DNA from: an uncultured Myxococcales bacterium
GTDB lineage: Bacteria; Myxococcota_A; UBA9042
Assembly (NCBI GenBank): GCA_903842345.1
Contig: CAIMLR010000027.1
Span: 124,001 to 188,000, forward strand
Direction: 5' to 3'
DNA: 64,000 nt
The notes under the pieces were generated by a model. It had not been told where the DNA came from and did not search any database. It saw only the letters and a list, made by a program, of their open reading frames with translations. Shown here piece after piece: positions 1 to 64,000 of this stretch. Positions within the stretch are counted from its first letter, which is position 1. Each line of letters opens with the position of its first letter. The translations under genes were made by a program, and so were the position numbers.

Positions 1-267
1 CTGACGCTGCTGGAGACGGGCGTGGACCAGGGCCTGTTCGTCAACGCCGGTTTGATGACGGCGCTCGCGGCTTCTGACAACGCCACGCCGGGCAAGGCGA
101 CCTTCCTCGGCCTGGAGCCCGACGTCGGACTGTGGTGGAAGGCGCTGAAGACGACCGCAGTGGTGCGTGCGTCGTACCTGCTGCCGGGCGCCGCGCTGGA
201 TGCGCCGTCGGGCGCGCACGCGCTCTCCGTGTGGCGGTTGGACGCGGCGCTGCGCTTCAAGTTCTAG
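1..267 (+). CDS. C-terminal fragment of a probable outer-membrane barrel protein
   Basis: The reading frame is open from the first base of the window and stops at 265-267, giving 88 residues of a gene that begins upstream. The fragment alternates polar and hydrophobic residues, as in transmembrane beta-strands, and ends in ALRFKF with a terminal Phe. A terminal aromatic residue is the signal recognised by the Bam machinery in outer-membrane proteins. I cannot assign a family from this piece. It lies just upstream of three lipoprotein genes on the same strand, but a promoter in the gap suggests they are a separate unit. Confidence 0.6.
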   Translation: MTLLETGVDQGLFVNAGLMTALAASDNATPGKATFLGLEPDVGLWWKALKTTAVVRASYLLPGAALDAPSGAHALSVWRLDAALRFKF

Positions 268-300
268 CACAGACGGCCCAGCAATCCGCCCTTTGTTCAT

Positions 301-330
301 TTGTCTGAGCCACGCGGGGCGTGTTACACT
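301..330 (+). promoter_or_regulatory. Sigma70-like promoter for the first lipoprotein gene
   Basis: A -35 box TTGTCT (301-306) is followed after 18 nt by an extended -10, TG-T-TACACT (322-330). Transcription would start near 337, leaving a leader of about 130 nt before the ATG at 469. The box pair resembles others in the window, notably the TACACT at 5721. Confidence 0.45.
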
Positions 331-468
331 CAGCAGATGCGTCTGCGACCCGCGGTGGTCTGCTCGCGCCACGAACTGCTTGTGCCACAAGGCCATGGCT
401 TGCACGAACTGCCCTCCAATCGCCCGCCCCGGCGCCGATTGCGGTGCGGCTTGACCGGGAGAGACGCG

Positions 469-3400
469 ATGCGCAGTGCCTTGACGACAGGCTTTTGGCA
501 GCGGGGACGCGGCGCGATCGCGGCGATGAGTCTGCTGGCCCTGCTGGCGGTCGCGTGCGGCACGACGTCCACGACGGGCAACGGCGCGGATGTGGCGACG
601 GAAGACGCTGTGGGCACCGACGCGGCGGGCGACGACGCGGATCAGGACCTGCAGGCGACGGACAAGGATGCGACCGACAAAGCGGATGCGCCGGTTGATG
701 CGGATGCGGCGCCGGATGCGGGCGAGGATGCGGCTTCTGACGCGCTGGAAGACACGGCGCCGGACGGCACGGATCTGACCGACGCGACGGACGCGAGCGC
801 TGGAACGGACGCGATCGACGTGGCGGAGACCAAGGTCGATGTGCCGCCGGAGGACGCTGGCGGTATTGGCAAATCGATCCACACCACGGCGTGCACGGCC
901 AACATCGAGTGCGACATTCCCTGCGCCAAGGGCGCGTGCTTTCAGGGCAAATGCTCGTACACCGTCAAAGGCAACGTCTGTTTGACGCCGTACGGCGACG
1001 GTCAGGTCGCGTGCTACGGCGCCGGGCTCGCCGATGACGTCACGCCGTGCCTCGCGTGCGCGCCCAAGATCGCGACGGGCAAGCTCAGCGCCATCTCCGG
1101 CATCGCGGCGTTGGATGGTCCGGGCGCCGGCGTCTCGATCGAGGACACCGCCAAGGGTGGCATTGGCTGGAATTTCAGCAGCCAGCGCAGCGTTTCCGGC
1201 GGCGCGAGCCTCTACTTTGGCGACCCGACGAGCCTGACTTACGCCAACGGCAAGCACGTGGCCGGCAAAGCGACGCTGCCGCCGCTGCCCGTTCCCAAGA
1301 CCGCGGGCGTCAATCCGGCCGTGTCGTTCTGGCTGTGGATGGACACCGAGGCGTCCGCAGGCTTTGACATGCTGACCGTGAACGTGCTCGACGGCGCGGC
1401 GACCGTGCCGGTGTGGAATTCCGATGCGCAGCTCAGCACGACGCATGGCTCCTGGCAGCGGATTACGCTGGATGTCTCGGCGTGGGCGGGCCAGTCGCTG
1501 ACGCTGCAGTTCGCGTTTGACTCGATTGACGGCAGCGTCAACGCGTTTGAGGGCGTGTACATCGACGAAATCGAGGTCTCCACCGGCTGCTGCGCCGCGG
1601 CGTCCGATTGCGACGACGGCAATGCGTGTAGCCTGGACCTCTGCCAGCCCACCAGTGGCGGCACGCCCGCGTGCGTCCACACGCCCAAGGCGGACTGCTG
1701 CAACACGGTCGGCGACTGCAACGACGGCAAGCCCTGCACGTTGGACCTCTGCCCGGTCGCGGGCGGCGCATGCGCGCACAGCGCCAAGGTCGACTGCTGC
1801 ATGAGCGCGGGCGACTGCGACGACGGCGACGCGTGCACGATCGACGACTGCTCCGCGCCCGGCGGCGGCTGCAAGCACCAGAACACGTGCTGCAAGACCG
1901 ACGCCGAATGCAAGACCGCGGACTCGTGCTTCACCGGCAGCTGCAGCGCCGGCCAGTGCGTGTTCCAGAGCGTCTGCTGCCAGAAGGACACGGACTGCGA
2001 CGACTTCAACCCCTGCACCAAGGACGCCTGCTCCGCCGGCAAGTGCGCGTACACGGCGTCGACCGCGCCTGGTTGCTGCGCGCCGACCGTGCTGAGCACC
2101 GGCTTTGACGGCAGCGATGGCGGCTACACCATCACGCCGATGGCCGTCGGACCGACGTGGTACTTCAAGGACACCACCGACTCGATGGGCGGCAGCGGCG
2201 TGCTCGCATTCGGCGTCTCAGGTTCCAACACGTACACCGTTTCCGCGTCGACCAAGCCCAAGGCGACCGCCGTTTCGCCGTACATCACGTTGCTGTCCGG
2301 CAAGGAAGCCTCGTTCACGTTCAGCTACCGTTCGGACACCGTGTCGTCGGGCTTGTCCCTGCGCGTTGCGGCGGACATCGACGGCGTGGACACGACGTTG
2401 GTCACCAAGTCGGTCAATTCAGCGACGACGTCCTGGCAGACCGTGTCGATTGACCTGTCCTCGGTCGCCGGCAAGAGCTTCGCGCTGCGCTTTGAAGTGA
2501 CGCCGTCGTCGACGTTTGGCAGCCTGACCAACACGCAGCTCTACCTCGACAACATTCACGTCGACAGCACCTGCCAGCCCAAGAAGTGCGCCAACACCGC
2601 GGCGTGCACGCCGTCGTTCACGCTCGCCTGCAACACCGGCGTGTGCTCGGACGGCCAGTGCTCGTGGCCGTACAGCTGCTGCGCCACGGATGGCGACTGC
2701 AACGACAGCGTGCTGTGCACGACCGACAAGTGCATCAACCAGCATTGCCAATTCCAGCCGATCCCGAGCTGCTGCATGGGCGCCGGCGACTGCAACGACA
2801 GCAACCCGTGCACCGCCGACACCTGCCCCGGACCGGGCGCCAACTGCTCGTTTGCGCCGATCGGCGGCTGCTGCACGACAAACATCGGCTGCGACGACAA
2901 GAACGCGTGCACCATCGACACGTGCAGCAAGAACGTCTGCACCAACCAGAACACGTGCTGCAGCGCGGACGTGGACTGCTCGGACGGCGAGACCAAGTGC
3001 ACGATCGACACGTGCGTCAGCCAGAAGTGCGTCCACAAGGCGACCGGCGCGGCGGGCTGCTGCATTCCGGACATCTGGAGCAACGAGTTCGACGCCAACG
3101 ACGCCAAGGGCATGGTCTTCAGCAACAGCGCTGGCACGGCGCAGGGCTGGCAGCTGTGGCTGGGCAGCACGCAGGTCAAGTCCGGAACGGGCGTGCTGTA
3201 CTACGGCGACCCCAGCGCGGGCAACTTCAACTTTGGCGCGACGACGGGCTCGGCGAAGACGCCGCCCATCACCTTGCCGAGCAACGTGAACAGCAAGGTG
3301 ACGTTTGACCTGTTCATGGACACCGAACAGGGCCCGCCGTACGACGCGCTGCAGGTGAACGTCTACGTCGGCGGCGTGAAGACGCAGCTGTGGGACAAAA

Positions 3401-3570
3401 ACACCAATGGCTATTCCGTGGGCAGCTGGTCGGCGATTGCGATCGACCTGACGCCGTACATCGGCCAGGAAATCCAGTTGGAGTTCTACTTCAACACGGT
3501 CGACAGCGTCGGCAACAGCGGCTTTGGCGTCGCGGTCGACAATCTGCACTTCACCGCCGCGTGCCCGTAG
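469..3570 (+). CDS. Modular Cys-rich surface lipoprotein, paralogue 1 (three beta-sandwich modules)
   Basis: The start at ATG 469 is preferred: GGGAGAG lies just upstream and it gives a clean lipoprotein signal ending in LAVAC (Cys30), for a 1033-residue protein. The open frame extends further upstream but those residues are not signal-like. After the Cys comes an Asp/Ala/Thr-rich low-complexity linker (about 34-137). Next is a Cys-rich segment (139-203), then three beta-sandwich-like modules (about 208-374, 543-702, 869-1033) separated by long Cys-rich spacers. The spacers repeat a pattern like DCDDG..CT.D.C. Modules share SLYFGDP-like, FWLWMDTE-like and FEGVYIDEIEV-like signatures, reminiscent of MAM / 'choice-of-anchor' domains. 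Gly at +2 after the lipid Cys argues for outer-membrane placement. The function is unknown; adhesion or surface coating is a guess. Confidence 0.85.
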   Translation: MRSALTTGFWQRGRGAIAAMSLLALLAVACGTTSTTGNGADVATEDAVGTDAAGDDADQDLQATDKDATDKADAPVDADAAPDAGEDAASDALEDTAPDGTDLTDATDASAGTDAIDVAETKVDVPPEDAGGIGKSIHTTACTANIECDIPCAKGACFQGKCSYTVKGNVCLTPYGDGQVACYGAGLADDVTPCLACAPKIATGKLSAISGIAALDGPGAGVSIEDTAKGGIGWNFSSQRSVSGGASLYFGDPTSLTYANGKHVAGKATLPPLPVPKTAGVNPAVSFWLWMDTEASAGFDMLTVNVLDGAATVPVWNSDAQLSTTHGSWQRITLDVSAWAGQSLTLQFAFDSIDGSVNAFEGVYIDEIEVSTGCCAAASDCDDGNACSLDLCQPTSGGTPACVHTPKADCCNTVGDCNDGKPCTLDLCPVAGGACAHSAKVDCCMSAGDCDDGDACTIDDCSAPGGGCKHQNTCCKTDAECKTADSCFTGSCSAGQCVFQSVCCQKDTDCDDFNPCTKDACSAGKCAYTASTAPGCCAPTVLSTGFDGSDGGYTITPMAVGPTWYFKDTTDSMGGSGVLAFGVSGSNTYTVSASTKPKATAVSPYITLLSGKEASFTFSYRSDTVSSGLSLRVAADIDGVDTTLVTKSVNSATTSWQTVSIDLSSVAGKSFALRFEVTPSSTFGSLTNTQLYLDNIHVDSTCQPKKCANTAACTPSFTLACNTGVCSDGQCSWPYSCCATDGDCNDSVLCTTDKCINQHCQFQPIPSCCMGAGDCNDSNPCTADTCPGPGANCSFAPIGGCCTTNIGCDDKNACTIDTCSKNVCTNQNTCCSADVDCSDGETKCTIDTCVSQKCVHKATGAAGCCIPDIWSNEFDANDAKGMVFSNSAGTAQGWQLWLGSTQVKSGTGVLYYGDPSAGNFNFGATTGSAKTPPITLPSNVNSKVTFDLFMDTEQGPPYDALQVNVYVGGVKTQLWDKNTNGYSVGSWSAIAIDLTPYIGQEIQLEFYFNTVDSVGNSGFGVAVDNLHFTAACP

Positions 3571-3580
3571 GAAGACGACG

Positions 3581-5635
3581 ATGCACCTCGCCAAGCGATG
3601 GACTCCGGGCCTGACGATGCTGCTGCTGGCGGCATGCGGCCAGACCGTCGCGCCTGCGGAGCAGCCGGATGTCACCCTCGATGCCGCGGACGACGTGGCG
3701 ACCGATGAGATCCTCGACGATGCCGGTGACGATGGGACGGCGAGCGATGCACTCACCGACGTGGCGGTCGATGTGCCGCTGGACGCGACCGCGGACGTGG
3801 CGCCAGATGCGGCGGATGCCCCCGATGTGCCACCCGACGTGGGCCAATGCGCGATAAACGACGACTGCGCGGGCAAAATCAGCCTGTCGCCGTGCCAATT
3901 GCCGCAATGCATCGCCGGCGTTTGCGCCGCCATCAAGAATCCCGCCGCGTGCTGCCTGGACACCGACTGCGACGACGGCAACGAGTGCAACACCCACAAA
4001 TGCGACCAGTTGCAGCACAAATGCACAAACGTCGCGATCGCCAATTGCTGCTCGGGCAAGGTGCTGCTGCAAAACGCCAGTTTTGAATCCGGCCAGGACG
4101 GCTTTGTCGCCACCGACGGTCCGACCAACGGCAACGTCAGCTGGCAGCAGACCGCCTGGCGCGCGCACGGCGGCAAGAAGTCCCTGTATTTTGGCAACGC
4201 GTGCCACACGTATGACACCTCGATGACGCCCGCGGGCGCCTGCAAGCCGCTGCTGAGCGACACGCAGCCAGTGGCGACGACGCTGCTGTCCAAGACCTAC
4301 CTGCTGCCCAAGGACAAGAAGGCGCAGGCGCATTTCTGGTTGTGGCTGGATACCGAGCCGTCGTACGCCAAGACCATCCAGCCGGGCGTTTGCAATCCGC
4401 CGTGCAACGCGGCGTCGACGTGCATCCAGGTCGCGGGCGCGCCGGTGTGCGAGCCGGAAAAAGACGTGCTGTCCCTGCAAGTGCTGGCGCAGGATGCCCC
4501 GCCGGCGTCGGTGTTCTGGTCGACGCAGATCGGCAAGACCACGCTCGGCGATCCGCAAAATCCCAGCGGCTGGCGGCACATCGCGGTGGATCTGGCCTAC
4601 TGGCAGGGCAAGTCGATCCAGCTGGCGTGGCAGTTCAGCACCAAGACCAGCGCCAACAACAGCTACGAAGGCATTTACCTGGACGACGTGGTGATCGAGA
4701 CGATTTGCCCCGACCTCGGCAAGATCCTCTGCAGCGACAAGCAGGCGTGCGATGACGATGGCCTCGCGTGCACCGTGGACAGCTGCACCGGTTACAGCAA
4801 CGCGGTCGGCGCAGGCGTCTGCTTCCACGACGACCTCGCGGGCTGCTGCCTGGGCGACGCGGATTGCGACGACGGCAACAGTTGCACGGTGGACACGTGC
4901 GTGCAGAACGCGTGCAAATCGCAGCCCGACGCCGCGAAGCCCGGCTGCTGCCAGCCGGCGACTTTGCTATCGGACACGTTCACTGGCACGACCTTGACGG
5001 GCTGGAAGACCAACCAGTTGAATTCCGTCAACGTGGCGTGGCGCGCCAACCCCAAGGGCGGCAACGGCGGCGGCGGCAGCCTGTACTTTGGCAACGTGAC
5101 CTTCAGCAACTACGACGATCCCTCGCTGGAGGCCGGCCAGGGTCCGCATGGCGGAATTTGCGCCCAGCCGGTCCAACTCAAGGCGGGAACGAACTACAAG
5201 TTGTTGAAATTTGACCTGAACCTCGATACGGAATGGTCGGACGTGCCGGTCGCGCAGTACGTCAATCCGCCGATTCCGGGCAACTCCAAGCTGGACTGGT
5301 TCTCCGTGGAAATCTTCACCGGCGGCGTCTTCACGACGGTCTGGTCGTCGGACGCGATCCACGGCAGCACCCAGGGCGCGTGGCAGCCCATCACCATCGA
5401 CCTGGACGCCTGGGCCGGCAAGTCCATCCAGGTCTGCATGCGTTTTGACGCAGGCGACGGCACGCTGAACGACAAGCCGGGCGTCAACATCGACAACCTG
5501 AGCATCGGCGAAACGTGCCAGAAAGACGACTGCTACTGGGACGTCGACTGCGCCCAGAAGTCCTGCGCGACCTGCCAAGCGGCGGCGTGCAGCGCTGCGA
5601 AATGCGTGTGTCAGGCCGTCACCAACTGTCCTTGA
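3581..5635 (+). CDS. Modular Cys-rich surface lipoprotein, paralogue 2 (two beta-sandwich modules)
   Basis: This 684-residue protein starts at ATG 3581, 10 nt after the previous stop. The GGAAGACG ribosome site directly follows that stop codon, so the two genes are probably co-transcribed. The signal peptide ends LLLAAC (Cys19). An Asp/Ala/Val-rich linker (about 25-87) leads to a Cys-rich segment (89-160). A beta-sandwich module follows (about 160-376) with an internal Cys cluster, then a DCDDGNSCTVDTC-type spacer, a second module (462-646) and a Cys-rich tail ending CQAVTNCP. The layout copies paralogue 1 with one fewer module. No catalytic motif is visible. Confidence 0.85.
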   Translation: MHLAKRWTPGLTMLLLAACGQTVAPAEQPDVTLDAADDVATDEILDDAGDDGTASDALTDVAVDVPLDATADVAPDAADAPDVPPDVGQCAINDDCAGKISLSPCQLPQCIAGVCAAIKNPAACCLDTDCDDGNECNTHKCDQLQHKCTNVAIANCCSGKVLLQNASFESGQDGFVATDGPTNGNVSWQQTAWRAHGGKKSLYFGNACHTYDTSMTPAGACKPLLSDTQPVATTLLSKTYLLPKDKKAQAHFWLWLDTEPSYAKTIQPGVCNPPCNAASTCIQVAGAPVCEPEKDVLSLQVLAQDAPPASVFWSTQIGKTTLGDPQNPSGWRHIAVDLAYWQGKSIQLAWQFSTKTSANNSYEGIYLDDVVIETICPDLGKILCSDKQACDDDGLACTVDSCTGYSNAVGAGVCFHDDLAGCCLGDADCDDGNSCTVDTCVQNACKSQPDAAKPGCCQPATLLSDTFTGTTLTGWKTNQLNSVNVAWRANPKGGNGGGGSLYFGNVTFSNYDDPSLEAGQGPHGGICAQPVQLKAGTNYKLLKFDLNLDTEWSDVPVAQYVNPPIPGNSKLDWFSVEIFTGGVFTTVWSSDAIHGSTQGAWQPITIDLDAWAGKSIQVCMRFDAGDGTLNDKPGVNIDNLSIGETCQKDDCYWDVDCAQKSCATCQAAACSAAKCVCQAVTNCP

Positions 5636-5697
5636 TTGGCCGTCGCCGCCGTAGCCCCTGACTGGCAGATTTTGTAGCGTTTTTCCCGGCGGGAAGA

Positions 5698-5726
5698 TTG
5701 CGCTAGCCGTTGTCCGCGGGTACACT
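5698..5726 (+). promoter_or_regulatory. Promoter of the third modular lipoprotein gene
   Basis: TTGCGC (5698-5703), a 17-nt spacer and TACACT (5721-5726) form a good sigma70-like pair in the 162-nt gap after paralogue 2. Transcription would start near 5733, about 65 nt before the ATG at 5798. This suggests paralogue 3 can be expressed apart from the first two. Confidence 0.6.
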
Positions 5727-5797
5727 GGGGAGACGCGGTCGTGTCGACACAGGCATCTGGAGCGGTGTTGACCCCGGTCCGCGCAACGAGGGGCTCC

Positions 5798-8700
5798 ATG
5801 AATCGCTTTCCGACTGCGTCGCGCTGTCCAACCTCTATGCTTGAACTGGCGCAAATTCAGCGTCTTGTAGCACCTCTGGCGCTCGCGCTGCTGCTGGCGG
5901 CTTGCGGCACCAAGACCGCTGCATCCGACGACAGCGGGCCGACCGAAGGCAGCGACACAGCTGCCGACACGCCTGCGGAAGACATCCAGGACACCGCCTC
6001 GGACGACGTCGGCAGCGACGCCATCGGCACGGATGCCGTGGCGGATACGCCCAAAGACGTGCCCGACACCGAAACGGTCATCAAGCACGAATGCGAAATT
6101 GATTCGGATTGCTTCAGCAAGATCAACCCGATCTGCCAGACGATTTCCTGCGTGAACTACACGTGCACCGCGCCGGCCAAGAAAGACGGCGCCAACGTCT
6201 GCTGCACCGACGCGGATTGCGCCGAGCTCAGCTGCCAGACCGCCGCGTGCAACGTCTCCGCCGGTCAGTGCGAATACAAGCCGACGCCGAATTGCTGCGC
6301 CGACAAGAGCACCATCCTGCCGAAAGTGAAGTTTGAGTCCATCGGCAACCTGGAAGGCTTCAGCGGCGCCGTCAACACGACCGCGACCGGCTCGACCGTC
6401 GCGTGGCAGGTCTCCAACAAGCGCGCGCACACGGGCAAGTCCTCGCTTTACTTGGGCAACGAGTGCTACAACTACGACACGTCGGCGACCACCGCGACGT
6501 CCTGCCAGTCGACCGGCGCGGGCGCCAAGGTGACGGCCAAGCTCACTTCCCCGGAACTCGTCATCCCCAAGGACGCGAGCGGCAAGGTCAAGCCGGCGAT
6601 TCTGCACTACTGGTTGTGGCTGGACGCGGAGCCGGCCTTCCTCGCGGGCAACGCGGGTCTCGCGGGCACGTCGTGCACGTCTTGCGCGATCGATCAGGTG
6701 TGCGTGAACCTTGGCAACGGCGCCAAAGACGCCTGCCTGACGGAAAAAGACGTGCTGACGGTCTCCATCAACGGCGCGGCCGTCACGCCGACGCCGGTGT
6801 GGGCGTCGACCAAGATCGGCAAGACCACGGGCGGCCAGTGGGTCCACCGCGTCGTCAACCTCGCCGGCTTTGGCGCGTCTGCGACGGTCACCTGGCAATT
6901 CGCGACGCTGGACGGCGTCAACAACGGCTTTGAGGGTCTCTACTTGGACGACATCGTCGTCGAGACGCTCTGCGCGACCGACAGTTCCTCCTGCGACAAG
7001 GCCACGGCTTGCGCCAACGGCGACGGCAACCCGTGCGCCATCAACGCCTGCACGTTCTACGACAACGTCACGGACAAGGGCATCTGCTTTGCCGACCTCA
7101 CGCCGGGCTGCTGCGCGGGCGTTGCCGACTGCCAGGACGGCAACCTCTGCACCGTCGACGCCTGCCTGCAGGCCAACGGCGCGGCCACCGGCCTCTGCAG
7201 CAACGTCCCGGACGCCAAGAACCCGCAATGCTGCCTCCCGTCCAACCTGTTCACGGACGGCATGGAGAACGGGATTTCGGCGTGGAAGAACATCGGCAGC
7301 AACTCCACCGCCGTCTCCTGGCGCGTCAACCCGACCGGCGGCACGAGCGGCAGCAAGTCGCTGGTTTTCACGGACAGCACGTTCCAGAGTTTTGCCGATC
7401 CCAAGCTGCTGAATCAGGGTCCCAAGGGCACCATCTGCTCGCCGGAAGTGCAGCTGGGCTCCGGCACGCTGTACGACGTGGCGAGCTTCCAGGTCGCGCT
7501 GATCACGGAATGGTGCGGCCAACCGACGTACGGCAACCCGCCGGGTTCGCAGAAGCCGTGCACCATCAGCACCGACTGCACGGGCGGTGAGAGCTGCAAC
7601 ACCATCCTCGGCATCTGCACGTTGGCGCCCGCGCTCGACAAGCTGACCGTCACGTTCCAGACCGGCGGCCAGTACTGCGGCGCGAGCGAGTGCTCCAACA
7701 TCGTCAGCAACATCAAGAAGCCGCTCTGGTCGAGCGATGACATCAAGGGCTGCACGGACGGCAAGTACCTGGAAGTCAACGTCGCGCTGGACCAGTACGC
7801 CGGCAAGAAGGGCCGCGTCTGCTTCACCTTTGACGCGGGCGACCCGAGCGGCAACACGTTTGCCGGCCCGAGCATCGACGACTTCAAGGTCGACATCGCG
7901 TGCGAAAAGAAGCAGTGCACCAACGACGCGTTCTGCGACGCGCTGGGCCTCTGCAAGCCGACCGCCGAGGCGGGCATCTGCCAGGCCGACGGCCAATGCG
8001 GCTGCAAGTCCACCGGCAAGTGCGCGAAGGACCTCGATTGCGACGACAAGGACACCTGCACCGTGGACACCTGCGTGCAGGGCAAGTGCGACTCGGTGCT
8101 GACGGCGGGCTGCTGCTCGGAGAAGGCGCAAGTTACCAACGAGTCGTTTGAGAGCACCAAGGGCACGACGCTGCCGAACGGTTGGAGCTCGGCGTTCGCC
8201 ACGGACGCGGTCTCCGCCACCGGCGACCCGTACGACCAGACGATGCAGTGGCACATCTCCGCGGACAACTTCTTTGGCACGAGCCCGGACCTCTACTCGC
8301 TCTATTTTGGCAACACGTTGGGCAACTACGACGCCGGCTCGCAAAAAGTGCCGTACGGCCTGGCCAAGAGCGCGCCCGTGATGATTCCGCTCAACGGCAC
8401 GACCATCATCACGTTCCACCTGAACCTGTCGACTGAGTGGGACGCGCCTGCCGTGTTCGCCGTGCCGCAATACCAGTCGACCATCTTCGCGGTGGATCGT
8501 CTGCGCTTTGGCTTTGTCGACCCGAGCAACCCGACCAACATCACGTGGGCGTGGAGCTCGTACGACATTGGCGGCACGACCAACGGCCAGTGGGCGACGA
8601 TTTCCGTCAAGGCGCCCGCCGCGGTCGCCGGCAAGTCCATGCAGCTGGCGTGGGAATTCGACGCGGGCAACCCGAAGAACAACAACCACGTCGGTCCGTA

Positions 8701-9427
8701 CATCGACGGCATCAACATGTGGACGACCTGCACGCCGCCGATGTGCGTCACGGGCAGCGATTGCCAGCCGCCGACGCCAGACGCCTGCAAGTCGTACAAC
8801 TGCAAGTTTGACGAGCCGACCAAGGCGTTTAGCTGTGAGACGCCGTTCAAGTCCGGTCCGGGCTGCTGCCAGCCGACGTCCCCGCTGCCGTCCGTGACCT
8901 TTGAGAGCGCCCTGCTGTCGCCGATGGTGGGCTCCGCAACGCCCGGCGTCCTGACGAAGTGGAGCGCGGTGCCGCACAAGTACCTCAATGGCAAGTTTGA
9001 GTCCTACTTTGGCAATCCGGCCAAGTGGAACTACGACGATCCGGTCGCAGGCTGCGGTCCGGTCACGTCCGACTTTGACTCGCCGGTGCTCAAGATCGGC
9101 ACGAACGTCAAGCAAAGCGCGCAACTCCAGTTCGCGATCTACGCAGACATTGAACCGCCGAGCGGCACGTTCCAGACGGAGCACTTCAAGGTCATCGTCA
9201 AGACCGGCGCACAGTCCACGGTGATTTGGGACGCGACGGACCCGGTCTACGGCCTCAAGCCGAGCCAGTTCAAGACCAAGCAGAACATCACGCTGCCGCT
9301 CACCAAGTACCAGGGCCTCAACATCGTCGTCGAATTCCACTTCGATTCCGGTGATTGCAGCCTGAACGACAAGTTCGAAGGCGTCTTCCTCGACGACATC
9401 CAAGTCACCGAGCCCTGCACCCAGTAA
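5798..9427 (+). CDS. Modular Cys-rich surface lipoprotein, paralogue 3 (four beta-sandwich modules)
   Basis: ATG 5798 has an AGGGG ribosome site and gives 1209 residues with a lipobox LLLAAC (Cys36). An in-frame ATG at 5837 would give a more typical 23-residue signal and cannot be excluded. A Thr/Asp/Ala-rich linker follows, then four beta-sandwich modules at about 175-392, 481-700, 776-979 and 1031-1209. They are joined by Cys-rich spacers such as DCQDGNLCTVDAC. Modules contain SLYLGNECYNYD-like and FEGLYLDDIVVET-like signatures matching paralogues 1 and 2. It appears to be the expanded end member of a tandem family. The role is unknown; extracellular binding is inferred only from architecture. 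Confidence 0.85.
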   Translation: MNRFPTASRCPTSMLELAQIQRLVAPLALALLLAACGTKTAASDDSGPTEGSDTAADTPAEDIQDTASDDVGSDAIGTDAVADTPKDVPDTETVIKHECEIDSDCFSKINPICQTISCVNYTCTAPAKKDGANVCCTDADCAELSCQTAACNVSAGQCEYKPTPNCCADKSTILPKVKFESIGNLEGFSGAVNTTATGSTVAWQVSNKRAHTGKSSLYLGNECYNYDTSATTATSCQSTGAGAKVTAKLTSPELVIPKDASGKVKPAILHYWLWLDAEPAFLAGNAGLAGTSCTSCAIDQVCVNLGNGAKDACLTEKDVLTVSINGAAVTPTPVWASTKIGKTTGGQWVHRVVNLAGFGASATVTWQFATLDGVNNGFEGLYLDDIVVETLCATDSSSCDKATACANGDGNPCAINACTFYDNVTDKGICFADLTPGCCAGVADCQDGNLCTVDACLQANGAATGLCSNVPDAKNPQCCLPSNLFTDGMENGISAWKNIGSNSTAVSWRVNPTGGTSGSKSLVFTDSTFQSFADPKLLNQGPKGTICSPEVQLGSGTLYDVASFQVALITEWCGQPTYGNPPGSQKPCTISTDCTGGESCNTILGICTLAPALDKLTVTFQTGGQYCGASECSNIVSNIKKPLWSSDDIKGCTDGKYLEVNVALDQYAGKKGRVCFTFDAGDPSGNTFAGPSIDDFKVDIACEKKQCTNDAFCDALGLCKPTAEAGICQADGQCGCKSTGKCAKDLDCDDKDTCTVDTCVQGKCDSVLTAGCCSEKAQVTNESFESTKGTTLPNGWSSAFATDAVSATGDPYDQTMQWHISADNFFGTSPDLYSLYFGNTLGNYDAGSQKVPYGLAKSAPVMIPLNGTTIITFHLNLSTEWDAPAVFAVPQYQSTIFAVDRLRFGFVDPSNPTNITWAWSSYDIGGTTNGQWATISVKAPAAVAGKSMQLAWEFDAGNPKNNNHVGPYIDGINMWTTCTPPMCVTGSDCQPPTPDACKSYNCKFDEPTKAFSCETPFKSGPGCCQPTSPLPSVTFESALLSPMVGSATPGVLTKWSAVPHKYLNGKFESYFGNPAKWNYDDPVAGCGPVTSDFDSPVLKIGTNVKQSAQLQFAIYADIEPPSGTFQTEHFKVIVKTGAQSTVIWDATDPVYGLKPSQFKTKQNITLPLTKYQGLNIVVEFHFDSGDCSLNDKFEGVFLDDIQVTEPCTQ

Positions 9428-9481
9428 GGCCGCATGCGCTGCGACCTCGCCAGCGCCCGGCCGTTTCCATGAGGCGTCTGT

Positions 9482-10420
9482 ATGCCCGCCCTGAGTGATC
9501 GCAGCTTCAATCCCAAAGCTTGGGGCAAGCTCGGTCTGTACGCCATCGGTCTCGTCATCCTCGCGATCCTCGTCTGGGCTTCATCGATCTTCTTTGAGAA
9601 GTTCGTGGAGAACCCGCGCCTGTTGGAAAAGCGGTTCCACGATCCCGTGGGTCGGGTGGGCATGACGTCCACGCGCATCGCGCATCTGGGCAAGGACGCG
9701 GTGCCAACGCTCGTGGGCGACATGGCGAGCAACGCGCCGGCGGAACGGTCCAAGTCCCTGGAGCTGCTGTCGGGCATTGACGATCCGCGCGTGGTGCCGA
9801 CGTTGAACGGCGCGCTCAAGGATCGCGACATCGGTGTGCGCTTGACGGCGCTCGCGGGACTGGGACGCACGGGCAAGCCGGAGGCGGCGGCGGCGCTGTG
9901 GCCATTGACCCAATCGGACGACGATTTGCTGCGGCTGCGGGCGATTGTGGCGCTGGGTCTTTGCGGCGGCGATGCCGACGTCGCCAAGCTTGTCGCCGCG
10001 GCGCTCGCGACAAACGGTCAGGAACGCGCGCTGTTCGCCTGGTCGGCAGGTCGCGTGCAGCGGCGGTTGCAGAGCCTCAAGCTGAACGCGGACAAGCCGG
10101 AGATCGCCGGATACGTGCCGCCCGCGCCCGAGTACACGAGCGACGAGCAGATTCACGCGCGGCAGGTCGATGTGGACGTGCTGACGGCGGACATCGATGC
10201 CGGCAAGGACATTGCCAGGAACGGCGTCAAGCTCAATGAACTGACCGACGTCGGCTTTGCCACGTGGAATCAGGGGCATCAAATCGCGATCCAGGTGCTG
10301 GCCGTGCGGGGTCCGGAGAAGTCGCTCGCGTCGGCTGGGGATGCGCTGCCGATGGAGCCGGTCAAGCCGACCGCGCAGAAATTGCAGCTGGACGAGAAGT
10401 CACCGCAGCCAGCGCCTTAG
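9482..10420 (+). CDS. Membrane-anchored HEAT-repeat protein
   Basis: A 312-residue protein with one N-terminal membrane helix (about residues 17-39) and a soluble region of helical repeats. Phrases such as RVVPTLNGALKDRDIGVRLTAL and LLRLRAIVALGLCGGDADVAKL are typical of HEAT / PBS-lyase-like repeats, which scaffold protein-protein contacts. The C-terminus is charged and carries no enzymatic motif. The gene sits between the lipoprotein cluster and a two-component system but has its own spacing on both sides. No partner can be named. Confidence 0.75.
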   Translation: MPALSDRSFNPKAWGKLGLYAIGLVILAILVWASSIFFEKFVENPRLLEKRFHDPVGRVGMTSTRIAHLGKDAVPTLVGDMASNAPAERSKSLELLSGIDDPRVVPTLNGALKDRDIGVRLTALAGLGRTGKPEAAAALWPLTQSDDDLLRLRAIVALGLCGGDADVAKLVAAALATNGQERALFAWSAGRVQRRLQSLKLNADKPEIAGYVPPAPEYTSDEQIHARQVDVDVLTADIDAGKDIARNGVKLNELTDVGFATWNQGHQIAIQVLAVRGPEKSLASAGDALPMEPVKPTAQKLQLDEKSPQPAP

Positions 10421-10450
10421 CTGGATACCCCCTGTGGTACGGGAGTGAGC

Positions 10451-11167
10451 ATGGGTCGCCTGTTGATTATTGACGATGACGTCCGGTTGGGCGCGCTGCT
10501 GGAGCGGTTGCTCAAGCCGGAGGGCTTTCAGGTCACGCTGGTGACGGACGGCTTGCAGGGCGTGCGGCGCGCGACGTCGGAAGTGTTTGACCTCCTCGTG
10601 CTTGACGTGATGCTGCCTGGCATGGACGGCTTTGAAGTGCTGCGGCGGATTCGCGCGAGCTCCAAAGTGCCGGTCATCATGCTGACGGCCAAGGGCAGCG
10701 ACAACGATCGCATCGTCGGGCTGGAGCTGGGCGCGGACGACTACCTGTCCAAGCCGTTCAATCCGCGTGAGCTCGTGGCGCGCATCCGCGCCGTGCTGCG
10801 CCGGGCGGAAGGCGGCTCGCCGTCGCCGGTGACGGAAACGCTGCGGGTCGGCGATCTGATCATGGACACCGCACGCCGTGAAGTGTCCGCCGATGGCAAC
10901 GCGGTGCAGCTGACGACGACCGAGTTCGACCTGCTCCGCTGCTTCCTGCGCCATCCGGGTCAGGTGCTCAGCCGCGATGCGCTCATGGACATGCTGCGCG
11001 GCGTTGGCTACGCGGCGTATGACCGTTCGATCGATGTGCACGTGAAGAACCTTCGCGCCAAGATTGAGTCGGATTCGCGCCAGCCGCGCTACATCAAGAC
11101 CATCTGGGGTACCGGCTACATGCTCGCCGCGGACCGCCCCAAGTCCGGCGCGACCGAATTGGGCTGA
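10451..11167 (+). CDS. OmpR/PhoB-family response regulator
   Basis: This 238-residue protein has an N-terminal receiver domain with the acidic pair in IDDD near the start. The phospho-acceptor Asp is in LLVLDVMLPGMDGFEVL and the conserved Lys is in DDYLSKPFNPREL. A C-terminal winged-helix DNA-binding domain follows (VQLTTTEFDLLRCFLRHPG through YIKTIWGTGYML). ATG 10451 is preferred over GTG 10445 because GGGAG at 10441-10445 is well spaced for it. The cognate kinase follows 8 nt after the stop, so the pair is an operon. Target genes are not evident; the polysaccharide deacetylase just downstream is a possible target. Confidence 0.95.
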   Translation: MGRLLIIDDDVRLGALLERLLKPEGFQVTLVTDGLQGVRRATSEVFDLLVLDVMLPGMDGFEVLRRIRASSKVPVIMLTAKGSDNDRIVGLELGADDYLSKPFNPRELVARIRAVLRRAEGGSPSPVTETLRVGDLIMDTARREVSADGNAVQLTTTEFDLLRCFLRHPGQVLSRDALMDMLRGVGYAAYDRSIDVHVKNLRAKIESDSRQPRYIKTIWGTGYMLAADRPKSGATELG

Positions 11168-11175
11168 ATCCGCCC

Positions 11176-12384
11176 ATGTCGGACACCCAGCACCCCAGCA
11201 TCCAGCCTGCGCGCATGACGCCCTTGGCGCAGCCGATTGCCCGGCCGCAGCTGGCGCCCCTGGGTTTGGCGCGCGGAGAAATCGTCGCCATCGCGGTGAC
11301 GATCGCCACGCTGAGCGCGCTCGGCGCGGCGGCGGTCACGGTTTGGCAAAGTCGCATGACGCTCGCGGGTACGGAGCTCGCGGCGCTCTTCGCGGCGGCG
11401 GTGGGTACGGCGGTCCTGCTCGGGACGTCGCTGACGCTGACTCAGGGCCTGCGCGAACGGGCGCGGATCCTGCGCGAGACGGCCGTGGAAATCGGCCTGG
11501 GCGATCTGTCCGTGCGCGCGCCGATCGAGCCGTTTGACGATCTGGGCGCGCTGGGCCAGAGCCTCAACGCCATGGCGGAACGCATCGCGCGCATGTTGCA
11601 GGCGCAGCGGGACCTGCTGGCGGGCATTTCCCACGAGCTGCGCTCGCCGCTGGCGCGCATTGAAGTGGCGCTGGAACTGATTCGCATTGAGCTGGACCGC
11701 GAGCGGGCGCGCGCGCCACAAGGCAAGGACCGCCGCCGCAATGAGGGCGAAGAACTGCTGCAGGAGCTGCACGAAGAAGTGCGGCTGTTGGAAGAGCACA
11801 TCGGCCGCCTGTTGGAAGCGCAGCGCGTCGGCATGGACCGGGTGCTGCTGCATCGGGGCGAGGTCGACATCGACTCGCTGACGCAGACCGTCTTGCGGCG
11901 TGAGCGGCATCGGCTGGAGCGGCTGGGCTTTCAGTTTGAGTTGACGCTCGACAGCCTCGGGTCGGTCGTGTCGGGCGACGCCAATGCGCTGGATCGCGTG
12001 CTCTCGACGCTGATCGAGAACGCCATCCGCTACGCCGCGGAGGACACGTCGGTGGACGGCGTGCCGTGCCCGCCGCAACTGCAGATCGAGACCAACCGCG
12101 ACGCCAACGGCGCGATCATCCGCGTGATGGACCGCGGGCCGGGATTGTCCGAGGAGGAATGCACGCGGGTTTTTGAAGCGTTCTACCGGAGCCCCAGCGC
12201 CCGCGCGCGCATCGCCATCGGCAGCGGCCTTGGGCTCTTCCTCGTCAAACGCACTGTGGAAGCGCACAACGGGACCGTTCGTGCGGTGGCGCGCCAAGGC
12301 GGCGGCCTGATTATCGAGATCCGCCTGCCGGTCATTGGCCAGACGGAACTGCGCGAGACGGTGAAGATTCGCGCGGTCAAGTAG
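11176..12384 (+). CDS. Sensor histidine kinase paired with the OmpR-type regulator
   Basis: 402 residues with two N-terminal membrane helices (about 36-58 and 66-88) joined by only a very short loop. There is therefore no periplasmic sensor domain, as in intramembrane-sensing kinases. A HAMP-like linker (about 90-145) precedes the H-box ISHELRSPLARIEVA. The ATPase domain shows the N-box LIENAIRYA, G1 DRGPGLS, the F-box FEAFYR and G2 GSGLGLFLVK, so the kinase looks complete and active. It is translated directly behind its response regulator. The stimulus is unknown; envelope state is plausible for this topology. Confidence 0.95.
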   Translation: MSDTQHPSIQPARMTPLAQPIARPQLAPLGLARGEIVAIAVTIATLSALGAAAVTVWQSRMTLAGTELAALFAAAVGTAVLLGTSLTLTQGLRERARILRETAVEIGLGDLSVRAPIEPFDDLGALGQSLNAMAERIARMLQAQRDLLAGISHELRSPLARIEVALELIRIELDRERARAPQGKDRRRNEGEELLQELHEEVRLLEEHIGRLLEAQRVGMDRVLLHRGEVDIDSLTQTVLRRERHRLERLGFQFELTLDSLGSVVSGDANALDRVLSTLIENAIRYAAEDTSVDGVPCPPQLQIETNRDANGAIIRVMDRGPGLSEEECTRVFEAFYRSPSARARIAIGSGLGLFLVKRTVEAHNGTVRAVARQGGGLIIEIRLPVIGQTELRETVKIRAVK

Positions 12385-12396
12385 CGGCAAGAACGC

Positions 12397-12425
12397 TTGC
12401 GCGAAACGTCAGCAGACCCGACACT
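12397..12425 (+). promoter_or_regulatory. Promoter for the deacetylase gene, possibly leaderless
   Basis: TTGCGC (12397-12402), a 17-nt spacer and GACACT (12420-12425) precede the ATG at 12432 by only 6 nt. No Shine-Dalgarno sequence is visible, so the transcript would begin at or next to the start codon. Confidence 0.5.
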
Positions 12426-12431
12426 GGGTGC

Positions 12432-13310
12432 ATGAACAGCTCTGTCCTCCACGGCTGGACCCTCGACGTCGAAGACTGGTTCCACATCCTGGAATACGAC
12501 CGCGCGCCCGATCCGGCGGCATGGCGGCGTCAGGAGCGGCGGGTCCACATCGGCACGGAGCGCATGCTCGACGCGCTCGACATCCGCGGCGTCAAGGCGA
12601 CGTTTTTCGTGCTCGGCTGGGTCGCGGAAGTGGCCCCGGACCTCGTCGCTGAAATCGCCCGGCGCGGCCACGACGTGGGCTCGCACGGTCACATGCACCA
12701 ACTGCTCGAGCACCTGGGTCCGGACGCTTTTGCCCGCGATCTGGACCAGTCGCTCGCCGCGCTCCACCGCGCCACGCATCGCGACGTCACCTGTTTTCGC
12801 GCGCCGGGTTTCTCCCTGGGCCCGCGGCAAACGTGGGCGCTGCCGATTCTCGCGTCCCGCGGCATCACGCTGGATTCCTCGCTCTTTCTGGCGGATCGGG
12901 CCCATGGCGGCTATCCGCTCAATCGCACGCGGCCTTTTGACATCGTGCTGCCGGACGGAAAGACGATCCTGGAAGTCCCCGTCGTGCCGTTGCGCTTTGG
13001 CAGCCGCGATCTGGCGTTCTCGGGCGGCGGCTACCTGCGCCTCCTGCCCAAGGCGGCGCTACAGGCGGCGTTCGGCGCGTTTGACCTGCGCAAGACGCCC
13101 GCCGTGCTGTATCTGCATCCGCGCGAGCTCGACCCGGAACAGCCGCGCATGCCTTTGCCGCTGGTTCGTCGGTTCAAGTACTACGTCGGCCTGGACGGCG
13201 TGGCCGACAAAGTGTCGATGCTGCTCGACCAGTTTCGCTTCGGCACGCTGGCGCAAGTGGCCGCGCACACGCCGCGCGACCTGCCGCTCGTGCTGGACGG
13301 CATTGCCTGA
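12432..13310 (+). CDS. Polysaccharide deacetylase, DUF3473 / XrtA-associated type
   Basis: This 292-residue cytoplasm-sized enzyme of the NodB-homology family starts with the TLDVEDWFHI motif. That motif marks deacetylases found in PEP-CTERM/exosortase exopolysaccharide loci. Metal and catalytic signatures are present: the DVEDW aspartates, GSHGHMHQLL with its paired His, and FRAPGFSL. The C-terminal part (LYLHPRELDPEQPRMPL, VRRFKYYVGLDG) matches the DUF3473 extension. It would remove N-acetyl groups from an extracellular polysaccharide. No exosortase or PEP-CTERM gene lies in the window, so the pathway assignment comes from the family only. The start has a close -10 box instead of a ribosome site. 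Confidence 0.9.
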   Translation: MNSSVLHGWTLDVEDWFHILEYDRAPDPAAWRRQERRVHIGTERMLDALDIRGVKATFFVLGWVAEVAPDLVAEIARRGHDVGSHGHMHQLLEHLGPDAFARDLDQSLAALHRATHRDVTCFRAPGFSLGPRQTWALPILASRGITLDSSLFLADRAHGGYPLNRTRPFDIVLPDGKTILEVPVVPLRFGSRDLAFSGGGYLRLLPKAALQAAFGAFDLRKTPAVLYLHPRELDPEQPRMPLPLVRRFKYYVGLDGVADKVSMLLDQFRFGTLAQVAAHTPRDLPLVLDGIA

Positions 13311-13448
13311 GTGCGCGCGCCGCGTCGAATTGACCCGCCGACGGCTGGGCTTTCTCCCCAAACTGTTGCTAAGCTCGATCCGCTGCACGGCGCGTCGGTG
13401 TCTCGTGCTGCGCGGCATCCGGCGTTTGATCCTTGAGGCGCGGCAACC

Positions 13449-14513
13449 ATGAACCTTGTGCCCGGCACGCGCGGCAGTCTGGCGGCAGCATTTGTCGGCG
13501 CGCTGGCGATTTTTGCCGCTGCGGCTGCGATGATCGTGTTGCGGACCGGCCGGCATGCCGTGGCCCCCGATGACGCGAGCCTGGCTGCGGCCGCGAAGAT
13601 CCTGATGCGCGACGTGCAAAAAGGCGACGCGATCGGCTTTCACCCGGAGTGGTCGGCGAGCCAGAAGTGGCGTTTTGTCGAGGCGTATCGTCAGAACGCG
13701 CTGAAATACGACGAGTCGCTCATCGTCGGCGATCCGACCGATCTCTGGGACGCCGACGGCTTCAAGCGCCTCTGGGTCGTTTCCACGCACAACCGCGCCG
13801 GGACGTTGAAGTTGCCCGCGCGCCGCCTGCGCGACGAGGATCTGGACCACGGCACTGAACTGCTGCTCTACGACATGGGCGTCTCGCGGACCGCGTACGA
13901 TTTGCGCAAGCACCTCGCGGACGCGGTCGTGGAGCGACAGCAGCCGGACGGCAGCATCAAGCGCTGCATCTGGAACGGCGAAGCCAAGCACATCTGCGGC
14001 GGCGACTGGTGGCTGGACGTGAGCGATGCGGTGCATGAAGTGGGCAATTCCCGCCACAACGGCCTGATGATCCAGCCGGGGGGCCACAACGGCCTCGCGC
14101 GGATCACGTGGCCACGGCCGGCGCCCGCGCGCGTGCTGGCGGGTCGGGTCGGTTTGCGGCTATGGGCGGTGCGCAATGACATCGGCTCAGACGTGAAGGT
14201 GCGCGCGCTCGTCGGCGACCGCGACGTCTGGTCCATCGTGCTGCACAAGGGCGATTTCACCTGGCATCCGTTTGAAGTGCGGCTCGCGCCCGGCGATGCG
14301 GGCAGGCCCGTGGCGTTTGAATTCACTGCGACGGACGGCAATTGGCGGCAAACCGTGATTGACGCGCGGTTGCTGGATGCGACCGAGGCCGCGGCAATCC
14401 CGCCGCCTGCCGCCGTTCCACCGGGAGCGGCGCCCGCCCCCGCCCCCGCCTTGCTCCTCGCGCCCGCGGCCGCACCGCCGGCAAAGAAAGACAAACGTGG
14501 CAAACGCAGTTGA
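13449..14513 (+). CDS. Membrane-anchored protein of unknown function
   Basis: A 354-residue protein with one N-terminal membrane helix (about 12-33) and a long extracytoplasmic region. Residues about 45-180 contain KILMRDVQKGDAIGFHPEW and a discussion-like alternation of charged and aromatic residues without a known motif. The second half (about 190-300) reads like a beta-sandwich (GLMIQPGGHNGLARITWPRP, HPFEVRLAPGDAG). The C-terminus is an Ala/Pro-rich tail ending KKDKRGKRS. A GAGGCG ribosome site precedes ATG 13449. An extended -10 (TGCTAAGCT, 13367-13375) lies upstream. The position after a polysaccharide deacetylase suggests a glycan-related role, but that is inference. Confidence 0.7.
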   Translation: MNLVPGTRGSLAAAFVGALAIFAAAAAMIVLRTGRHAVAPDDASLAAAAKILMRDVQKGDAIGFHPEWSASQKWRFVEAYRQNALKYDESLIVGDPTDLWDADGFKRLWVVSTHNRAGTLKLPARRLRDEDLDHGTELLLYDMGVSRTAYDLRKHLADAVVERQQPDGSIKRCIWNGEAKHICGGDWWLDVSDAVHEVGNSRHNGLMIQPGGHNGLARITWPRPAPARVLAGRVGLRLWAVRNDIGSDVKVRALVGDRDVWSIVLHKGDFTWHPFEVRLAPGDAGRPVAFEFTATDGNWRQTVIDARLLDATEAAAIPPPAAVPPGAAPAPAPALLLAPAAAPPAKKDKRGKRS

Positions 14514-15624
14514 TCTGGATCCGGCCCAAGCCGCTGTGCAGGCGGACGCACTGCTGACCTGGTTCGCGCACAATCAGCGGCGTTTGCCGTGGCGCAATGA
14601 CCCGTCGCCGTATGCGGTACTCGTGTCTGAACTGATGCTGCAACAGACGCGCGTGGACACGGTCCTCGACTACTTCAACCGCTGGCTCGCGCGGTGGCCG
14701 ACCGTGGCGGACTTGGCGCAGGCGAGCCAGTCCGACGTGCTCGCCATGTGGACGGGGCTGGGCTACTACAACCGTGCGCGCAACCTGCATGCCGCGGCGC
14801 AGGCGGTGATGGCGCAGCACGGTGGCGCGATGCCGGCCGATGAGCCGTCGCTGCGGGCGCTGCCCGGGCTGGGTCCGTACACAGTCGGCGCTGTGCGGTC
14901 CATCGCTTTTGGCCAGCCCGCGGCGCTCGTCGATGGCAACGTCGCGCGCGTGCTGTCGCGCTGGACGGCGTTTGCCGGCGATCCGAGCCAGCCCAAAGGC
15001 CGCAACCACATCTGGCGCGTCGCCGAGGCTTGGCTGCTGGAGCCGCTGCCGCACGCGGCGCCCGGTGCGTGGAACCAGGCGCTGATGGAGCTGGGCGCGA
15101 CGGTCTGCACGCCGCGGTCGCCGTCTTGCGGTCGATGTCCGGTGGCGGCGCACTGCGAAGCCCATGCCCAAGGCCGCGCTCAGGCGATTCCGCCGGTCCG
15201 GCAAAAAGCGGCGGCGCAGCTGGTGCGCGCGGCCTATGCCGTCATCATCGCGGACGATGGCGCTCTCGTCGGCGTCGCCGATTCCGAACCGCGGGTGCTG
15301 CTGGGCAAGCGGCCAGACGACGTCCGCTGGGCGGGTCTTTGGGAGCCGCCGGGCGTGGAAGGCGTCGATTGCCTGGACGTGCTCAACGCCCGCCTGCGCG
15401 CGCAAGGTCTGGAGCCCGGCGTGCCGCTCGGCCCGATCGTGCATATCCTGACGCATCGGCGCTACGAGGTGCTGGCGGTGCCGGTGCGGTGTCCCGCCGA
15501 TCAGCTGCCGAGCCTCGCGGCCTTTGACTACGCAGAAGTGCGGGTCCAAGCGGTTTCGCAGGCGCTTGGCAAGGAGAGCGGCCTGTCGCGGCTGGCGCAA
15601 AAATTGCTGGCGACAGTCGTGTAA
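14497..15624 (+). CDS. mutY: Adenine DNA glycosylase MutY
   Basis: This enzyme removes adenine mispaired with 8-oxoguanine in base-excision repair. From GTG 14497 (overlapping the previous stop by 17 nt) the protein has 375 residues, the usual size. The catalytic Glu is in SELMLQQTRV. The helix-hairpin-helix runs through ALPGLGPYTVGAVRSIAFG, with the catalytic Asp in VDGNVARVLSR. The four iron-sulfur cysteines follow the exact MutY spacing C-x6-C-x2-C-x5-C (CTPRSPSCGRCPVAAHC). The C-terminal NUDIX-like domain that recognises 8-oxoG spans about 225-370. The open frame extends upstream inside the preceding gene, but MutY homology begins only after the GTG. Confidence 0.95.
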   Translation: MANAVDLDPAQAAVQADALLTWFAHNQRRLPWRNDPSPYAVLVSELMLQQTRVDTVLDYFNRWLARWPTVADLAQASQSDVLAMWTGLGYYNRARNLHAAAQAVMAQHGGAMPADEPSLRALPGLGPYTVGAVRSIAFGQPAALVDGNVARVLSRWTAFAGDPSQPKGRNHIWRVAEAWLLEPLPHAAPGAWNQALMELGATVCTPRSPSCGRCPVAAHCEAHAQGRAQAIPPVRQKAAAQLVRAAYAVIIADDGALVGVADSEPRVLLGKRPDDVRWAGLWEPPGVEGVDCLDVLNARLRAQGLEPGVPLGPIVHILTHRRYEVLAVPVRCPADQLPSLAAFDYAEVRVQAVSQALGKESGLSRLAQKLLATVV

Positions 15625-15694
15625 TGTTACGTGCAGAATCTGGCGCAACCGCGGCAACGCGGCCAGACTGTGCGCCGGCTTCCGGAGGACGAAG

Positions 15695-17068
15695 ATGGGC
15701 ATCACGTTTGTCGAAAAAGGGGACCGCGGCCGACCGCGCCCGCACGCCAAGGTCGCGCTCGTGCTCGCCGGTGGCGCGATCTCCGGCGGCGCCTTCAAGA
15801 TCGGCGGCCTGATCGCGCTCAACACGCTGCTCGCCAATCGCTCCGTCACGGACTTTGACATCTACGTCGGCATTTCCGCCGGCGCGTTCCTCGCCGCGCC
15901 TTTGGCTGCAGGCGTGGGTCCAGAAGAGATGCTCAAGTCCCTGGAAGGCGCGAGCGACCGCATCGACAAGTTCCGCCCGGTCGATTTCTACCGTCCCAAC
16001 TGGCGCGAATTTGTCAGCCGTCCGCTGCGTTTTGGCCGCGATGCCGTGGGTTTCGTGCCGTCTGCGTCCATGAATCTGGCGCGGTACATGCTGCAGAAGC
16101 GTCCGGAGCTGGTCAGCAGCCTGCGCGACTTCGTCAAGAATCCGAGCTTTGACGCCGCCGAGGCGCTGGTGCAGCCGCTTGTCCAGGAGATGCTGCACGA
16201 CGCGCGCTTCATGCCGGGGCTGAGCTACCTGCCGTCGGGGTTGTTCGTCAACACCGGCATTGAGGAGTTCATCCGCGAGCAGCTGCGCAAGAACGGCGTG
16301 CCCAACGATTTTCGCCTGTTGCACATGGAGCGCGGCAAGTCGCTCTACATTGGCGCGACGCATCTGGACACCGCGGAAGGCGTGGTTTTTGGCCACGATG
16401 AAGACGCGAGCGTGTCAATTTCTGAGGCCGTGCAAGCGTCGTCGGCGATTCCGGGCTTCTACAAGCCGGCGCGCATCCGCGGCAAGGACTACCTGGACGC
16501 GGGCGTCCGGCGCACGGCCAACATCAGCCTCGCGGTCAAGCGCGGCGCGTCGCTTGTGATCGCGTACAATCCGTTCCGACCGTTCGTGAACTACAACGCC
16601 GATCGGCTGCTCAACGGCCAGACGTCGCTCTCCGACATGGGCGTGGCCACGATCATCAACCAGGCGTTCCGCACGATGCTGCACACGCGCCTGATGCTCG
16701 GCATTGAGAAGCTGCAGATGAATCCGGATTTCCACGGGGACGTCATCTTGCTGGAGCCGTCGGAAACCGACGTGAAGTTCTTCCAGACCAATCCGCTCAA
16801 CTTCTGGGCGCGCGCGGAAAGCGCGATGCACGGCTACATCAGCGCGACCGAGGCGTTGGAGCGGCACGCCACGCGAATTGAAGGCATCCTGAAAAGTTAC
16901 GGCATTCGCACGGATTTTGACCGCCTGCGCGAACGTGTGGAAGAAATCCGCGCCAGCGGCTACGACGACAAGACGATCATGCGCGTGCTACAGCGCGATT
17001 TGCATCCGCCGCGCCAGACGGGCCTGGAACCGCCTGTGCCGCTGCGGGTCGTGCGTTCCCAGGGCTGA
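15695..17068 (+). CDS. Patatin-like phospholipase
   Basis: A 457-residue lipid acyl hydrolase of the patatin family, starting at ATG 15695 behind a strong GGAGGA site. The oxyanion loop is LVLAGGAISGGAFKIGG. The nucleophile elbow is GISAG (Ser61), and the Asp of the dyad is in KDYLDAGVRRT. That last motif reads DAG rather than the more common DGG/DGA. There is no signal peptide, so it would act in the cytosol or at the inner membrane unless exported another way. The C-terminal third (ESAMHGYISATEALERHATRIEG) is helical and not part of the catalytic core. The substrate is unknown. Confidence 0.9.
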   Translation: MGITFVEKGDRGRPRPHAKVALVLAGGAISGGAFKIGGLIALNTLLANRSVTDFDIYVGISAGAFLAAPLAAGVGPEEMLKSLEGASDRIDKFRPVDFYRPNWREFVSRPLRFGRDAVGFVPSASMNLARYMLQKRPELVSSLRDFVKNPSFDAAEALVQPLVQEMLHDARFMPGLSYLPSGLFVNTGIEEFIREQLRKNGVPNDFRLLHMERGKSLYIGATHLDTAEGVVFGHDEDASVSISEAVQASSAIPGFYKPARIRGKDYLDAGVRRTANISLAVKRGASLVIAYNPFRPFVNYNADRLLNGQTSLSDMGVATIINQAFRTMLHTRLMLGIEKLQMNPDFHGDVILLEPSETDVKFFQTNPLNFWARAESAMHGYISATEALERHATRIEGILKSYGIRTDFDRLRERVEEIRASGYDDKTIMRVLQRDLHPPRQTGLEPPVPLRVVRSQG

Positions 17069-17092
17069 TCGGCATTTGCAACGAGGACGACA

Positions 17093-18451
17093 ATGGCAAA
17101 GAAACTGTTTGGAACCGATGGTGTGCGCGGCGAGGCCAACGCTGGCGTCATGACGGTGGAAAACGCGCTGCAGATCGGCCGCGCGCTGGGCGTGCTGTGT
17201 CGGCGTCGCCAGGAAGGCATGCGCGTGCTGATCGGCAAGGACACGCGGCGCAGTGGCTACTTGTTTGAAAACGCGCTCGTCGCGGGCCTGTGCTCGGTCG
17301 GCGCTGAGCCGTACATCGTCGGTCCGCTGCCGACGCCGGGCATCGCCTTCATGACGCTGGGCATGCGCGCGGACGCGGGCGTGGTCATTTCCGCGTCGCA
17401 CAATCCGTTCTACGACAACGGCATCAAGATCTTTGGCGCCGACGGCTACAAGCTGGACGACGAACTCGAGCGCAAAATCGAGGAGATGGTTGAGGACCCG
17501 CCGGCGCTGCAGGCGGCGCTCGCGCGGGGCGCGGACATCGGTCGGGCGCATCGCATCGACGACGCGTGGGGCCGGTACGTCGTCAAGCTCAAGACCACGT
17601 TTCCCAATGACCTGACGCTCGACGGCGTGAAGATCGCCATCGATTGCGCCAATGGCGCGGCGTACAAGGTCGCGCCGATGGTGTTTGAAGAGCTCGGCGC
17701 CAAGGTCGTGACGATCAATGCATCGCCAGATGGCGTCAACATCAACGAGAACTGCGGCGCGTTGCACCCGGAAGACCTCGCGCGCACCGTCGTGGAGCAG
17801 GGCTGCGACATGGGCCTCGCGCTCGATGGCGACGCCGATCGGCTGATCCTCGTGGACGAGAATGGCCACATCGTCGACGGCGACCGCATCATGGCGCTCG
17901 TGGCGCTGCGGATGCACGCGGCGGGCACGCTGCGCAAGGCGACGCTGGTCTCCACCGTGATGTCCAATTTTGGCCTGGAGATTGCGATGCGCGCGGCCGG
18001 GATCACGCTGCTGCGGACCGACGTGGGCGATCGCCACGTGGTGGAAGCGATGCGGCGCGGCGGGTTCAACATCGGCGGCGAGCAGTCCGGTCACTTGGTC
18101 TTCCTCGACCATGCGACGACCGGCGACGGCGTGCTGGCCGGCCTGCAGGTGCTGGCGATCGCGGTGCGCGAAGGCGCGCGTGTCAGCGACCTCGCGCGGG
18201 TGATGGAGACGGTGCCGCAGGTGCTCATCAACCTGCCGGTGCGCGACAAGCCGCCGATCGCGAGCATGCCCGCGGTGTCGGGCGCGATTACGGAAGCGGA
18301 AAACGAGCTCGCCGGCTTTGGCCGCGTGCTGGTGCGCTACAGTGGCACGGAGCGCAAGTGCCGGGTGATGGTAGAAGGTCAGGACCGGCAGATGGTGGAG
18401 GCGCACGCGAAGCGCATCGCCGATACCGTTGTCGCCACGATTGGCGTGTAG
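17093..18451 (+). CDS. glmM: Phosphoglucosamine mutase GlmM
   Basis: Converts glucosamine-6-phosphate to glucosamine-1-phosphate on the way to UDP-GlcNAc for peptidoglycan and LPS. The 452-residue length is normal. The N-terminus KLFGTDGVRG is diagnostic. The phosphorylated Ser is in ISASHNPFYDNGIKIFG, the Mg-binding loop is LDGDADRL, and the phosphate-binding loop near the end is VRYSGTERKCRVMVEG. A GAGGACG ribosome site precedes the ATG. pdxJ follows after 15 nt and nnr overlaps pdxJ, so the three are likely one operon. Confidence 0.97.
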   Translation: MAKKLFGTDGVRGEANAGVMTVENALQIGRALGVLCRRRQEGMRVLIGKDTRRSGYLFENALVAGLCSVGAEPYIVGPLPTPGIAFMTLGMRADAGVVISASHNPFYDNGIKIFGADGYKLDDELERKIEEMVEDPPALQAALARGADIGRAHRIDDAWGRYVVKLKTTFPNDLTLDGVKIAIDCANGAAYKVAPMVFEELGAKVVTINASPDGVNINENCGALHPEDLARTVVEQGCDMGLALDGDADRLILVDENGHIVDGDRIMALVALRMHAAGTLRKATLVSTVMSNFGLEIAMRAAGITLLRTDVGDRHVVEAMRRGGFNIGGEQSGHLVFLDHATTGDGVLAGLQVLAIAVREGARVSDLARVMETVPQVLINLPVRDKPPIASMPAVSGAITEAENELAGFGRVLVRYSGTERKCRVMVEGQDRQMVEAHAKRIADTVVATIGV

Positions 18452-18466
18452 CTTCAGGAGGACGCG

Positions 18467-19195
18467 ATGCCCGCAGGACTGCAACTTGGCGTGAATGTCG
18501 ATCACGTGGCGACGATTCGCCAAGCCCGCGGCACGCGGTTTCCCGATCCCGTTCTGGCGGCGTCGCTGGCTGAGCTGGCGGGCGCGGACCAGATCACGGT
18601 GCACCTGCGCGAGGACCGGCGCCACATCCAGGACCGCGACGTGACGATCCTGCGGCAGACGGTGCAGGTACCGCTGAACCTGGAGATGGCGGCGACGCCG
18701 GAGATGGTGCGCATCGCCATCGCGACGCGGCCGGACACGGTGACGCTCGTGCCAGAGAAGCGCCAGGAACGCACGACGGAAGGCGGGCTGGACGTGGTGG
18801 GGCAGGCGGCGACGCTGGCGCCGGCAATCGCCGCGCTGCGGGAAGCGGGAATCGTTGTGTCGCTGTTCATCGATCCGGATCCGGCGCAGGTCGCAAAGAG
18901 CGCGGAGCTGGGCGCGCACACCGTGGAATTGCACACCGGCGACTATTGTGAAGCGCCGACCGCGCTGCTGCGGGAACAGCGGCTGGAGCAACTGCGCGCG
19001 GCGGCGGAACAGGCGCACAACCTGAGCCTGCGGGTCGCGGCGGGTCATGGTCTGGACTACAAGAACGTCCAGGAAGTGGCGCGGTTGCCGTACATGGTCG
19101 AACTGAACATTGGCCACGCGATCGTCGCCCGCGCCGTGCTTGTCGGCCTTGAGCGGGCAGTGCGTGAGATGGTCGAAGCGATGCGGTTGGCATGA
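18467..19195 (+). CDS. pdxJ: Pyridoxine 5'-phosphate synthase PdxJ
   Basis: Condenses 1-deoxyxylulose-5-phosphate with 3-amino-2-oxopropyl phosphate to make pyridoxine 5'-phosphate. The 242-residue TIM barrel starts with [17 protein letters not shown], the PdxJ hallmark. It continues through [35 protein letters not shown] and [25 protein letters not shown] precedes the start. Its substrate-generating partner pdxA lies on the other strand at 33134-34204, so this organism uses the DXP-dependent vitamin B6 route. The stop overlaps the next start (ATGA). Confidence 0.97.
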
Positions 19196-20736
19196 AGATC
19201 CTCGCGCCGGAACAAGTGCGTGCGCTGGACCAGCGCGCGATGAAGGATCTCGGCCTGCCTGCGGCCGTGTTGATGGAGAACGCTGGGCGGGCGATCGCCG
19301 ATGCGATCGTGCGGCGCGTAGGGCCGGCGAACGGGCGGCACATCACGGTGCTGGCGGGCACGGGCAACAACGGCGGCGATGGCTTTGTCGCAGCGCGCGT
19401 GCTGGCGGATTGCGGATTCAAGGCGGAGGTGTTTCTCGCCGGGGAAATCGACAAGATGACGCCCGAGACGGCGCTGCATTTCCACGCGATGAAAAAGCTC
19501 GGCGTGGACGTGCGCGTGGTGAAGGAGCCGCCGCGCGGTCCGGAACTGCAGAATCTGCGGCGTTCGCTGGGGCGATCCGCGGCGATTGTCGATGCGCTCG
19601 CGGGCATCGGCCTGCAAGGGGAGCTGCGCGAGCCGGTGCGGACCCTCGCCGCGCAACTGGACGGGCGCTATCGCGCGTTGGTCGTGGCGGCGGACATTCC
19701 CTCGGGTCTGTCTGCGACCGATGGCCGACCGCAAGGCGTGGCGGTGGTCGCGCAATTGTGCGTGGCGATGGCGGCCGCCAAGCCGGGGCTGTTTCTGGGC
19801 GACGGGCCCAAATACTGGCAGGAATTGGAGATCGCCGACATCGGCGTGCCCGCGGCGTGGATTGCGGCGACCGAACCGTCCGGCCAGACGATTGACGTGG
19901 CGCTGGCCAAGCGGCTGCTGCCGCCGCGCGATGATCACGGCCACAAGGGCCGCTTTGGCCATCTTTTTGTGCTGGCGGGTTCCCCGGGCAAGGCGGGGGC
20001 AGCGCTGCTGTCCTGCGGTTCGGCGCTGCGGACCGGCGTCGGCCTGTGCACGCTTGGCACGTCGGGTGAGATTCGCGGTCGGCTGGAAGGATCGATTCCC
20101 GACCTGATGGTTGAAGCGGTGCGCGGCGGCGCGTCGGAGATCAAGCGGATCGAGAAGCTGCTGCTCAAGAAGTCGGCGATCGCGGCGGGTCCGGGTTTGG
20201 GCACGAGCGCGGCGGAGGTCGACCTGATCCAGCGCGTGCTTGCGATGACCGACGTGCCGGTGCTGCTTGATGCCGACGCGCTCCACATCCTCGCCGGCAA
20301 ACGCGACATGGCGACGCCGGCGGCGGGTCGACTCGTGCTGACCCCGCATCCGGGTGAGATGGCCGTGCTGATGGGCAAGACCATTGAGGCCGTGGAGGCG
20401 GACCGTCTGGGCTCGGCGCAGCAGCTGGCGACCGAACTGCAGGCGGTTGTCGTGCTCAAGGGCGCGCGGACGCTGGTGGTGGCGCCGAACGGGCAGTGGG
20501 CGCTGTGTCCTGACGCCAACGCCGCGCTGGCCAAGGGCGGCACGGGGGACGTGTTGACGGGGCTGATTGGTGGGCTGCTCGCGCAGGGGATCGCGCTGTT
20601 TGACGCGGCGATGCTCGGCGTGGCGCTCCACAGTCTGGCGGGCCAACGGCTGCGCGCTCAGTCGGGCCTGCGCGCGGGGCTGGCGTCGGAGTTGCTCGAC
20701 TGCTTGCCGGCGGCGATCGCCGCGCTGGAGTCGTGA
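19192..20736 (+). CDS. nnr: Bifunctional NAD(P)H-hydrate epimerase / ADP-dependent dehydratase
   Basis: Repairs hydrated NAD(P)H. The 514-residue protein fuses an N-terminal YjeF_N epimerase (about 1-210; [26 protein letters not shown]) to a C-terminal ribokinase-like dehydratase (about 225-510). The latter shows [21 protein letters not shown] and the ATP/ADP-binding [19 protein letters not shown]. This fusion is the standard bacterial arrangement. It shares an ATGA overlap with pdxJ and is translationally coupled to it. Confidence 0.96.
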
Positions 20737-20749
20737 TTGCCGGGGGTTC

Positions 20750-20778
20750 TTGCCGGTAGCAGCGGCGACCGTTAGGCT
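20750..20778 (+). promoter_or_regulatory. Promoter for the MopE/kelch lipoprotein, possibly leaderless
   Basis: TTGCCG (20750-20755), a 17-nt spacer and TAGGCT (20773-20778) end 8 nt before the ATG at 20787. No convincing Shine-Dalgarno sequence fits in the remaining space. Confidence 0.5.
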
Positions 20779-20786
20779 GTCACAGG

Positions 20787-23700
20787 ATGCAGGCTCACAC
20801 GCGATCGGCAATGGCACTTTGGACGGCTGCGCTGGCGGTCGCGGTTGGCGTTGCGGGCTGTGGCACGAATCAGAGCGCCGCCGGTTCGCCGTGCCGGGCG
20901 TCCAGTGAGTGCGCGACCGGCCTCTGCTACGTCAACCAGTGCCTCGTACCGGGCCGCGACGAGGACAACGACGGCCTGGACAATGCCACCGAACACGCGC
21001 TCGGCAGCAATCCGCTGGCGGCCGACACCGACAATGACGGCAAGCCCGATGGCGCAGAAGCCGGGCCGGATCCCGCGCATCCGCTGAACCAGGATGGCGA
21101 CGCACTTGCCGATCTGCTGGAATCCGCCGTTGCGGACGGCGATCGCGATTGCCTCGCCGATGAAGTGGACGCCCATAACGCCGTGCCGGAAACGGATAGC
21201 CACGTGCTCGCCGCGATCAGTTGTGGCCACGTCGGCGTCTGCGCCGCTGCCGGCAGCGCGATTGTCGCCACCTGCAACAACGACGTCCTGAGCTGCGACT
21301 ACCACGCCGTCCCCGGTTTTGCCGCCACGGAGAGCTGCGACGGCAAGGACAACGACTGCGACGGCGAGGTCGACGAGGGCTTTGCGTACGCGGGCGGCGG
21401 CATCGGCGAACCGTGCGACGGCGTTGGCGTGTGCGGCGCGGGCGTCGTCGAATGCCATGGCGCCAAGGCGGACTGCTCCAGCAACCCCGGGGCCAGCCAC
21501 GATCAGGCCAAGGCCGAGATGTGCAACGGCGTCGATGACAACTGCGATGGCTTCGTCGACGAAGGGTTCGCTTTCAACGGCCTGCCAGTCGGCTCCCCGT
21601 GCCTGGGCGTCGGCGAGTGCGGGCTCGGCGTCGTGGAGTGCGGGTCCGCCGGCGCGACGCGCTGCTCCAGCAACGTCGGCGGCAGCACGCCGCACGCCAA
21701 GGGTGAGAGCTGCAACGGGCTGGACGACGACTGCGATGGCGTCACCGACAACGGCATCGTCTGGCAGGCCATCCTGCTCGGCCAACCGTGCCAGACCACC
21801 GGCATTTGCGGCGGCGGCTCGGTCATCTGCGGCGGCGACGGCAAGGCGATTTGCTCGTCCGCGCCAGGGGTCACCGGCAGCAAGGCGCAGGCGGAGATCT
21901 GCAACAGCTTGGACGACAACTGCAATGGCCAGACCGATGAGGGCTTTGACTTCCAGGGCATCGCACTCGGCGCCCCGTGCCCGGCCGTGGGCGTCTGCGG
22001 CGCGGGATCGGTCGTCTGCAGCAGCAGCGGCGCCGCGACTTGCTCCACGCACGCTGGCGGACCGAGCGACCAGGCCAGCGCGGAGTCCTGCAACGGCCTG
22101 GACGACGACTGCGACGGCCAAACCGACGAACAATTGAGTTGGCAGGGCAGTTTGCTCGGCACCGCGTGCGACGGCACGGGCGTTTGCGGCATCGGCGTGG
22201 TGCAGTGCGGCAAGGCCGGTCAGGTGACGTGCTCGACCAACGCCGACGGCAGCCAGCCGCAGACCCAAGCCGAAAGCTGCAACGGCCTGGACGATGACTG
22301 CGACGGCCAGACCGATGACGACATCGCCGCGACGCCGACCCTCGCGTGCCCCGACGCGGGCGTCTGCGCGGGTGGCGAGCCCCTGCTTGTGTGTGCGGGC
22401 GGCGGCTGGCAGTGCACATTCGTCAACCCCGCTTTCCAGATCACAGAGACGCTGTGCGACGGGCTGGACAACGACTGCGACGGCCTCACGGACGAGCTGC
22501 TGCCGCTCACCTGGCTGGAGCCGACCGAAGCCTTTACGACGCGGCCGGTGGCGCGCACGGAACTGGCGTCGGCGGCCAACGCGGATGCGCTGTTCGTCGC
22601 TGGCGGGGTTGTCGATAGCGTGCTGCCGGGTGTGGGGACGCTGAGCTCCGCGGACGTCTGGCGGCTGGATCTGACGACGCACACGTGGAGTCTCGTCGCG
22701 CACAATCCGCTGCTGGCGCGCCGATCGGCAGGAGCGGTCCTTGTGCCGGTTGCCGATGGGGCGCCGCCGCAGCTGCTTCTGGTCGGTGGCCTGGATGCCG
22801 CCGGCGCGCCCGCCTCGCCGGTGCTGGTGGACGTCGGGTCGGGGACCGCCGCGGTGCCGGCCTGGAAGAACCAGCCGCAGCATCGTTTCTCGCCCGCGGT
22901 TGTGTGGCTGGGTCCGGCGGCGCAGGTGTGGCTGCTGGGCGGCACGGCGGCTGGCACTGGGGCAACCGCCCAACGCCTCGACGTGGCGACCGCGACGTGG
23001 ACGAGCGCCGTCCCGCAACCGGCAACTGCCGTGGGGCCGGTCGCGGCGTGCGCAAACGCGGCGGGAGATTTGTACGCGTATGGTCAGGCTGTGCTTGGCG
23101 AAGCGTTCTTTGCCGTTCTGCCGGCGGGCGCGGCGTCGTGGCAGGCGCTGCCCAGCGTGCCAGGCAAGACGGGCCAACCCGGCCGCCTGCTGTGCGACGT
23201 GGCTGCGGGCGAAGTCTGGCTGGTCGGCGGCGTGAGCCAGGGCGACACGCCCCAAGCGACCCGCAGATACGCTGTTGCGAGCCAAACCTGGACGACCCTC
23301 GCGCAGGGGCCGAGCTCAACACCCGGGCCGGGCGCGCAATCCTGGCCGGGGCCCATTTCACCCGCCGTCGCGGTCAAAGACGGCAAGATCCATGCCGCGC
23401 TGGGACAGACGCCCGATGGCCACGGCCTGCCGACGACTTGGGTCGGGCTTCCGGGACAGTGGACGGCCGCCGAGGAAGGACCCGAGCCAGTCGTCGGCGC
23501 GCGTCTGCTCGCGGTTGGCGGCGGCGTTGTGCGGGTTGGCGGCGCGGCCCTCCGGGTTGGTGCGGCGGCCTTTGGTGGCGCGGCGTGGCGGCATGCGGAT
23601 GGCACATGGACGGCGTGGCCCATGACGAGCACGACCGGCCGCGCGTTTGCCAACGTCATCCTGGAACCGGACGGTCAGGGCTTGCTGCAGTGGGGCGGCC

Positions 23701-24431
23701 TGTCCGCCGTGCCGGCTGCCGGCGATTGGCAAAATGCCCTGGAAACCCAGCCGCCCGCGCCGGGTGCCGAACACCTCGACCTGACGACGGGAACCTGGCA
23801 GACGGCCTCGCCCGCGCAGTTGCTGGCGCTGCCGCCCCTGCGGCCTGACGCTGCGATCGCGCCGGGGGCTTTGCCGGGACAGTGGTTCGCCCTGGGCAGC
23901 CAGCCGGAGACCGGCGTGGCGCAGCTCTGGCTCATCGATTTGAACAAGCTGGCCAAGACGCTGTTGTGGCAGGGCGCCGATCCATCCACCACGCCCATGA
24001 CCGGCGACGTTCCGGTTTGGCACCCCGGCAGCGCGCTGAGTTGGGATGGCGTCTGGGGCCGCGTCGTCTATGCCTGCGCCGGTTCGCCGAGTTCACTTTG
24101 GCACTACGATTTGGGTCCGTCTGAGGGCTGGACGCAGAGCGCCGCCAACCTCGGCCTGAGCGGTCGCCTGCAACTGCTGGGCGCCAAAGACGAGACGGAT
24201 CGCCTGCTGCTGGCGACGTCCCTGCAAAATCCGCTTACTGCGCGCCATGTTGCGCTTGACGTGGAGATCGCCGTGACGGCGCAGCCCGCGCCGCAGATGG
24301 CGATCTTTGGGATGCCCGCGGCGATCGCTGGCGCCAAGAGCGCGGTGACGTGGCTCGCCGAACCGGTTGATGCGACGGGCGTCCTGCGTTCCGTTTGGCT
24401 GAAATGGAGCCACGCTTGCCAGCCGCCCTAG
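20787..24431 (+). CDS. Lipoprotein with calcium-type repeats, seven MopE-like motifs and a kelch-like propeller
   Basis: 1214 residues. The signal peptide ends GVAGC (Cys25) with Gly at +2. Residues about 52-130 contain thrombospondin type-3-like Asp-rich repeats (DEDNDGLDNATEHALGSNP, DTDNDGKPDGAEAG) expected to bind calcium. Residues about 182-571 carry seven copies of the putative metal-binding motif C(D/N)GxD(D/N)(D/N)C(D/N)GxxDE, the first being CDGKDNDCDGEVDEGF. They are spaced about 55-60 residues apart and separated by Cys-containing spacers. The remainder (about 585-1211) is rich in FVAGG / LLVGG / WLLGG phrases with Trp, typical of kelch-type beta-propeller blades. MopE-family proteins in methanotrophs bind copper; the metal here is unknown. 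Confidence 0.85.
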   Translation: MQAHTRSAMALWTAALAVAVGVAGCGTNQSAAGSPCRASSECATGLCYVNQCLVPGRDEDNDGLDNATEHALGSNPLAADTDNDGKPDGAEAGPDPAHPLNQDGDALADLLESAVADGDRDCLADEVDAHNAVPETDSHVLAAISCGHVGVCAAAGSAIVATCNNDVLSCDYHAVPGFAATESCDGKDNDCDGEVDEGFAYAGGGIGEPCDGVGVCGAGVVECHGAKADCSSNPGASHDQAKAEMCNGVDDNCDGFVDEGFAFNGLPVGSPCLGVGECGLGVVECGSAGATRCSSNVGGSTPHAKGESCNGLDDDCDGVTDNGIVWQAILLGQPCQTTGICGGGSVICGGDGKAICSSAPGVTGSKAQAEICNSLDDNCNGQTDEGFDFQGIALGAPCPAVGVCGAGSVVCSSSGAATCSTHAGGPSDQASAESCNGLDDDCDGQTDEQLSWQGSLLGTACDGTGVCGIGVVQCGKAGQVTCSTNADGSQPQTQAESCNGLDDDCDGQTDDDIAATPTLACPDAGVCAGGEPLLVCAGGGWQCTFVNPAFQITETLCDGLDNDCDGLTDELLPLTWLEPTEAFTTRPVARTELASAANADALFVAGGVVDSVLPGVGTLSSADVWRLDLTTHTWSLVAHNPLLARRSAGAVLVPVADGAPPQLLLVGGLDAAGAPASPVLVDVGSGTAAVPAWKNQPQHRFSPAVVWLGPAAQVWLLGGTAAGTGATAQRLDVATATWTSAVPQPATAVGPVAACANAAGDLYAYGQAVLGEAFFAVLPAGAASWQALPSVPGKTGQPGRLLCDVAAGEVWLVGGVSQGDTPQATRRYAVASQTWTTLAQGPSSTPGPGAQSWPGPISPAVAVKDGKIHAALGQTPDGHGLPTTWVGLPGQWTAAEEGPEPVVGARLLAVGGGVVRVGGAALRVGAAAFGGAAWRHADGTWTAWPMTSTTGRAFANVILEPDGQGLLQWGGLSAVPAAGDWQNALETQPPAPGAEHLDLTTGTWQTASPAQLLALPPLRPDAAIAPGALPGQWFALGSQPETGVAQLWLIDLNKLAKTLLWQGADPSTTPMTGDVPVWHPGSALSWDGVWGRVVYACAGSPSSLWHYDLGPSEGWTQSAANLGLSGRLQLLGAKDETDRLLLATSLQNPLTARHVALDVEIAVTAQPAPQMAIFGMPAAIAGAKSAVTWLAEPVDATGVLRSVWLKWSHACQPP

Positions 24432-24572
24432 GCGTTGTGGCAGCCCGGGTCGATCACCTGCGCGTGGGTGTCGCCGCGCGGATCGCCGCACACGGCGGAC
24501 GTAGAGGTCCAGCCAAAAAGCCAACTCAGGCAAGCGCTTGCGATACAGCCTCAGCGCGACGTGGCCGGTTGT

Positions 24573-25082
24573 TTAGCGCGTGATGCCGTGCGGCAGGAGC
24601 ACCGGACGCGGCCGGTAGGGCGGTGCCCAGCGCGGTGCATCGCGTGCGGCGCCCGCATTCTCCAACTCCAGCAGCGAGCCGCCCAGATGGCGGGTCAGGC
24701 GCAGGCGATACGGCTTCTCGCCGCCCACGATGTCGAGGACGTACGAGCGATCGGGTTCAATCCAGGTCCAGCGCTCGATCCGCAATCCCCCGGAAAGAGG
24801 CCGTTTTGCGCTGATGGCTTGGCGGTAGATCTCGGACGCCTTCTCAAAGTCGAGCTTGGAAACCAGCCACACGTCATACAGATTTTGGTCGTTGCGGAAG
24901 ACCAGCCGACGCTGCAGCGGCTCAGCCAGCGGGCCGACGGCAAGCTCCAGTTCGCCACGGGTAACCGGCGCATCCGCGGCTTCCTGAGCGGTTTCAGAAT
25001 CTTCTGCCCACGCCGTGGCATGCAGCGGCAGGACGGTGGCCAGAATGGACAAAACGACGGGGCGAATGAAACGGCTGCGCAT
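24573..25082 (-). CDS. Small secreted protein of unknown function
   Basis: 169 residues with a classic signal peptide and a likely cleavage after ATAWA near residue 26. The mature part is a charged alpha/beta-looking domain (ELELAVGPLAEPLQRRLVF, NDQNLYDVWLVSKLDFEKA) ending in a Pro/Arg-rich tail (YRPRPVLLPHGITR). I recognise no family. It is convergent with the MopE/kelch gene. Its ATG follows a TAGACT box by 7 nt without a ribosome site, so the message may be leaderless. The 141-nt gap downstream shows no clear terminator. Confidence 0.65.
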   Translation of the reverse strand: MRSRFIRPVVLSILATVLPLHATAWAEDSETAQEAADAPVTRGELELAVGPLAEPLQRRLVFRNDQNLYDVWLVSKLDFEKASEIYRQAISAKRPLSGGLRIERWTWIEPDRSYVLDIVGGEKPYRLRLTRHLGGSLLELENAGAARDAPRWAPPYRPRPVLLPHGITR

Positions 25083-25089
25083 GGCGACC

Positions 25090-25118
25090 AGTCTAGCGTT
25101 TCTGTGACAGAAGCGGAA
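25090..25118 (-). promoter_or_regulatory. Promoter of the small secreted protein, possibly leaderless
   Basis: Read on the minus strand: TTCCGC (25118-25113), a 17-nt spacer and TAGACT (25095-25090), followed by 7 nt and the ATG ending at 25082. The -35 match is weak. Confidence 0.4.
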
Positions 25119-25189
25119 GATCCGCCATCAAGCGGCATGATTCCAACGCCCAACCGTGTAAGTCTGTGAAACGACTGCCATTCAATGCC

Positions 25190-25218
25190 TTGACGCTTTG
25201 CCGTGCGACGTCTATTAT
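25190..25218 (+). promoter_or_regulatory. Strong sigma70-like promoter of the HEAT-like lipoprotein gene
   Basis: TTGACG (25190-25195), a 17-nt spacer and TATTAT (25213-25218) match the consensus closely. Transcription would start near 25225, inside the longest possible open frame. This supports ATG 25301, not the in-frame ATG at 25166, as the true start. Confidence 0.8.
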
Positions 25219-25300
25219 CCCACGCGCGTCGCGGGCCAGCCCGCCGTCCGCTTTTTGCGGCCAAAATCCGTCACAGCATCCATCCACGGCAGGTTTGCAG

Positions 25301-27151
25301 ATGTCCCTTCGCAGTCCCGAGATTTCCCGCCGCGTCCTTCCCCTGCGCACGCTGGCGCTTCTGGCGCTTGCCGCCGTCACGGCGCTCACCGGTTGCCAGC
25401 GGGGCGAGAAGTCGTGCCGCTACTACAGCCTCGTGCTGGAAAAGTCGGAGTCGCCGGAGGACCGCAAGGGCGCCCTGGACGCGATCAAGAAGCTCAACAC
25501 CAAGGATCAGCAGAAATGCAACGATGATCGCGTGTTTGAACGTCTCGGCAAGGCCATGAACGAGCCGAAGTATCGGCCGTTGGTCATCGAGACGGTTGAA
25601 AACGTCGGTCGCGCTGGCGGCAAGCTGCGCGAGCGTTCAGAGAAGATCCTGCTGGCCGGCCTGAGCAACAACGACGCCGCGAGTCAGATCGCCACGACGT
25701 TCCGCACCTGGCGCCTGGAGAGCATGGACACGTCTGACCCGTGGACGCCGGGCGAGAACGTCGCGGCCGCGTTGGCCACGTCGATCAAGAAGGTGACGCA
25801 GGGCGCCGCGCGCGCGCCGCTGGTGGAAGCGCTGTTCCTGTGCCTGTCGGACGCCAATGCCCGCGCCAAGTACGAGGATCTGTTGATCGAGCTCGCGGAC
25901 ACCGATCCGGCGCAGCAGACGGTTGACGTGAACATCAAGGCGATTCAGTACCTCGCCGAGATGAAGACGCAGAACGAAGCAGCCTTTGCCGCCTACATTC
26001 ACGGCCTCTATCAGCGCGACGCGGTCCGCTCGGAGACCTACGGCGCAGCGCGCATCGCGCTGGCGACCATGCCCAAGCAGAAAGTGGCCGACAAGGTCAT
26101 GGGCATCTACACGATGAAGGATCCGGCGTTTGAAGAGTGGTCCAAGAAGGCCGGTCTGTTCAGCTGGGAATGGCAGGAAGGCCCGAAGATGATGCAGGTC
26201 CTTGCCGATTTGCACCTGCCCTCGACCGCTTCAGCGATCCTGGCTTCGATCGCCAAGCCGCTGGACGTGAGCGAAGAGAAGACCCCCGCGACGTTCAAGA
26301 TCGTCAACAAGGCGCTGCCGTGGGTGGGCTACGTGACCAGCCGCATCCAGCTCTCGACCTGGGCGCTGTCGGCGATGGGCGATGGCCTGACGCCCGTGGC
26401 CGCGGAGATCCTGGCGATCGGCAAGAACGGCAACCTCGCGCGTGAACAGCGCGTTCACCCGGCGCTTGGCCTGGCGTTCTCGGGCGCGCCGGACGCGTGG
26501 AAGACGCTGCTGCAGATCTTCAAGGAATCCTCGGAGACCGATCGCGGCGAGTTCCTGCCGGCGCTGGCCTACAACGTCGACACCGCGCACCTTGGCGAGT
26601 GGACGGCGCAGGTCGCCACCGACAAGAACATCACGGGCGCGATCGCGGATCCGACGATCACCGCGCGGATCAAGGTTGTGGAAGAGTGCAAGAAGCAGGA
26701 AGACACGGCGCCGGACAAGCAGGCCGCGCTGCTGGGCTGCTACGCGGGCTTCCTGAAGAACGGCGATGCCGTGGCCAAGGAGAAGGCGGCGGTCATGCTG
26801 GTGCAGTTGGGCGTCAAGGGCGCCAACGTGCTGCCGGAGCTGCTCGGCGCGATGGAACACACGACCGCCAACGACGTGACGCTGCGGCAGATCGCGATGA
26901 GCGGCATCAAGTTCCTGGCCAAGCCGGACGTCGAGCTGATGAAGGCGATCTACCACACGCAGCAGTTGATGATTCAGGATCTGCCGGCCGCGCAGCCGTG
27001 GATTTGGGACTTCGACATCCTGCTGTACCAGCTTGCCCAGCAGCTCGGCGGCAAGCTGCCGACGCTGCCGAAGGCCCCGGCCAAGGCTCCGGAAGCCGCT
27101 CCTGCTGCGCCTGCCGCTCCGGCCGCGCCTGCTGCTGCGCCCGCCAAGTAA
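25301..27151 (+). CDS. HEAT-like repeat lipoprotein
   Basis: From ATG 25301 (GGCAGG site upstream, promoter at 25190-25218) the product has 616 residues with a signal ending TALTGC. The body consists of helical repeats resembling HEAT units: DAIKKLNTKDQQKCNDDRVFERLGKA, LVIETVENVGRAGGKLRERS, and AVMLVQLGVKGANVLPELL near the C-terminus. It ends in an Ala/Pro-rich tail. Lys is at +3 and Gln at +2 after the Cys, consistent with outer-membrane sorting. No enzymatic motif is seen; a scaffold role is inferred from the fold. It differs from the HEAT protein at 9482 by its lipid anchor. Confidence 0.75.
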   Translation: MSLRSPEISRRVLPLRTLALLALAAVTALTGCQRGEKSCRYYSLVLEKSESPEDRKGALDAIKKLNTKDQQKCNDDRVFERLGKAMNEPKYRPLVIETVENVGRAGGKLRERSEKILLAGLSNNDAASQIATTFRTWRLESMDTSDPWTPGENVAAALATSIKKVTQGAARAPLVEALFLCLSDANARAKYEDLLIELADTDPAQQTVDVNIKAIQYLAEMKTQNEAAFAAYIHGLYQRDAVRSETYGAARIALATMPKQKVADKVMGIYTMKDPAFEEWSKKAGLFSWEWQEGPKMMQVLADLHLPSTASAILASIAKPLDVSEEKTPATFKIVNKALPWVGYVTSRIQLSTWALSAMGDGLTPVAAEILAIGKNGNLAREQRVHPALGLAFSGAPDAWKTLLQIFKESSETDRGEFLPALAYNVDTAHLGEWTAQVATDKNITGAIADPTITARIKVVEECKKQEDTAPDKQAALLGCYAGFLKNGDAVAKEKAAVMLVQLGVKGANVLPELLGAMEHTTANDVTLRQIAMSGIKFLAKPDVELMKAIYHTQQLMIQDLPAAQPWIWDFDILLYQLAQQLGGKLPTLPKAPAKAPEAAPAAPAAPAAPAAAPAK

Positions 27152-27238
27152 CTTTTTTCACGACAACCCCGCGGCAAAAACCGCCAGCGACCGAATACCA
27201 TCTAGCCAGCCACTGCAACGTGCTGGACGGAGGTGGCG

Positions 27239-27976
27239 ATGGTACGCAATGGCTGGGCGTTTGGTCTTTTTCTGCTGACGGGCGCTTGTCACGCGTCGCT
27301 TGAACCGCCGATGGCCGCGGGATTGCAGCCCTTGCCGCAGATCGGCCCGGGTGGCGCGGTGGTGCTTCCCGAGCCTGTCTCGCCGGAATGTCGGCCGGCG
27401 AACGCGGGCGAGGTCGTGCTCAACGAATACCTCGTGCGCCCTGGCGGGCTGGACATTGACGGCGACGGCAAGTCCAACGGTCGCGATGAAGTCCTGGAAT
27501 TGACGCTGGCCACGGGCAGCGCGCCGGTGCACTTGGGTGGCGCGCAATTGCTCGTCGACGGTCAGGTGCGCGGCCAGATCACGGGGCAGACCTGCCTGGA
27601 TCCGCTGCACCTGATTGTCCTTGTCGGCAGCACGAGCGCGCTGACCCAATGGCCACCCGGCGCCGACGAAGTGCGGCTGGACCATCTGCTCAAGTTGCCC
27701 GACGGCGGCGCGAGCCTGGAGCTGCGTACGGCCACGAACGAGCTGCTGTTTCGCCACCAGTACGCGCCGGAGACGGGCGGCGCGGCGTCAAGCTGGACGC
27801 GGGCGACCGATGGCGACGGTGCGGCGGATTGGACCCGGCAGCTCGACCTTCCAGAGGGCCACGGCCGCGCCAGCACGATTGGGCTATGCAACAACGGCCA
27901 GCCCGCGTGCGCCTGCTTGGCGAGTGGCGGCATGGACTGCGGCCAGAGCGGCGATCCGACACCGACCGGGCAGTAA
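27239..27976 (+). CDS. Lipoprotein with lamin-tail-like domain
   Basis: 245 residues from ATG 27239, which has GGAGG at 27229-27233 (a GTG at 27233 overlaps that site and is less likely). The signal ends LLTGAC (Cys17). The central region AGEVVLNEYLVRPGGLDIDG onwards, with DEVLELTLATGSAPVHLGG, matches the start of lamin-tail (LTD) immunoglobulin-like domains found on bacterial surface proteins. The tail has several Cys (GLCNNGQPACACLASGGMDC) likely to form disulfides. A second LTD lipoprotein lies at 43677-44324. Confidence 0.75.
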   Translation: MVRNGWAFGLFLLTGACHASLEPPMAAGLQPLPQIGPGGAVVLPEPVSPECRPANAGEVVLNEYLVRPGGLDIDGDGKSNGRDEVLELTLATGSAPVHLGGAQLLVDGQVRGQITGQTCLDPLHLIVLVGSTSALTQWPPGADEVRLDHLLKLPDGGASLELRTATNELLFRHQYAPETGGAASSWTRATDGDGAADWTRQLDLPEGHGRASTIGLCNNGQPACACLASGGMDCGQSGDPTPTGQ

Positions 27977-27978
27977 CC

Positions 27979-28019
27979 AAAAGCGCCGAAGCCCGGCCAC
28001 TCTTGCGAATGACCGGGCT
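27979..28019 (-). terminator. Possible terminator downstream of rpsA
   Basis: Minus-strand stem AGCCCGG (28019-28013) pairs with CCGGGCT (27996-27990) across a 16-nt loop. A run of four T (27982-27979) follows 8 nt later. The large loop and distant T-run make this a weak candidate. Confidence 0.35.
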
Positions 28020-28041
28020 CCAGCTGGCTCACTTGGCTGAC

Positions 28042-29739
28042 TTACGACAGCTTCAGGTCGCCGAACTTCTCGCGAACGAGGTCGCCGATGGTCGTCGGAC
28101 CAGCAGCGGCGGGCTCGTAGCTGTAGTCGTCGTCATCCTGGCCAACGCGCTTGATCGAGAGACCGAGCTTGCGTTCTTCCGGGATGATCGAGATGACTTT
28201 CACCTTGGTCTTGTCGCCTTCTTTCAGAGCGTTGTGGATGTTCTCCACTTTCTCTTCGGCGATTTCCGAGATGTGCAGGAAGCCTTCGATGAAGTCGTCG
28301 AGTTCGACGATGGCGCCGAAGTCGAGGATCTTGGAGACCGTGCCCTCATGGACCGAGCCACGCGGGTACTTCTTGGGGACGTCATTCCACGGGTCAGCCG
28401 ACATCTGCTTGATGCCGAGCGAGAAGCGCTCCTTCTCCGCGTCGATGTTGAGGACAACCGCCTCGACTTCATCGCCCTTCTTGAAGATATCCTGCGGGTG
28501 CTTGACCTTGTGCGACCAGGACAGGTCGGTCACGTGGCAAAGGCCGTCGATACCGTCTTCGATGCCGATGAAGATGCCGAAGTTGGTGATGTTGCGAACA
28601 ACACCCTTGACCTTCGTGCCCACCGGGTAGGTGCTCGCGAGCACGTCCCACGGATTCTGCTCAATCTGCTTCATGCCCAGCGAGATGCGCTTGCCGCGGG
28701 AGTCGATCTCGAGGATCTGCGCTTCCACTTCGTCGCCCAGCGAGAGCACCTTGGACGGGTGCTTGACGCGCTTGGTCCAGGACATTTCGCTGATGTGGAT
28801 GAGGCCTTCCACGCCGCCTTCCAGCTCGATGAACGCGCCGTAGTCGGTCAAGGAGACGACCTTGCCCTTGACGCGCTGGCCAATGGCGTAGCGCGCTTCG
28901 ATGTTCATCCACGGATCTTCGCTGTTCTGCTTCAGGCCCAAGGAAACGCGCTCGCGATCGGCGTCGTACTTGAGGACCTTCACTTTCACTTCCTGGCCCA
29001 CTTCAAAGAGTTCCGACGGGTGGTTGACCCGCGCGTAGCTCATGTCCGTGATGTGCAAGAGGCCGTCGATGCCGCCCAGGTCGATGAACGCGCCGTATTC
29101 GGTGATGTTCTTGACGATACCGTCAACAACCATGCCGACTTCCAGCTTGTTCAGGGTCTGGCTCTTCAAGGCCTCGCGCTGCTTCTCGAGCAGGGCGCGA
29201 CGCGACAGCACGATGTTGCCGCGCTTCTTGTTGAACTTGATGACCTTGAAGTGGAAACGCTGGCCGATGTACTTCTCCAGGTTGCGCACGGGGCGCAGAT
29301 CCACCTGGGAGCCGGGCAGGAACGCCTTGACGCCGATGTCGACCGTGAGGCCGCCCTTGACGCGCGCCGTGATGACGCCTTCCACCAGTTCTTCGTTCTC
29401 GCAAGCTTCGGCGATTTCGTCCCAGATCTTCAGGCGGTCAGCCTTCTCCTTGGACAGTTCGACGAGGCCGTTGTCGTTCTCACGGTTCTCAACGTACACG
29501 TCGATTTCGTCGCCGGCCTTGACCGTAACGACGCCATCCATGTCAATGAATTCCTGAACAGGAATCTGACCTTCAGACTTGTACTTGATGTCGACGATAA
29601 CAAAATCTTTGTTCACCGACAGGACGGTGCCGCGGACGATCTCGCCCTCCAGGACATTTTGCTGCTTTTCCCAATCAAGGAACGCTGCTTCAAAGTCCAG
29701 GTCTTCAGCAAATCCCATGGTGTTGTCTTGCTCTGCCAT
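28042..29739 (-). CDS. rpsA: 30S ribosomal protein S1
   Basis: 565 residues from ATG 29739, preceded by AAGGA; the longer frame to 29769 lacks a ribosome site. Six S1 RNA-binding repeats are visible, e.g. GEIVRGTVLSVNKDFVIVDI, EGVITARVKGGLTVDIGVKA, VDGIVKNITEYGAFIDLGG and later KGVVRNITNFGIFIGIEDG. S1 helps the small subunit engage mRNA, especially messages with structured or weak ribosome sites. That is relevant here, where several genes lack Shine-Dalgarno sequences. It has its own promoter and a 5' hairpin. cmk, its common neighbour, is not present. Confidence 0.97.
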   Translation of the reverse strand: MAEQDNTMGFAEDLDFEAAFLDWEKQQNVLEGEIVRGTVLSVNKDFVIVDIKYKSEGQIPVQEFIDMDGVVTVKAGDEIDVYVENRENDNGLVELSKEKADRLKIWDEIAEACENEELVEGVITARVKGGLTVDIGVKAFLPGSQVDLRPVRNLEKYIGQRFHFKVIKFNKKRGNIVLSRRALLEKQREALKSQTLNKLEVGMVVDGIVKNITEYGAFIDLGGIDGLLHITDMSYARVNHPSELFEVGQEVKVKVLKYDADRERVSLGLKQNSEDPWMNIEARYAIGQRVKGKVVSLTDYGAFIELEGGVEGLIHISEMSWTKRVKHPSKVLSLGDEVEAQILEIDSRGKRISLGMKQIEQNPWDVLASTYPVGTKVKGVVRNITNFGIFIGIEDGIDGLCHVTDLSWSHKVKHPQDIFKKGDEVEAVVLNIDAEKERFSLGIKQMSADPWNDVPKKYPRGSVHEGTVSKILDFGAIVELDDFIEGFLHISEIAEEKVENIHNALKEGDKTKVKVISIIPEERKLGLSIKRVGQDDDDYSYEPAAAGPTTIGDLVREKFGDLKLS

Positions 29740-29833
29740 TTCCAATCCTTTTGTGTCCGCCGTTCGCACGTCCGCTGGCCAATCTGGCCATTGCGGCGTT
29801 TCCGTTGTTCAAAGTTCGCGAAGCAGGCGCATT

Positions 29834-29849
29834 CCTTGCCGAGGCAAGG
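29834..29849 (-). promoter_or_regulatory. Perfect hairpin at the 5' end of the rpsA transcript
   Basis: CCTTGCC-TC-GGCAAGG on the minus strand is a perfect 7-bp stem with a 2-nt loop. It starts about 8 nt after the rpsA -10 box, so at or next to the predicted +1, and about 95 nt before the start codon. Confidence 0.6.
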
Positions 29850-29856
29850 GCGCAAG

Positions 29857-29884
29857 ATTCTACCCAAAACCGCTGAGAAGTCAA
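29857..29884 (-). promoter_or_regulatory. Strong rpsA promoter
   Basis: Minus strand: TTGACT (29884-29879), a 16-nt spacer and TAGAAT (29862-29857). The -35 box overlaps the last codons of the upstream ABC ATPase gene, so rpsA is an independent transcription unit. Confidence 0.8.
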
Positions 29885-30882
29885 GATGCGATCGGCAGTT
29901 GCGCGGCCCGGATCGCGATGGGACAGGCGACTTGGCGGGTCGGCAGCGCCGCGAGTTCTGGCGGCGACTGACGGCATTGCGGGATGGCAGACCGGCAGCG
30001 CGGATGGAAAGCGCAGCCTGACGGCGGCGCCAGCGGGCTGGGAATTTCACCGTCCAGCACCTGCAGCCCACGGGCGCGCGCGGCGATCGGATCATGCAGG
30101 GGCACGCTGCGCAGGAGCGCCTGCGTGTACGGGTGGAGCGGCGCATCGATGACGTCCCCGACCTGGCCTTGTTCCACCACGCGGCCGAGATACATCACGG
30201 CGACGCGGTCACACAGATGCGCCACGGCGCCGAGGTCGTGGGCGATAAACAGGTAGGAAAGTCCGCGCTGTTTGCGCAGATCGTCCAGCAGGTTGAGCAC
30301 CTGGGCCTGGATCGACACGTCCAGCGCGGAGATCGGCTCGTCCAGCACGATGAGCTCCGGATCGGTGGCCAGCGCGCGCGCGATCCCGACCCTCTGGCGC
30401 TGCCCGCCGGACAGTTCGTGCGGCCAGCGCAGCGCGAAGCTCGTGTCCAGCCCGACCTGATCGAGCAGCGCGCCCACCCGCCGCTGGAGTTCCGCGTGCG
30501 TCAGGCGCTCATGCACCCGCAGCGGCTCCGCCACCGCGTCGCCGATGCGCATCCGCGGATTGCACGAGGCTTCTGGATCCTGGAAGACCACCGTCATCCG
30601 TCGGCGGATCGCCTGCAGCTTCTGCCGCGGCCAATGGGTGATGTCCTCGCCGGCAAACTGCACGCGCCCGGTCGTCACGTCCTGCAGGCGGAGAAGCGCG
30701 CGCCCGGTTGTCGACTTGCCCGACCCCGACTCGCCAACCAGCCCGAGCGCCTCGCCCTTGTGGATGGCCAGGGACACGCGCTCCACCGCACGCACACGGG
30801 CGACTTCACGCGGCAGCAGCAGCCCGTCGCGCACCGGAAAGTGCACGCTCACGTCGATCAGTTGCGCGAGGAGTTCAGCCAT
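29881..30882 (-). CDS. Opp/Dpp-type peptide ABC transporter ATPase (OppF/DppF-like)
   Basis: 333 residues. It has Walker [16 protein letters not shown], a Q-loop FQDPEASCNPRM, the ABC signature LSGGQRQRVGIARAL, Walker B ELIVLDEPISALD and the H-loop FIAHDLG. The C-terminal oligo/dipeptide extension is present, with its Cys-containing GCAFHPRC...C motif. Such subunits energise uptake of oligopeptides or other small solutes (nickel, microcins). The start overlaps the preceding ATPase stop by 8 nt. No permease or binding-protein gene lies in the window. Confidence 0.92.
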   Translation of the reverse strand: MAELLAQLIDVSVHFPVRDGLLLPREVARVRAVERVSLAIHKGEALGLVGESGSGKSTTGRALLRLQDVTTGRVQFAGEDITHWPRQKLQAIRRRMTVVFQDPEASCNPRMRIGDAVAEPLRVHERLTHAELQRRVGALLDQVGLDTSFALRWPHELSGGQRQRVGIARALATDPELIVLDEPISALDVSIQAQVLNLLDDLRKQRGLSYLFIAHDLGAVAHLCDRVAVMYLGRVVEQGQVGDVIDAPLHPYTQALLRSVPLHDPIAARARGLQVLDGEIPSPLAPPSGCAFHPRCRSAIPQCRQSPPELAALPTRQVACPIAIRAAQLPIAS

Positions 30883-31882
30883 CGGCGCGCTCCGCCAGTT
30901 CCGCCAGTTCTGCGAGTTCCGCGTGGCGGAAGCAGCGCACCGTCCGGTCAGCGGCGAGCGTTTCTTCTGGCGGCCGCGTCGTCAGACACAAAGCTTGGGC
31001 AGAAGCGCACCGCGGCGCAAACACGCAGCCCGGCGGTCGCGCAGCGGGACTCGGCGGCGTCCCCGCGATCGCCTGCAGCCGGTGGCCGCGGCTCTCCGTC
31101 GCCGGGATGCTCGCCAGCAGCGCGCGCGTGTACGGGTGGCGCGGCGCGGCGAAAAGGTCGCCGACCGAAGCGCGCTCCACAACCAGACCGGCGTACAGCA
31201 CCGCCACGTCGTCCGCCATGTGCGCCACCACGCCCATGTCGTGCGTCACGAGCACCACCGCCATCCCCGTCTGCGCCTGCTGGTCGCGGATCAGCTGGAG
31301 CACTTGCGCCTGAATCGTCACGTCCAGCGCGGTCGTCGGTTCGTCGGCGAGCAGCACGTCCGGCTGGCACAGCAGCGCCATCGCGAGCACGACGCGCTGG
31401 CGCATCCCGCCGGACAGTTCATGCGGATAGGCGCGCATCCGCTGCGTCGGCGCGGAAATTCCCACGGCGTGCAACATCGCGATCGCGTGTGTCGCCGCCA
31501 GCGCGCGCGGCATCTTGCGGTGCACTTCCAGCACCTCCGTCAGCTGCGTGCCGATCCGCAGGTAGGGATTGAGCGACGTCATCGGATCCTGGAACACCAT
31601 CGCCACGCGATCGCCGTTGAGCGCGCGGCGCTGATCGGCGGGCAGGTTCAGCAGGTCGATGTCGCCAAGCCGAAGCGCGGTCGCCCGAACGGTCGCGCGG
31701 CGCGGGTCGAGCAGCCCCATTGTCGCGAGGATCGACACGGACTTGCCGCTGCCGCTCTCGCCGACGACGCAGAGCGTGCGGCCTTGGGCGACGCGCAGGG
31801 ACACGTCCTCGACCGCGGCGATGGGCCCGCGGTCGCTGGCAAAGGTCACAGCGAGGGATTCAACTTGCAGGGCTGGGGTCAC
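30875..31882 (-). CDS. Opp/Dpp-type peptide ABC transporter ATPase (OppD/DppD-like)
   Basis: 335 residues from GTG 31882, 2 nt after the previous stop. Motifs: Walker [17 protein letters not shown]-loop [15 protein letters not shown], signature [15 protein letters not shown], Walker [17 protein letters not shown]-loop VTHDMG. The C-terminal [15 protein letters not shown] segment matches the oligopeptide-type extension. With the next gene it forms the usual heterodimeric ATPase pair. The membrane subunits must be encoded elsewhere. The tight link to the upstream lipoprotein gene suggests co-expression with it. Confidence 0.92.
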
Positions 31883-31884
31883 GG

Positions 31885-33066
31885 CTACAGGTGCAGCCCC
31901 GGCGCGAGCGGCTTGGCCGACGGCTCTGGCGTGTCCGCGAGGTGCAGCCCCGACGGGGCGGCTGCGTCCAGATGCAGCGGCGCATCAAGGCCGATCTTGG
32001 TCGCCTCCGCCGCCGGTCCCGCCATCTGCACCTGAATCGACGTGTACAGCTGCGATCGCGCCGTGCACCGCTGGCCGCGATTCGTGCGCCCGCAATCGTC
32101 GCGCAATCCGTCGATGACCTGGATGACCTGCTCCATCGGCACGTCCGGATCGACGCGGATGGTCACGCTTGTGATCTTGGGCGCGGCCAGCCGCATCCGT
32201 TCAGCGAGCGCGATCAGCGACTCCACGATGTTGCCCATCACTTCCGGGTACGCCGGCTCGCCCTGCGCACGACCGATTTCCACGCTCACGCCAGACGCGC
32301 TGATCAGCACCGTCAACGCCGTCGCGTCCGACGGAAGGCCGCCCGGCACGCTCTCGCCCGGCTCGGCCGCCCGGCGCGCGGCGATCAGCGTCGGCGCATC
32401 CGGCAGCGCCGTGCCAATGCCAAGCGCGTCGACAAGCTCACCGTCCATGCTGCCCGTCGCCAGCTGCGGTTTGGCGCCCGCCGCGCGCAAGGCCGCCATC
32501 ACGGCCTCCACCGCCTGCCAATTCACCCGGCGATCCGCGATCACCGGCACGTCCTTGTCCTTGAAGCCCGCCGCCAGATCGACGAGCGCTTGCAGTTTGC
32601 CCTCGGCGATTTGGCCAGGCTCAAACCCAAATTGCGCGACCGTGCTCGGGTGCGCCGTCGCGTCCGCGGTGCAGGCTTCCGGCTTCTTGCTCGTGCAGTG
32701 AACCGGGGCGATCGCCTTGCCGTTCAGCCACACCTGGCCGCGGCCAATCAGCACCGCCGGGCCCGGCCACACGCGCGCGGGCGCGACGCTGCCCGCATCC
32801 GGATTGGCCGTCGGCGTAATGTCCTGCCACGGCAGCGGCAAGCGGGCATCGGACGTTGAACGCGCCGGCTGCACTTGCATGTCCTGCTCCAGGGATCCCA
32901 CGCGCTCCGTCGGCTGCGGCGGCACGTCGCCGCGCGGCGCGGTGTTGACCGGCCCGGGCTGGGCGTGTTTGTCCCCATCGTGGCGTTTGCAGCCCACCAC
33001 GAGCAACGAACCAGCGACTGCGAACGCCACGAGCGGCCGCAACGTCGAAACCATCGGCACTTTCAT
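31885..33066 (-). CDS. Lipoprotein with two ExbD/TolR-like periplasmic domains
   Basis: 393 residues from ATG 33066, with AGGGGGC upstream; the signal ends SLLVVGC (Cys22). After a His/Pro/Asp-rich linker, two regions each resemble the periplasmic domain of ExbD/TolR. The first is about residues 101-187 (QVWLNGKAIAPV ... VPVIADRRVNWQAVEAVMAAL). The second is about 225-350 (VSVEIGRAQGEP ... VTIRVDPDVPMEQVIQVIDGL). Each ends in the strand-helix pattern 'V.I..D..V....V..V.D.L'. The normal ExbD transmembrane helix with its proton-relaying Asp is absent. Several Cys lie near the end (LRDDCGRTNRGQRC). It is located between pdxA and two ABC ATPases. The ExbD assignment is by pattern only. Confidence 0.7.
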   Translation of the reverse strand: MKVPMVSTLRPLVAFAVAGSLLVVGCKRHDGDKHAQPGPVNTAPRGDVPPQPTERVGSLEQDMQVQPARSTSDARLPLPWQDITPTANPDAGSVAPARVWPGPAVLIGRGQVWLNGKAIAPVHCTSKKPEACTADATAHPSTVAQFGFEPGQIAEGKLQALVDLAAGFKDKDVPVIADRRVNWQAVEAVMAALRAAGAKPQLATGSMDGELVDALGIGTALPDAPTLIAARRAAEPGESVPGGLPSDATALTVLISASGVSVEIGRAQGEPAYPEVMGNIVESLIALAERMRLAAPKITSVTIRVDPDVPMEQVIQVIDGLRDDCGRTNRGQRCTARSQLYTSIQVQMAGPAAEATKIGLDAPLHLDAAAPSGLHLADTPEPSAKPLAPGLHL

Positions 33067-33133
33067 CTTTGCCCCCTGCGCTTTGCGCTTGGATCCGTAC
33101 TTTGCGCCCGTTGGCGCAGCGGTCAAGTCCCGG

Positions 33134-34204
33134 TTATTCCGATGCCCCGCCGCGCGGCACCGCGATGGCTTCTGCGCGCAAAAGCGCGTGGATCATGCTG
33201 GCTGCGTCCGCGAGGCCCTTGCCGGCGATGTCGTACGCCGTCCCGTGATCGGGCGAGATGCGCGGCACCGGGAGGCCGCACGTCAGGTTGTAGGCATCGT
33301 GGAAGTGGACCGTCTTCAGCGGGCCAAGCGCCTGATCGTGGTACATGCACAGCACCGCGTCGTAGCGGCCCGTGACGGCGCGATGGAAGACCGTGTCGGC
33401 GACGACCGGGCCCTCGACTTCCAGACCCAGCGCGCGCAGCTCCTGCACGGCGGGCTCGATGATGCGCTCTTCCTCATCGCCCAGCCGGCCGCCTTCGCCC
33501 GCATGCGGATTCAGCCCGCAGACCGCCAGCCGCGGCTCGCTGATGTCCAGCCAGCGCACAAGCGCATCCGCCGCCGCGAGCCCGCAATTGACGATCCGCT
33601 CGGTGGACAGCAGCGACGCCACATCGCGCAGGGGCACGTGCGTCGTCACGGGCACGACGCGCAGGCGCGGACCGGCGAGCATCATGGCAAAGCGCGGCGC
33701 CTTCAGCATGCCGGCGAGATACTCCGTCTGGCCCGGCGGCCGCGGCTGGATGTGGTCAAAGATGCCCTTGGGCACGGGACCGGTCACCATCGCGTCGATT
33801 TCGCCGCGCACGGCCGCTTGCGCCATCGCTTCCAGGGCAAAAAACGCCTGCTGGCGGCTCAAGAGGGTGCTCACACCGGGCTCAGGCACGGCGTTGCCGG
33901 GATCGCCGTCAGGACCCACGCCCACCAACGTCAGACCCGGCAGGCCCTTGCGCGGCGCCATGGGCACGCCAAATCGCTCCAGTGCCGCGCGCAGCCACGG
34001 CGCCAGATCGGCCGCGACGAACACGAGCAGCTCCACGCGGCGGTGCAAGTGGGTGTGCAGCAGCGCCTGGATCAGCACTTCCGGACCGATGCCCGCGGCG
34101 TCGCCCAGCGTCACGCCAATCCGCGCCACGCTCCCGTCGGCCTTGCGCGCCAATTGCCAGGAATCGCTTTCCACTCGGCCCATTCGCGTCCGTGAGACTG
34201 TCAT
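33134..34204 (-). CDS. pdxA: 4-hydroxythreonine-4-phosphate dehydrogenase PdxA
   Basis: Oxidises 4-phospho-hydroxy-L-threonine in vitamin B6 synthesis; its product is used by PdxJ (18467-19195). ATG 34204 has an ideal AAGGAG site and gives 356 residues. Signatures include VARIGVTLGDAAGIGPEVLI, MVTGPVPKGIF, the metal-binding His in VPVTTHVPLRDV, the GLNPHAGEGGRLGDEE loop and YHDQALGPLKTV. The conserved NPHAGE...E and YHDQ...K motifs are intact, so it should be active. Confidence 0.95.
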   Translation of the reverse strand: MTVSRTRMGRVESDSWQLARKADGSVARIGVTLGDAAGIGPEVLIQALLHTHLHRRVELLVFVAADLAPWLRAALERFGVPMAPRKGLPGLTLVGVGPDGDPGNAVPEPGVSTLLSRQQAFFALEAMAQAAVRGEIDAMVTGPVPKGIFDHIQPRPPGQTEYLAGMLKAPRFAMMLAGPRLRVVPVTTHVPLRDVASLLSTERIVNCGLAAADALVRWLDISEPRLAVCGLNPHAGEGGRLGDEEERIIEPAVQELRALGLEVEGPVVADTVFHRAVTGRYDAVLCMYHDQALGPLKTVHFHDAYNLTCGLPVPRISPDHGTAYDIAGKGLADAASMIHALLRAEAIAVPRGGASE

Positions 34205-34247
34205 CGACACTCCTTGCGCAGACCCGTATCGCATCGCGCGGCGCGGA

Positions 34248-34256
34248 TGCTACCAT
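34248..34256 (+). promoter_or_regulatory. Extended -10 box before the peptidase-MA-like gene
   Basis: TG-C-TACCAT (34248-34256) ends 8 nt before the ATG at 34265. There is no clear -35 (ATCGCA at 34228-34233 is weak) and no Shine-Dalgarno sequence, suggesting a leaderless message. Confidence 0.35.
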
Positions 34257-34264
34257 TGCCGGCC

Positions 34265-34981
34265 ATGCAGCGGAAACCTCTTGAACCGATCCAGACCGTC
34301 CCAACGCCCGCGCCGGGCCTCCTCCTGCATTTGCCGGCGGACATGGACGCGGCTACCCGCGCGTTCGTGCTGGATAATGTCGAAGCGCTGACGGAGCCGC
34401 TGCTGCCGTGGGGGCGTTTTCGCCAGCCGGTGCTGTTGCAGACCGTGGCGGATGCGGAAGCGCTGCAGGAGCGCCTTGTCCTGCCGTCCCACGCGGAGCT
34501 GCGGGCGATTGCCGGGCTGGACCGCGTGGTGTTCTGGCCGCCGGCCGATCCCGACGCGCTTCGCCTGCTTCTGGTGCACGAGTTGGCCCACGTCCAGTGT
34601 TTTCAGCGCTGTACGCCGCCGCACGGCCGCGTGCCGTACCTGCCGACGTGGTTTCGCGAAGGCCTCGCGCTGCATGTCGCCCACGGTCGGCCCGATCCGC
34701 TGGCGCGACGGCCCCTGGCGCGGCACCGCGATCTGGCGCTGCTGCCCAATGCCAATGACGCGCTTGTCGCCCGCGATCCGACCGCGACGTACGCGCTCGC
34801 GGCGCACATGTTCACGGCGTGGCATGATCGTTTTGGCACGGTGGGGCTGACGGGGCTGTATGCGGCGATGCGCCAGGGCCATCCGTTCGCCACGGCGTTT
34901 CAGCGCGCCTGCCAGCAGCGCCTCAATGAGTACGTGGAGCTGTGGCTGGCGGCGGTGCGGCGCGAGGCGAAGACCGCTTAG
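34265..34981 (+). CDS. Peptidase-MA-like zinc metallohydrolase
   Basis: 238 residues with no signal peptide or membrane helix. The zinc-binding HExxH motif is in LLVHELAHVQCFQ (about residue 113). The third ligand is likely the Glu in WFREGLALHVAHG, the gluzincin pattern of peptidase-MA / DUF4157-like proteins. The region after it is helical (MFTAWHDRFGTVGLTGLYAAM). The gene is convergent with frr (6-nt gap) and divergent from pdxA. A cytosolic substrate is unknown. Confidence 0.8.
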   Translation: MQRKPLEPIQTVPTPAPGLLLHLPADMDAATRAFVLDNVEALTEPLLPWGRFRQPVLLQTVADAEALQERLVLPSHAELRAIAGLDRVVFWPPADPDALRLLLVHELAHVQCFQRCTPPHGRVPYLPTWFREGLALHVAHGRPDPLARRPLARHRDLALLPNANDALVARDPTATYALAAHMFTAWHDRFGTVGLTGLYAAMRQGHPFATAFQRACQQRLNEYVELWLAAVRREAKTA

Positions 34982-34987
34982 CGGCGC

Positions 34988-35536
34988 CTAGACTTCCAGA
35001 ATCTCGGCTTCTTTCTCGATGATGAACTGGTCGATCCGCTTGCCGGCGCCGTCCACGAGATCCTGCACTTTCTTCTTGGCGCGTGTCACGTCGTCTTCCG
35101 GCATGTCCTCGACCATGTCGATCATGTCCATCGCGTCCCGCCGCCCGTTGCGCGTCGAGATCTTGGCCTCTTCGCCCAGGTGCTTGAGCATCTTGACCAT
35201 CTCACGGCGGCGATCGCCCGTCGGCGCCGGCACGGGCACCAGCACCACGTCCCCGCGGTTGGCCGGCGTCAGACCCAGATTGGCGGCGAGCAGCGCCTTC
35301 TCAATCGGTCCGCACATGTTGCGGTCCCACGGCTTGACCTGCAGCAGCCGCGCGTCGACGACGGAAATCGTCGCAACCTGCGCCAGCGGCGACTCGTTGC
35401 CGTAGTACTCGATCCGCACGCCGTCCAGCAGTCCCGCGTTGGCGCGCCCCGTCCGCAGCTTGTGGGTCTCGCGCTTGAAGGCGTCAAACGAGTGGTTGAG
35501 CTTGTCCTGCAGTTCTTCGAGAATTTCCTGTTCCAT
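34988..35536 (-). CDS. frr: Ribosome recycling factor
   Basis: Splits post-termination ribosomes with EF-G. The 182-residue length is close to the family norm of about 185. It shows the N-terminal helix LNHSFDAFKRETHKLRTGRA, the hinge region with GNESPLAQVATISVVDARLL, the WDRNMCGPIEKALLAANLGL stretch and RREMVKMLKHLGEEAKISTRN before the last helix. It lies 18 nt behind pyrH, the standard pyrH-frr order. Confidence 0.97.
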   Translation of the reverse strand: MEQEILEELQDKLNHSFDAFKRETHKLRTGRANAGLLDGVRIEYYGNESPLAQVATISVVDARLLQVKPWDRNMCGPIEKALLAANLGLTPANRGDVVLVPVPAPTGDRRREMVKMLKHLGEEAKISTRNGRRDAMDMIDMVEDMPEDDVTRAKKKVQDLVDGAGKRIDQFIIEKEAEILEV

Positions 35537-35554
35537 CTCGCCCTCGCTTCGTTC

Positions 35555-37574
<2,020 letters not shown>

Positions 37575-37643
37575 CAACCCACCTCGTGGATCGATGCTGC
37601 GCCGGCGATTCTCTCAGGTCAACAGGCGCTTGGCCGTTCTGAC

Positions 37644-38309
37644 TTACGCCAGACCCTGCGCCATGCGCTCCACTTCGGCGACGAAGTCGTCTTCTTTCTT
37701 GGCCAGGCCTTCGCCCAGCTCAAAGCGCGAGAAGCGCCGCACGACGATGTTCTCGCCGGTCTTCGCGACGCGTTCGGCCAGGAACTTGCCGACCGGCGTG
37801 CCTTTCTCGTCCTTGATGTACGCCTGTTCCAGCAGACAGATGTCGCCGTACCACGCGTTGAGCTTGCCCTCGGCGATCTTCGGCACCAGGTTTTCCGGCT
37901 TGCCCATCTCCCGAACCTGCTGCTCAAAGATGCTGCGCTGGTTGCGGAGCAGGTCCGACGGAATGTCTTCCTTGCGCACGTATTCCGGACGCATGGCGAC
38001 GATCTGCAGGCACAGGCTGCGCACGAGCTCTTCGAATTCCGGCGTGTTGGCGACGAAATCCGATTCGCAGTTCACTTCAATCAGCGCGCCCGACTTGCCG
38101 TCATGGTGCACGTAGCTGGACACGCGGCCTTCCACCGCCGTACGCCCCGCCTTCTTCTGCGCCGTAGCCAGCGACTTCTTCTGCAGGTACTCGGACGCGG
38201 CCTTCATGTCGCCGTTGCTTTCCGTCAGCGCCTTCTTGCAGTCGCCCATCGGGGCGCCGGTCGAATCGCGCAGTTCCTTGATCATCGTAGCCGTAATCGC
38301 GACAGTCAT
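37644..38309 (-). CDS. tsf: Elongation factor Ts
   Basis: Nucleotide exchange factor for EF-Tu. 221 residues, shorter than the E. coli 283-residue form but within the range of compact EF-Ts proteins. The N-terminal UBA-like domain TATMIKELRDSTGAPMGDCK and the core EGRVSSYVHHDGKSGALIEV with NCESDFVANT, the EF-Tu contact signature, are present. A GGAG site precedes the ATG. It is separated from rpsB by 89 nt. Confidence 0.96.
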   Translation of the reverse strand: MTVAITATMIKELRDSTGAPMGDCKKALTESNGDMKAASEYLQKKSLATAQKKAGRTAVEGRVSSYVHHDGKSGALIEVNCESDFVANTPEFEELVRSLCLQIVAMRPEYVRKEDIPSDLLRNQRSIFEQQVREMGKPENLVPKIAEGKLNAWYGDICLLEQAYIKDEKGTPVGKFLAERVAKTGENIVVRRFSRFELGEGLAKKEDDFVAEVERMAQGLA

Positions 38310-38398
38310 GGTGTTCTCCAGGTCGGGACGCCAGTTGCTGGCTATCCCTCGTCAAAAAATGAATGTGTCAGGAATCGCAGGTACCGGAGCGGTCAGGC

Positions 38399-39295
38399 TT
38401 ACGCCTCTTCGCTGTCCGCATCCACGTCGGCATCGACTTCCGCGTCAGCGGCTTCGACGCCCGCTTCAGTCGCGACGTCCGCTTCAATCGCGGCGTCCAC
38501 AACGGCGTCCGCGTGACGCGGCTTGCGGATGATCTCGACGTTCTCAAGCGCCGCGCCGGTCGGGCTCGCGCTGCCGCCTTCAAAGTCGCGACCAAAGGCT
38601 TCGCGGCTGGACGCGGCGCCGATGATGCAGGCTTCCGCCGCCGTCGAAACGAACAGGCGAATCGAACGCATCGCGTCGTCGTTGGCCGGGATGATGTAGT
38701 CGACCAGGTCCGGATCGGCGTTGGTGTCGCAGACGCCGACGACCGGGATACCCAGACGGCGCGCTTCCGCGATCGCGATGTGCTCCTCGACCGGATCCAC
38801 AACGAAGATCGCGCCCGGCATCGCCGGCATGGTGCGCAGACCACCGAGGTTGCGCATCAGCTTGGCGTGCTGCTTGGCGAGGTGCGACAGCTCTTTCTTG
38901 GGCAGACGATGGGCCATTTCCGGGCTCATCATGCGCTCGATTTCGTTGAGCTTCTCAATCGACGTCTTGACCGTGCGGAAGTTGGTCAGCGTGCCGCCGA
39001 GCCAACGGTGGGCGACGACCGGCATCTTCGCGCGACCGGCTTCTTCCTTCACGATGTCGCGGGCCTGGCGCTTGGTGGCGACAAACAGGACCTGCTGGCC
39101 GTGCGCGGTGACGCGCGACAGGAAGTTGGTGGCGTCCTTGAGCAGCTTGGCGGTCTTGCCCAGGTTGATGATGTAGATGCCGTTGCGCGCGCCGTAGATG
39201 TAGCGCTTCATCTTCGGATTCCAGCGACGGGTCTGGTGACCGTAGTGCGCGCCGGCTTCGAGCATATCTTTGATGGTGACGTTCAGATTGGCCAT
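38399..39295 (-). CDS. rpsB: 30S ribosomal protein S2 with acidic C-terminal extension
   Basis: 298 residues, longer than the usual 230-250. The core is canonical: MLEAGAHYGHQTRRWNPKMK, YIYGARNGIYIINLGKTAKL, HRWLGGTLTNFRTVKTSI and AIFVVDPVEEHIAIAEARRL. The last 35-40 residues form an Asp/Ala/Glu/Val-rich tail (e.g. AADAEVDADVDADSEEA) whose composition resembles the linkers of the lipoproteins in this window. It starts the rpsB-tsf cluster from a strong promoter with a structured 170-nt leader. Confidence 0.96.
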   Translation of the reverse strand: MANLNVTIKDMLEAGAHYGHQTRRWNPKMKRYIYGARNGIYIINLGKTAKLLKDATNFLSRVTAHGQQVLFVATKRQARDIVKEEAGRAKMPVVAHRWLGGTLTNFRTVKTSIEKLNEIERMMSPEMAHRLPKKELSHLAKQHAKLMRNLGGLRTMPAMPGAIFVVDPVEEHIAIAEARRLGIPVVGVCDTNADPDLVDYIIPANDDAMRSIRLFVSTAAEACIIGAASSREAFGRDFEGGSASPTGAALENVEIIRKPRHADAVVDAAIEADVATEAGVEAADAEVDADVDADSEEA

Positions 39296-39466
39296 GGTGA
39301 GCTCCGTTTACCTGCATCCGGCTGGATGCGTGCTGCCGCCCTGACATGCACTGGGAGGTCCCAGCACGGAGTCGTCAGAGCGTGAGTTGACCCGAAAAAC
39401 GCTTGCGTTTGACGAGGTTCGATCGCGTTTCTGGTTCAGACAGCCTGAACCGAACCCGCGGTCGGG
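39296..39466 (-). promoter_or_regulatory. Structured rpsB leader with four hairpins
   Basis: The predicted 5' leader contains four compact inverted repeats, in transcript order. GGTTCAG-N5-CTGAACC lies at 39451-39433. AAACGC-AA-GCGTTT, followed by further T, lies at 39410-39397. CTGGGA-CC-TCCCAG (extendable by G-U pairs) lies at 39364-39351. GCATCC-N4-GGATGC lies at 39329-39314. Such leaders commonly mediate feedback by the encoded ribosomal protein. The second hairpin plus T-run resembles a weak attenuator. I do not recognise it as a described rpsB RNA element. Confidence 0.6.
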
Positions 39467-39472
39467 GGCAGA

Positions 39473-39501
39473 ATTGTAGGCCGAAAGCGCGCCGAACGCA
39501 A
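39473..39501 (-). promoter_or_regulatory. Strong rpsB promoter
   Basis: Minus strand: TTGCGT (39501-39496), a 17-nt spacer and TACAAT (39478-39473). Transcription would start near 39466. Confidence 0.75.
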
Positions 39502-39533
39502 CAGAATCCGCACGTTGATCGACACGGGTCGCG

Positions 39534-39914
39534 CTACCCGAGCGAACCGCCGGCGCGCAACGTCCGCGCCAGCCGACTGATGTCGCGCACGACTTTCACG
39601 TCCAGATGGCGCAGTTCGCCGTTCAGCGCGGCGAGTTCAGTCGTGACGTCCTCGTGAACGCCTTCGTGCGCAGGTTCATCCAGCAGCAATGCGTCGGGTC
39701 GCGTGTCCAGTGCCGTGCAAAGCCGCATCAGCGTCGGGAAACTTGGCAGTGACAAGCCCCGCTCAATGCGCGCGTACGCCTCAGTCGTCAGGCCGATGGC
39801 CGTGCTGACCTCGTCCTGCGTGCGGTGACCGGCCTTGCGCATGCCGCGCAGGCGCGAACCGACGCGCTGGGCGATGCGTTGCGCTTGGGCACGATCCTCT
39901 TTCTTGCGGGGCAT
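39534..39914 (-). CDS. XRE-family helix-turn-helix regulator
   Basis: 126 residues from ATG 39914 with a strong GGAGGA site; longer frames lack one. A basic N-terminus (MPRKKEDRAQAQRIAQRVG) leads to the HTH domain: RLRGMRKAGHRTQDEVSTAI, GLTTEAYARIERGLSLPSF, TLMRLCTALDTRPDALLL. The C-terminal 45 residues are helical and may dimerise. It is divergent from hemB with a 244-nt shared upstream region, so hemB is a candidate target; this is inference from position only. Confidence 0.85.
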   Translation of the reverse strand: MPRKKEDRAQAQRIAQRVGSRLRGMRKAGHRTQDEVSTAIGLTTEAYARIERGLSLPSFPTLMRLCTALDTRPDALLLDEPAHEGVHEDVTTELAALNGELRHLDVKVVRDISRLARTLRAGGSLG

Positions 39915-40079
39915 GATTCCTCCGGTCCAGGTTCTTGTCGCGATCACGCGAGCCGCCACCGAGGCGTCCCGCTGCGGAAATGTTTCAGGGCGGGACAGGC
40001 CGCATACCCACCCCGATGCGTTGGACTTCCCAGCCCGGCAATTGATGACATGCCGTGACAAACAGCGGACGGATTCGCC

Positions 40080-40108
40080 TCGCCAGCCTGCGCGCTTCCG
40101 GTTATCAT
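40080..40108 (+). promoter_or_regulatory. Probable hemB promoter
   Basis: TCGCCA (40080-40085), a 17-nt spacer and TATCAT (40103-40108). Transcription would start near 40115, about 45 nt before the hemB ATG. Confidence 0.5.
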
Positions 40109-40158
40109 TCCGGCGCCTGCTGGGGGCCGCTTGTCACACCCAGCGCCACGAGGTCCAG

Positions 40159-41145
40159 ATGCTGCACATGCCCATTCGTCCGCGCCGCAATCGCAAGAAC
40201 GCCGTCCTGCGCGGCTTTGCCCGGGAAACGACGCTGGAAGCCAATCGGCTGATTTGGCCGCTCTTCATCCACGCCGGTGAAGGTCGCCAGGCGATCAAGT
40301 CGATGCCCGGCTGCTTCCGTCTGTCGGTTGCGGAGCTGCTCAAGGAAGTCGCCGCGGGCGTCGCCGATGGCGTTTGTTCCGTCGTGCTGTTTCCGGCGAT
40401 CGATGAAAAGCTCAAGAACCGCACCGCTGATGAGTGCTGGAACGCGCAAGGCCTCGTGCCGCAGACCGTGCGCCTGCTCAAGCAGAAATGGCCGGACCTG
40501 TGCGTGATCACGGACGTCGCGCTCGACCCGTACAACAGCGACGGCCACGACGGCGTCGTCAGCGAAGACGGCCGCATCATCAACGACGAGACGGTGCACA
40601 TTCTCTGCAAACAGGCGCTTTGCCATGCGCGCGCTGGCGCGGACATCGTCAGCCCGAGCGACATGATGGACGGCCGCATCGGCGCGATTCGCGCGGCGCT
40701 GGACGCCGACGGCTTCCAGGACGTGGCGATCCTCGCCTACACCGCCAAGTACGCGTCGGCGTTCTACGGCCCGTTCCGCGACGCCCTCGATTCCGCGCCC
40801 AAGTTTGGCGACAAAAAGACCTACCAGATGGACCCGGCCAATCGCCGCGAGTCGCATCGCGAGGTGGCGCTGGATGAAGCGGAAGGCGCGGACATGGTCA
40901 TGGTCAAGCCGGCTGGACCGTACCTGGACGTGATCGCGGAAGTGCGGGCGGCGACTGCGCTGCCGGTGGCGGCGTATCAGGTCTCGGGCGAGTACGCGAT
41001 GCTCAAGGCCGCGGCGCAGAACGGCTGGCTGGACGAGAAGAAAGCGGCGCTGGAGTCCCTGCTGGCCATTCGCCGCGCTGGCGCCGACATGATCCTGACC
41101 TACTATGCCCACCAAGCCGCGCGCTGGCTGGCCGGCAAAGAGTAA
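40159..41145 (+). CDS. hemB: Delta-aminolevulinic acid dehydratase (porphobilinogen synthase)
   Basis: Condenses two 5-aminolevulinates to porphobilinogen in haem synthesis. 328 residues from ATG 40159 (GAGG five nt upstream). The active-site Lys are in AYTAKYASAFYGPFRDA and MVMVKPAGPYLD. The metal loop reads DVALDPYNSDGHDG, with Asp where zinc-dependent enzymes have Cys. This predicts the magnesium-type active site known from plants and Pseudomonas. The next gene, a predicted metal transporter, starts 6 nt after its stop, so they are likely co-transcribed. Confidence 0.96.
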   Translation: MLHMPIRPRRNRKNAVLRGFARETTLEANRLIWPLFIHAGEGRQAIKSMPGCFRLSVAELLKEVAAGVADGVCSVVLFPAIDEKLKNRTADECWNAQGLVPQTVRLLKQKWPDLCVITDVALDPYNSDGHDGVVSEDGRIINDETVHILCKQALCHARAGADIVSPSDMMDGRIGAIRAALDADGFQDVAILAYTAKYASAFYGPFRDALDSAPKFGDKKTYQMDPANRRESHREVALDEAEGADMVMVKPAGPYLDVIAEVRAATALPVAAYQVSGEYAMLKAAAQNGWLDEKKAALESLLAIRRAGADMILTYYAHQAARWLAGKE

Positions 41146-41151
41146 ACCCGC

Positions 41152-42990
41152 GTGAGCCTACAGCTTTGGCTTCTCAGTCTCGGCGTGCTGCTGCTGGGTC
41201 CGGCGCTGCTCGCGTGGGTCCAGCGTGCGCCGTTGTGGCTGCAGACAACAGCGATGCAGGGGTTGGACGGCTTTGTGCTGACGTCCGTTGCCGGCATCGT
41301 GCTCGCCGACGTGCTCCCGCACGCGCTGGGTGAAGCGGGCATGTGGGCGGTGCCGCTGGTGCTGCTGGGGCTCATCGGCCCGTCGTTGGCGGAGCGCGGT
41401 TTGCATCGCGCGGCCGAGCAGGTACACGCGCTGGCGCTGTTTCTCGGCATGGCAGGGCTGGTGCTGCACGCGACGCTCGACGGCGTGGCGCTGGCAGGCG
41501 GCGACGCCCGACCGCAACTGGCGACGGCCGTGCTGCTGCACCGCCTGCCGGAAGGCCTGACGATTTGGTGGCTGTTGCGGCCGACCTATGGCCGGATGAT
41601 CGCGGGGCTGGCGCTGGCGCTTGTGGCGGCGGCGACGATTCTTGGGATGTGGGCGGGCCCGTCAACCGTCCCCGATGGCGTCGCGCTGGGGCTGATTGAG
41701 TCGCTGGTCGCCGGCTCGCTCCTGCACGTTGTCATGCACCGCCCGCACCCGCTTGTGCATCTGGCGCACGGCCGGCGCGGTCGGCTGGCGAGCGGCGTCG
41801 GCGGTCTGGCCGGCGTGGCGGTGGTGAGCGTGCTGCTCGGCCACGATCCGCATGGCGCTGAGGCGGCGAGCAGCTTTGGCCACTTCCTGATGGAGTCTGC
41901 GCCCGCGCTGCTGCTTGCCTATCTCGCCGCTGGCCTCGTGCAGGCGATGCTGCCCGCCGCGTCCATGGCGTGGATGCAGCGCGGCGGCGCGTTCTCCCAA
42001 GCGTTGCGCGGCGTGTTGTTTGGGTTGCCTTTGCCGATTTGCTCGTGTGGCGTCGTGCCGGTCTATCGCAGTTTGGTCCTGCAAGGCGTACCCGCGGCGG
42101 CCGGCATGGCGTTCCTGGTGGCGACGCCGGAGCTGGGGCTCGATGCCATCCTCCTGTCCTGGCCGCTGCTCGGCGGCCATCTGGCGATCGCCCGGCTGAT
42201 TGCCGCCGCGTGTGTCGCGCTGGGCGTCGGCTGGCTGGTGGGGCGCAAGGTGCCGCCGGTGGACGCGCATCAGGGGCACGCGGCGATGCCGCACAAGAAC
42301 ACGCAGGCGTGGCCGGCGCGGCTGCGGCAGGGCCTGGCGCTGGGATTTGGCGAAATCGTTGACCATACGGCGCCGTGGCTGCTCCTCGGTCTGGTCCTTG
42401 CGGCGCTGGCTGAGCCGGAGCTGAAGGCGGGCCTGCTCGCCCACCTGCCGCCGGGCTGGGACGTGCCGCTTTTCGCGCTGCTCGGGATGCCGCTCTACGT
42501 TTGCGCGTCAGGCGCGACGCCGCTCGTGGCGGTCCTCGTCGCTCATGGCGTGTCGCCCGGCGCCGGACTCGCGCTGTTGCTGACGGGCCCGGCGACCAAC
42601 GTCTCCACCTTTGGCGTGCTCGCGCGTCTGCACGGCACGCCGGTCGCACTGCGGTTTGGCGTCGTCATGGCGGTGCTGGCGGTCGCGGCGGGCTATGTCT
42701 GCAACCTCGTGCTGGCTGACTACCACGTGCCGGTGACCGCGGTGGGCGAGCACGGCGCGCTCTACAGCGTGCAGGTTGCCGCGACGTGGGCGCTGGCGTT
42801 GCTATTCGCCGCGTCCGTGCTGCGCCAGGGCGCGCGCGGGTTTGTCAGCCAGGTGCTGGAATTCTCCGATGGCGAAGGTGCTGAAACGGCGGGACACGGC
42901 GGTGGTCACGGGCACGACCATGGCCACGAGCATGCACACGCGCACGACCACGGCCACACACACGGCCATGACCACCATCACCATCATTGA
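41152..42990 (+). CDS. ZIP-like transporter fused to an ArsP/DUF318-type permease with a His-rich tail
   Basis: 612 residues from GTG 41152. Residues about 1-220 form an eight-helix ZIP-like domain with the paired metal-site motifs HATLDGVALAGG and LLHRLPEGLTIWW. Residues about 240-590 form a permease of the ArsP_1 / SO_0444 type. It has PLPICSCGVVPVYRSL and the pseudo-repeat MPLYVCASGATPLVAVL, each with Cys in a helix break. The C-terminus has 17 His within the last 32 residues, alternating with Gly, Asp, Ala and Glu. ZIP proteins import divalent metals, and SO_0444-type permeases are linked to Cu/Zn efflux, so direction is uncertain. Tight coupling to hemB suggests metal supply or protection around haem synthesis. 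Confidence 0.85.
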   Translation: MSLQLWLLSLGVLLLGPALLAWVQRAPLWLQTTAMQGLDGFVLTSVAGIVLADVLPHALGEAGMWAVPLVLLGLIGPSLAERGLHRAAEQVHALALFLGMAGLVLHATLDGVALAGGDARPQLATAVLLHRLPEGLTIWWLLRPTYGRMIAGLALALVAAATILGMWAGPSTVPDGVALGLIESLVAGSLLHVVMHRPHPLVHLAHGRRGRLASGVGGLAGVAVVSVLLGHDPHGAEAASSFGHFLMESAPALLLAYLAAGLVQAMLPAASMAWMQRGGAFSQALRGVLFGLPLPICSCGVVPVYRSLVLQGVPAAAGMAFLVATPELGLDAILLSWPLLGGHLAIARLIAAACVALGVGWLVGRKVPPVDAHQGHAAMPHKNTQAWPARLRQGLALGFGEIVDHTAPWLLLGLVLAALAEPELKAGLLAHLPPGWDVPLFALLGMPLYVCASGATPLVAVLVAHGVSPGAGLALLLTGPATNVSTFGVLARLHGTPVALRFGVVMAVLAVAAGYVCNLVLADYHVPVTAVGEHGALYSVQVAATWALALLFAASVLRQGARGFVSQVLEFSDGEGAETAGHGGGHGHDHGHEHAHAHDHGHTHGHDHHHHH

Positions 42991-43005
42991 CGCGGGAACT
43001 TGCGG

Positions 43006-43668
43006 CTAGTCGTTCGCCGCGGCGCGCAGGCTGGCGATCGCCGCGGCGCGGTCCTTCTGACCAAAGACGGCTGATCCCGCTACGAACCAATCCACGCCCG
43101 CGTTGCGCGCGGCCGCGATGGTGCCATTGTGGATGCCGCCATCGATTTCAATGAACAGCGCCGGCTTGTGCAGCTTGCGCCACGCGTCGATCTGCCGGAC
43201 TTTCTCCAGCACGTGGCTGATGAAGCTCTGGCCGCCAAAGCCCGGATTGACGCTCATCACCAGCACAAAATCGACGTCGACGAGGATCGGCTCGATGGCC
43301 GAAAACGGCGTGTGCGGATTGAGCGCCACGCCCGGCTTCATGCCCAGCGCGCGGATGTTCTGGACGGTGCGGTGCAGGTGCTTGCAGGCTTCCACGTGCA
43401 CGGACAGCCAGGTCGTGCCGGCCTTGGCAAAGTCCGCCAGCAGCAGGTCTGGATTCTCGACCATCAAGTGGCAATCCAGCGGCAACTGCGTGTTCTTCTT
43501 GAGCCAGCTCGCCACCGGCGCGCCGATCGTCAGGTTCGGCACAAAATGGCCGTCCATCACGTCCACGTGCAGCAGGTCTGCGCCGCCCGCGGCAACCGAG
43601 GCGGCCTCATCGGCGAGGTGGGCGAAATCCGCCGACAGAATCGAGGGGGCAATCAGGATCGGGTGCAT
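43006..43668 (-). CDS. rpe: Ribulose-phosphate 3-epimerase
   Basis: Interconverts ribulose-5-phosphate and xylulose-5-phosphate. 220 residues from ATG 43668, 8 nt after the upstream lipoprotein stop, with AGGTCC as ribosome site. Motifs: IAPSILSADFAHLADE, the catalytic Asp and metal His in LHVDVMDGHFVPNLTIG, DCHLMVENPD, VLVMSVNPGFGGQSFI and IEIDGGIHNGTI. It is the last gene of the minus-strand run that starts at 48767. Confidence 0.96.
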   Translation of the reverse strand: MHPILIAPSILSADFAHLADEAASVAAGGADLLHVDVMDGHFVPNLTIGAPVASWLKKNTQLPLDCHLMVENPDLLLADFAKAGTTWLSVHVEACKHLHRTVQNIRALGMKPGVALNPHTPFSAIEPILVDVDFVLVMSVNPGFGGQSFISHVLEKVRQIDAWRKLHKPALFIEIDGGIHNGTIAAARNAGVDWFVAGSAVFGQKDRAAAIASLRAAAND

Positions 43669-43676
43669 CTGCGGAC

Positions 43677-44324
43677 CTACTTGCTGTTGGGCGTGCCAGG
43701 CGTCGGCGGCGTGACGGTCTTCCACGTCGCGCTGCCGTCGGGCACGCGATCGTAGCTGGAACCGGCCGGGCTGGCGCCTTCTGCCCAGTCGATGGCGTCG
43801 ACAAGCAGCCCGTCCTTGTCCCACAAGCCCATGCTGCCGTCGCTCTTGATGCCGGCGTTGATGACGGGCACGCCGAGGTTGTTGTGGTTGAAGTAGACGA
43901 CGAGGAAGCTGCCGGCGGGGATGCTCGTGCCGGCGGGCAACACGTCCGCGCCCGCGAGCCCGTTGGTCAGGCCACCCAGTTTGCAGCCCGCGAGGTCCAG
44001 GTTCTTGCCGCCGATGTTGTACAGCTCGATCCAGTCCTGCGCCGTGGCGACTTGCGCGGTCTTGTCGCCGCCGGCATGGATTTCATTGAGGAAGAGTTGG
44101 CCGGCCCACGGGGAATCGCTGGTGATCGCATCGGTGCCCGTCGCATCGCCGCTCGCCGCGTCCGTGCCAGCCGTATCGCCGCTCGTGGCGTCGCTGCCGC
44201 TCGCGTCGCCCAGCGCGGTGTCGCTGGCGGTGTCGCTGCTCACGTCGGCGTCGCTGCCGGCGGCGTCGGTCGAGCCGCAGCCAATGAGGCTGACAGTCAG
44301 GAAAGCCAGGAAAACTGTGCGCAT
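43677..44324 (-). CDS. Lipoprotein with lamin-tail domain
   Basis: 215 residues; the signal ends SLIGC (Cys16) with Gly at +2. A Ser/Asp/Ala/Thr-rich linker with near-repeats of 'SGDATGTDA' (about 20-70) leads to an LTD domain. Its features are GQLFLNEIHAGGDK, DWIELYNIGGKNLDLAGCKL, LPAGTSIPAGSFLVVYFNHN and LLVDAIDWAEG. Such domains are often found on secreted nucleases and surface proteins, but no catalytic domain is fused here. It is 10 nt downstream of the methyltransferase gene and 8 nt upstream of rpe. Confidence 0.85.
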   Translation of the reverse strand: MRTVFLAFLTVSLIGCGSTDAAGSDADVSSDTASDTALGDASGSDATSGDTAGTDAASGDATGTDAITSDSPWAGQLFLNEIHAGGDKTAQVATAQDWIELYNIGGKNLDLAGCKLGGLTNGLAGADVLPAGTSIPAGSFLVVYFNHNNLGVPVINAGIKSDGSMGLWDKDGLLVDAIDWAEGASPAGSSYDRVPDGSATWKTVTPPTPGTPNSK

Positions 44325-44334
44325 GGCGGATCCC

Positions 44335-45015
44335 TCAGGGCTGGGTCGGCGTGATGGCGGGCGGCAACTTCGCGGCCTCGTCCTTGTCAGCCAGTACGAG
44401 CAGGTAGTCGCGCGGCAGGAACGTGGAGTCGGCGATGACCGTCAAGCCGGCGCCGCGGGCTTCCGCTTCTACGGAATTGGGGGAGACGCGCTGCTCGGGC
44501 GGCGGCCCTTCCACGCGCGGATCGGGCCGCACGTCGACAATCACCACCAGACCGCCCGGCTTCAGCGCCGCGCGGATGGCCTTGAGCATCGCGATCGGCT
44601 CTTCCAGCTGCCGATACGTGTTCAGCAGCAGCACGCGGTCGACTTTCTCCGTCGGGCCCAGCGTGCTCACGGTATTCTCGATCACTTCCACGTTCGCCAG
44701 CTGCTCGTGGTGCGTCCGAAAGCGCAGCATCGTCGCAAAATCCTTCTGGATTTCGACAGCGTAGACCTTGCCGTCGGCGCCCGCAGCTTCTGCCAGGAAC
44801 GGCAGCATGTAGCCGGTGCCGGAGCCGAGATCGACGACCTTCATGCCGGGCTTGATCTCCAGCGCTTGAACGATCGCGTGCGGCATCTGCCATTCGTCGC
44901 GATCGGGCGCGTCGAATTCGTGCGCGGCGTTCAGGTCAGACAGCGGCGCGCGCGCGTGCGGCGTGCATGCGACGGCCAGGGGCAGGGCGAGAATCATGGG
45001 CAACAGACGCTTCAT
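44335..45015 (-). CDS. Lipoprotein-type SAM-dependent methyltransferase
   Basis: 226 residues from ATG 45015 with a GAGAGG site. The N-terminus is a signal peptide ending PLAVAC (Cys18), so the protein is predicted to be lipidated. The rest is a class I methyltransferase: motif I VVDLGSGTGYMLPFLAEAAG, KVYAVEIQKDFATML and a post-motif LKPGGLVVIVDVRPDP. The SAM-binding loop is intact. An exported methyltransferase needs SAM outside the cytosol or an internal start. No better cytosolic start with a ribosome site is seen. It lies 44 nt after the WD40 lipoprotein gene. Confidence 0.85.
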   Translation of the reverse strand: MKRLLPMILALPLAVACTPHARAPLSDLNAAHEFDAPDRDEWQMPHAIVQALEIKPGMKVVDLGSGTGYMLPFLAEAAGADGKVYAVEIQKDFATMLRFRTHHEQLANVEVIENTVSTLGPTEKVDRVLLLNTYRQLEEPIAMLKAIRAALKPGGLVVIVDVRPDPRVEGPPPEQRVSPNSVEAEARGAGLTVIADSTFLPRDYLLVLADKDEAAKLPPAITPTQP

Positions 45016-45059
45016 TGCGAACCTCTCGATGCGCAGTGTGCAACTCACAGGCCAGACGT

Positions 45060-48000
45060 TCAAGGGCTGGCCGGACCTTTCCAGGCAAACAGGCTGCCGT
45101 CGCTGCCGAACGTGATCGCCAAGCGGGCCTGCGCATCCTGCCACAACCCGCCCAGGACGGCGACCTTGGCGCCCGTGGCGTCCGTGCACGGTGTGGGGCA
45201 GTGGCGGCTGAACGCCGCGAGCTGCAGGATGGGTTTGTTCACCGCCGTGGACCACACGCGCGCGGTGCCGTCCTCGGAAGTCGAGAGCAGTCGGCCGGCG
45301 GGCGACCACGTCAGGGAGGTGATAGCGGCTTGGTGGCCAAAGAGTTGCTGCACGACGGCGCCGGATTGGACCTCCGCCACCTGGATCACGCCGTCCGGAC
45401 CGGCGAGCGCGACGCGGGAACCGTCGCCCGACCACGCGATCGCATGGACCGGCGCGGGCATGCCCGACCACTCGTGCAGGACCGCGAACGTCTTGGCCGC
45501 GATGATGCGGTAGTGGATGTTGGCCGCGCTGCCATCCCCGCTCATGCCCAGCGCCAGCCATTGGCCATCGGGGCTTGGCACGACCCGTTCAATGATGTTG
45601 CCGAGCTTTGTCGGGTACGCGTTGAGCTTTTGGCCCAACGTCGCGGCGTCGGTGGACACCTTGCTCAGCGTCGGTCCGCCCGCCGCCCAGATGCCCGGCA
45701 CGTCAGCCGTGAGCGCCAAGTCGGTCGGCCACGGCCCGCCCAGGCCAAAGATCTTCGGTGTCAGCACGCCGATTCCGGTCGGCGTCGGCGCGACGGTCCA
45801 CAGCCGTACGGAAAAATCATCGCTGCCAGATGCGAGCGCCAGGCCCTTGCCGAGGATGGTGGCCAAGTCGCTGCCCGGGGGCGCGAGCGGCAGCGGCTTC
45901 AGCGGCTGGAGCGTCAACACGCTGCCCTGATGGCCCCACAGGTCCAGCAGCGCGCGGGCATCCTCGGTGCGCCAGCAGTGAATCGCCGTGTCATCGCCGC
46001 CCGTCAGCAGCATGCTGCCGGCGATCGCCGCGTCCTGCACCGCGCCATCGTGCCGCGCCACCGCGCGCGACCACACGCCGCTCGCCACGTCCAGCTGCCA
46101 CGGTCCCTGCGCGGTGAAACCCACGGCGACGTGGCCCGCTTGTGCGCTGAGGCTCCGCGCGCTGTCGTCGAACACCTCGGGCGGCGGCGCGATCGTCTGC
46201 ACCGGCGTCACGTCCACCAGCTGGCCGCTTGGCTGCGGCAAGGGGAAGCGTTGAATCGTCCCGTTCGGTCGGAGCAACAGCGCTTCACCGCCTTGATCCG
46301 GCCGCAGCGCGCCGCCCGCCCATGTGCCTTTGCCGCCCTGCAACTGCGCCAACGGCTCGCCGCTCGCCGCATCGACGACTATCGCCTGATCCTCGGCCAC
46401 CAGCATCACTTGGCTCGTCGCGGGCATCGCGGCAATCGTCCGAACGCCGCCTTGCAGCAGCGCCATCTGCTCACCCAGCTGGGTCGCGACCTGCCAGCGG
46501 CGGACCATGCCGCCGTCGTCACCTGTCACCAGCACGCCGTTGCCGCCCTGGGCGTCAGGCAGCCACGCCATCGCCGCCACTTGCGCCTTGTGGCCAACGA
46601 GCGCGGCGACTTGCTGGCCGCTCCACAGCGCATACACGCGGACCGTCCCCGTGGCATCGCCCACCGCGACCTGCCCGCCGTCCGGCGAAAATGCGACAGC
46701 GGCAAACGTCGTCCCCAGACCGCCCACCGCGAGCACCGGCTCGGCCATCGCGGCCGGCGTCACCGGCGCCGAGAGGGGCCAAACCTGCAGCACGTCGAGC
46801 TGGCCCGTCGTCGCGAGCCGCGTCCCGTCCGCGGAAAACGCCACCGCCGTCACCGCGTGGTTGTGGCCAAACCAATCGCGCTCCACGGTGTGGCTTTGCC
46901 AACCGACGACCTGCGCGCCCTGAAGCGTCGTCCACGCAATGTGCTGGCCGTCGGGGCTGAGCGCGACCTTGCCGGTGCCGCGTCCGCCGGATTGCCACAG
47001 CGGGCACGCGGCGTCTTCGTCGGTCAGTCCGTCGCAGTCGTTGTCCAGGCCGTCGCATTGCCACTCCGTGTCGGTGGCGTAGCCGGGCAGCAGCGTCCAA
47101 TCCGGGTCCTGCCAGCCGATCTTGCCGTTGCACACGACCAGCTGCCCGATGCACACGCCTGCCTGCTTGGACGCAAGTGCGGGCACGATGTCATCGACCA
47201 CGCCGTTGCAGTCGTTGTCCAGGCCGTCGCAGCTCGACTCCGCGGCTTCAAAATTGACCTGCTGGCTGTAGTCGGGCGGGCTCCAGACGCCTTGCAGGCA
47301 GCGGATCAGCGCGCCGTTGCACACGCCCTGGTTGTTGACCTTCACGCCGGAGCCGAGGAAGTTGGGCGTGTCCATGTCCTCGTCGGTGAGGCCGTCGCAG
47401 TCGTTGTCGAGGCCGTCGCACATCGTCTCGATGGGCTCCCAAAACGGCAACGTGGCGACGTCGGGGAGCTGCCAGCCCAGGACGCCGCCGCAGGTGTAGT
47501 AGCCGTCGGCGCAGACGCCCTGCTGGCCGATCAGCGGCTTTCCGTTCAAGAAGACGTCGGTTTCGCCATCGCAGTCGTTGTCCTGGCCGTCGCACGCGGT
47601 CTCGACGGGCTGGAAGAGCGACACAAGCGCGAAGTTGGGATCCTGCCAGCCCGCCGCCCCTTCGCAGCTCTTGACCTGGCCTTGGCAAATCCCGGCCTGT
47701 TTGGACGCCAACGGCACGTTCAGGCTGTCGTCGACGAGGTTGTTGCAGTCGTTGTCCAGGCCGTCGCACGATTTCTCGATGACTTCATAGCCCGGCACCT
47801 TGGCGTAGTCGCAGACCGGCTCGCCGCTGCTGCAATCGACCTTCACTTTGGCGTTTTTGCACACGCCCCAGTGCAGGCAGAGCGTCTTGGGATCATACGG
47901 GCAATTGGGATCAAAAGGCGTCGCGTCGGCATCGCCCGCCGTCATGGCATCGCCCGCGGCGTCGACCGTTGCCGCGTCCTGCACATCCGCGGCGGCATCC

Positions 48001-48332
48001 ACCGCGTCTGGCTCAGCGGTGTCCGTCGCCGCATCCGCAGCGTCGGGGGCTTCGGCGTCGGCCGTTGCATCCGCAGGCGCCGCCACCTCCGCGTCTTCGG
48101 CATCCACGGCTTCCGCGTCCGTGGTCGCCGTTTCAACGGTTGCCAGATCGGCGCCGCCATCGACCGCGTCGGTGCCGGGTTGGGCGTCGGCATCGGCCGC
48201 GTCGGCGTCAGCGGTCAGGGCGTCCGGGGCGTCGTTGTCGCCTGTAGCAAACGAGCCGTCGCCGCAACCTTCAACAAGCGCGGCGCAGATCGCCATGAAT
48301 ACGCGGAAATTCCGCATCCGCCTGCGCGCCAT
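45060..48332 (-). CDS. Lipoprotein with five MopE-like motifs and a WD40 propeller
   Basis: 1090 residues; signal MRNFRVFMAICAALVEGC preceded by a short basic stretch. A very long Asp/Ala/Thr/Glu-rich linker (about 28-144) is followed by five MopE-like motifs (about 178-440), e.g. CDGLDNDCNNLVDD and CDGLDNDCDGLTDED, with Cys-containing spacers. The C-terminal 630 residues read as WD40 repeats: HAVTAVAFSADGTRLATTG, FAAVAFSPDGGQVAVGD, LASGSDDFSVRLWTV and ITSLTWSPAGRLLSTSEDG. Metal-binding motifs plus a propeller on the cell surface parallel the kelch version at 20787. The start is 3 nt after the upstream stop, so translation is probably coupled. Confidence 0.88.
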   Translation of the reverse strand: MARRRMRNFRVFMAICAALVEGCGDGSFATGDNDAPDALTADADAADADAQPGTDAVDGGADLATVETATTDAEAVDAEDAEVAAPADATADAEAPDAADAATDTAEPDAVDAAADVQDAATVDAAGDAMTAGDADATPFDPNCPYDPKTLCLHWGVCKNAKVKVDCSSGEPVCDYAKVPGYEVIEKSCDGLDNDCNNLVDDSLNVPLASKQAGICQGQVKSCEGAAGWQDPNFALVSLFQPVETACDGQDNDCDGETDVFLNGKPLIGQQGVCADGYYTCGGVLGWQLPDVATLPFWEPIETMCDGLDNDCDGLTDEDMDTPNFLGSGVKVNNQGVCNGALIRCLQGVWSPPDYSQQVNFEAAESSCDGLDNDCNGVVDDIVPALASKQAGVCIGQLVVCNGKIGWQDPDWTLLPGYATDTEWQCDGLDNDCDGLTDEDAACPLWQSGGRGTGKVALSPDGQHIAWTTLQGAQVVGWQSHTVERDWFGHNHAVTAVAFSADGTRLATTGQLDVLQVWPLSAPVTPAAMAEPVLAVGGLGTTFAAVAFSPDGGQVAVGDATGTVRVYALWSGQQVAALVGHKAQVAAMAWLPDAQGGNGVLVTGDDGGMVRRWQVATQLGEQMALLQGGVRTIAAMPATSQVMLVAEDQAIVVDAASGEPLAQLQGGKGTWAGGALRPDQGGEALLLRPNGTIQRFPLPQPSGQLVDVTPVQTIAPPPEVFDDSARSLSAQAGHVAVGFTAQGPWQLDVASGVWSRAVARHDGAVQDAAIAGSMLLTGGDDTAIHCWRTEDARALLDLWGHQGSVLTLQPLKPLPLAPPGSDLATILGKGLALASGSDDFSVRLWTVAPTPTGIGVLTPKIFGLGGPWPTDLALTADVPGIWAAGGPTLSKVSTDAATLGQKLNAYPTKLGNIIERVVPSPDGQWLALGMSGDGSAANIHYRIIAAKTFAVLHEWSGMPAPVHAIAWSGDGSRVALAGPDGVIQVAEVQSGAVVQQLFGHQAAITSLTWSPAGRLLSTSEDGTARVWSTAVNKPILQLAAFSRHCPTPCTDATGAKVAVLGGLWQDAQARLAITFGSDGSLFAWKGPASP

Positions 48333-48335
48333 GCT

Positions 48336-48767
48336 TCACGCCTGCGCCGATTCATGCGGTGCCTGCACAACCTGGACCTGAAACGGATGCGCGGCGCCTT
48401 CCCGCCAGTCGTCGGTCCCCGGCAATTGCAGGCGCGCGACGATGCGGTACGCGCCCGGTCGCAACACCGTCATCGCGTGGACAATGCAGATCGTGCGGTG
48501 GCTGATGCGCCCGGCGAACGTGATCGTCTCTTCCGAAAGCACCGACGACGACTCGCCGCTCTGCTCTTCCACTTCGATCCGGAGCTTGCCGTCGACGGCC
48601 ATGTCCACCGTGTTGTGCCAGAGCGCGACGATGTGAAAAGCCGGGACAATCGCCGGCAGCCGCGTGACCTGCACATGCTCCAGCACGTGGATCAGCGACA
48701 CGCGGTTGGTCAGTCGGTCAACGAGCGCCGTGGAACAGGCGGTGACCCAGTCGCTGTGGATGGACAT
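48336..48767 (-). CDS. Small cytosolic protein, possibly DUF6941-like
   Basis: 143 residues from ATG 48767 (CGGGAG site). There is no signal peptide. RLTNRVSLIHVLEHVQVTRLP followed by FHIVALWHNTVDMAVDGKLR and PGAYRIVARLQLPG suggests a single beta-sandwich. The 'GRVSLI.V.E.I'-style opening resembles small proteins I associate with DUF6941, but I am not certain. It is the first gene of the operon with the MopE/WD40 lipoprotein and has a good promoter upstream. Confidence 0.7.
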   Translation of the reverse strand: MSIHSDWVTACSTALVDRLTNRVSLIHVLEHVQVTRLPAIVPAFHIVALWHNTVDMAVDGKLRIEVEEQSGESSSVLSEETITFAGRISHRTICIVHAMTVLRPGAYRIVARLQLPGTDDWREGAAHPFQVQVVQAPHESAQA

Positions 48768-48797
48768 GCTGGCTCCCGAGTCAGGTGACTCCAATCC

Positions 48798-48825
48798 AGT
48801 ATAGCGATCTTGCGAAGGCTTTCAC
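48798..48825 (-). promoter_or_regulatory. Promoter of the MopE/WD40 operon
   Basis: Minus strand: GTGAAA (48825-48820), a 16-nt spacer and TATACT (48803-48798), about 31 nt before the ATG at 48767. It lies just after the mnmE stop. Confidence 0.6.
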
Positions 48826-48834
48826 GTTTCGCGC

Positions 48835-50169
48835 TCATTTGCCGATGCAGAACTGCGAAAACACCGCGTCCAGGACGTCGTCTGGCACAATCGCGCCCGT
48901 CAATTCATCCAGCGCCAGCGCGGCGTCGCGCAAGTCGGCGGCCAGCAGCTCCAGCGGAAAACCTTGTTCCACGGCCAGATTGGCGCGCTCCAGCGCTTGC
49001 AGCGCGACTTGCACCGCCGCCACGTGCCGTTCCCGGCTCAGCGCCACTTGCCCCAGCGCGCCTTCTGCGGACGCCCGCACGGCGCCAACGACTGCCGCCC
49101 GCAGCGGCGCAACGTCGCGATCGTGTTGGGCGGACACGCCGATCGCGCCGTGCCAATCGGGCAGCTGCAGCCAGGACGGATCCGCGGCCAGATCGGTTTT
49201 GTTCAGCACTTTCAGCACGCGCGCGGCGGATCGCGGCGGCGGCAGACCGGAGAACGGTTGCGCGCGATCTTCCAGCCAGAGCACGACGTCGGCGTGCAGG
49301 GCGGCCGTCTCAGCGCGCGCGCGGCCCGCCTGTTCCACGGGATCGTCGGCGTCCCGCAGGCCGGCAGTGTCAACCCAAGTCACGAGCACGCCGTCGGGCG
49401 CCGTCTGGACCTCGACCGTGTCGCGCGTCGTGCCCGGACGGGCGTCCACAAGCGCGCGATCGGCACCGCACAGCGCGTTGAACAGCGTCGACTTGCCGGC
49501 ATTGGGCGCGCCATACAGCACCACGCGCGCCCCGTGCAGCCGGATGCGGCCGGCCACCGCGGTCCCCAGCAGCGTCCGCAGGCGGTCGGCGAGCGCTCCC
49601 AAACGGCGGGTGAGCGCCGGTCGGTCCACTTCCGCGAGATGCGGCTCCGCGGCGAAGTCGATCCGCGCTTCAATGTCCGCGATGGCGTGCAGGAGCGGCG
49701 TGCGCAGATCCGCGAGCGCGGCAGACAGCACGCCGTCCAACGCCTGCAACGCCGCCGTCCGCGCCGATTCCGCCCGCGCCGAGATGAGGTCGGCGAGCGC
49801 CTCCGCCTGCACCAAATCGAGCTTGCCGTTCTCATACGCGCGCTGGCTGAATTCGCCCGGACGCGCCAGGCGCGCGCCCAGCTCCACGCACGCCGCGATC
49901 AGCCGGTCGACCACCGCCAGCGAACCGTGCACCTGGAATTCCGCGATGTCCTCGCCGGTGAACGACCGCGGCGCGTGGAAACCGACGACGTAGCCGCGAT
50001 CGATGAGCGCCTCGCCCGCGCGCAGCGCACACAGGCGCATGGCGGCGTGCGGCAGCGCGGGGAGCTGCGCGAGCGTCCCGGCGATGGCCAGCGCCTGCGG
50101 TCCCGACAGACGCACGACTGCGAGGCCGGCGGGCACTGGCGCGGTGGCGCAGGCAACAATCGTGTCCAT
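48835..50169 (-). CDS. mnmE: tRNA modification GTPase MnmE
   Basis: With MnmG it installs the 5-(carboxymethyl)aminomethyl group on wobble U34 of certain tRNAs. 444 residues. The folate-binding N-domain starts TIVACATAPVPAGLAVVRLSG. The G domain has GAPNAGKSTLFNALCG, DARPGTTRDTVEV, DTAGLRDADDPVEQ and NKTDL. The C-terminus ends in the conserved CIGK with its catalytic Cys. It starts 20 nt after a strong terminator for etfA, leaving no room for a promoter clear of that structure. The AGGAG site is good. Confidence 0.97.
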   Translation of the reverse strand: MDTIVACATAPVPAGLAVVRLSGPQALAIAGTLAQLPALPHAAMRLCALRAGEALIDRGYVVGFHAPRSFTGEDIAEFQVHGSLAVVDRLIAACVELGARLARPGEFSQRAYENGKLDLVQAEALADLISARAESARTAALQALDGVLSAALADLRTPLLHAIADIEARIDFAAEPHLAEVDRPALTRRLGALADRLRTLLGTAVAGRIRLHGARVVLYGAPNAGKSTLFNALCGADRALVDARPGTTRDTVEVQTAPDGVLVTWVDTAGLRDADDPVEQAGRARAETAALHADVVLWLEDRAQPFSGLPPPRSAARVLKVLNKTDLAADPSWLQLPDWHGAIGVSAQHDRDVAPLRAAVVGAVRASAEGALGQVALSRERHVAAVQVALQALERANLAVEQGFPLELLAADLRDAALALDELTGAIVPDDVLDAVFSQFCIGK

Positions 50170-50189
50170 CGGTCGCGCTCCTGCCGGCC

Positions 50190-50226
50190 AAAAAGCAGCA
50201 GGGGCGAGTTTGCCACCCGCCCCTGC
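50190..50226 (-). terminator. Rho-independent terminator of etfBA
   Basis: Minus strand: GCAGGGGCG (50226-50218) pairs perfectly with CGCCCCTGC (50206-50198) across an 11-nt loop. Then come three bases and TTTTT (50194-50190). It lies 41 nt after the etfA stop and just before mnmE. Confidence 0.9.
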
Positions 50227-50267
50227 CAGGAATCTACCTCAAACGCGCCGGCTCGTGTCGCCGCGGC

Positions 50268-51233
50268 TCAACCGCGCAGCGCCTTGATCTGCGCCGTCAG
50301 CTCCGGCACGGCGACGAACGCGTCCGCGATCAGGCCGTAGTCCGCAACCTTGAAGATCGGCTCGTCGGGATTCTTGTTGATCGCGACGATGACCTTGGAG
50401 TTCTTCATGCCGGCCAAGTGCTGCACAGCGCCGGACATCGCGATGGCGAAGTACAGCTGCGGGGCCACCACCTTGCCGGTCTGGCCGATCTGCAGGTCAT
50501 TGGGCGCGTAGCCGTCGTCCACCGCCGCACGCGTCGCGCCAATCGCCGCGCCGAGCACGTCAGCCAGCGGCTCCGTGACCGCGTAGAAGCGATCCTTCAA
50601 GCCGCGACCGCCTGAGACGATCGTCGCTGCTTCCGCCAGATCCGGACGCGTCGATTGCACGCCGTCGAACGAGACGAACTTGACGCGCGACGAAGCGAGC
50701 GCTGGATCCGCCGCGAACGCGACAACCGGGCTCTGACCGCCGGTCGCTTCCGCCGCATCAAAAGCCGAGGCGCGGACGGAGATGACCTTGTTGGCGGTCG
50801 AGATCTTGACGTTGCCGGTCAAGTTGCCGGCCCACATCGGCCGCGCGAACGCGCCGCTATCGGTCAACGCGATGATGTCGCTGGCCATGCCCGCGCCCAG
50901 ACGCACGGCCGTACGCGGCAGCACGTCTTTGCCGGTCGTCGTCGCCGGAGCAACGACCATGTCCGCGCCAATCGACTTCGCCAGGTCTGCCAGCACTTTG
51001 GCCCACGCCGAAGCGATGGGATGCTGCAGATCGGCGTGGTCCGCCAAGTGGACCGCGCCCGCGCCGTAGCCACGCAGCGCTTCCGCCACGCCCGCCACGT
51101 TGTGCCCAAGCACCGCGAAATCGTAGCTGCCACCAAACTTCGCGACGTACTGCCGCGCAAAGGCCAACGTGTTGAGCGTCACTTTTTTGAGCGCGCCCTT
51201 GTCGTGTTCGGCCAGAATCAGCACCTTGCTCAT
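50268..51233 (-). CDS. etfA: Electron transfer flavoprotein, alpha subunit
   Basis: 321 residues. Starts [20 protein letters not shown]. The C-terminal FAD-binding domain is complete: [60 protein letters not shown] and [20 protein letters not shown]. Partner of EtfB, it passes electrons from acyl-CoA or similar dehydrogenases to the quinone pool. It follows etfB by 30 nt and ends before a strong terminator. No ETF-quinone oxidoreductase or dehydrogenase is in the window. Confidence 0.97.
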
Positions 51234-51263
51234 GATTTGCCTCGTATTCCGTTGGATGTTTGC

Positions 51264-52019
51264 TTAGATGGCGCGCGCTTCTGAACGCAGCTTCTGGACG
51301 AGTTCAGTCACGTCCTTGACGATGACGCCAGCCTTGCGGCCCGACGGCGTCGAAAGGCCGACGATCTGCACTTTCGTGTCCGTGTCTTCCAGGTCGAGAT
51401 CGTCAATTTCCAGCTCGTCAAACGGCTTCTTCTTGGCCTTCATGATGCCGGCCAGGGAAGCGAAACGCGGCTCATTCAGCCGCAGATCCGCAGTGATCAC
51501 GCACGGCAGGGACACTTCAAGGGTTTCCAGACCGCCGTCCACTTCACGCGTGACGATGGCTTTGTTGCCCGAGACTTCCACCTTGGACGCGAACGTCGCC
51601 TGCGGCCAGCCCAGGTATTCCGCCAGCAACTGGCCGACCTGATTGGAGTCGCCGTCGATGGCCTGCTTGCCCAGCAGCACGATGTCCGGCTTCTCGCGGT
51701 GCACAACGCCCTGGTAGATGCGCGCGATGAGGTCCGAGTCGATGCTCGCCTCTTCCGCGCTCACGAGGATGCCGCGATCGATGCCGCGCGCCAACGCGCC
51801 CTGACGGATGAACCGCGCAGTCTCGTCGTCGCCGATGCCGATGGCCACCGTTTCCGTGCCTTCATTGGCTTCCGCGATCTGCAACGCGCACTCAATGGCG
51901 TTCTCGCAAAAGGGGTTGAGAATGTACTCCACGTCGCCCTCAATCCACTTACCATCCTTGGCGATGGCGAGTTTGGCATTGGGGTCGCTGACGCGCTTGG
52001 CAGAGACCAGGATCTTCAT
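51264..52019 (-). CDS. etfB: Electron transfer flavoprotein, beta subunit
   Basis: 251 residues from ATG 52019 with a GAGGAGT site. Motifs: MKILVSAKRVSDPNAKLAI, YILNPFCENAIECALQIAE, the AMP-binding VLLGKQAIDGDSNQVGQLLA, and the recognition-loop region LRLNEPRFASLAGIMKAKKK that docks on dehydrogenases. Transcription probably starts about 225 nt upstream, passing through a set of short tandem repeats. Confidence 0.97.
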   Translation of the reverse strand: MKILVSAKRVSDPNAKLAIAKDGKWIEGDVEYILNPFCENAIECALQIAEANEGTETVAIGIGDDETARFIRQGALARGIDRGILVSAEEASIDSDLIARIYQGVVHREKPDIVLLGKQAIDGDSNQVGQLLAEYLGWPQATFASKVEVSGNKAIVTREVDGGLETLEVSLPCVITADLRLNEPRFASLAGIMKAKKKPFDELEIDDLDLEDTDTKVQIVGLSTPSGRKAGVIVKDVTELVQKLRSEARAI

Positions 52020-52035
52020 GCGGTACTCCTCTGTG

Positions 52036-52109
52036 TGGCCTGGTGTTGGCCGGGTGACCTAGTGTTGGCCGGGTGGCCGAGTGTGAGCCGGTAGCCTGAC
52101 GTGAGCCTG
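52036..52109. repeat. Degenerate 18-19-bp tandem repeats in the etfB leader
   Basis: Four adjacent units of 19, 19, 18 and 18 bp begin at 52036, 52055, 52074 and 52092. They follow a pattern like TGGCCTGGTGTTGGCCGGG and decay with distance from etfB. A fifth partial unit starts at 52110. The first two differ at only two positions. Confidence 0.8.
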
Positions 52110-52251
52110 TTGGCCGAATCGCGTTTCGTGTTCCAGAATCGCGGTTTTGACCAGCGTCTCAGCGAGTTGATTGGATCGCGCAAGAGGTGGCGATCCGGGT
52201 GAACAACGCTCCAGTTGCGGCAGCCGATTCCGACGACCGCAGGCGCGCGGC

Positions 52252-52280
52252 AACCTAGCGACAGCTTCAGAACCTGTCAA
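52252..52280 (-). promoter_or_regulatory. Strong etfBA promoter
   Basis: Minus strand: a perfect TTGACA (52280-52275), a 17-nt spacer and TAGGTT (52257-52252). The predicted leader to the etfB start is about 225 nt. Confidence 0.75.
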
Positions 52281-52375
52281 CGGCTTCTGGCCACGAATCT
52301 GTCATGACTCGCAGTTGGGCTCCCGGCGACCGACAAAGCTACCGCCTTCGCCGCCGCGTCGCGCGCCCGCCGTTG

Positions 52376-52404
52376 TTGCTAAGGCCTGACCGACTGGGTA
52401 GAGT
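52376..52404 (+). promoter_or_regulatory. Probable promoter of the GT-C-like membrane protein gene
   Basis: TTGCTA (52376-52381), a 17-nt spacer and TAGAGT (52399-52404), about 40 nt before the ATG at 52445. Confidence 0.5.
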
Positions 52405-52444
52405 CCCGGCTCCGCAGTGGCCTTCGCCGCCTACGTCGCCCCGC

Positions 52445-53788
52445 ATGCAGATACCGAGCCGCCGCGCCCGCTTTCTGGAGTCCCTTGGGCGCTGTCCGCG
52501 TCCGGTCGCCGGCATCCTCGCCGCCGTCGGACTCCTCCATTTCGTCATGCTCGTGCGCGGCTTCACGCATCCCGACGCCGTCCTGCTGGGCGACCGCTCG
52601 CCAGGCCGACTGGCAATGGCACAACGCTTTCTGGCAGGCCTCACGGACGGCGGTCTGACCGATGTCCTGACCCACAACGGCGTACCGGGCGACTATGTTT
52701 GGCATGCTTTCGCGTTCTGGCTGACGGGCGGCTCGCTGGGCTGGGTCGCGGTCCTGCAGTGCGCGCTCCTGGTGTTCTCGCTGCACGAGCTGTGGAAAAT
52801 GGCTGAAACGCTCGGCGCGACCGATGCACAGCGCTGGATTGCCATCGCCGCCTATGTGGCCATCCCGGTCGACATCGCTGCGCCGCACGTGCTCAACAGC
52901 GAGGCTTGGTTCACGCCGCTCCTGCTGATCGGCACGCGCCGGCTCCTCGACCTTTGCGCCGGGCGGGCGACCCTGCGTTCCGCGACGGTCGGCGGCATCT
53001 GTCTCGGTCTGGGGTTGCTGACGCGCCCGGAGATCCTGCCGTGGCTGGTGGTAGCGACGCTGGCGGTCAGTATTGCGGCGCTTTGGGGGCGGCTGCGGGT
53101 GTCGCGGCTGCGGGTTGCGGCGTGGCTGGCGATGCTGGCCGTCCTGCCGGCGCTGTGGATCGGCTACCAGGGCGCGCAGACCGGCGTGTACGGCTTGGGG
53201 CGATCGGGCGCGGACACGGCGACGACAATCGCGCTGCGGACCAACGAAGTGCAGAGCTATGCGCCGCAGGTCAAGGTGATTGGCGATCCCGGGCGCATGG
53301 CAACGCTCGCGGCGGCGGCGGCGCAGGCCCCGCTGACGGCTGCGCGCATCGTGGCGGGGCACGTGGCCAAGACGGTTTTCATGCCGGAGAACCTGGATGT
53401 TCCCGCCTATTTTGGCCTGTTCCAGCGCACCGGCGTGCGGGCGACGCTCGTGGAGAGCCAAGGCCTCCTGGGCGCCGTGCAGTCGGTCTTTGCGGAAATG
53501 CCGGCGCTCGTCTCGTGGCTGATGGCTGAGATCGCGCTCTTCGCGCTGTGGTGGCTGGTCGTGCTCGCGGGCGTGTGGCGCGTGCTGAAGGCGCGCCAGA
53601 CCGAGCCAATCGGCACGCTGCTTCTCCTCGCACTGCCGGCGCTTTGCGTGCTGGAGCGGGTCGTCAGCGAGGGCAATTCGCGCAAGCGGTCCGTCGTCGA
53701 CTTCGCCCTCGCGCTCTTCTTCGCGTTTGGCTGGCCGTGGGCGGTTCAGCGGCTCCGCACCCTGCGCGGCGTGCGCGCGCCCGGCTAG
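52445..53788 (+). CDS. Polytopic membrane protein, GT-C / mannosyltransferase-like
   Basis: 447 residues with roughly nine to ten hydrophobic helices. The first loop after helix 1 carries LLGDRSPGRLAMAQRF and THNGVPGDYVWHAFAF. Later, HVLNSEAWFTPLLLIGTRRL and GLGLLTRPEILPWLVVATL have the general look of GT-C glycosyltransferases (GT39 / ArnT type). In those enzymes, sugars are moved from lipid carriers on the periplasmic side. I cannot identify the DxD-type catalytic site with confidence. It is convergent with an O-antigen-ligase-like gene, 12 nt apart, which supports a glycan role. Confidence 0.7.
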   Translation: MQIPSRRARFLESLGRCPRPVAGILAAVGLLHFVMLVRGFTHPDAVLLGDRSPGRLAMAQRFLAGLTDGGLTDVLTHNGVPGDYVWHAFAFWLTGGSLGWVAVLQCALLVFSLHELWKMAETLGATDAQRWIAIAAYVAIPVDIAAPHVLNSEAWFTPLLLIGTRRLLDLCAGRATLRSATVGGICLGLGLLTRPEILPWLVVATLAVSIAALWGRLRVSRLRVAAWLAMLAVLPALWIGYQGAQTGVYGLGRSGADTATTIALRTNEVQSYAPQVKVIGDPGRMATLAAAAAQAPLTAARIVAGHVAKTVFMPENLDVPAYFGLFQRTGVRATLVESQGLLGAVQSVFAEMPALVSWLMAEIALFALWWLVVLAGVWRVLKARQTEPIGTLLLLALPALCVLERVVSEGNSRKRSVVDFALALFFAFGWPWAVQRLRTLRGVRAPG

Positions 53789-53800
53789 AAATCCGTTGGG

Positions 53801-56425
53801 CTACGGCGGATCGAGGATCGACGGCGTCGGGTCGGCGGCGTGGGTATTGCCAATCGCCTGATGGGCATCCCGGTCCAGCTCCTTGGACAGCGCCAACGCG
53901 CCCGCGTGGCGGGGCGCGCTTGCGAGGAGCTCATCGACCAACTGCCGCGTTTCGTCGCGCAGGCCCAGGTTCATGCACGTGGTCGCGAGCGCAAACGTGA
54001 TGTCCGGATAGTCCGGGGCAAAACCGTGGGCGCGGCGGAACGCTTCCAGCGCATCTTCCTGACGATTCAACTGCAGCGCGATCCGGCCTTTGCTGAACCA
54101 GAAGAATGCGGCGTGGCTGGTGTACGCCTGCATGAACGGCCCGCGGGCGTTGAGGTACGTGAGCGCTTCGTCCGGTCGGTTGGCGGCGATGACCGCGTCG
54201 ATGGCGCCGCGGCACGCCGGCCAGGAGTTCGGCAGGTTCTTGCAGACTTCGCGGAACAAGTGGAAAGCCTGGTAGTGCTTTCCGGCGCCTTCCAGCAGCT
54301 GCGCTTCCAGTTGGTAGCCGAGCAGCCGCGTGCTCTTGTTGGCCAGCAGGTTCGCGGCGATGCGGCGTGCGGGCTCCAAATTACCGCGGGCCATGTACAG
54401 CTGGCCGCGCGTCAGCTCAATGGCGAAGATCCGGTTGGGCTGGCTCTGCCGCAGCGCCAGCGCGACGCGCTCCACAAGTTCTGGATGTTTTTCGACGAGG
54501 AAATCGGCAACGCGACCGCTCTGGTCGTCACCGCGCGGAATCACGTCTACGAGCACGGCTTCCGCGGCGCGCGATTGCATGCACAGGCGCATGGCGCGGC
54601 GCACGATGTCGTCGTCCTGATCCAGCAGCCAGCGCAAGTCGTCGGCGGCGACCTTGGCCTGACCGAGCTCCAGATGGGCGGCAAAGCGGAACAGGTGCGC
54701 ATGCGCGCTGCCCGGTCGCAATTGCACCGCGCGGTCAAAGGCCTTGGCGGCGCGATCAAACTGGCGGGCGTCAAACAGCTTGCGGCCGTACAGGTAGAAC
54801 GCGTGGTGATCCGCCTTGAAGCGCGCGGCAACGAGCGCCCGCGTGCTTTCGATGCTCTCGCCGTGGAGCACGGCTTCCGCGTTGCGGGTCATCGCGTTCA
54901 GCGACTTGGCGAGCAGGCCACCCGCTACGGCGAGCGCCAGCGTGGCGGCGATGAGCACGCGGCGGAACGTCGGCATGCGCTGCGCGTCCATGTTCTCGCG
55001 ACCGCCGCGCGGACCCAGCGCGCGTTCGCACGCCGTCGAAAGGGCGACAAACGGCAGCAGGCCGCCCAGCAACTGCAGGGAAAAGTCGACGAAATTGGCG
55101 ACGACCATCACGGTCGTGGCGATGATGAAGCCGGGCGCTTGCGGCACATCGGCGCGGCGCCGGACGTGGTCGAGCAGCGCGTAGCCCAGCCCGAGCAGGA
55201 ACAGCAGGCCGCCGATAACGCCAAAGGAAAAGACGCTATCGAGGACGATGTTCTCGGCGAAATCAATGCGCTTGTTGCCCCACGCCGGGTCCATGCCCGC
55301 GAGCACGGGCAGGCCGCCGGGACCCGCGCCCGTCAGCCACGTTGCGCGCAGGAGCGAGGTCGCGCCCAGCTTGCCGCCCTTCATGCCGATCATGTGGGCC
55401 ATGCTCGTGGCTTTCTGGCTGTCGGCCGAGTCCGAGAATTCGTTGTCGATCGCTGGCAACGCGACGATCGCCGCGACGAGGGCGACGGACGCGACGAGGA
55501 CGGCGGTCCGGATGATCGCGGCGCGCTGGATCTCGCGCTGATCGGTGCGCCGGCCCTTGACGAAGCCCGGCCGCATGAACAGGGTCATCGTCATCACGAG
55601 GCACATCGCAATGATGCCGCCGCGCGAGCCCACTTCAAGCACCACGAACGCGAGGATCAGCGCCAGCGTGCCGAACACCGTCTGCCATCGCGGATTGATC
55701 GCCAACCGCATGCGGCTCAAGCCCATGGCGATGCCGAGGTTGAGGAGCGCGGCTTCCTGGTTGGGATTGACGAAACAGAGGTGGCTGAGCCGAATGGACA
55801 GGCCGCCGGGGATGAAGTCCGTGAGCGGCGCCGTGTACGCGCAAATCCACGCGAGGCCGCTGGCCACCGCCGCGCCGAGGACAATGTTGCTGGTCCAGTG
55901 GATCGCGCGCCGGCCGTCATGACCCGACAGGGCGATGCTGCCGAGCAAGGTGAGGAGGGCGCCCAGCAGATAGACCGCCCCCTGCAGCGCCGCATCGCCG
56001 GGCGCCAGCGCCAACGGCAGGAATGCGACCGGCGGCAGTCCAAGCGCGGCGTTGCCCAGGTCAGAGATCTCCACGGCCTTGGGCTGCAACAAGGCCACGA
56101 CCGCGTGCGGCAACGGCAGCAGTTGCAGCGCGACAAATCCGCCGAGCCCGAGCCACAGAAGTCCCAGCAGCAGGCGCGGCGGCTTGTTGGGCACCGCGAT
56201 CGCCGCCGCCGGCAGGGCCGCGACCATCAGGACCCAGACGGCCATGACCGCCGTCCACGACGCGCCGCCGCTGCTCAACGCCGCCACCAGGATGGCCAGC
56301 GCCAAGAGCGCACGGAGCACCATGCGGGCGGCGTGGCGACTCTTGCGCGACTCGTCCCGGTCAAGTTTGACGCGTTCGCGAATGCGGGCCGTGGGCGGCG
56401 ACGGTGGGGCGGGCGATTCAGTCAA
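53801..56425 (-). CDS. O-antigen-ligase-like membrane protein with C-terminal TPR domain
   Basis: 874 residues. After a charged N-terminus, about 12 membrane helices (about 35-525) include the Wzy/WaaL-like region SHLCFVNPNQEAALLNLGIAM and VLEVGSRGGIIAMCLVMTM. A large periplasmic loop contains ATSLLRATWLTGAGPGGLPV. Residues about 540-860 are tetratricopeptide-like helices (DARQFDRAAKAFDRAVQLRP, QEDALEAFRRAHGFAPDYPD). O-antigen ligase-TPR fusions are known in glycan ligases and protein O-glycosylation. The acceptor is unknown. It lies 60 nt after the transaldolase-family gene. Confidence 0.85.
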   Translation of the reverse strand: MTESPAPPSPPTARIRERVKLDRDESRKSRHAARMVLRALLALAILVAALSSGGASWTAVMAVWVLMVAALPAAAIAVPNKPPRLLLGLLWLGLGGFVALQLLPLPHAVVALLQPKAVEISDLGNAALGLPPVAFLPLALAPGDAALQGAVYLLGALLTLLGSIALSGHDGRRAIHWTSNIVLGAAVASGLAWICAYTAPLTDFIPGGLSIRLSHLCFVNPNQEAALLNLGIAMGLSRMRLAINPRWQTVFGTLALILAFVVLEVGSRGGIIAMCLVMTMTLFMRPGFVKGRRTDQREIQRAAIIRTAVLVASVALVAAIVALPAIDNEFSDSADSQKATSMAHMIGMKGGKLGATSLLRATWLTGAGPGGLPVLAGMDPAWGNKRIDFAENIVLDSVFSFGVIGGLLFLLGLGYALLDHVRRRADVPQAPGFIIATTVMVVANFVDFSLQLLGGLLPFVALSTACERALGPRGGRENMDAQRMPTFRRVLIAATLALAVAGGLLAKSLNAMTRNAEAVLHGESIESTRALVAARFKADHHAFYLYGRKLFDARQFDRAAKAFDRAVQLRPGSAHAHLFRFAAHLELGQAKVAADDLRWLLDQDDDIVRRAMRLCMQSRAAEAVLVDVIPRGDDQSGRVADFLVEKHPELVERVALALRQSQPNRIFAIELTRGQLYMARGNLEPARRIAANLLANKSTRLLGYQLEAQLLEGAGKHYQAFHLFREVCKNLPNSWPACRGAIDAVIAANRPDEALTYLNARGPFMQAYTSHAAFFWFSKGRIALQLNRQEDALEAFRRAHGFAPDYPDITFALATTCMNLGLRDETRQLVDELLASAPRHAGALALSKELDRDAHQAIGNTHAADPTPSILDPP

Positions 56426-56485
56426 GCGATCTGGCTCCGGATGCAGGTCGGGCGCACTGGCGCGCGTCAGGGCAGGCGCGATGGC

Positions 56486-57130
56486 CTAGGCGGGAACCTT
56501 TGCCCAATCCTTCAGGAACTGCTCATTGCCGCGGTCCGTCAACGGGTGATTGAACAGCATGTCCAGCACGTTGAACGGCACCGTGCACACATCCGCGCCC
56601 AGCTTGGCGGCTTTGAGCACGTGGACCGGATTGCGCACGGACGCCACAAGGACCTGGGTCTTGTAGCCGTAATTCCGGTAGATCTGGACGATGTCCGCGA
56701 TGAGCGCCATGCCGTCCTCGCTGATGTCGTCCAGACGGCCAACGAACGGCGAAATGTACGTGGCGCCCGCCTTGGCGGCGAGCAACGCCTGATTGGCCGA
56801 GAAGCACAGCGTGACGTTGGTCTTGATGCCCTTGTCCGACAGCGCCTTGCAGACCGCGATGCCTTCGCGCGTCAACGGCAACTTCACGACGACCTGCGGC
56901 CCTTCCGCCGCCAGCTCCAGGCCCTGGGCGAGCATGCCGTCAAAGTCCATCTTCGTGCATTCGAGCGACACGGGACCTTTGACGAGGTCGAGGATCTCGC
57001 GCTTCACGTCGTCAAACCGCCGACCGGTCTTGGCGACGAGCGACGGATTGGTCGTGACGCCATCCAGGATGCCCCACGCAAGGGCTTTCTTGATCTCTTC
57101 AATGTGGGCGGTATCGACAAAAAACTTCAC
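56486..57130 (-). CDS. Transaldolase / fructose-6-phosphate aldolase family enzyme
   Basis: 214 residues from GTG 57130 with a GGAGG site. It belongs to the short TalC/MipB subfamily: [34 protein letters not shown], the Schiff-base Lys in [30 protein letters not shown] and [15 protein letters not shown]. Short members act either as transaldolase or as fructose-6-phosphate aldolase, and sequence alone does not settle which here. It could share the pentose-phosphate pathway with rpe at 43006. It lies 69 nt after the Ser/Thr kinase gene. Confidence 0.93.
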
Positions 57131-57199
57131 AGGGCCTCCGGTCAGAATCGGGCGCGACGGCTTTGGATGCCTGTTGCGCGGGTTGAGATCAACAGTTCG

Positions 57200-58486
57200 C
57201 TACGATTTGTGCACAAAGAACCACGCGGCGAGCGCACCGATAGCGAGCGCGGCGACGCCAGCCAGAATCAGCGGCAGTCGGCTCTTCTCGTTCTTGGCGA
57301 CGGTCACCCTGGATTGGGACACCGGCTCGCCGAGCGTCTCTAGGCGATCCGCCAGCGCCGACAGGCCCGCGTCCGCCGCCAGATCGTCCAGCGGCGCGCC
57401 AGAGAGGCGGTCGAGCAGCGACGTGACGTCGACCTTCGACACCGACGGCGACGCCAGGTCGCTTGGCCGCAGCGGCACCTGGCCCAGCGTGGCGTCCAGC
57501 TTGCCCACCCGCATCTGCTCCTGCATTTCCGCGCGCAGCAGCGTTGCCACGTCCAGCAGTTGCACTTCTGACTGCTCCTCCAGGCTGTGCAGGAAGCCCG
57601 CAAGGTCGGCCTGCGTCACGCGCAGGTTGTGCTTGAAGAGGTAGGTCGCCAGTTCCTGTTCCAGCTCGCGCGCCGATTGGAAACGCCGCTTGGGATTCTT
57701 GGTCAGCGCCCGCAGCACCACGGCGTCGAGTTCCGCGTCGACATCGCGGCGCAGCGTCGACGGCTTGGGCACGTCGCCCGCCTTGACGAGATCCACCGTC
57801 TCCAGGTCCGTCTTGCCGGCGAACAGCTTGCGGGCGCACAGCAGCTCCCACAGGATGATCCCGGCGGAATAGATGTCCGCGCGCGGATCGGCCGGCTTGC
57901 CATCGACCACTTCTGGCGACAGGTAGCTGAACTTGCCCTTGACGACGCCGGCGTCGGAAATCTGCACATTGGACGCCGCGCGCGCCAAGCCAAAGTCCGT
58001 CAGCTTGACTTCACCTTGCTTGGACACAAGCACGTTCGGCGGCGAAACGTCGCGGTGGACGATGCCCAGCGACTTGCCATCGGGCCCGGCTTTCTCGTGC
58101 GCGTAGGCCAAAGCGCGAGCGAGCTCCGCGATGAGAAAGCAGGCAATCGGGATGGGAATCGGCCGGCCCTGGTCGAGCGCGCGCTGCATCATCCGCCGCA
58201 GATTGCCGCCGTCGACGTACTCCATGGCGATGAAGTAGGTGTCGTCGACCTGGCCGATGTCGTAGATCTGCACGACGTTCGCCTGATTCAGCGACATCGA
58301 AAGACGCGCCTCATCCAGGAACATCGTGACGAACTTTGGGTCGCGACAGAGGGACGGCAGGATCCGCTTGATCGCAACCGGCTTCTCAAAGCCTTCGATT
58401 GAAATCGCCACGCCGCGATAGATTTCCGCCATGCCGCCGGCGTCAATCTTGTCGATGATGCGATAGCGTTGATGGACGGAAGCCAT
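57200..58486 (-). CDS. Membrane-anchored Ser/Thr protein kinase
   Basis: 428 residues from ATG 58486. Kinase core about 8-270: Gly-loop IDAGGMAEIYRG, the VAIK Lys in PVAIKRILPSL, catalytic loop VHRDVSPPNVLVS, DFG in LTDFGLARAAS, and SYLSPEVVDGKPADPRADIY. All key residues are present. A helical linker (about 290-400) precedes a single C-terminal membrane helix (LPLILAGVAALAIGALAAWF) with only a few residues beyond it. The kinase therefore faces the cytosol with essentially no sensor domain outside. The catalytic loop HRDVSP.N is common in myxobacterial kinases. Substrates are unknown. Confidence 0.94.
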   Translation of the reverse strand: MASVHQRYRIIDKIDAGGMAEIYRGVAISIEGFEKPVAIKRILPSLCRDPKFVTMFLDEARLSMSLNQANVVQIYDIGQVDDTYFIAMEYVDGGNLRRMMQRALDQGRPIPIPIACFLIAELARALAYAHEKAGPDGKSLGIVHRDVSPPNVLVSKQGEVKLTDFGLARAASNVQISDAGVVKGKFSYLSPEVVDGKPADPRADIYSAGIILWELLCARKLFAGKTDLETVDLVKAGDVPKPSTLRRDVDAELDAVVLRALTKNPKRRFQSARELEQELATYLFKHNLRVTQADLAGFLHSLEEQSEVQLLDVATLLRAEMQEQMRVGKLDATLGQVPLRPSDLASPSVSKVDVTSLLDRLSGAPLDDLAADAGLSALADRLETLGEPVSQSRVTVAKNEKSRLPLILAGVAALAIGALAAWFFVHKS

Positions 58487-58517
58487 GATCAACCGGCGGG
58501 CAGAACGGCCCGGTCGG

Positions 58518-58546
58518 AGTATGCCGTGACGAGGCAGGGTTGGGAA
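58518..58546 (-). promoter_or_regulatory. Probable promoter of the Ser/Thr kinase gene
   Basis: Minus strand: TTCCCA (58546-58541), a 17-nt spacer and CATACT (58523-58518), 31 nt before the ATG at 58486. Confidence 0.45.
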
Positions 58547-58711
58547 GTGCAGCCGCGAACGACTGATCCTTTCGCGGTTGGCCGGCAACCAAGCAATGGG
58601 GTGCCGGGTGCGCGCCTCTTTGTCTTGACCCGGAAACGCGCCGCGCGCAACCTGCGCGTCCGGCCACCGGGCACAACGCCCGCCTTGGGCTGCGCGGAGT
58701 TCACCGGTACG

Positions 58712-60088
58712 ATGCAAGCTGTAGTCTCGCCAATCCTCGACCGCGCACCCGTCAAGGCGGGTCCCAACTTCGGTCTCGTCGCGGTCATCCTGCTCGCCTT
58801 GGCCATTTGCCTGGGCCTGGCGATCGCTGTTGACCCCGCTATCGCCTACCTCGCGGTCGTTGCCGTTGCCGGCCCCGCGGTCGCCTACTACGTGGTGTCG
58901 CGGCCCAGCGTCGCGGTCGCCGTTGCGCTGGCCAGCCATGCGTGGGCGGTCGAGCTTGCCGGTCCGTATCTGACGCCTTTCAAGATTGCGGGCGTCCTCG
59001 CACTTTTCGTCGTGGCGCGGGACATTGTGCAGAAGCATCGCGTCCATCCCGTGCCCAAGTGGTTCGCCGCTGGCATGGTGGCGCTGCTGCTGCTGGTGGC
59101 GACGAGCGAGCTGTTGGCCGAATACGAGGGCTCCATTGCGCCGTTCTTCGAGTTCGGCGGAACGTTGGTCGTGTTTCTGCTCCTGACGCAGACGATCCTG
59201 ACCTCTGAAGACATCCGGACTTTCTCACGCGTCTACGCCATCAACTTGCTCCTCACGTTTGCCTCCGTCTGGCGCGAAGTCGGCTGGGCTGCGCTCGGCG
59301 AGTCCGGCACGCGCGCGTCCGGCATTTGCGGCCAGCCCAACGTGCTCGGCAATCACTTGGCGATGTCGCTGCCCTTTGCTCTGGCGCTGCTGCTCGACCG
59401 CAAAGCGTCGATGCCGTGGCGGCTCTTGGGCCTGTTCGCGGCGCTTGGATCTGCCTACGGCGAATGGGGCGCGGCGTCCCGCGGCGGCACGATTGGCTAC
59501 ATGTTCGCGCTCTTCACGTTTGCGCTGCTCGCGCCGCGGCGACCGACGGTTCGGGTCACAGCGGTTGTCGTTGCCGTGCTCGCCGCGATGGCGTTCTCGG
59601 GCTTTTCGCCCAAGTCTTTCTCGCGCGTGACGGAGACGTTCGACGGCAGCACGGACATCGAGACCGCCACCTCCGAGCGGGCGCTCCACGCGCGCATCGG
59701 CGCCGACATGTTGCCGCGTCACCCGTTTCTCGGTTTTGGCATTACCGCATTCGGCTACGAGCGGTCGCGCTATTCCGGCACCCTCGGTGGCGCGCTCCAC
59801 TCGTCGGTGCTGGCTGTTGCCGTTTCCTACGGCGTACCGGCGCTGGCGCTCTACATCCTGCTGCAGCTGTCCGGCGTCGTCATGGTCGTGCGCAACCTGG
59901 GCAGCGGCCCCTTGCGCATCTACCACGCGGGCCTGGCATCCGCCGCGGTGGCGGCCATCACGTCTGGTCTTTCCGGTACGGAGCTGTTCCGCGCCGAACA
60001 GTGGGGCCTCGTCAGCATGTGTTACATCGCCGCACTGCGCCATCACCTGAACACCCGTCCGGGCGCTCCAGGGCAGTCGGGCGCATGA
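58712..60088 (+). CDS. O-antigen-ligase-like polytopic membrane protein
   Basis: 458 residues from ATG 58712; upstream in-frame starts precede non-membrane sequence. About 11-12 helices. The Wzy/WaaL signature region includes SGICGQPNVLGNHLAMSLPF and GEWGAASRGGTIGYMFALF. The periplasmic loop near the end of the family domain is HARIGADMLPRHPFLGFGITAF. It would polymerise or ligate lipid-linked glycans in the periplasm. No ribosome site precedes the ATG. A TTGGGC-N17-TACGAT pair (58685-58713) overlaps the start codon, so the exact start is uncertain. It shares ATGA with the acyltransferase gene. Confidence 0.83.
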   Translation: MQAVVSPILDRAPVKAGPNFGLVAVILLALAICLGLAIAVDPAIAYLAVVAVAGPAVAYYVVSRPSVAVAVALASHAWAVELAGPYLTPFKIAGVLALFVVARDIVQKHRVHPVPKWFAAGMVALLLLVATSELLAEYEGSIAPFFEFGGTLVVFLLLTQTILTSEDIRTFSRVYAINLLLTFASVWREVGWAALGESGTRASGICGQPNVLGNHLAMSLPFALALLLDRKASMPWRLLGLFAALGSAYGEWGAASRGGTIGYMFALFTFALLAPRRPTVRVTAVVVAVLAAMAFSGFSPKSFSRVTETFDGSTDIETATSERALHARIGADMLPRHPFLGFGITAFGYERSRYSGTLGGALHSSVLAVAVSYGVPALALYILLQLSGVVMVVRNLGSGPLRIYHAGLASAAVAAITSGLSGTELFRAEQWGLVSMCYIAALRHHLNTRPGAPGQSGA

Positions 60089-61149
60089 GTGCCCCGCCAT
60101 CCGCCCCCCGCGCCCGCGACGAGGCCAACGACGCGACAAAGGGTCTGTTGATCACGCTCGTCGCGCTTGGCCATTGCGCCGCAGCGCAGCGCGTCTGGCC
60201 GTGGCTGCATGCGGGTGGGCTCTACGACTTCCACGTCCTCGCCTTTCTCCTCCTGCCATTCCTGCGGCCGGCGTCCGCGTGCTCGACCCGCGTGTTCGCC
60301 GATCGCGCGGTGCGCTACCTCGTGCCATTTGGCGCTTTCGCCCTGCTGTCCGCCGCCGTCTGGCACGCCACGTTGCATCCGTCCGTGCCCTGGTACGCGC
60401 TTCCGCTCGCCTTGATTCGGGGCGACGTGGGCGCGCTTGCCCAAGGCGTGGGTTTCACGTTCCTCTGGTTCATGCCGTGCCTGCTGTCCCTGACCGTCCT
60501 GCGGTCGCTGTTCGCCGCGGCGCGCCAGCCGGTGCGCGCCCTCCTCGTCCTCGCGCTGTTGGCGGTGCATGGGCTGTTGGCGGGGTGTTCCCTGCCGCTG
60601 CCGCTCAATCCGCTGCCCGCGCTCTTTGCCCTGCCGTTGGGCTGGGCCGTCGGGGCCCTGGCGCCCTGGCAACGGGGCCGCTGGCTCTTCCTCGCCGTCG
60701 CCCTCGCGTGTGGCGCGATCGCCGGCGTCACCGTCGACCACATCAACGTCGCCTCGCTCAGCCTGCCGGACTGGCACGCGCCCGATCGCCTGCTGCTGCA
60801 CGATGTCTACGCCGTCGCTGCCACCCTCGCCGCCGTGCACTTTGGCAGCGTCCTCGCGCGCGTGCCGGGCTTGGTGCCGATCGGCCGCTACTCGCTCGTC
60901 ATCTACCTGAGCCACCAGTTTGTCCTCAAGTTCATCGAGTTCTGGTCGCAGCACCAGCCGTGGTATGCGGCGTCGGCTGGCAAAATCGCGGTGGCAGCCG
61001 TGGCCGTTCCGCTGTCGCTGCTGGCGGGGTGGGGGCTCGCGCGGCTGCTGGATCGCCCGCAAATTCGGCCCTGGATCCTGCCGCAGACGCTGCGCGATTG
61101 GCCGGTGACCGCGCGTCTGCTGCGTCCGGCGCTTGACCCGGCGCAGTAG
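60085..61149 (+). CDS. Acyltransferase-3-type membrane protein
   Basis: 354 residues, starting at the ATGA overlap with the previous gene. About nine to ten helices. The N-terminal signature DATKGLLITLVALGHCAAAQ matches the 'KG..I..V..GH' motif of acyltransferase-3 proteins, with the catalytic His. The C-terminal helices include GRYSLVIYLSHQFVLKFIEF, also typical. Such enzymes O-acetylate or succinylate surface glycans. The coupling to an O-antigen-ligase-like gene fits modification of the same polymer. Confidence 0.85.
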   Translation: MSAPPSAPRARDEANDATKGLLITLVALGHCAAAQRVWPWLHAGGLYDFHVLAFLLLPFLRPASACSTRVFADRAVRYLVPFGAFALLSAAVWHATLHPSVPWYALPLALIRGDVGALAQGVGFTFLWFMPCLLSLTVLRSLFAAARQPVRALLVLALLAVHGLLAGCSLPLPLNPLPALFALPLGWAVGALAPWQRGRWLFLAVALACGAIAGVTVDHINVASLSLPDWHAPDRLLLHDVYAVAATLAAVHFGSVLARVPGLVPIGRYSLVIYLSHQFVLKFIEFWSQHQPWYAASAGKIAVAAVAVPLSLLAGWGLARLLDRPQIRPWILPQTLRDWPVTARLLRPALDPAQ

Positions 61150-61209
61150 GTAGACTGGGTGGCGTGACACAAGTCCGACAAAATCGCCTTGCCTACACCG
61201 TTCTGCGCC

Positions 61210-61238
61210 TTGCCGTCGCGCGCTCCCGGCGGTAGGGT
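61210..61238 (+). promoter_or_regulatory. Probable promoter of the two-haem sensor gene
   Basis: TTGCCG (61210-61215), a 17-nt spacer and TAGGGT (61233-61238). Transcription would start near 61245, about 60 nt before the ATG at 61307. Confidence 0.55.
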
Positions 61239-61306
61239 AGCCGGCGTGACCGTGCGCGGTGCGATTCCCCCCGCACTGACCTGCCGGCCCATCAGGGACG
61301 TGCCGA

Positions 61307-63073
61307 ATGGCGTTCGCCTACAGCCGGATTGGCCTTCGGATTGCCCTACCCGCCGTCGTTGTCGCGCTTGGCCTGGTCGGCGCGCTTTTCTACGTGCAGC
61401 GCCGCGATGCCGCCCAACAGGGGACGGAGACGCTCGACGTCTATGCCGATCTCGTCAACCGCATCGTCCTGAGCGACTTGCGCGAGGCGATGCTGGCCAA
61501 GGATCGGCCGCGCATCCAGCGGGAATTGACGCGGTTCTCCGGAATGCAGCCGATCAAGTCGCTGCGCATCGTCGACAAGGAAGGCAAGGTCGCGTTCGCC
61601 ACCGATCCGGCGGTGCTTGGCACGACGATGCAGAAGTCGGACCCCAGCTGCGTGTCGTGTCACCAGCCCGGCATCGCGCCCCAACACCGCGCGCGGGCGC
61701 TGCGCTTTGAGTCCGCCGGCGGTGAGCGCATCTACCGCGCGGTGCAGCCGATCCTGCTGGACGAAGCCTGCCTCCATTGCCACGACCAGCCGGAAGGATC
61801 GGCGATTGGCGTCCTGCTCATCGATCTCGACGACGACGCGCTGACGGGTGCACAACAGGCCAACAGCCGCCGCACCATCTGGGCGGGCGTGCTGGCGACG
61901 CTGGCGCTGCTGGTTCTGCTCGCGGCGTTGCTCGGTCGCAACGTCGTGTTCCGGCTGCGGCACCTGCGGCATCTGCTGGACTTGCTGCGGACCGGCGCGC
62001 GGGCGACGGTCCTGTCCGTCGGCGCAGCGGATGAAATTGACGATGTGACCCGCGCCGTGCAGGCCCTGACGCTTGACCTGGATGGCCGCGTCGGCCTGGA
62101 GCGGGCCAACCGGCGGCTCGCGGGTGTGCTGGAGCGACAGGCGGGTCCGGTGCTGTTGATCGACTCCCGCGGCTGGATTGTGGCGGCCAACCGCGTGGCG
62201 ATTGGGCGTTTTGGCCAGAGCGGGTCGTCCTTGGCCGGTTGCTGGGCGCCGCAGATTCCCGGCGTGACCGCGGCGCAGCTGGCCGTTGCCCGCGATCTGG
62301 GCTGGGCGCTGCCGGATGGCGAGACCGATGGCCCGGCGCTCATGGCGTTGACGGACCCGGCGGGCGAGCGCTCGGCTGTGCTCGCGCTGTGGATGGCGCC
62401 GGAGAACGCGCAGCTGCAAACCGACTACGTGCCGTTGGCGCCGGCCAACGAGGACACGGCGTGGCAGTTGTATGGCACCGTGCTGGCGGAGTCGGTCGTG
62501 CCGGCGCCGCAGGGCGGCTCGACGGTCCTGCGTTTTGACGCGCGGCTGGGGCGCGTGCGGCGGCTGGCGGCTGACGTCGCGGCCATGGGCCGGGAAGCGC
62601 ACGATGAGCGGGAGGACGTCGACCTCAAGTCGCTGGCGCTCATCTTGCTGTGGGACTTGCGGCGGGAATCGCCGTCCGTGCGCTGGCATACGCTGCAGGA
62701 GACGACGGCGCAGACCTTTGGCGCGCGCTACCAACTCCGGGAGCTGATGCAACGCCTTGCCCGCGCAGCCGCCGAGCAAGCCCGCGCAGAAGGCCACGTG
62801 GTGCTTTTTGCCCATGAGACGGCTGGTACCGTCTTCCTGGCGGCGTGGGCAAGTCGCCCAGGGGGCCAAGTGGTGCTCGATCCCGCGGATGCACCAGCCC
62901 TCGCGCGCGCAGTCGCGGTTGCCCACGGCGGCGGCGTGGAGGTTGATCCTGCGTTTGACCTCTCTGAAACGCCTGGCTTTTCCGCGCTCAAGCTGCCCTG
63001 CGAGCCCGTGGGCACCTTGTACGTCGCGGAGCTGGCGTTGCGCCCCGCAGCGCGCACTTTCAACCGGACCTAG
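61307..63073 (+). CDS. Two-haem periplasmic sensor with HAMP, PAS-like and degenerate kinase domains
   Basis: 588 residues. An N-terminal membrane helix (about 10-30) and a second (about 191-210) flank a periplasmic domain with two c-type haem motifs, CVSCH (115-119) and CLHCH (155-159). Both fit DUF3365 / Tll0287-like sensors, and His residues nearby could be distal ligands. A HAMP region (about 212-265) follows, then a PAS-like stretch (about 277-330; PVLLIDSRGWIVAANRVAIG). The C-terminal part resembles a histidine-kinase ATPase tail (ARAVAVAHGGGVEVDP, GFSALKLP). No H-box, N-box or DxGxG is found. It probably signals redox or ligand state without autophosphorylation. It lies directly upstream of a multihaem cytochrome gene. 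Confidence 0.85.
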   Translation: MAFAYSRIGLRIALPAVVVALGLVGALFYVQRRDAAQQGTETLDVYADLVNRIVLSDLREAMLAKDRPRIQRELTRFSGMQPIKSLRIVDKEGKVAFATDPAVLGTTMQKSDPSCVSCHQPGIAPQHRARALRFESAGGERIYRAVQPILLDEACLHCHDQPEGSAIGVLLIDLDDDALTGAQQANSRRTIWAGVLATLALLVLLAALLGRNVVFRLRHLRHLLDLLRTGARATVLSVGAADEIDDVTRAVQALTLDLDGRVGLERANRRLAGVLERQAGPVLLIDSRGWIVAANRVAIGRFGQSGSSLAGCWAPQIPGVTAAQLAVARDLGWALPDGETDGPALMALTDPAGERSAVLALWMAPENAQLQTDYVPLAPANEDTAWQLYGTVLAESVVPAPQGGSTVLRFDARLGRVRRLAADVAAMGREAHDEREDVDLKSLALILLWDLRRESPSVRWHTLQETTAQTFGARYQLRELMQRLARAAAEQARAEGHVVLFAHETAGTVFLAAWASRPGGQVVLDPADAPALARAVAVAHGGGVEVDPAFDLSETPGFSALKLPCEPVGTLYVAELALRPAARTFNRT

Positions 63074-63253
63074 CATGAACCTGCCACACGACCATGGTAC
63101 GTTGACGCCATGCGGAAATGGTATGAATGCGCTCCGCGAATTGGCCTTTTTGGTGAATGTTGACGTGGCCTGCACCGCGGTACCTTGCTGGCAGGGAATC
63201 CGCTTGAAGGCGTCTGCCAACTGCAGCGTCCGGCGACTCCCGGGAGGCACACG

Positions 63254-63313
63254 ATGGCTGGCTCACACTTCAACCCGCGTCTCCGCGAAACGGCCAACCA
63301 CTCCCGGTTGTAG
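63254..63313 (+). CDS. Possible 19-codon leader peptide
   Basis: ATG 63254 has an excellent GGGAGG site (63242-63247, 6-nt spacing) and the frame stops at TAG 63311-63313. The encoded peptide, MAGSHFNPRLRETANHSRL, is basic with no hydrophobic segment. It sits 48 nt before the cytochrome start, in the otherwise empty 288-nt gap. It may be a regulatory leader or chance; length prevents any homology argument. Confidence 0.35.
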   Translation: MAGSHFNPRLRETANHSRL

Positions 63314-63347
63314 CCGCGCCCCTGAATTGGCTTGCGCCTCGTGCGCT

Positions 63348-63360
63348 GGAGGACTCCTCC
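63348..63360 (+). promoter_or_regulatory. Shine-Dalgarno hairpin of the cytochrome gene
   Basis: GGAGG-ACT-CCTCC is a perfect 5-bp stem with a 3-nt loop, ending one base before the ATG at 63362. The ribosome site GGAGGA is itself the 5' arm, so folding would hide it. Confidence 0.6.
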
Positions 63361-63361
63361 C

Positions 63362-64000
63362 ATGACCCGCTTCGATTCCTTTCTCGAACGGCTTGCCCGC
63401 TCCAAAGACCAGAGCCTTGCTGGTCAACCCAGCTGGCAGCGGCGCGCGCGGCTCATCGCCCGTATCAGCCTTCGGTTCTTCTGGGTTTATCTGGCGCTGC
63501 TCGCCTTCGCCACCGTCTGGGTCGGCTCGGCCGGCATGGACGTGTATCACCGCACGGAGATGCCGCAGTTCTGCAACAGTTGCCATGAGATGGGCCACAA
63601 TTTCAACACGTGGGAGGGCTCGCGGCACGGCTCGATCCGCTGCATCGATTGTCACGCGAAGCCGGGCGTCTCCGGCTACGTGCAGGCGAAGCTCGCGGGC
63701 GTTGCGCAGTTGTACACGCACCTGACGGCCAAGACGATCAAGGACATCCATCTGGAAAAGCGCCACGAGGACATCGTCAGCGAGAACTGCGTGCGCTGCC
63801 ATGCGGAGACTGCGCGCGCTGCCGACCGGCACAACCGCGTGATGGCGCACAAGCGGCACGCGGAGCTTGGCCTCGCGTGTGTGACGTGTCACTCGGGCGC
63901 GGTCGCGCACCCGACGGCGGCTGAGGCGAAAGACCCGCTGGCTGGCATCGTGGAGACCAAGAAGTGCTTTGAATGCCATGACGGCAAGCACTCGGAGGGC
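63362..64000 (+). CDS. NapC/NrfH-type multihaem cytochrome c (partial, runs off the window)
   Basis: 213 codons are open to the last base. One N-terminal membrane helix (about 36-57) anchors a periplasmic domain. It has five CxxCH haem motifs at residues 71, 94, 143, 173 and 202: CNSCH, CIDCH, CVRCH, CVTCH, CFECH. The opening TEMPQFCNSCHEM and the SRHGSIRCIDCHAKPGV stretch are typical of NapC/NirT/NrfH quinol-oxidising cytochromes, which normally bind four haems in about 170-200 residues. A fifth motif and an open end point to an extended version. It would pass electrons from the quinone pool to a periplasmic reductase not seen here. A two-haem sensor gene precedes it. Confidence 0.9.
   Translation, partial: MTRFDSFLERLARSKDQSLAGQPSWQRRARLIARISLRFFWVYLALLAFATVWVGSAGMDVYHRTEMPQFCNSCHEMGHNFNTWEGSRHGSIRCIDCHAKPGVSGYVQAKLAGVAQLYTHLTAKTIKDIHLEKRHEDIVSENCVRCHAETARAADRHNRVMAHKRHAELGLACVTCHSGAVAHPTAAEAKDPLAGIVETKKCFECHDGKHSEG

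Follow-up and report, generated by a model that had tools for sequence, protein, structure and literature searches.

Several described systems resemble, in part, the locus studied here. The CTDC repeat was first known from slime moulds, and in the Dictyostelium proteins that carry it (PF00526) the repeats come after a PA14 domain. Reelin, which animals secrete and which also contains EGF and BNR/Asp-box elements, alternates jelly-roll domains with Cys-rich segments, and TraA of Myxococcus, which has a MYXO-CTERM tag, carries its lectin-like PA14 domain on a stalk rich in Cys (PMC3325183). We analysed a 64,000-nt stretch of DNA (hereafter, the window) in which three consecutive plus-strand genes at 469–9427 encode proteins P1, P2 and P3 (Table 1). 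An earlier note had described them as three consecutive modular lipoproteins with Cys-rich spacers, a description borne out by the lipobox patterns, the CxxDxC repeats and the module cuts, and had taken them for an evolving array. What was presumed to be a fast-evolving array turns out to be the opposite: module number, spacing and Cys residues are near-fixed across ten genera.

Table 1. Features of the lipoprotein locus, in window coordinates.
Feature	Position	Strand	Description
Promoter-like site before P0001	301..330	+	TTGTCT-N18-TACACT; genus conserved blocks, read from alignment
P0001 (P1)	469..3570	+	Predicted lipoprotein, 1033 aa; modules 1A, 1B, 1C with two Cys-rich spacers between them
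Module 1A	1075..1593	+	MAM / choice-of-anchor J jelly roll, by all-vs-all comparison
Spacer 1 of P0001	1588..2079	+	Cys-rich, 32 Cys, CTDC-type repeats; 161 aa by profile bounds
Module 1B	2074..2574	+	All-vs-all comparison; NF038128 match at residues 542-698
Spacer 2 of P0001	2572..3063	+	Cys-rich, 32 Cys; 161 aa by profile bounds
Module 1C	3058..3567	+	All-vs-all comparison
P0002 (P2)	3581..5635	+	Predicted lipoprotein, 684 aa; modules 2A, 2B and Cys-rich C-terminal tail
Module 2A	4046..4708	+	Carries Cys-rich insertion; tree partner 3A
Module 2B	4946..5518	+	AlphaFold model, pLDDT 92
Promoter-like site before P0003	5698..5726	+	TTGCGC-N17-TACACT; similar site across family gaps
Leader, promoter-like site to P0003 start	5727..5797	+	About 70 nt; conserved within genus, foldable
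P0003 (P3)	5798..9427	+	Predicted lipoprotein, 1209 aa; modules 3A, 3B, 3C, 3D
Module 3A	6293..6973	+	Carries Cys-rich insertion
Module 3B	7229..7903	+	Tree partner 2B
Module 3C	8111..8731	+	All-vs-all comparison
Module 3D	8864..9418	+	All-vs-all comparison
HEAT-repeat membrane protein	9482..10420	+	Conserved neighbour 3' of the trio

All three proteins follow a common plan—a lipobox, an acidic Asp/Ala linker, an N-terminal Cys-rich segment and then the modules. The lipobox pattern (signal peptide, lipobox, Cys) was recognised in each window protein, with Gly at position +2 after the lipobox Cys, and Asp and Glu account for 27–29% of the linkers. In the large majority of family orthologs, too, the lipobox has a residue other than Asp at +2 and is followed by an acidic linker, as scored by a script that left several ORFs uncalled and put the Cys at a wrong position in a few (e.g., L075 P0001), for which the Cys totals are unreliable. 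By this pattern, P1, P2 and P3 are predicted lipoproteins. The genes of P1 and P2 are spaced by 10 nt, and the P3 start was set at the ATG at 5798 on account of a GAGGGG ribosome-binding site and a ATGAATCGC start conserved in relatives.

When the nine modules were cut and compared all-against-all, each had at least one significant partner, with E-values of 1e-40 for the strongest pair (2A/3A), 1e-32 for 2B/3B and 1e-22 for 1A/1C; the weakest module, 1B, still paired with 1A (7e-10) and 1C (1e-12). Shuffled controls got no lower than 5e-4, which rules out chance or composition as the source of the likeness, and the proposed module numbers of 3, 2 and 4 reflect true homology. Sequence signatures said to recur nine times are present in all nine modules, albeit in degenerate form (FWLWMDTE, FSYRSDTV, FDLFMDTE, FQVALITE).

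Profile matches and structure prediction assign the modules to the MAM / choice-of-anchor J / InhA-like jelly-roll superfamily. The choice-of-anchor J model NF038128 scored 49.0 bits in P1 and 31.9 bits in P2 (cut-off 30), and the InhA-like MAM model PF20773 scored 53 and 33.5 bits, respectively (cut-off 26.9). P3 alone reached 25.2, under the curated cut-off, and is placed in the superfamily because its modules significantly match those of P1 and P2. A PDB sequence search with a 41-row module profile retrieved the MAM domain of immune inhibitor A (8.7e-6) and, more weakly, the gingipain cleaved-adhesin domains (0.003 and 0.03) and meprin (0.57), while P3 as a single sequence gave no PDB match. 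The AlphaFold model of module 2B (pLDDT 91.9) aligned with the meprin MAM domain (TM 0.64, Foldseek E 1.8e-7) and also with the K1/K3 adhesin domains of gingipain; together with the profile matches of P1 and P2, it supports the β-sandwich fold suggested for the modules. The model of full-length P2 was of low confidence (pLDDT 54) and was not used.

The spacers, in turn, hold CxxDxC repeats. The Pfam family Dicty_CTDC (PF00526) scored 37.9 bits in P1 and 18.6 in P3 relative to a gathering threshold of 27, with P2 not listed; we classify the spacers, by their repeat pattern, as Dicty_CTDC-type Cys repeats, with P1 alone above the Pfam threshold. As a separate observation, the Dicty_CTDC repeat is very largely expanded in this genome, where 150/150 scored stretches exceeded the cut-off; loose first-look counts gave about 1,150–2,400 candidates per genome of the family vs mostly no more than about 100 in genomes of the phylum that fall outside the class. 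A further CTDC-repeat protein with 5 stretches lies on L088 (2052–3932, minus strand), about 16–18 kb upstream of the window start. Two large lipoprotein-like proteins have MopE metal-binding motifs—one on L088 (4239–7604) with 10 stretches and one in the window (20811–24428) with 7 stretches plus Kelch repeats.

Conservation was assessed across the family of the source organism (f1, genomes G000–G021 in 10 genera, with our own genome as G000). The source genome falls in an uncultured group of Myxococcota, and its nearest named relatives are MAGs filed as Myxococcales, with isolate names that presumably denote lake samples. The trio is present throughout the family. Intact copies hold three modules in P1 (21/21 genomes), two in P2 (21/21) and four in P3 (19/19, counting the G018 copy, in which a contig end cuts the first module); incomplete copies occur in G009 (contig ends truncate P2 and P3), G019 (only part of P1) and G020 (fragments of P3 only). 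G008 (L068) is devoid of P3, with the HEAT gene directly after P2 on an uninterrupted contig, and this absence is a natural loss. The 3-2-4 layout is held down to about 36–50% identity, and the spacers are nearly constant as well: 161/161 aa in P1, with a scatter of a few residues by the same profile, 77–79 aa in P2 and 84–91 / 66–77 / 42–48 aa in P3, bar two copies in which the beginning of module C escaped the profile.

The cysteines are similarly constrained. Orthologs retain the window Cys at 0.99 (P1), 1.00 (P2) and 0.88 (P3), the corresponding values for non-Cys residue types being 0.12–0.87 (most roughly 0.3–0.8, with Trp highest). Even totals of mature Cys were found in 17/17 scored orthologs of P2, 14/18 of P1 and 12/17 of P3, and some of the odd totals may stem from misplaced lipobox calls. 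The Cys-rich tail of P2 (window 5519–5632) varies between genera, from 39 to about 165 aa, with the modules fixed; across tail lengths, P2 orthologs contain 44, 50, 56 or 68 mature Cys. As judged by sequence comparison, the 3-2-4 layout is fixed across the family while much other sequence has changed. Variable module number among related genomes is ruled out by the 3-2-4 layout of all intact family copies and the near-constant spacers—the idea of an evolving array thus fails at this level, and the expected variation in module number appears between families of the class, where related proteins have 2, 3 or 4 modules.

A tree of 92 modules, built by a quick method with SH-aLRT supports, sheds light on how this layout may have arisen. 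With ten labels (nine positions plus 'other'), the position labels need nine changes by joint count, which is the minimum, vs 65.5 with shuffled labels. Supported position groups were 1A (100), 3D (100), 3C (98), 2A (95), 2B (95), 3A (92) and 1C (87), whereas 1B was weak as a group (18) and 3B was unseparated from 2B. This clustering across genera indicates that the duplications predate the ten genera. In addition, cross-gene groups joined 2A with 3A (support 99) and 2B with 3B (100), pointing to a common A-B ancestor of P2 and P3. In three- and four-module proteins of other families, the first module falls beside 2A/3A (81) and the last beside 3D (92); given these relatives outside the family, with an A-type first and a D-type last module, we read P2, with moderate confidence, as a shortened copy of a P3-type gene that lacks C-D rather than the start of growth. 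The proposed growth by module duplication does not hold at family level, and P2 looks shortened, not growing. Among the other families, a P1-like gene precedes a P2/P3-like gene in G050 and G046. To judge from these sequences, module number changes at class scale only, between families.

The gene layout points to two transcription units. The pattern TTGC(G/A)N-N17-TA(N)ACT occurs in 11/14 of the gaps between P2 and P3 where shuffles expect 0.012, an optimistic expectation given that the pattern was picked after inspection of the gaps; it supports the suggestion that the third gene is under separate control. A generic sigma-70 scan and a terminator scan found nothing clearly above expectation. 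We read P1-P2 as a single operon, and P3 is very probably transcribed from a promoter of its own, which fits the separation of P1-P2 from P3, HEAT gene and regulator in G016, G018 and G021. The P3 leader was also considered as a wider regulatory RNA and rejected: convincing matches lay only upstream of P3 in the genus, no covariation was found in it, and there was no Rfam match within the window.

Across most of the family, the trio keeps its place between a gene for a TIGR04551-like protein and the HEAT, regulator and kinase genes. Conserved neighbours before the trio comprise a sigma-54 FHA activator, an 816-aa membrane protein with no family match and the TIGR04551-like protein (169.8 bits, under its cut-off of 300), a family on which our literature search found no paper; after the HEAT gene come an OmpR-type regulator, a histidine kinase and a DUF3473 polysaccharide deacetylase. 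The latter (window 12432–13310) is near the XrtA-system type, at 238 bits vs a cut-off of 276. The trio diverges faster than most of these neighbouring genes.

On balance, we lean towards reading P1–P3 as outer-membrane-anchored, probably surface-exposed lipoproteins, in which disulfide-locked rods of MAM-type modules would act as adhesins or receptors. The lipidated N terminus would anchor each protein in the outer membrane, probably facing outwards, and a flexible acidic tether would join the lipid anchor to a disulfide-locked rod of jelly-roll modules, held at fixed distances by the Cys-rich CTDC repeats. The modules, borne on presumably rigid stalks, could then bind glycans, proteins or one another. 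The domain families, lipoprotein signals, 3-2-4 layout, retained Cys and synteny can be read from the sequences; surface location, complete disulfide pairing, rigidity of the rod and a binding role are what we infer as most likely, localisation having been judged solely by the lipobox and the E. coli +2 rule. The suggested 'coat or adhesin' role is plausible, and what counts against the adhesin reading is the variety of roles, structural and enzyme-associated ones among them, in which MAM/jelly-roll folds are used.

The joint constraint on module counts, spacer lengths and Cys, together with the conserved synteny, could also reflect a hetero-complex or coat of fixed geometry, workable only with exactly 3, 2 and 4 modules. 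We consider this unlikely: the natural loss of P3 in G008 and the unlinked P1-P2 of three genomes make a strictly obligatory three-part complex improbable, the tail and Cys count of P2 vary between genera, and three separate proteins would each be frozen by ordinary purifying selection too. Rather unlikely, and tentative, is the related idea that the three proteins together build an undescribed apparatus of fixed geometry on the cell surface of this Myxococcota family, serving contact with other cells or prey, in which the disulfide skeleton and the exact module counts would space the binding sites. A periplasm-facing role as structural lipoproteins—spacers or tethers of the envelope—seems improbable; a lipobox and linker alone do not show surface exposure and the adjacent HEAT and two-component genes are of an envelope type, but adhesin/MAM-type folds and so high a content of Cys are characteristic of proteins outside the cell, and the faster divergence of the trio is often seen in surface proteins. 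Least probable is an array that gains and loses modules, for although nine homologous modules, the range of counts in other families of the class and the missing C-D of P2 recall one, no intact family copy departs from 3-2-4 and the position-grouped modules are older than the ten genera, so that it is refuted at family level and rare class-scale change alone remains.

The near-fixed module number, spacing and cysteines recommend the three proteins as candidates for a core function at the surface of this uncultured lineage, and they pose cleanly, in a natural setting, the question of why the number of repeats can be so strictly fixed. The parts are already known; the arrangement and its strict conservation were absent from the papers covered by a limited literature search, which also gave none on this gene set. 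The modules match the superfamily of NF038128 and PF20773 by sequence, directly or via siblings, and the fold of 2B is predicted with high confidence, but here 2–4 of them stand in tandem on a lipoprotein that brackets them with Cys, separates them by CTDC spacers and lacks a protease domain. The cleaved-adhesin domains K1/K3 of gingipain and the metazoan MAM domains of meprin, neuropilin-1 and RPTP-mu share the predicted fold (Foldseek E 1e-7 to 1e-5, TM about 0.5–0.65) at 10–18% identity in structural alignments, whereas the trio has no fused protease, kinase or phosphatase and is anchored differently. The P1 spacer repeats match the Pfam repeat of the Dictyostelium CTDC proteins, but are bacterial, lipid-anchored and interleaved with MAM-type modules. 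Reelin gives a weak fold match (3a7q, rank 46) and serves as an analogy only. The plan of TraA of Myxococcus xanthus is alike in setting a lectin-like β domain on a stalk of Cys-rich repeats, yet no Pfam match to PA14 was found in any of the three proteins, and inspection of their C termini revealed neither a MYXO-CTERM tag nor a C-terminal transmembrane segment. The trio instead has an N-terminal lipobox, several modules per protein and a C terminus formed by a module or a Cys tail, and we regard TraA as a functional analogue only.
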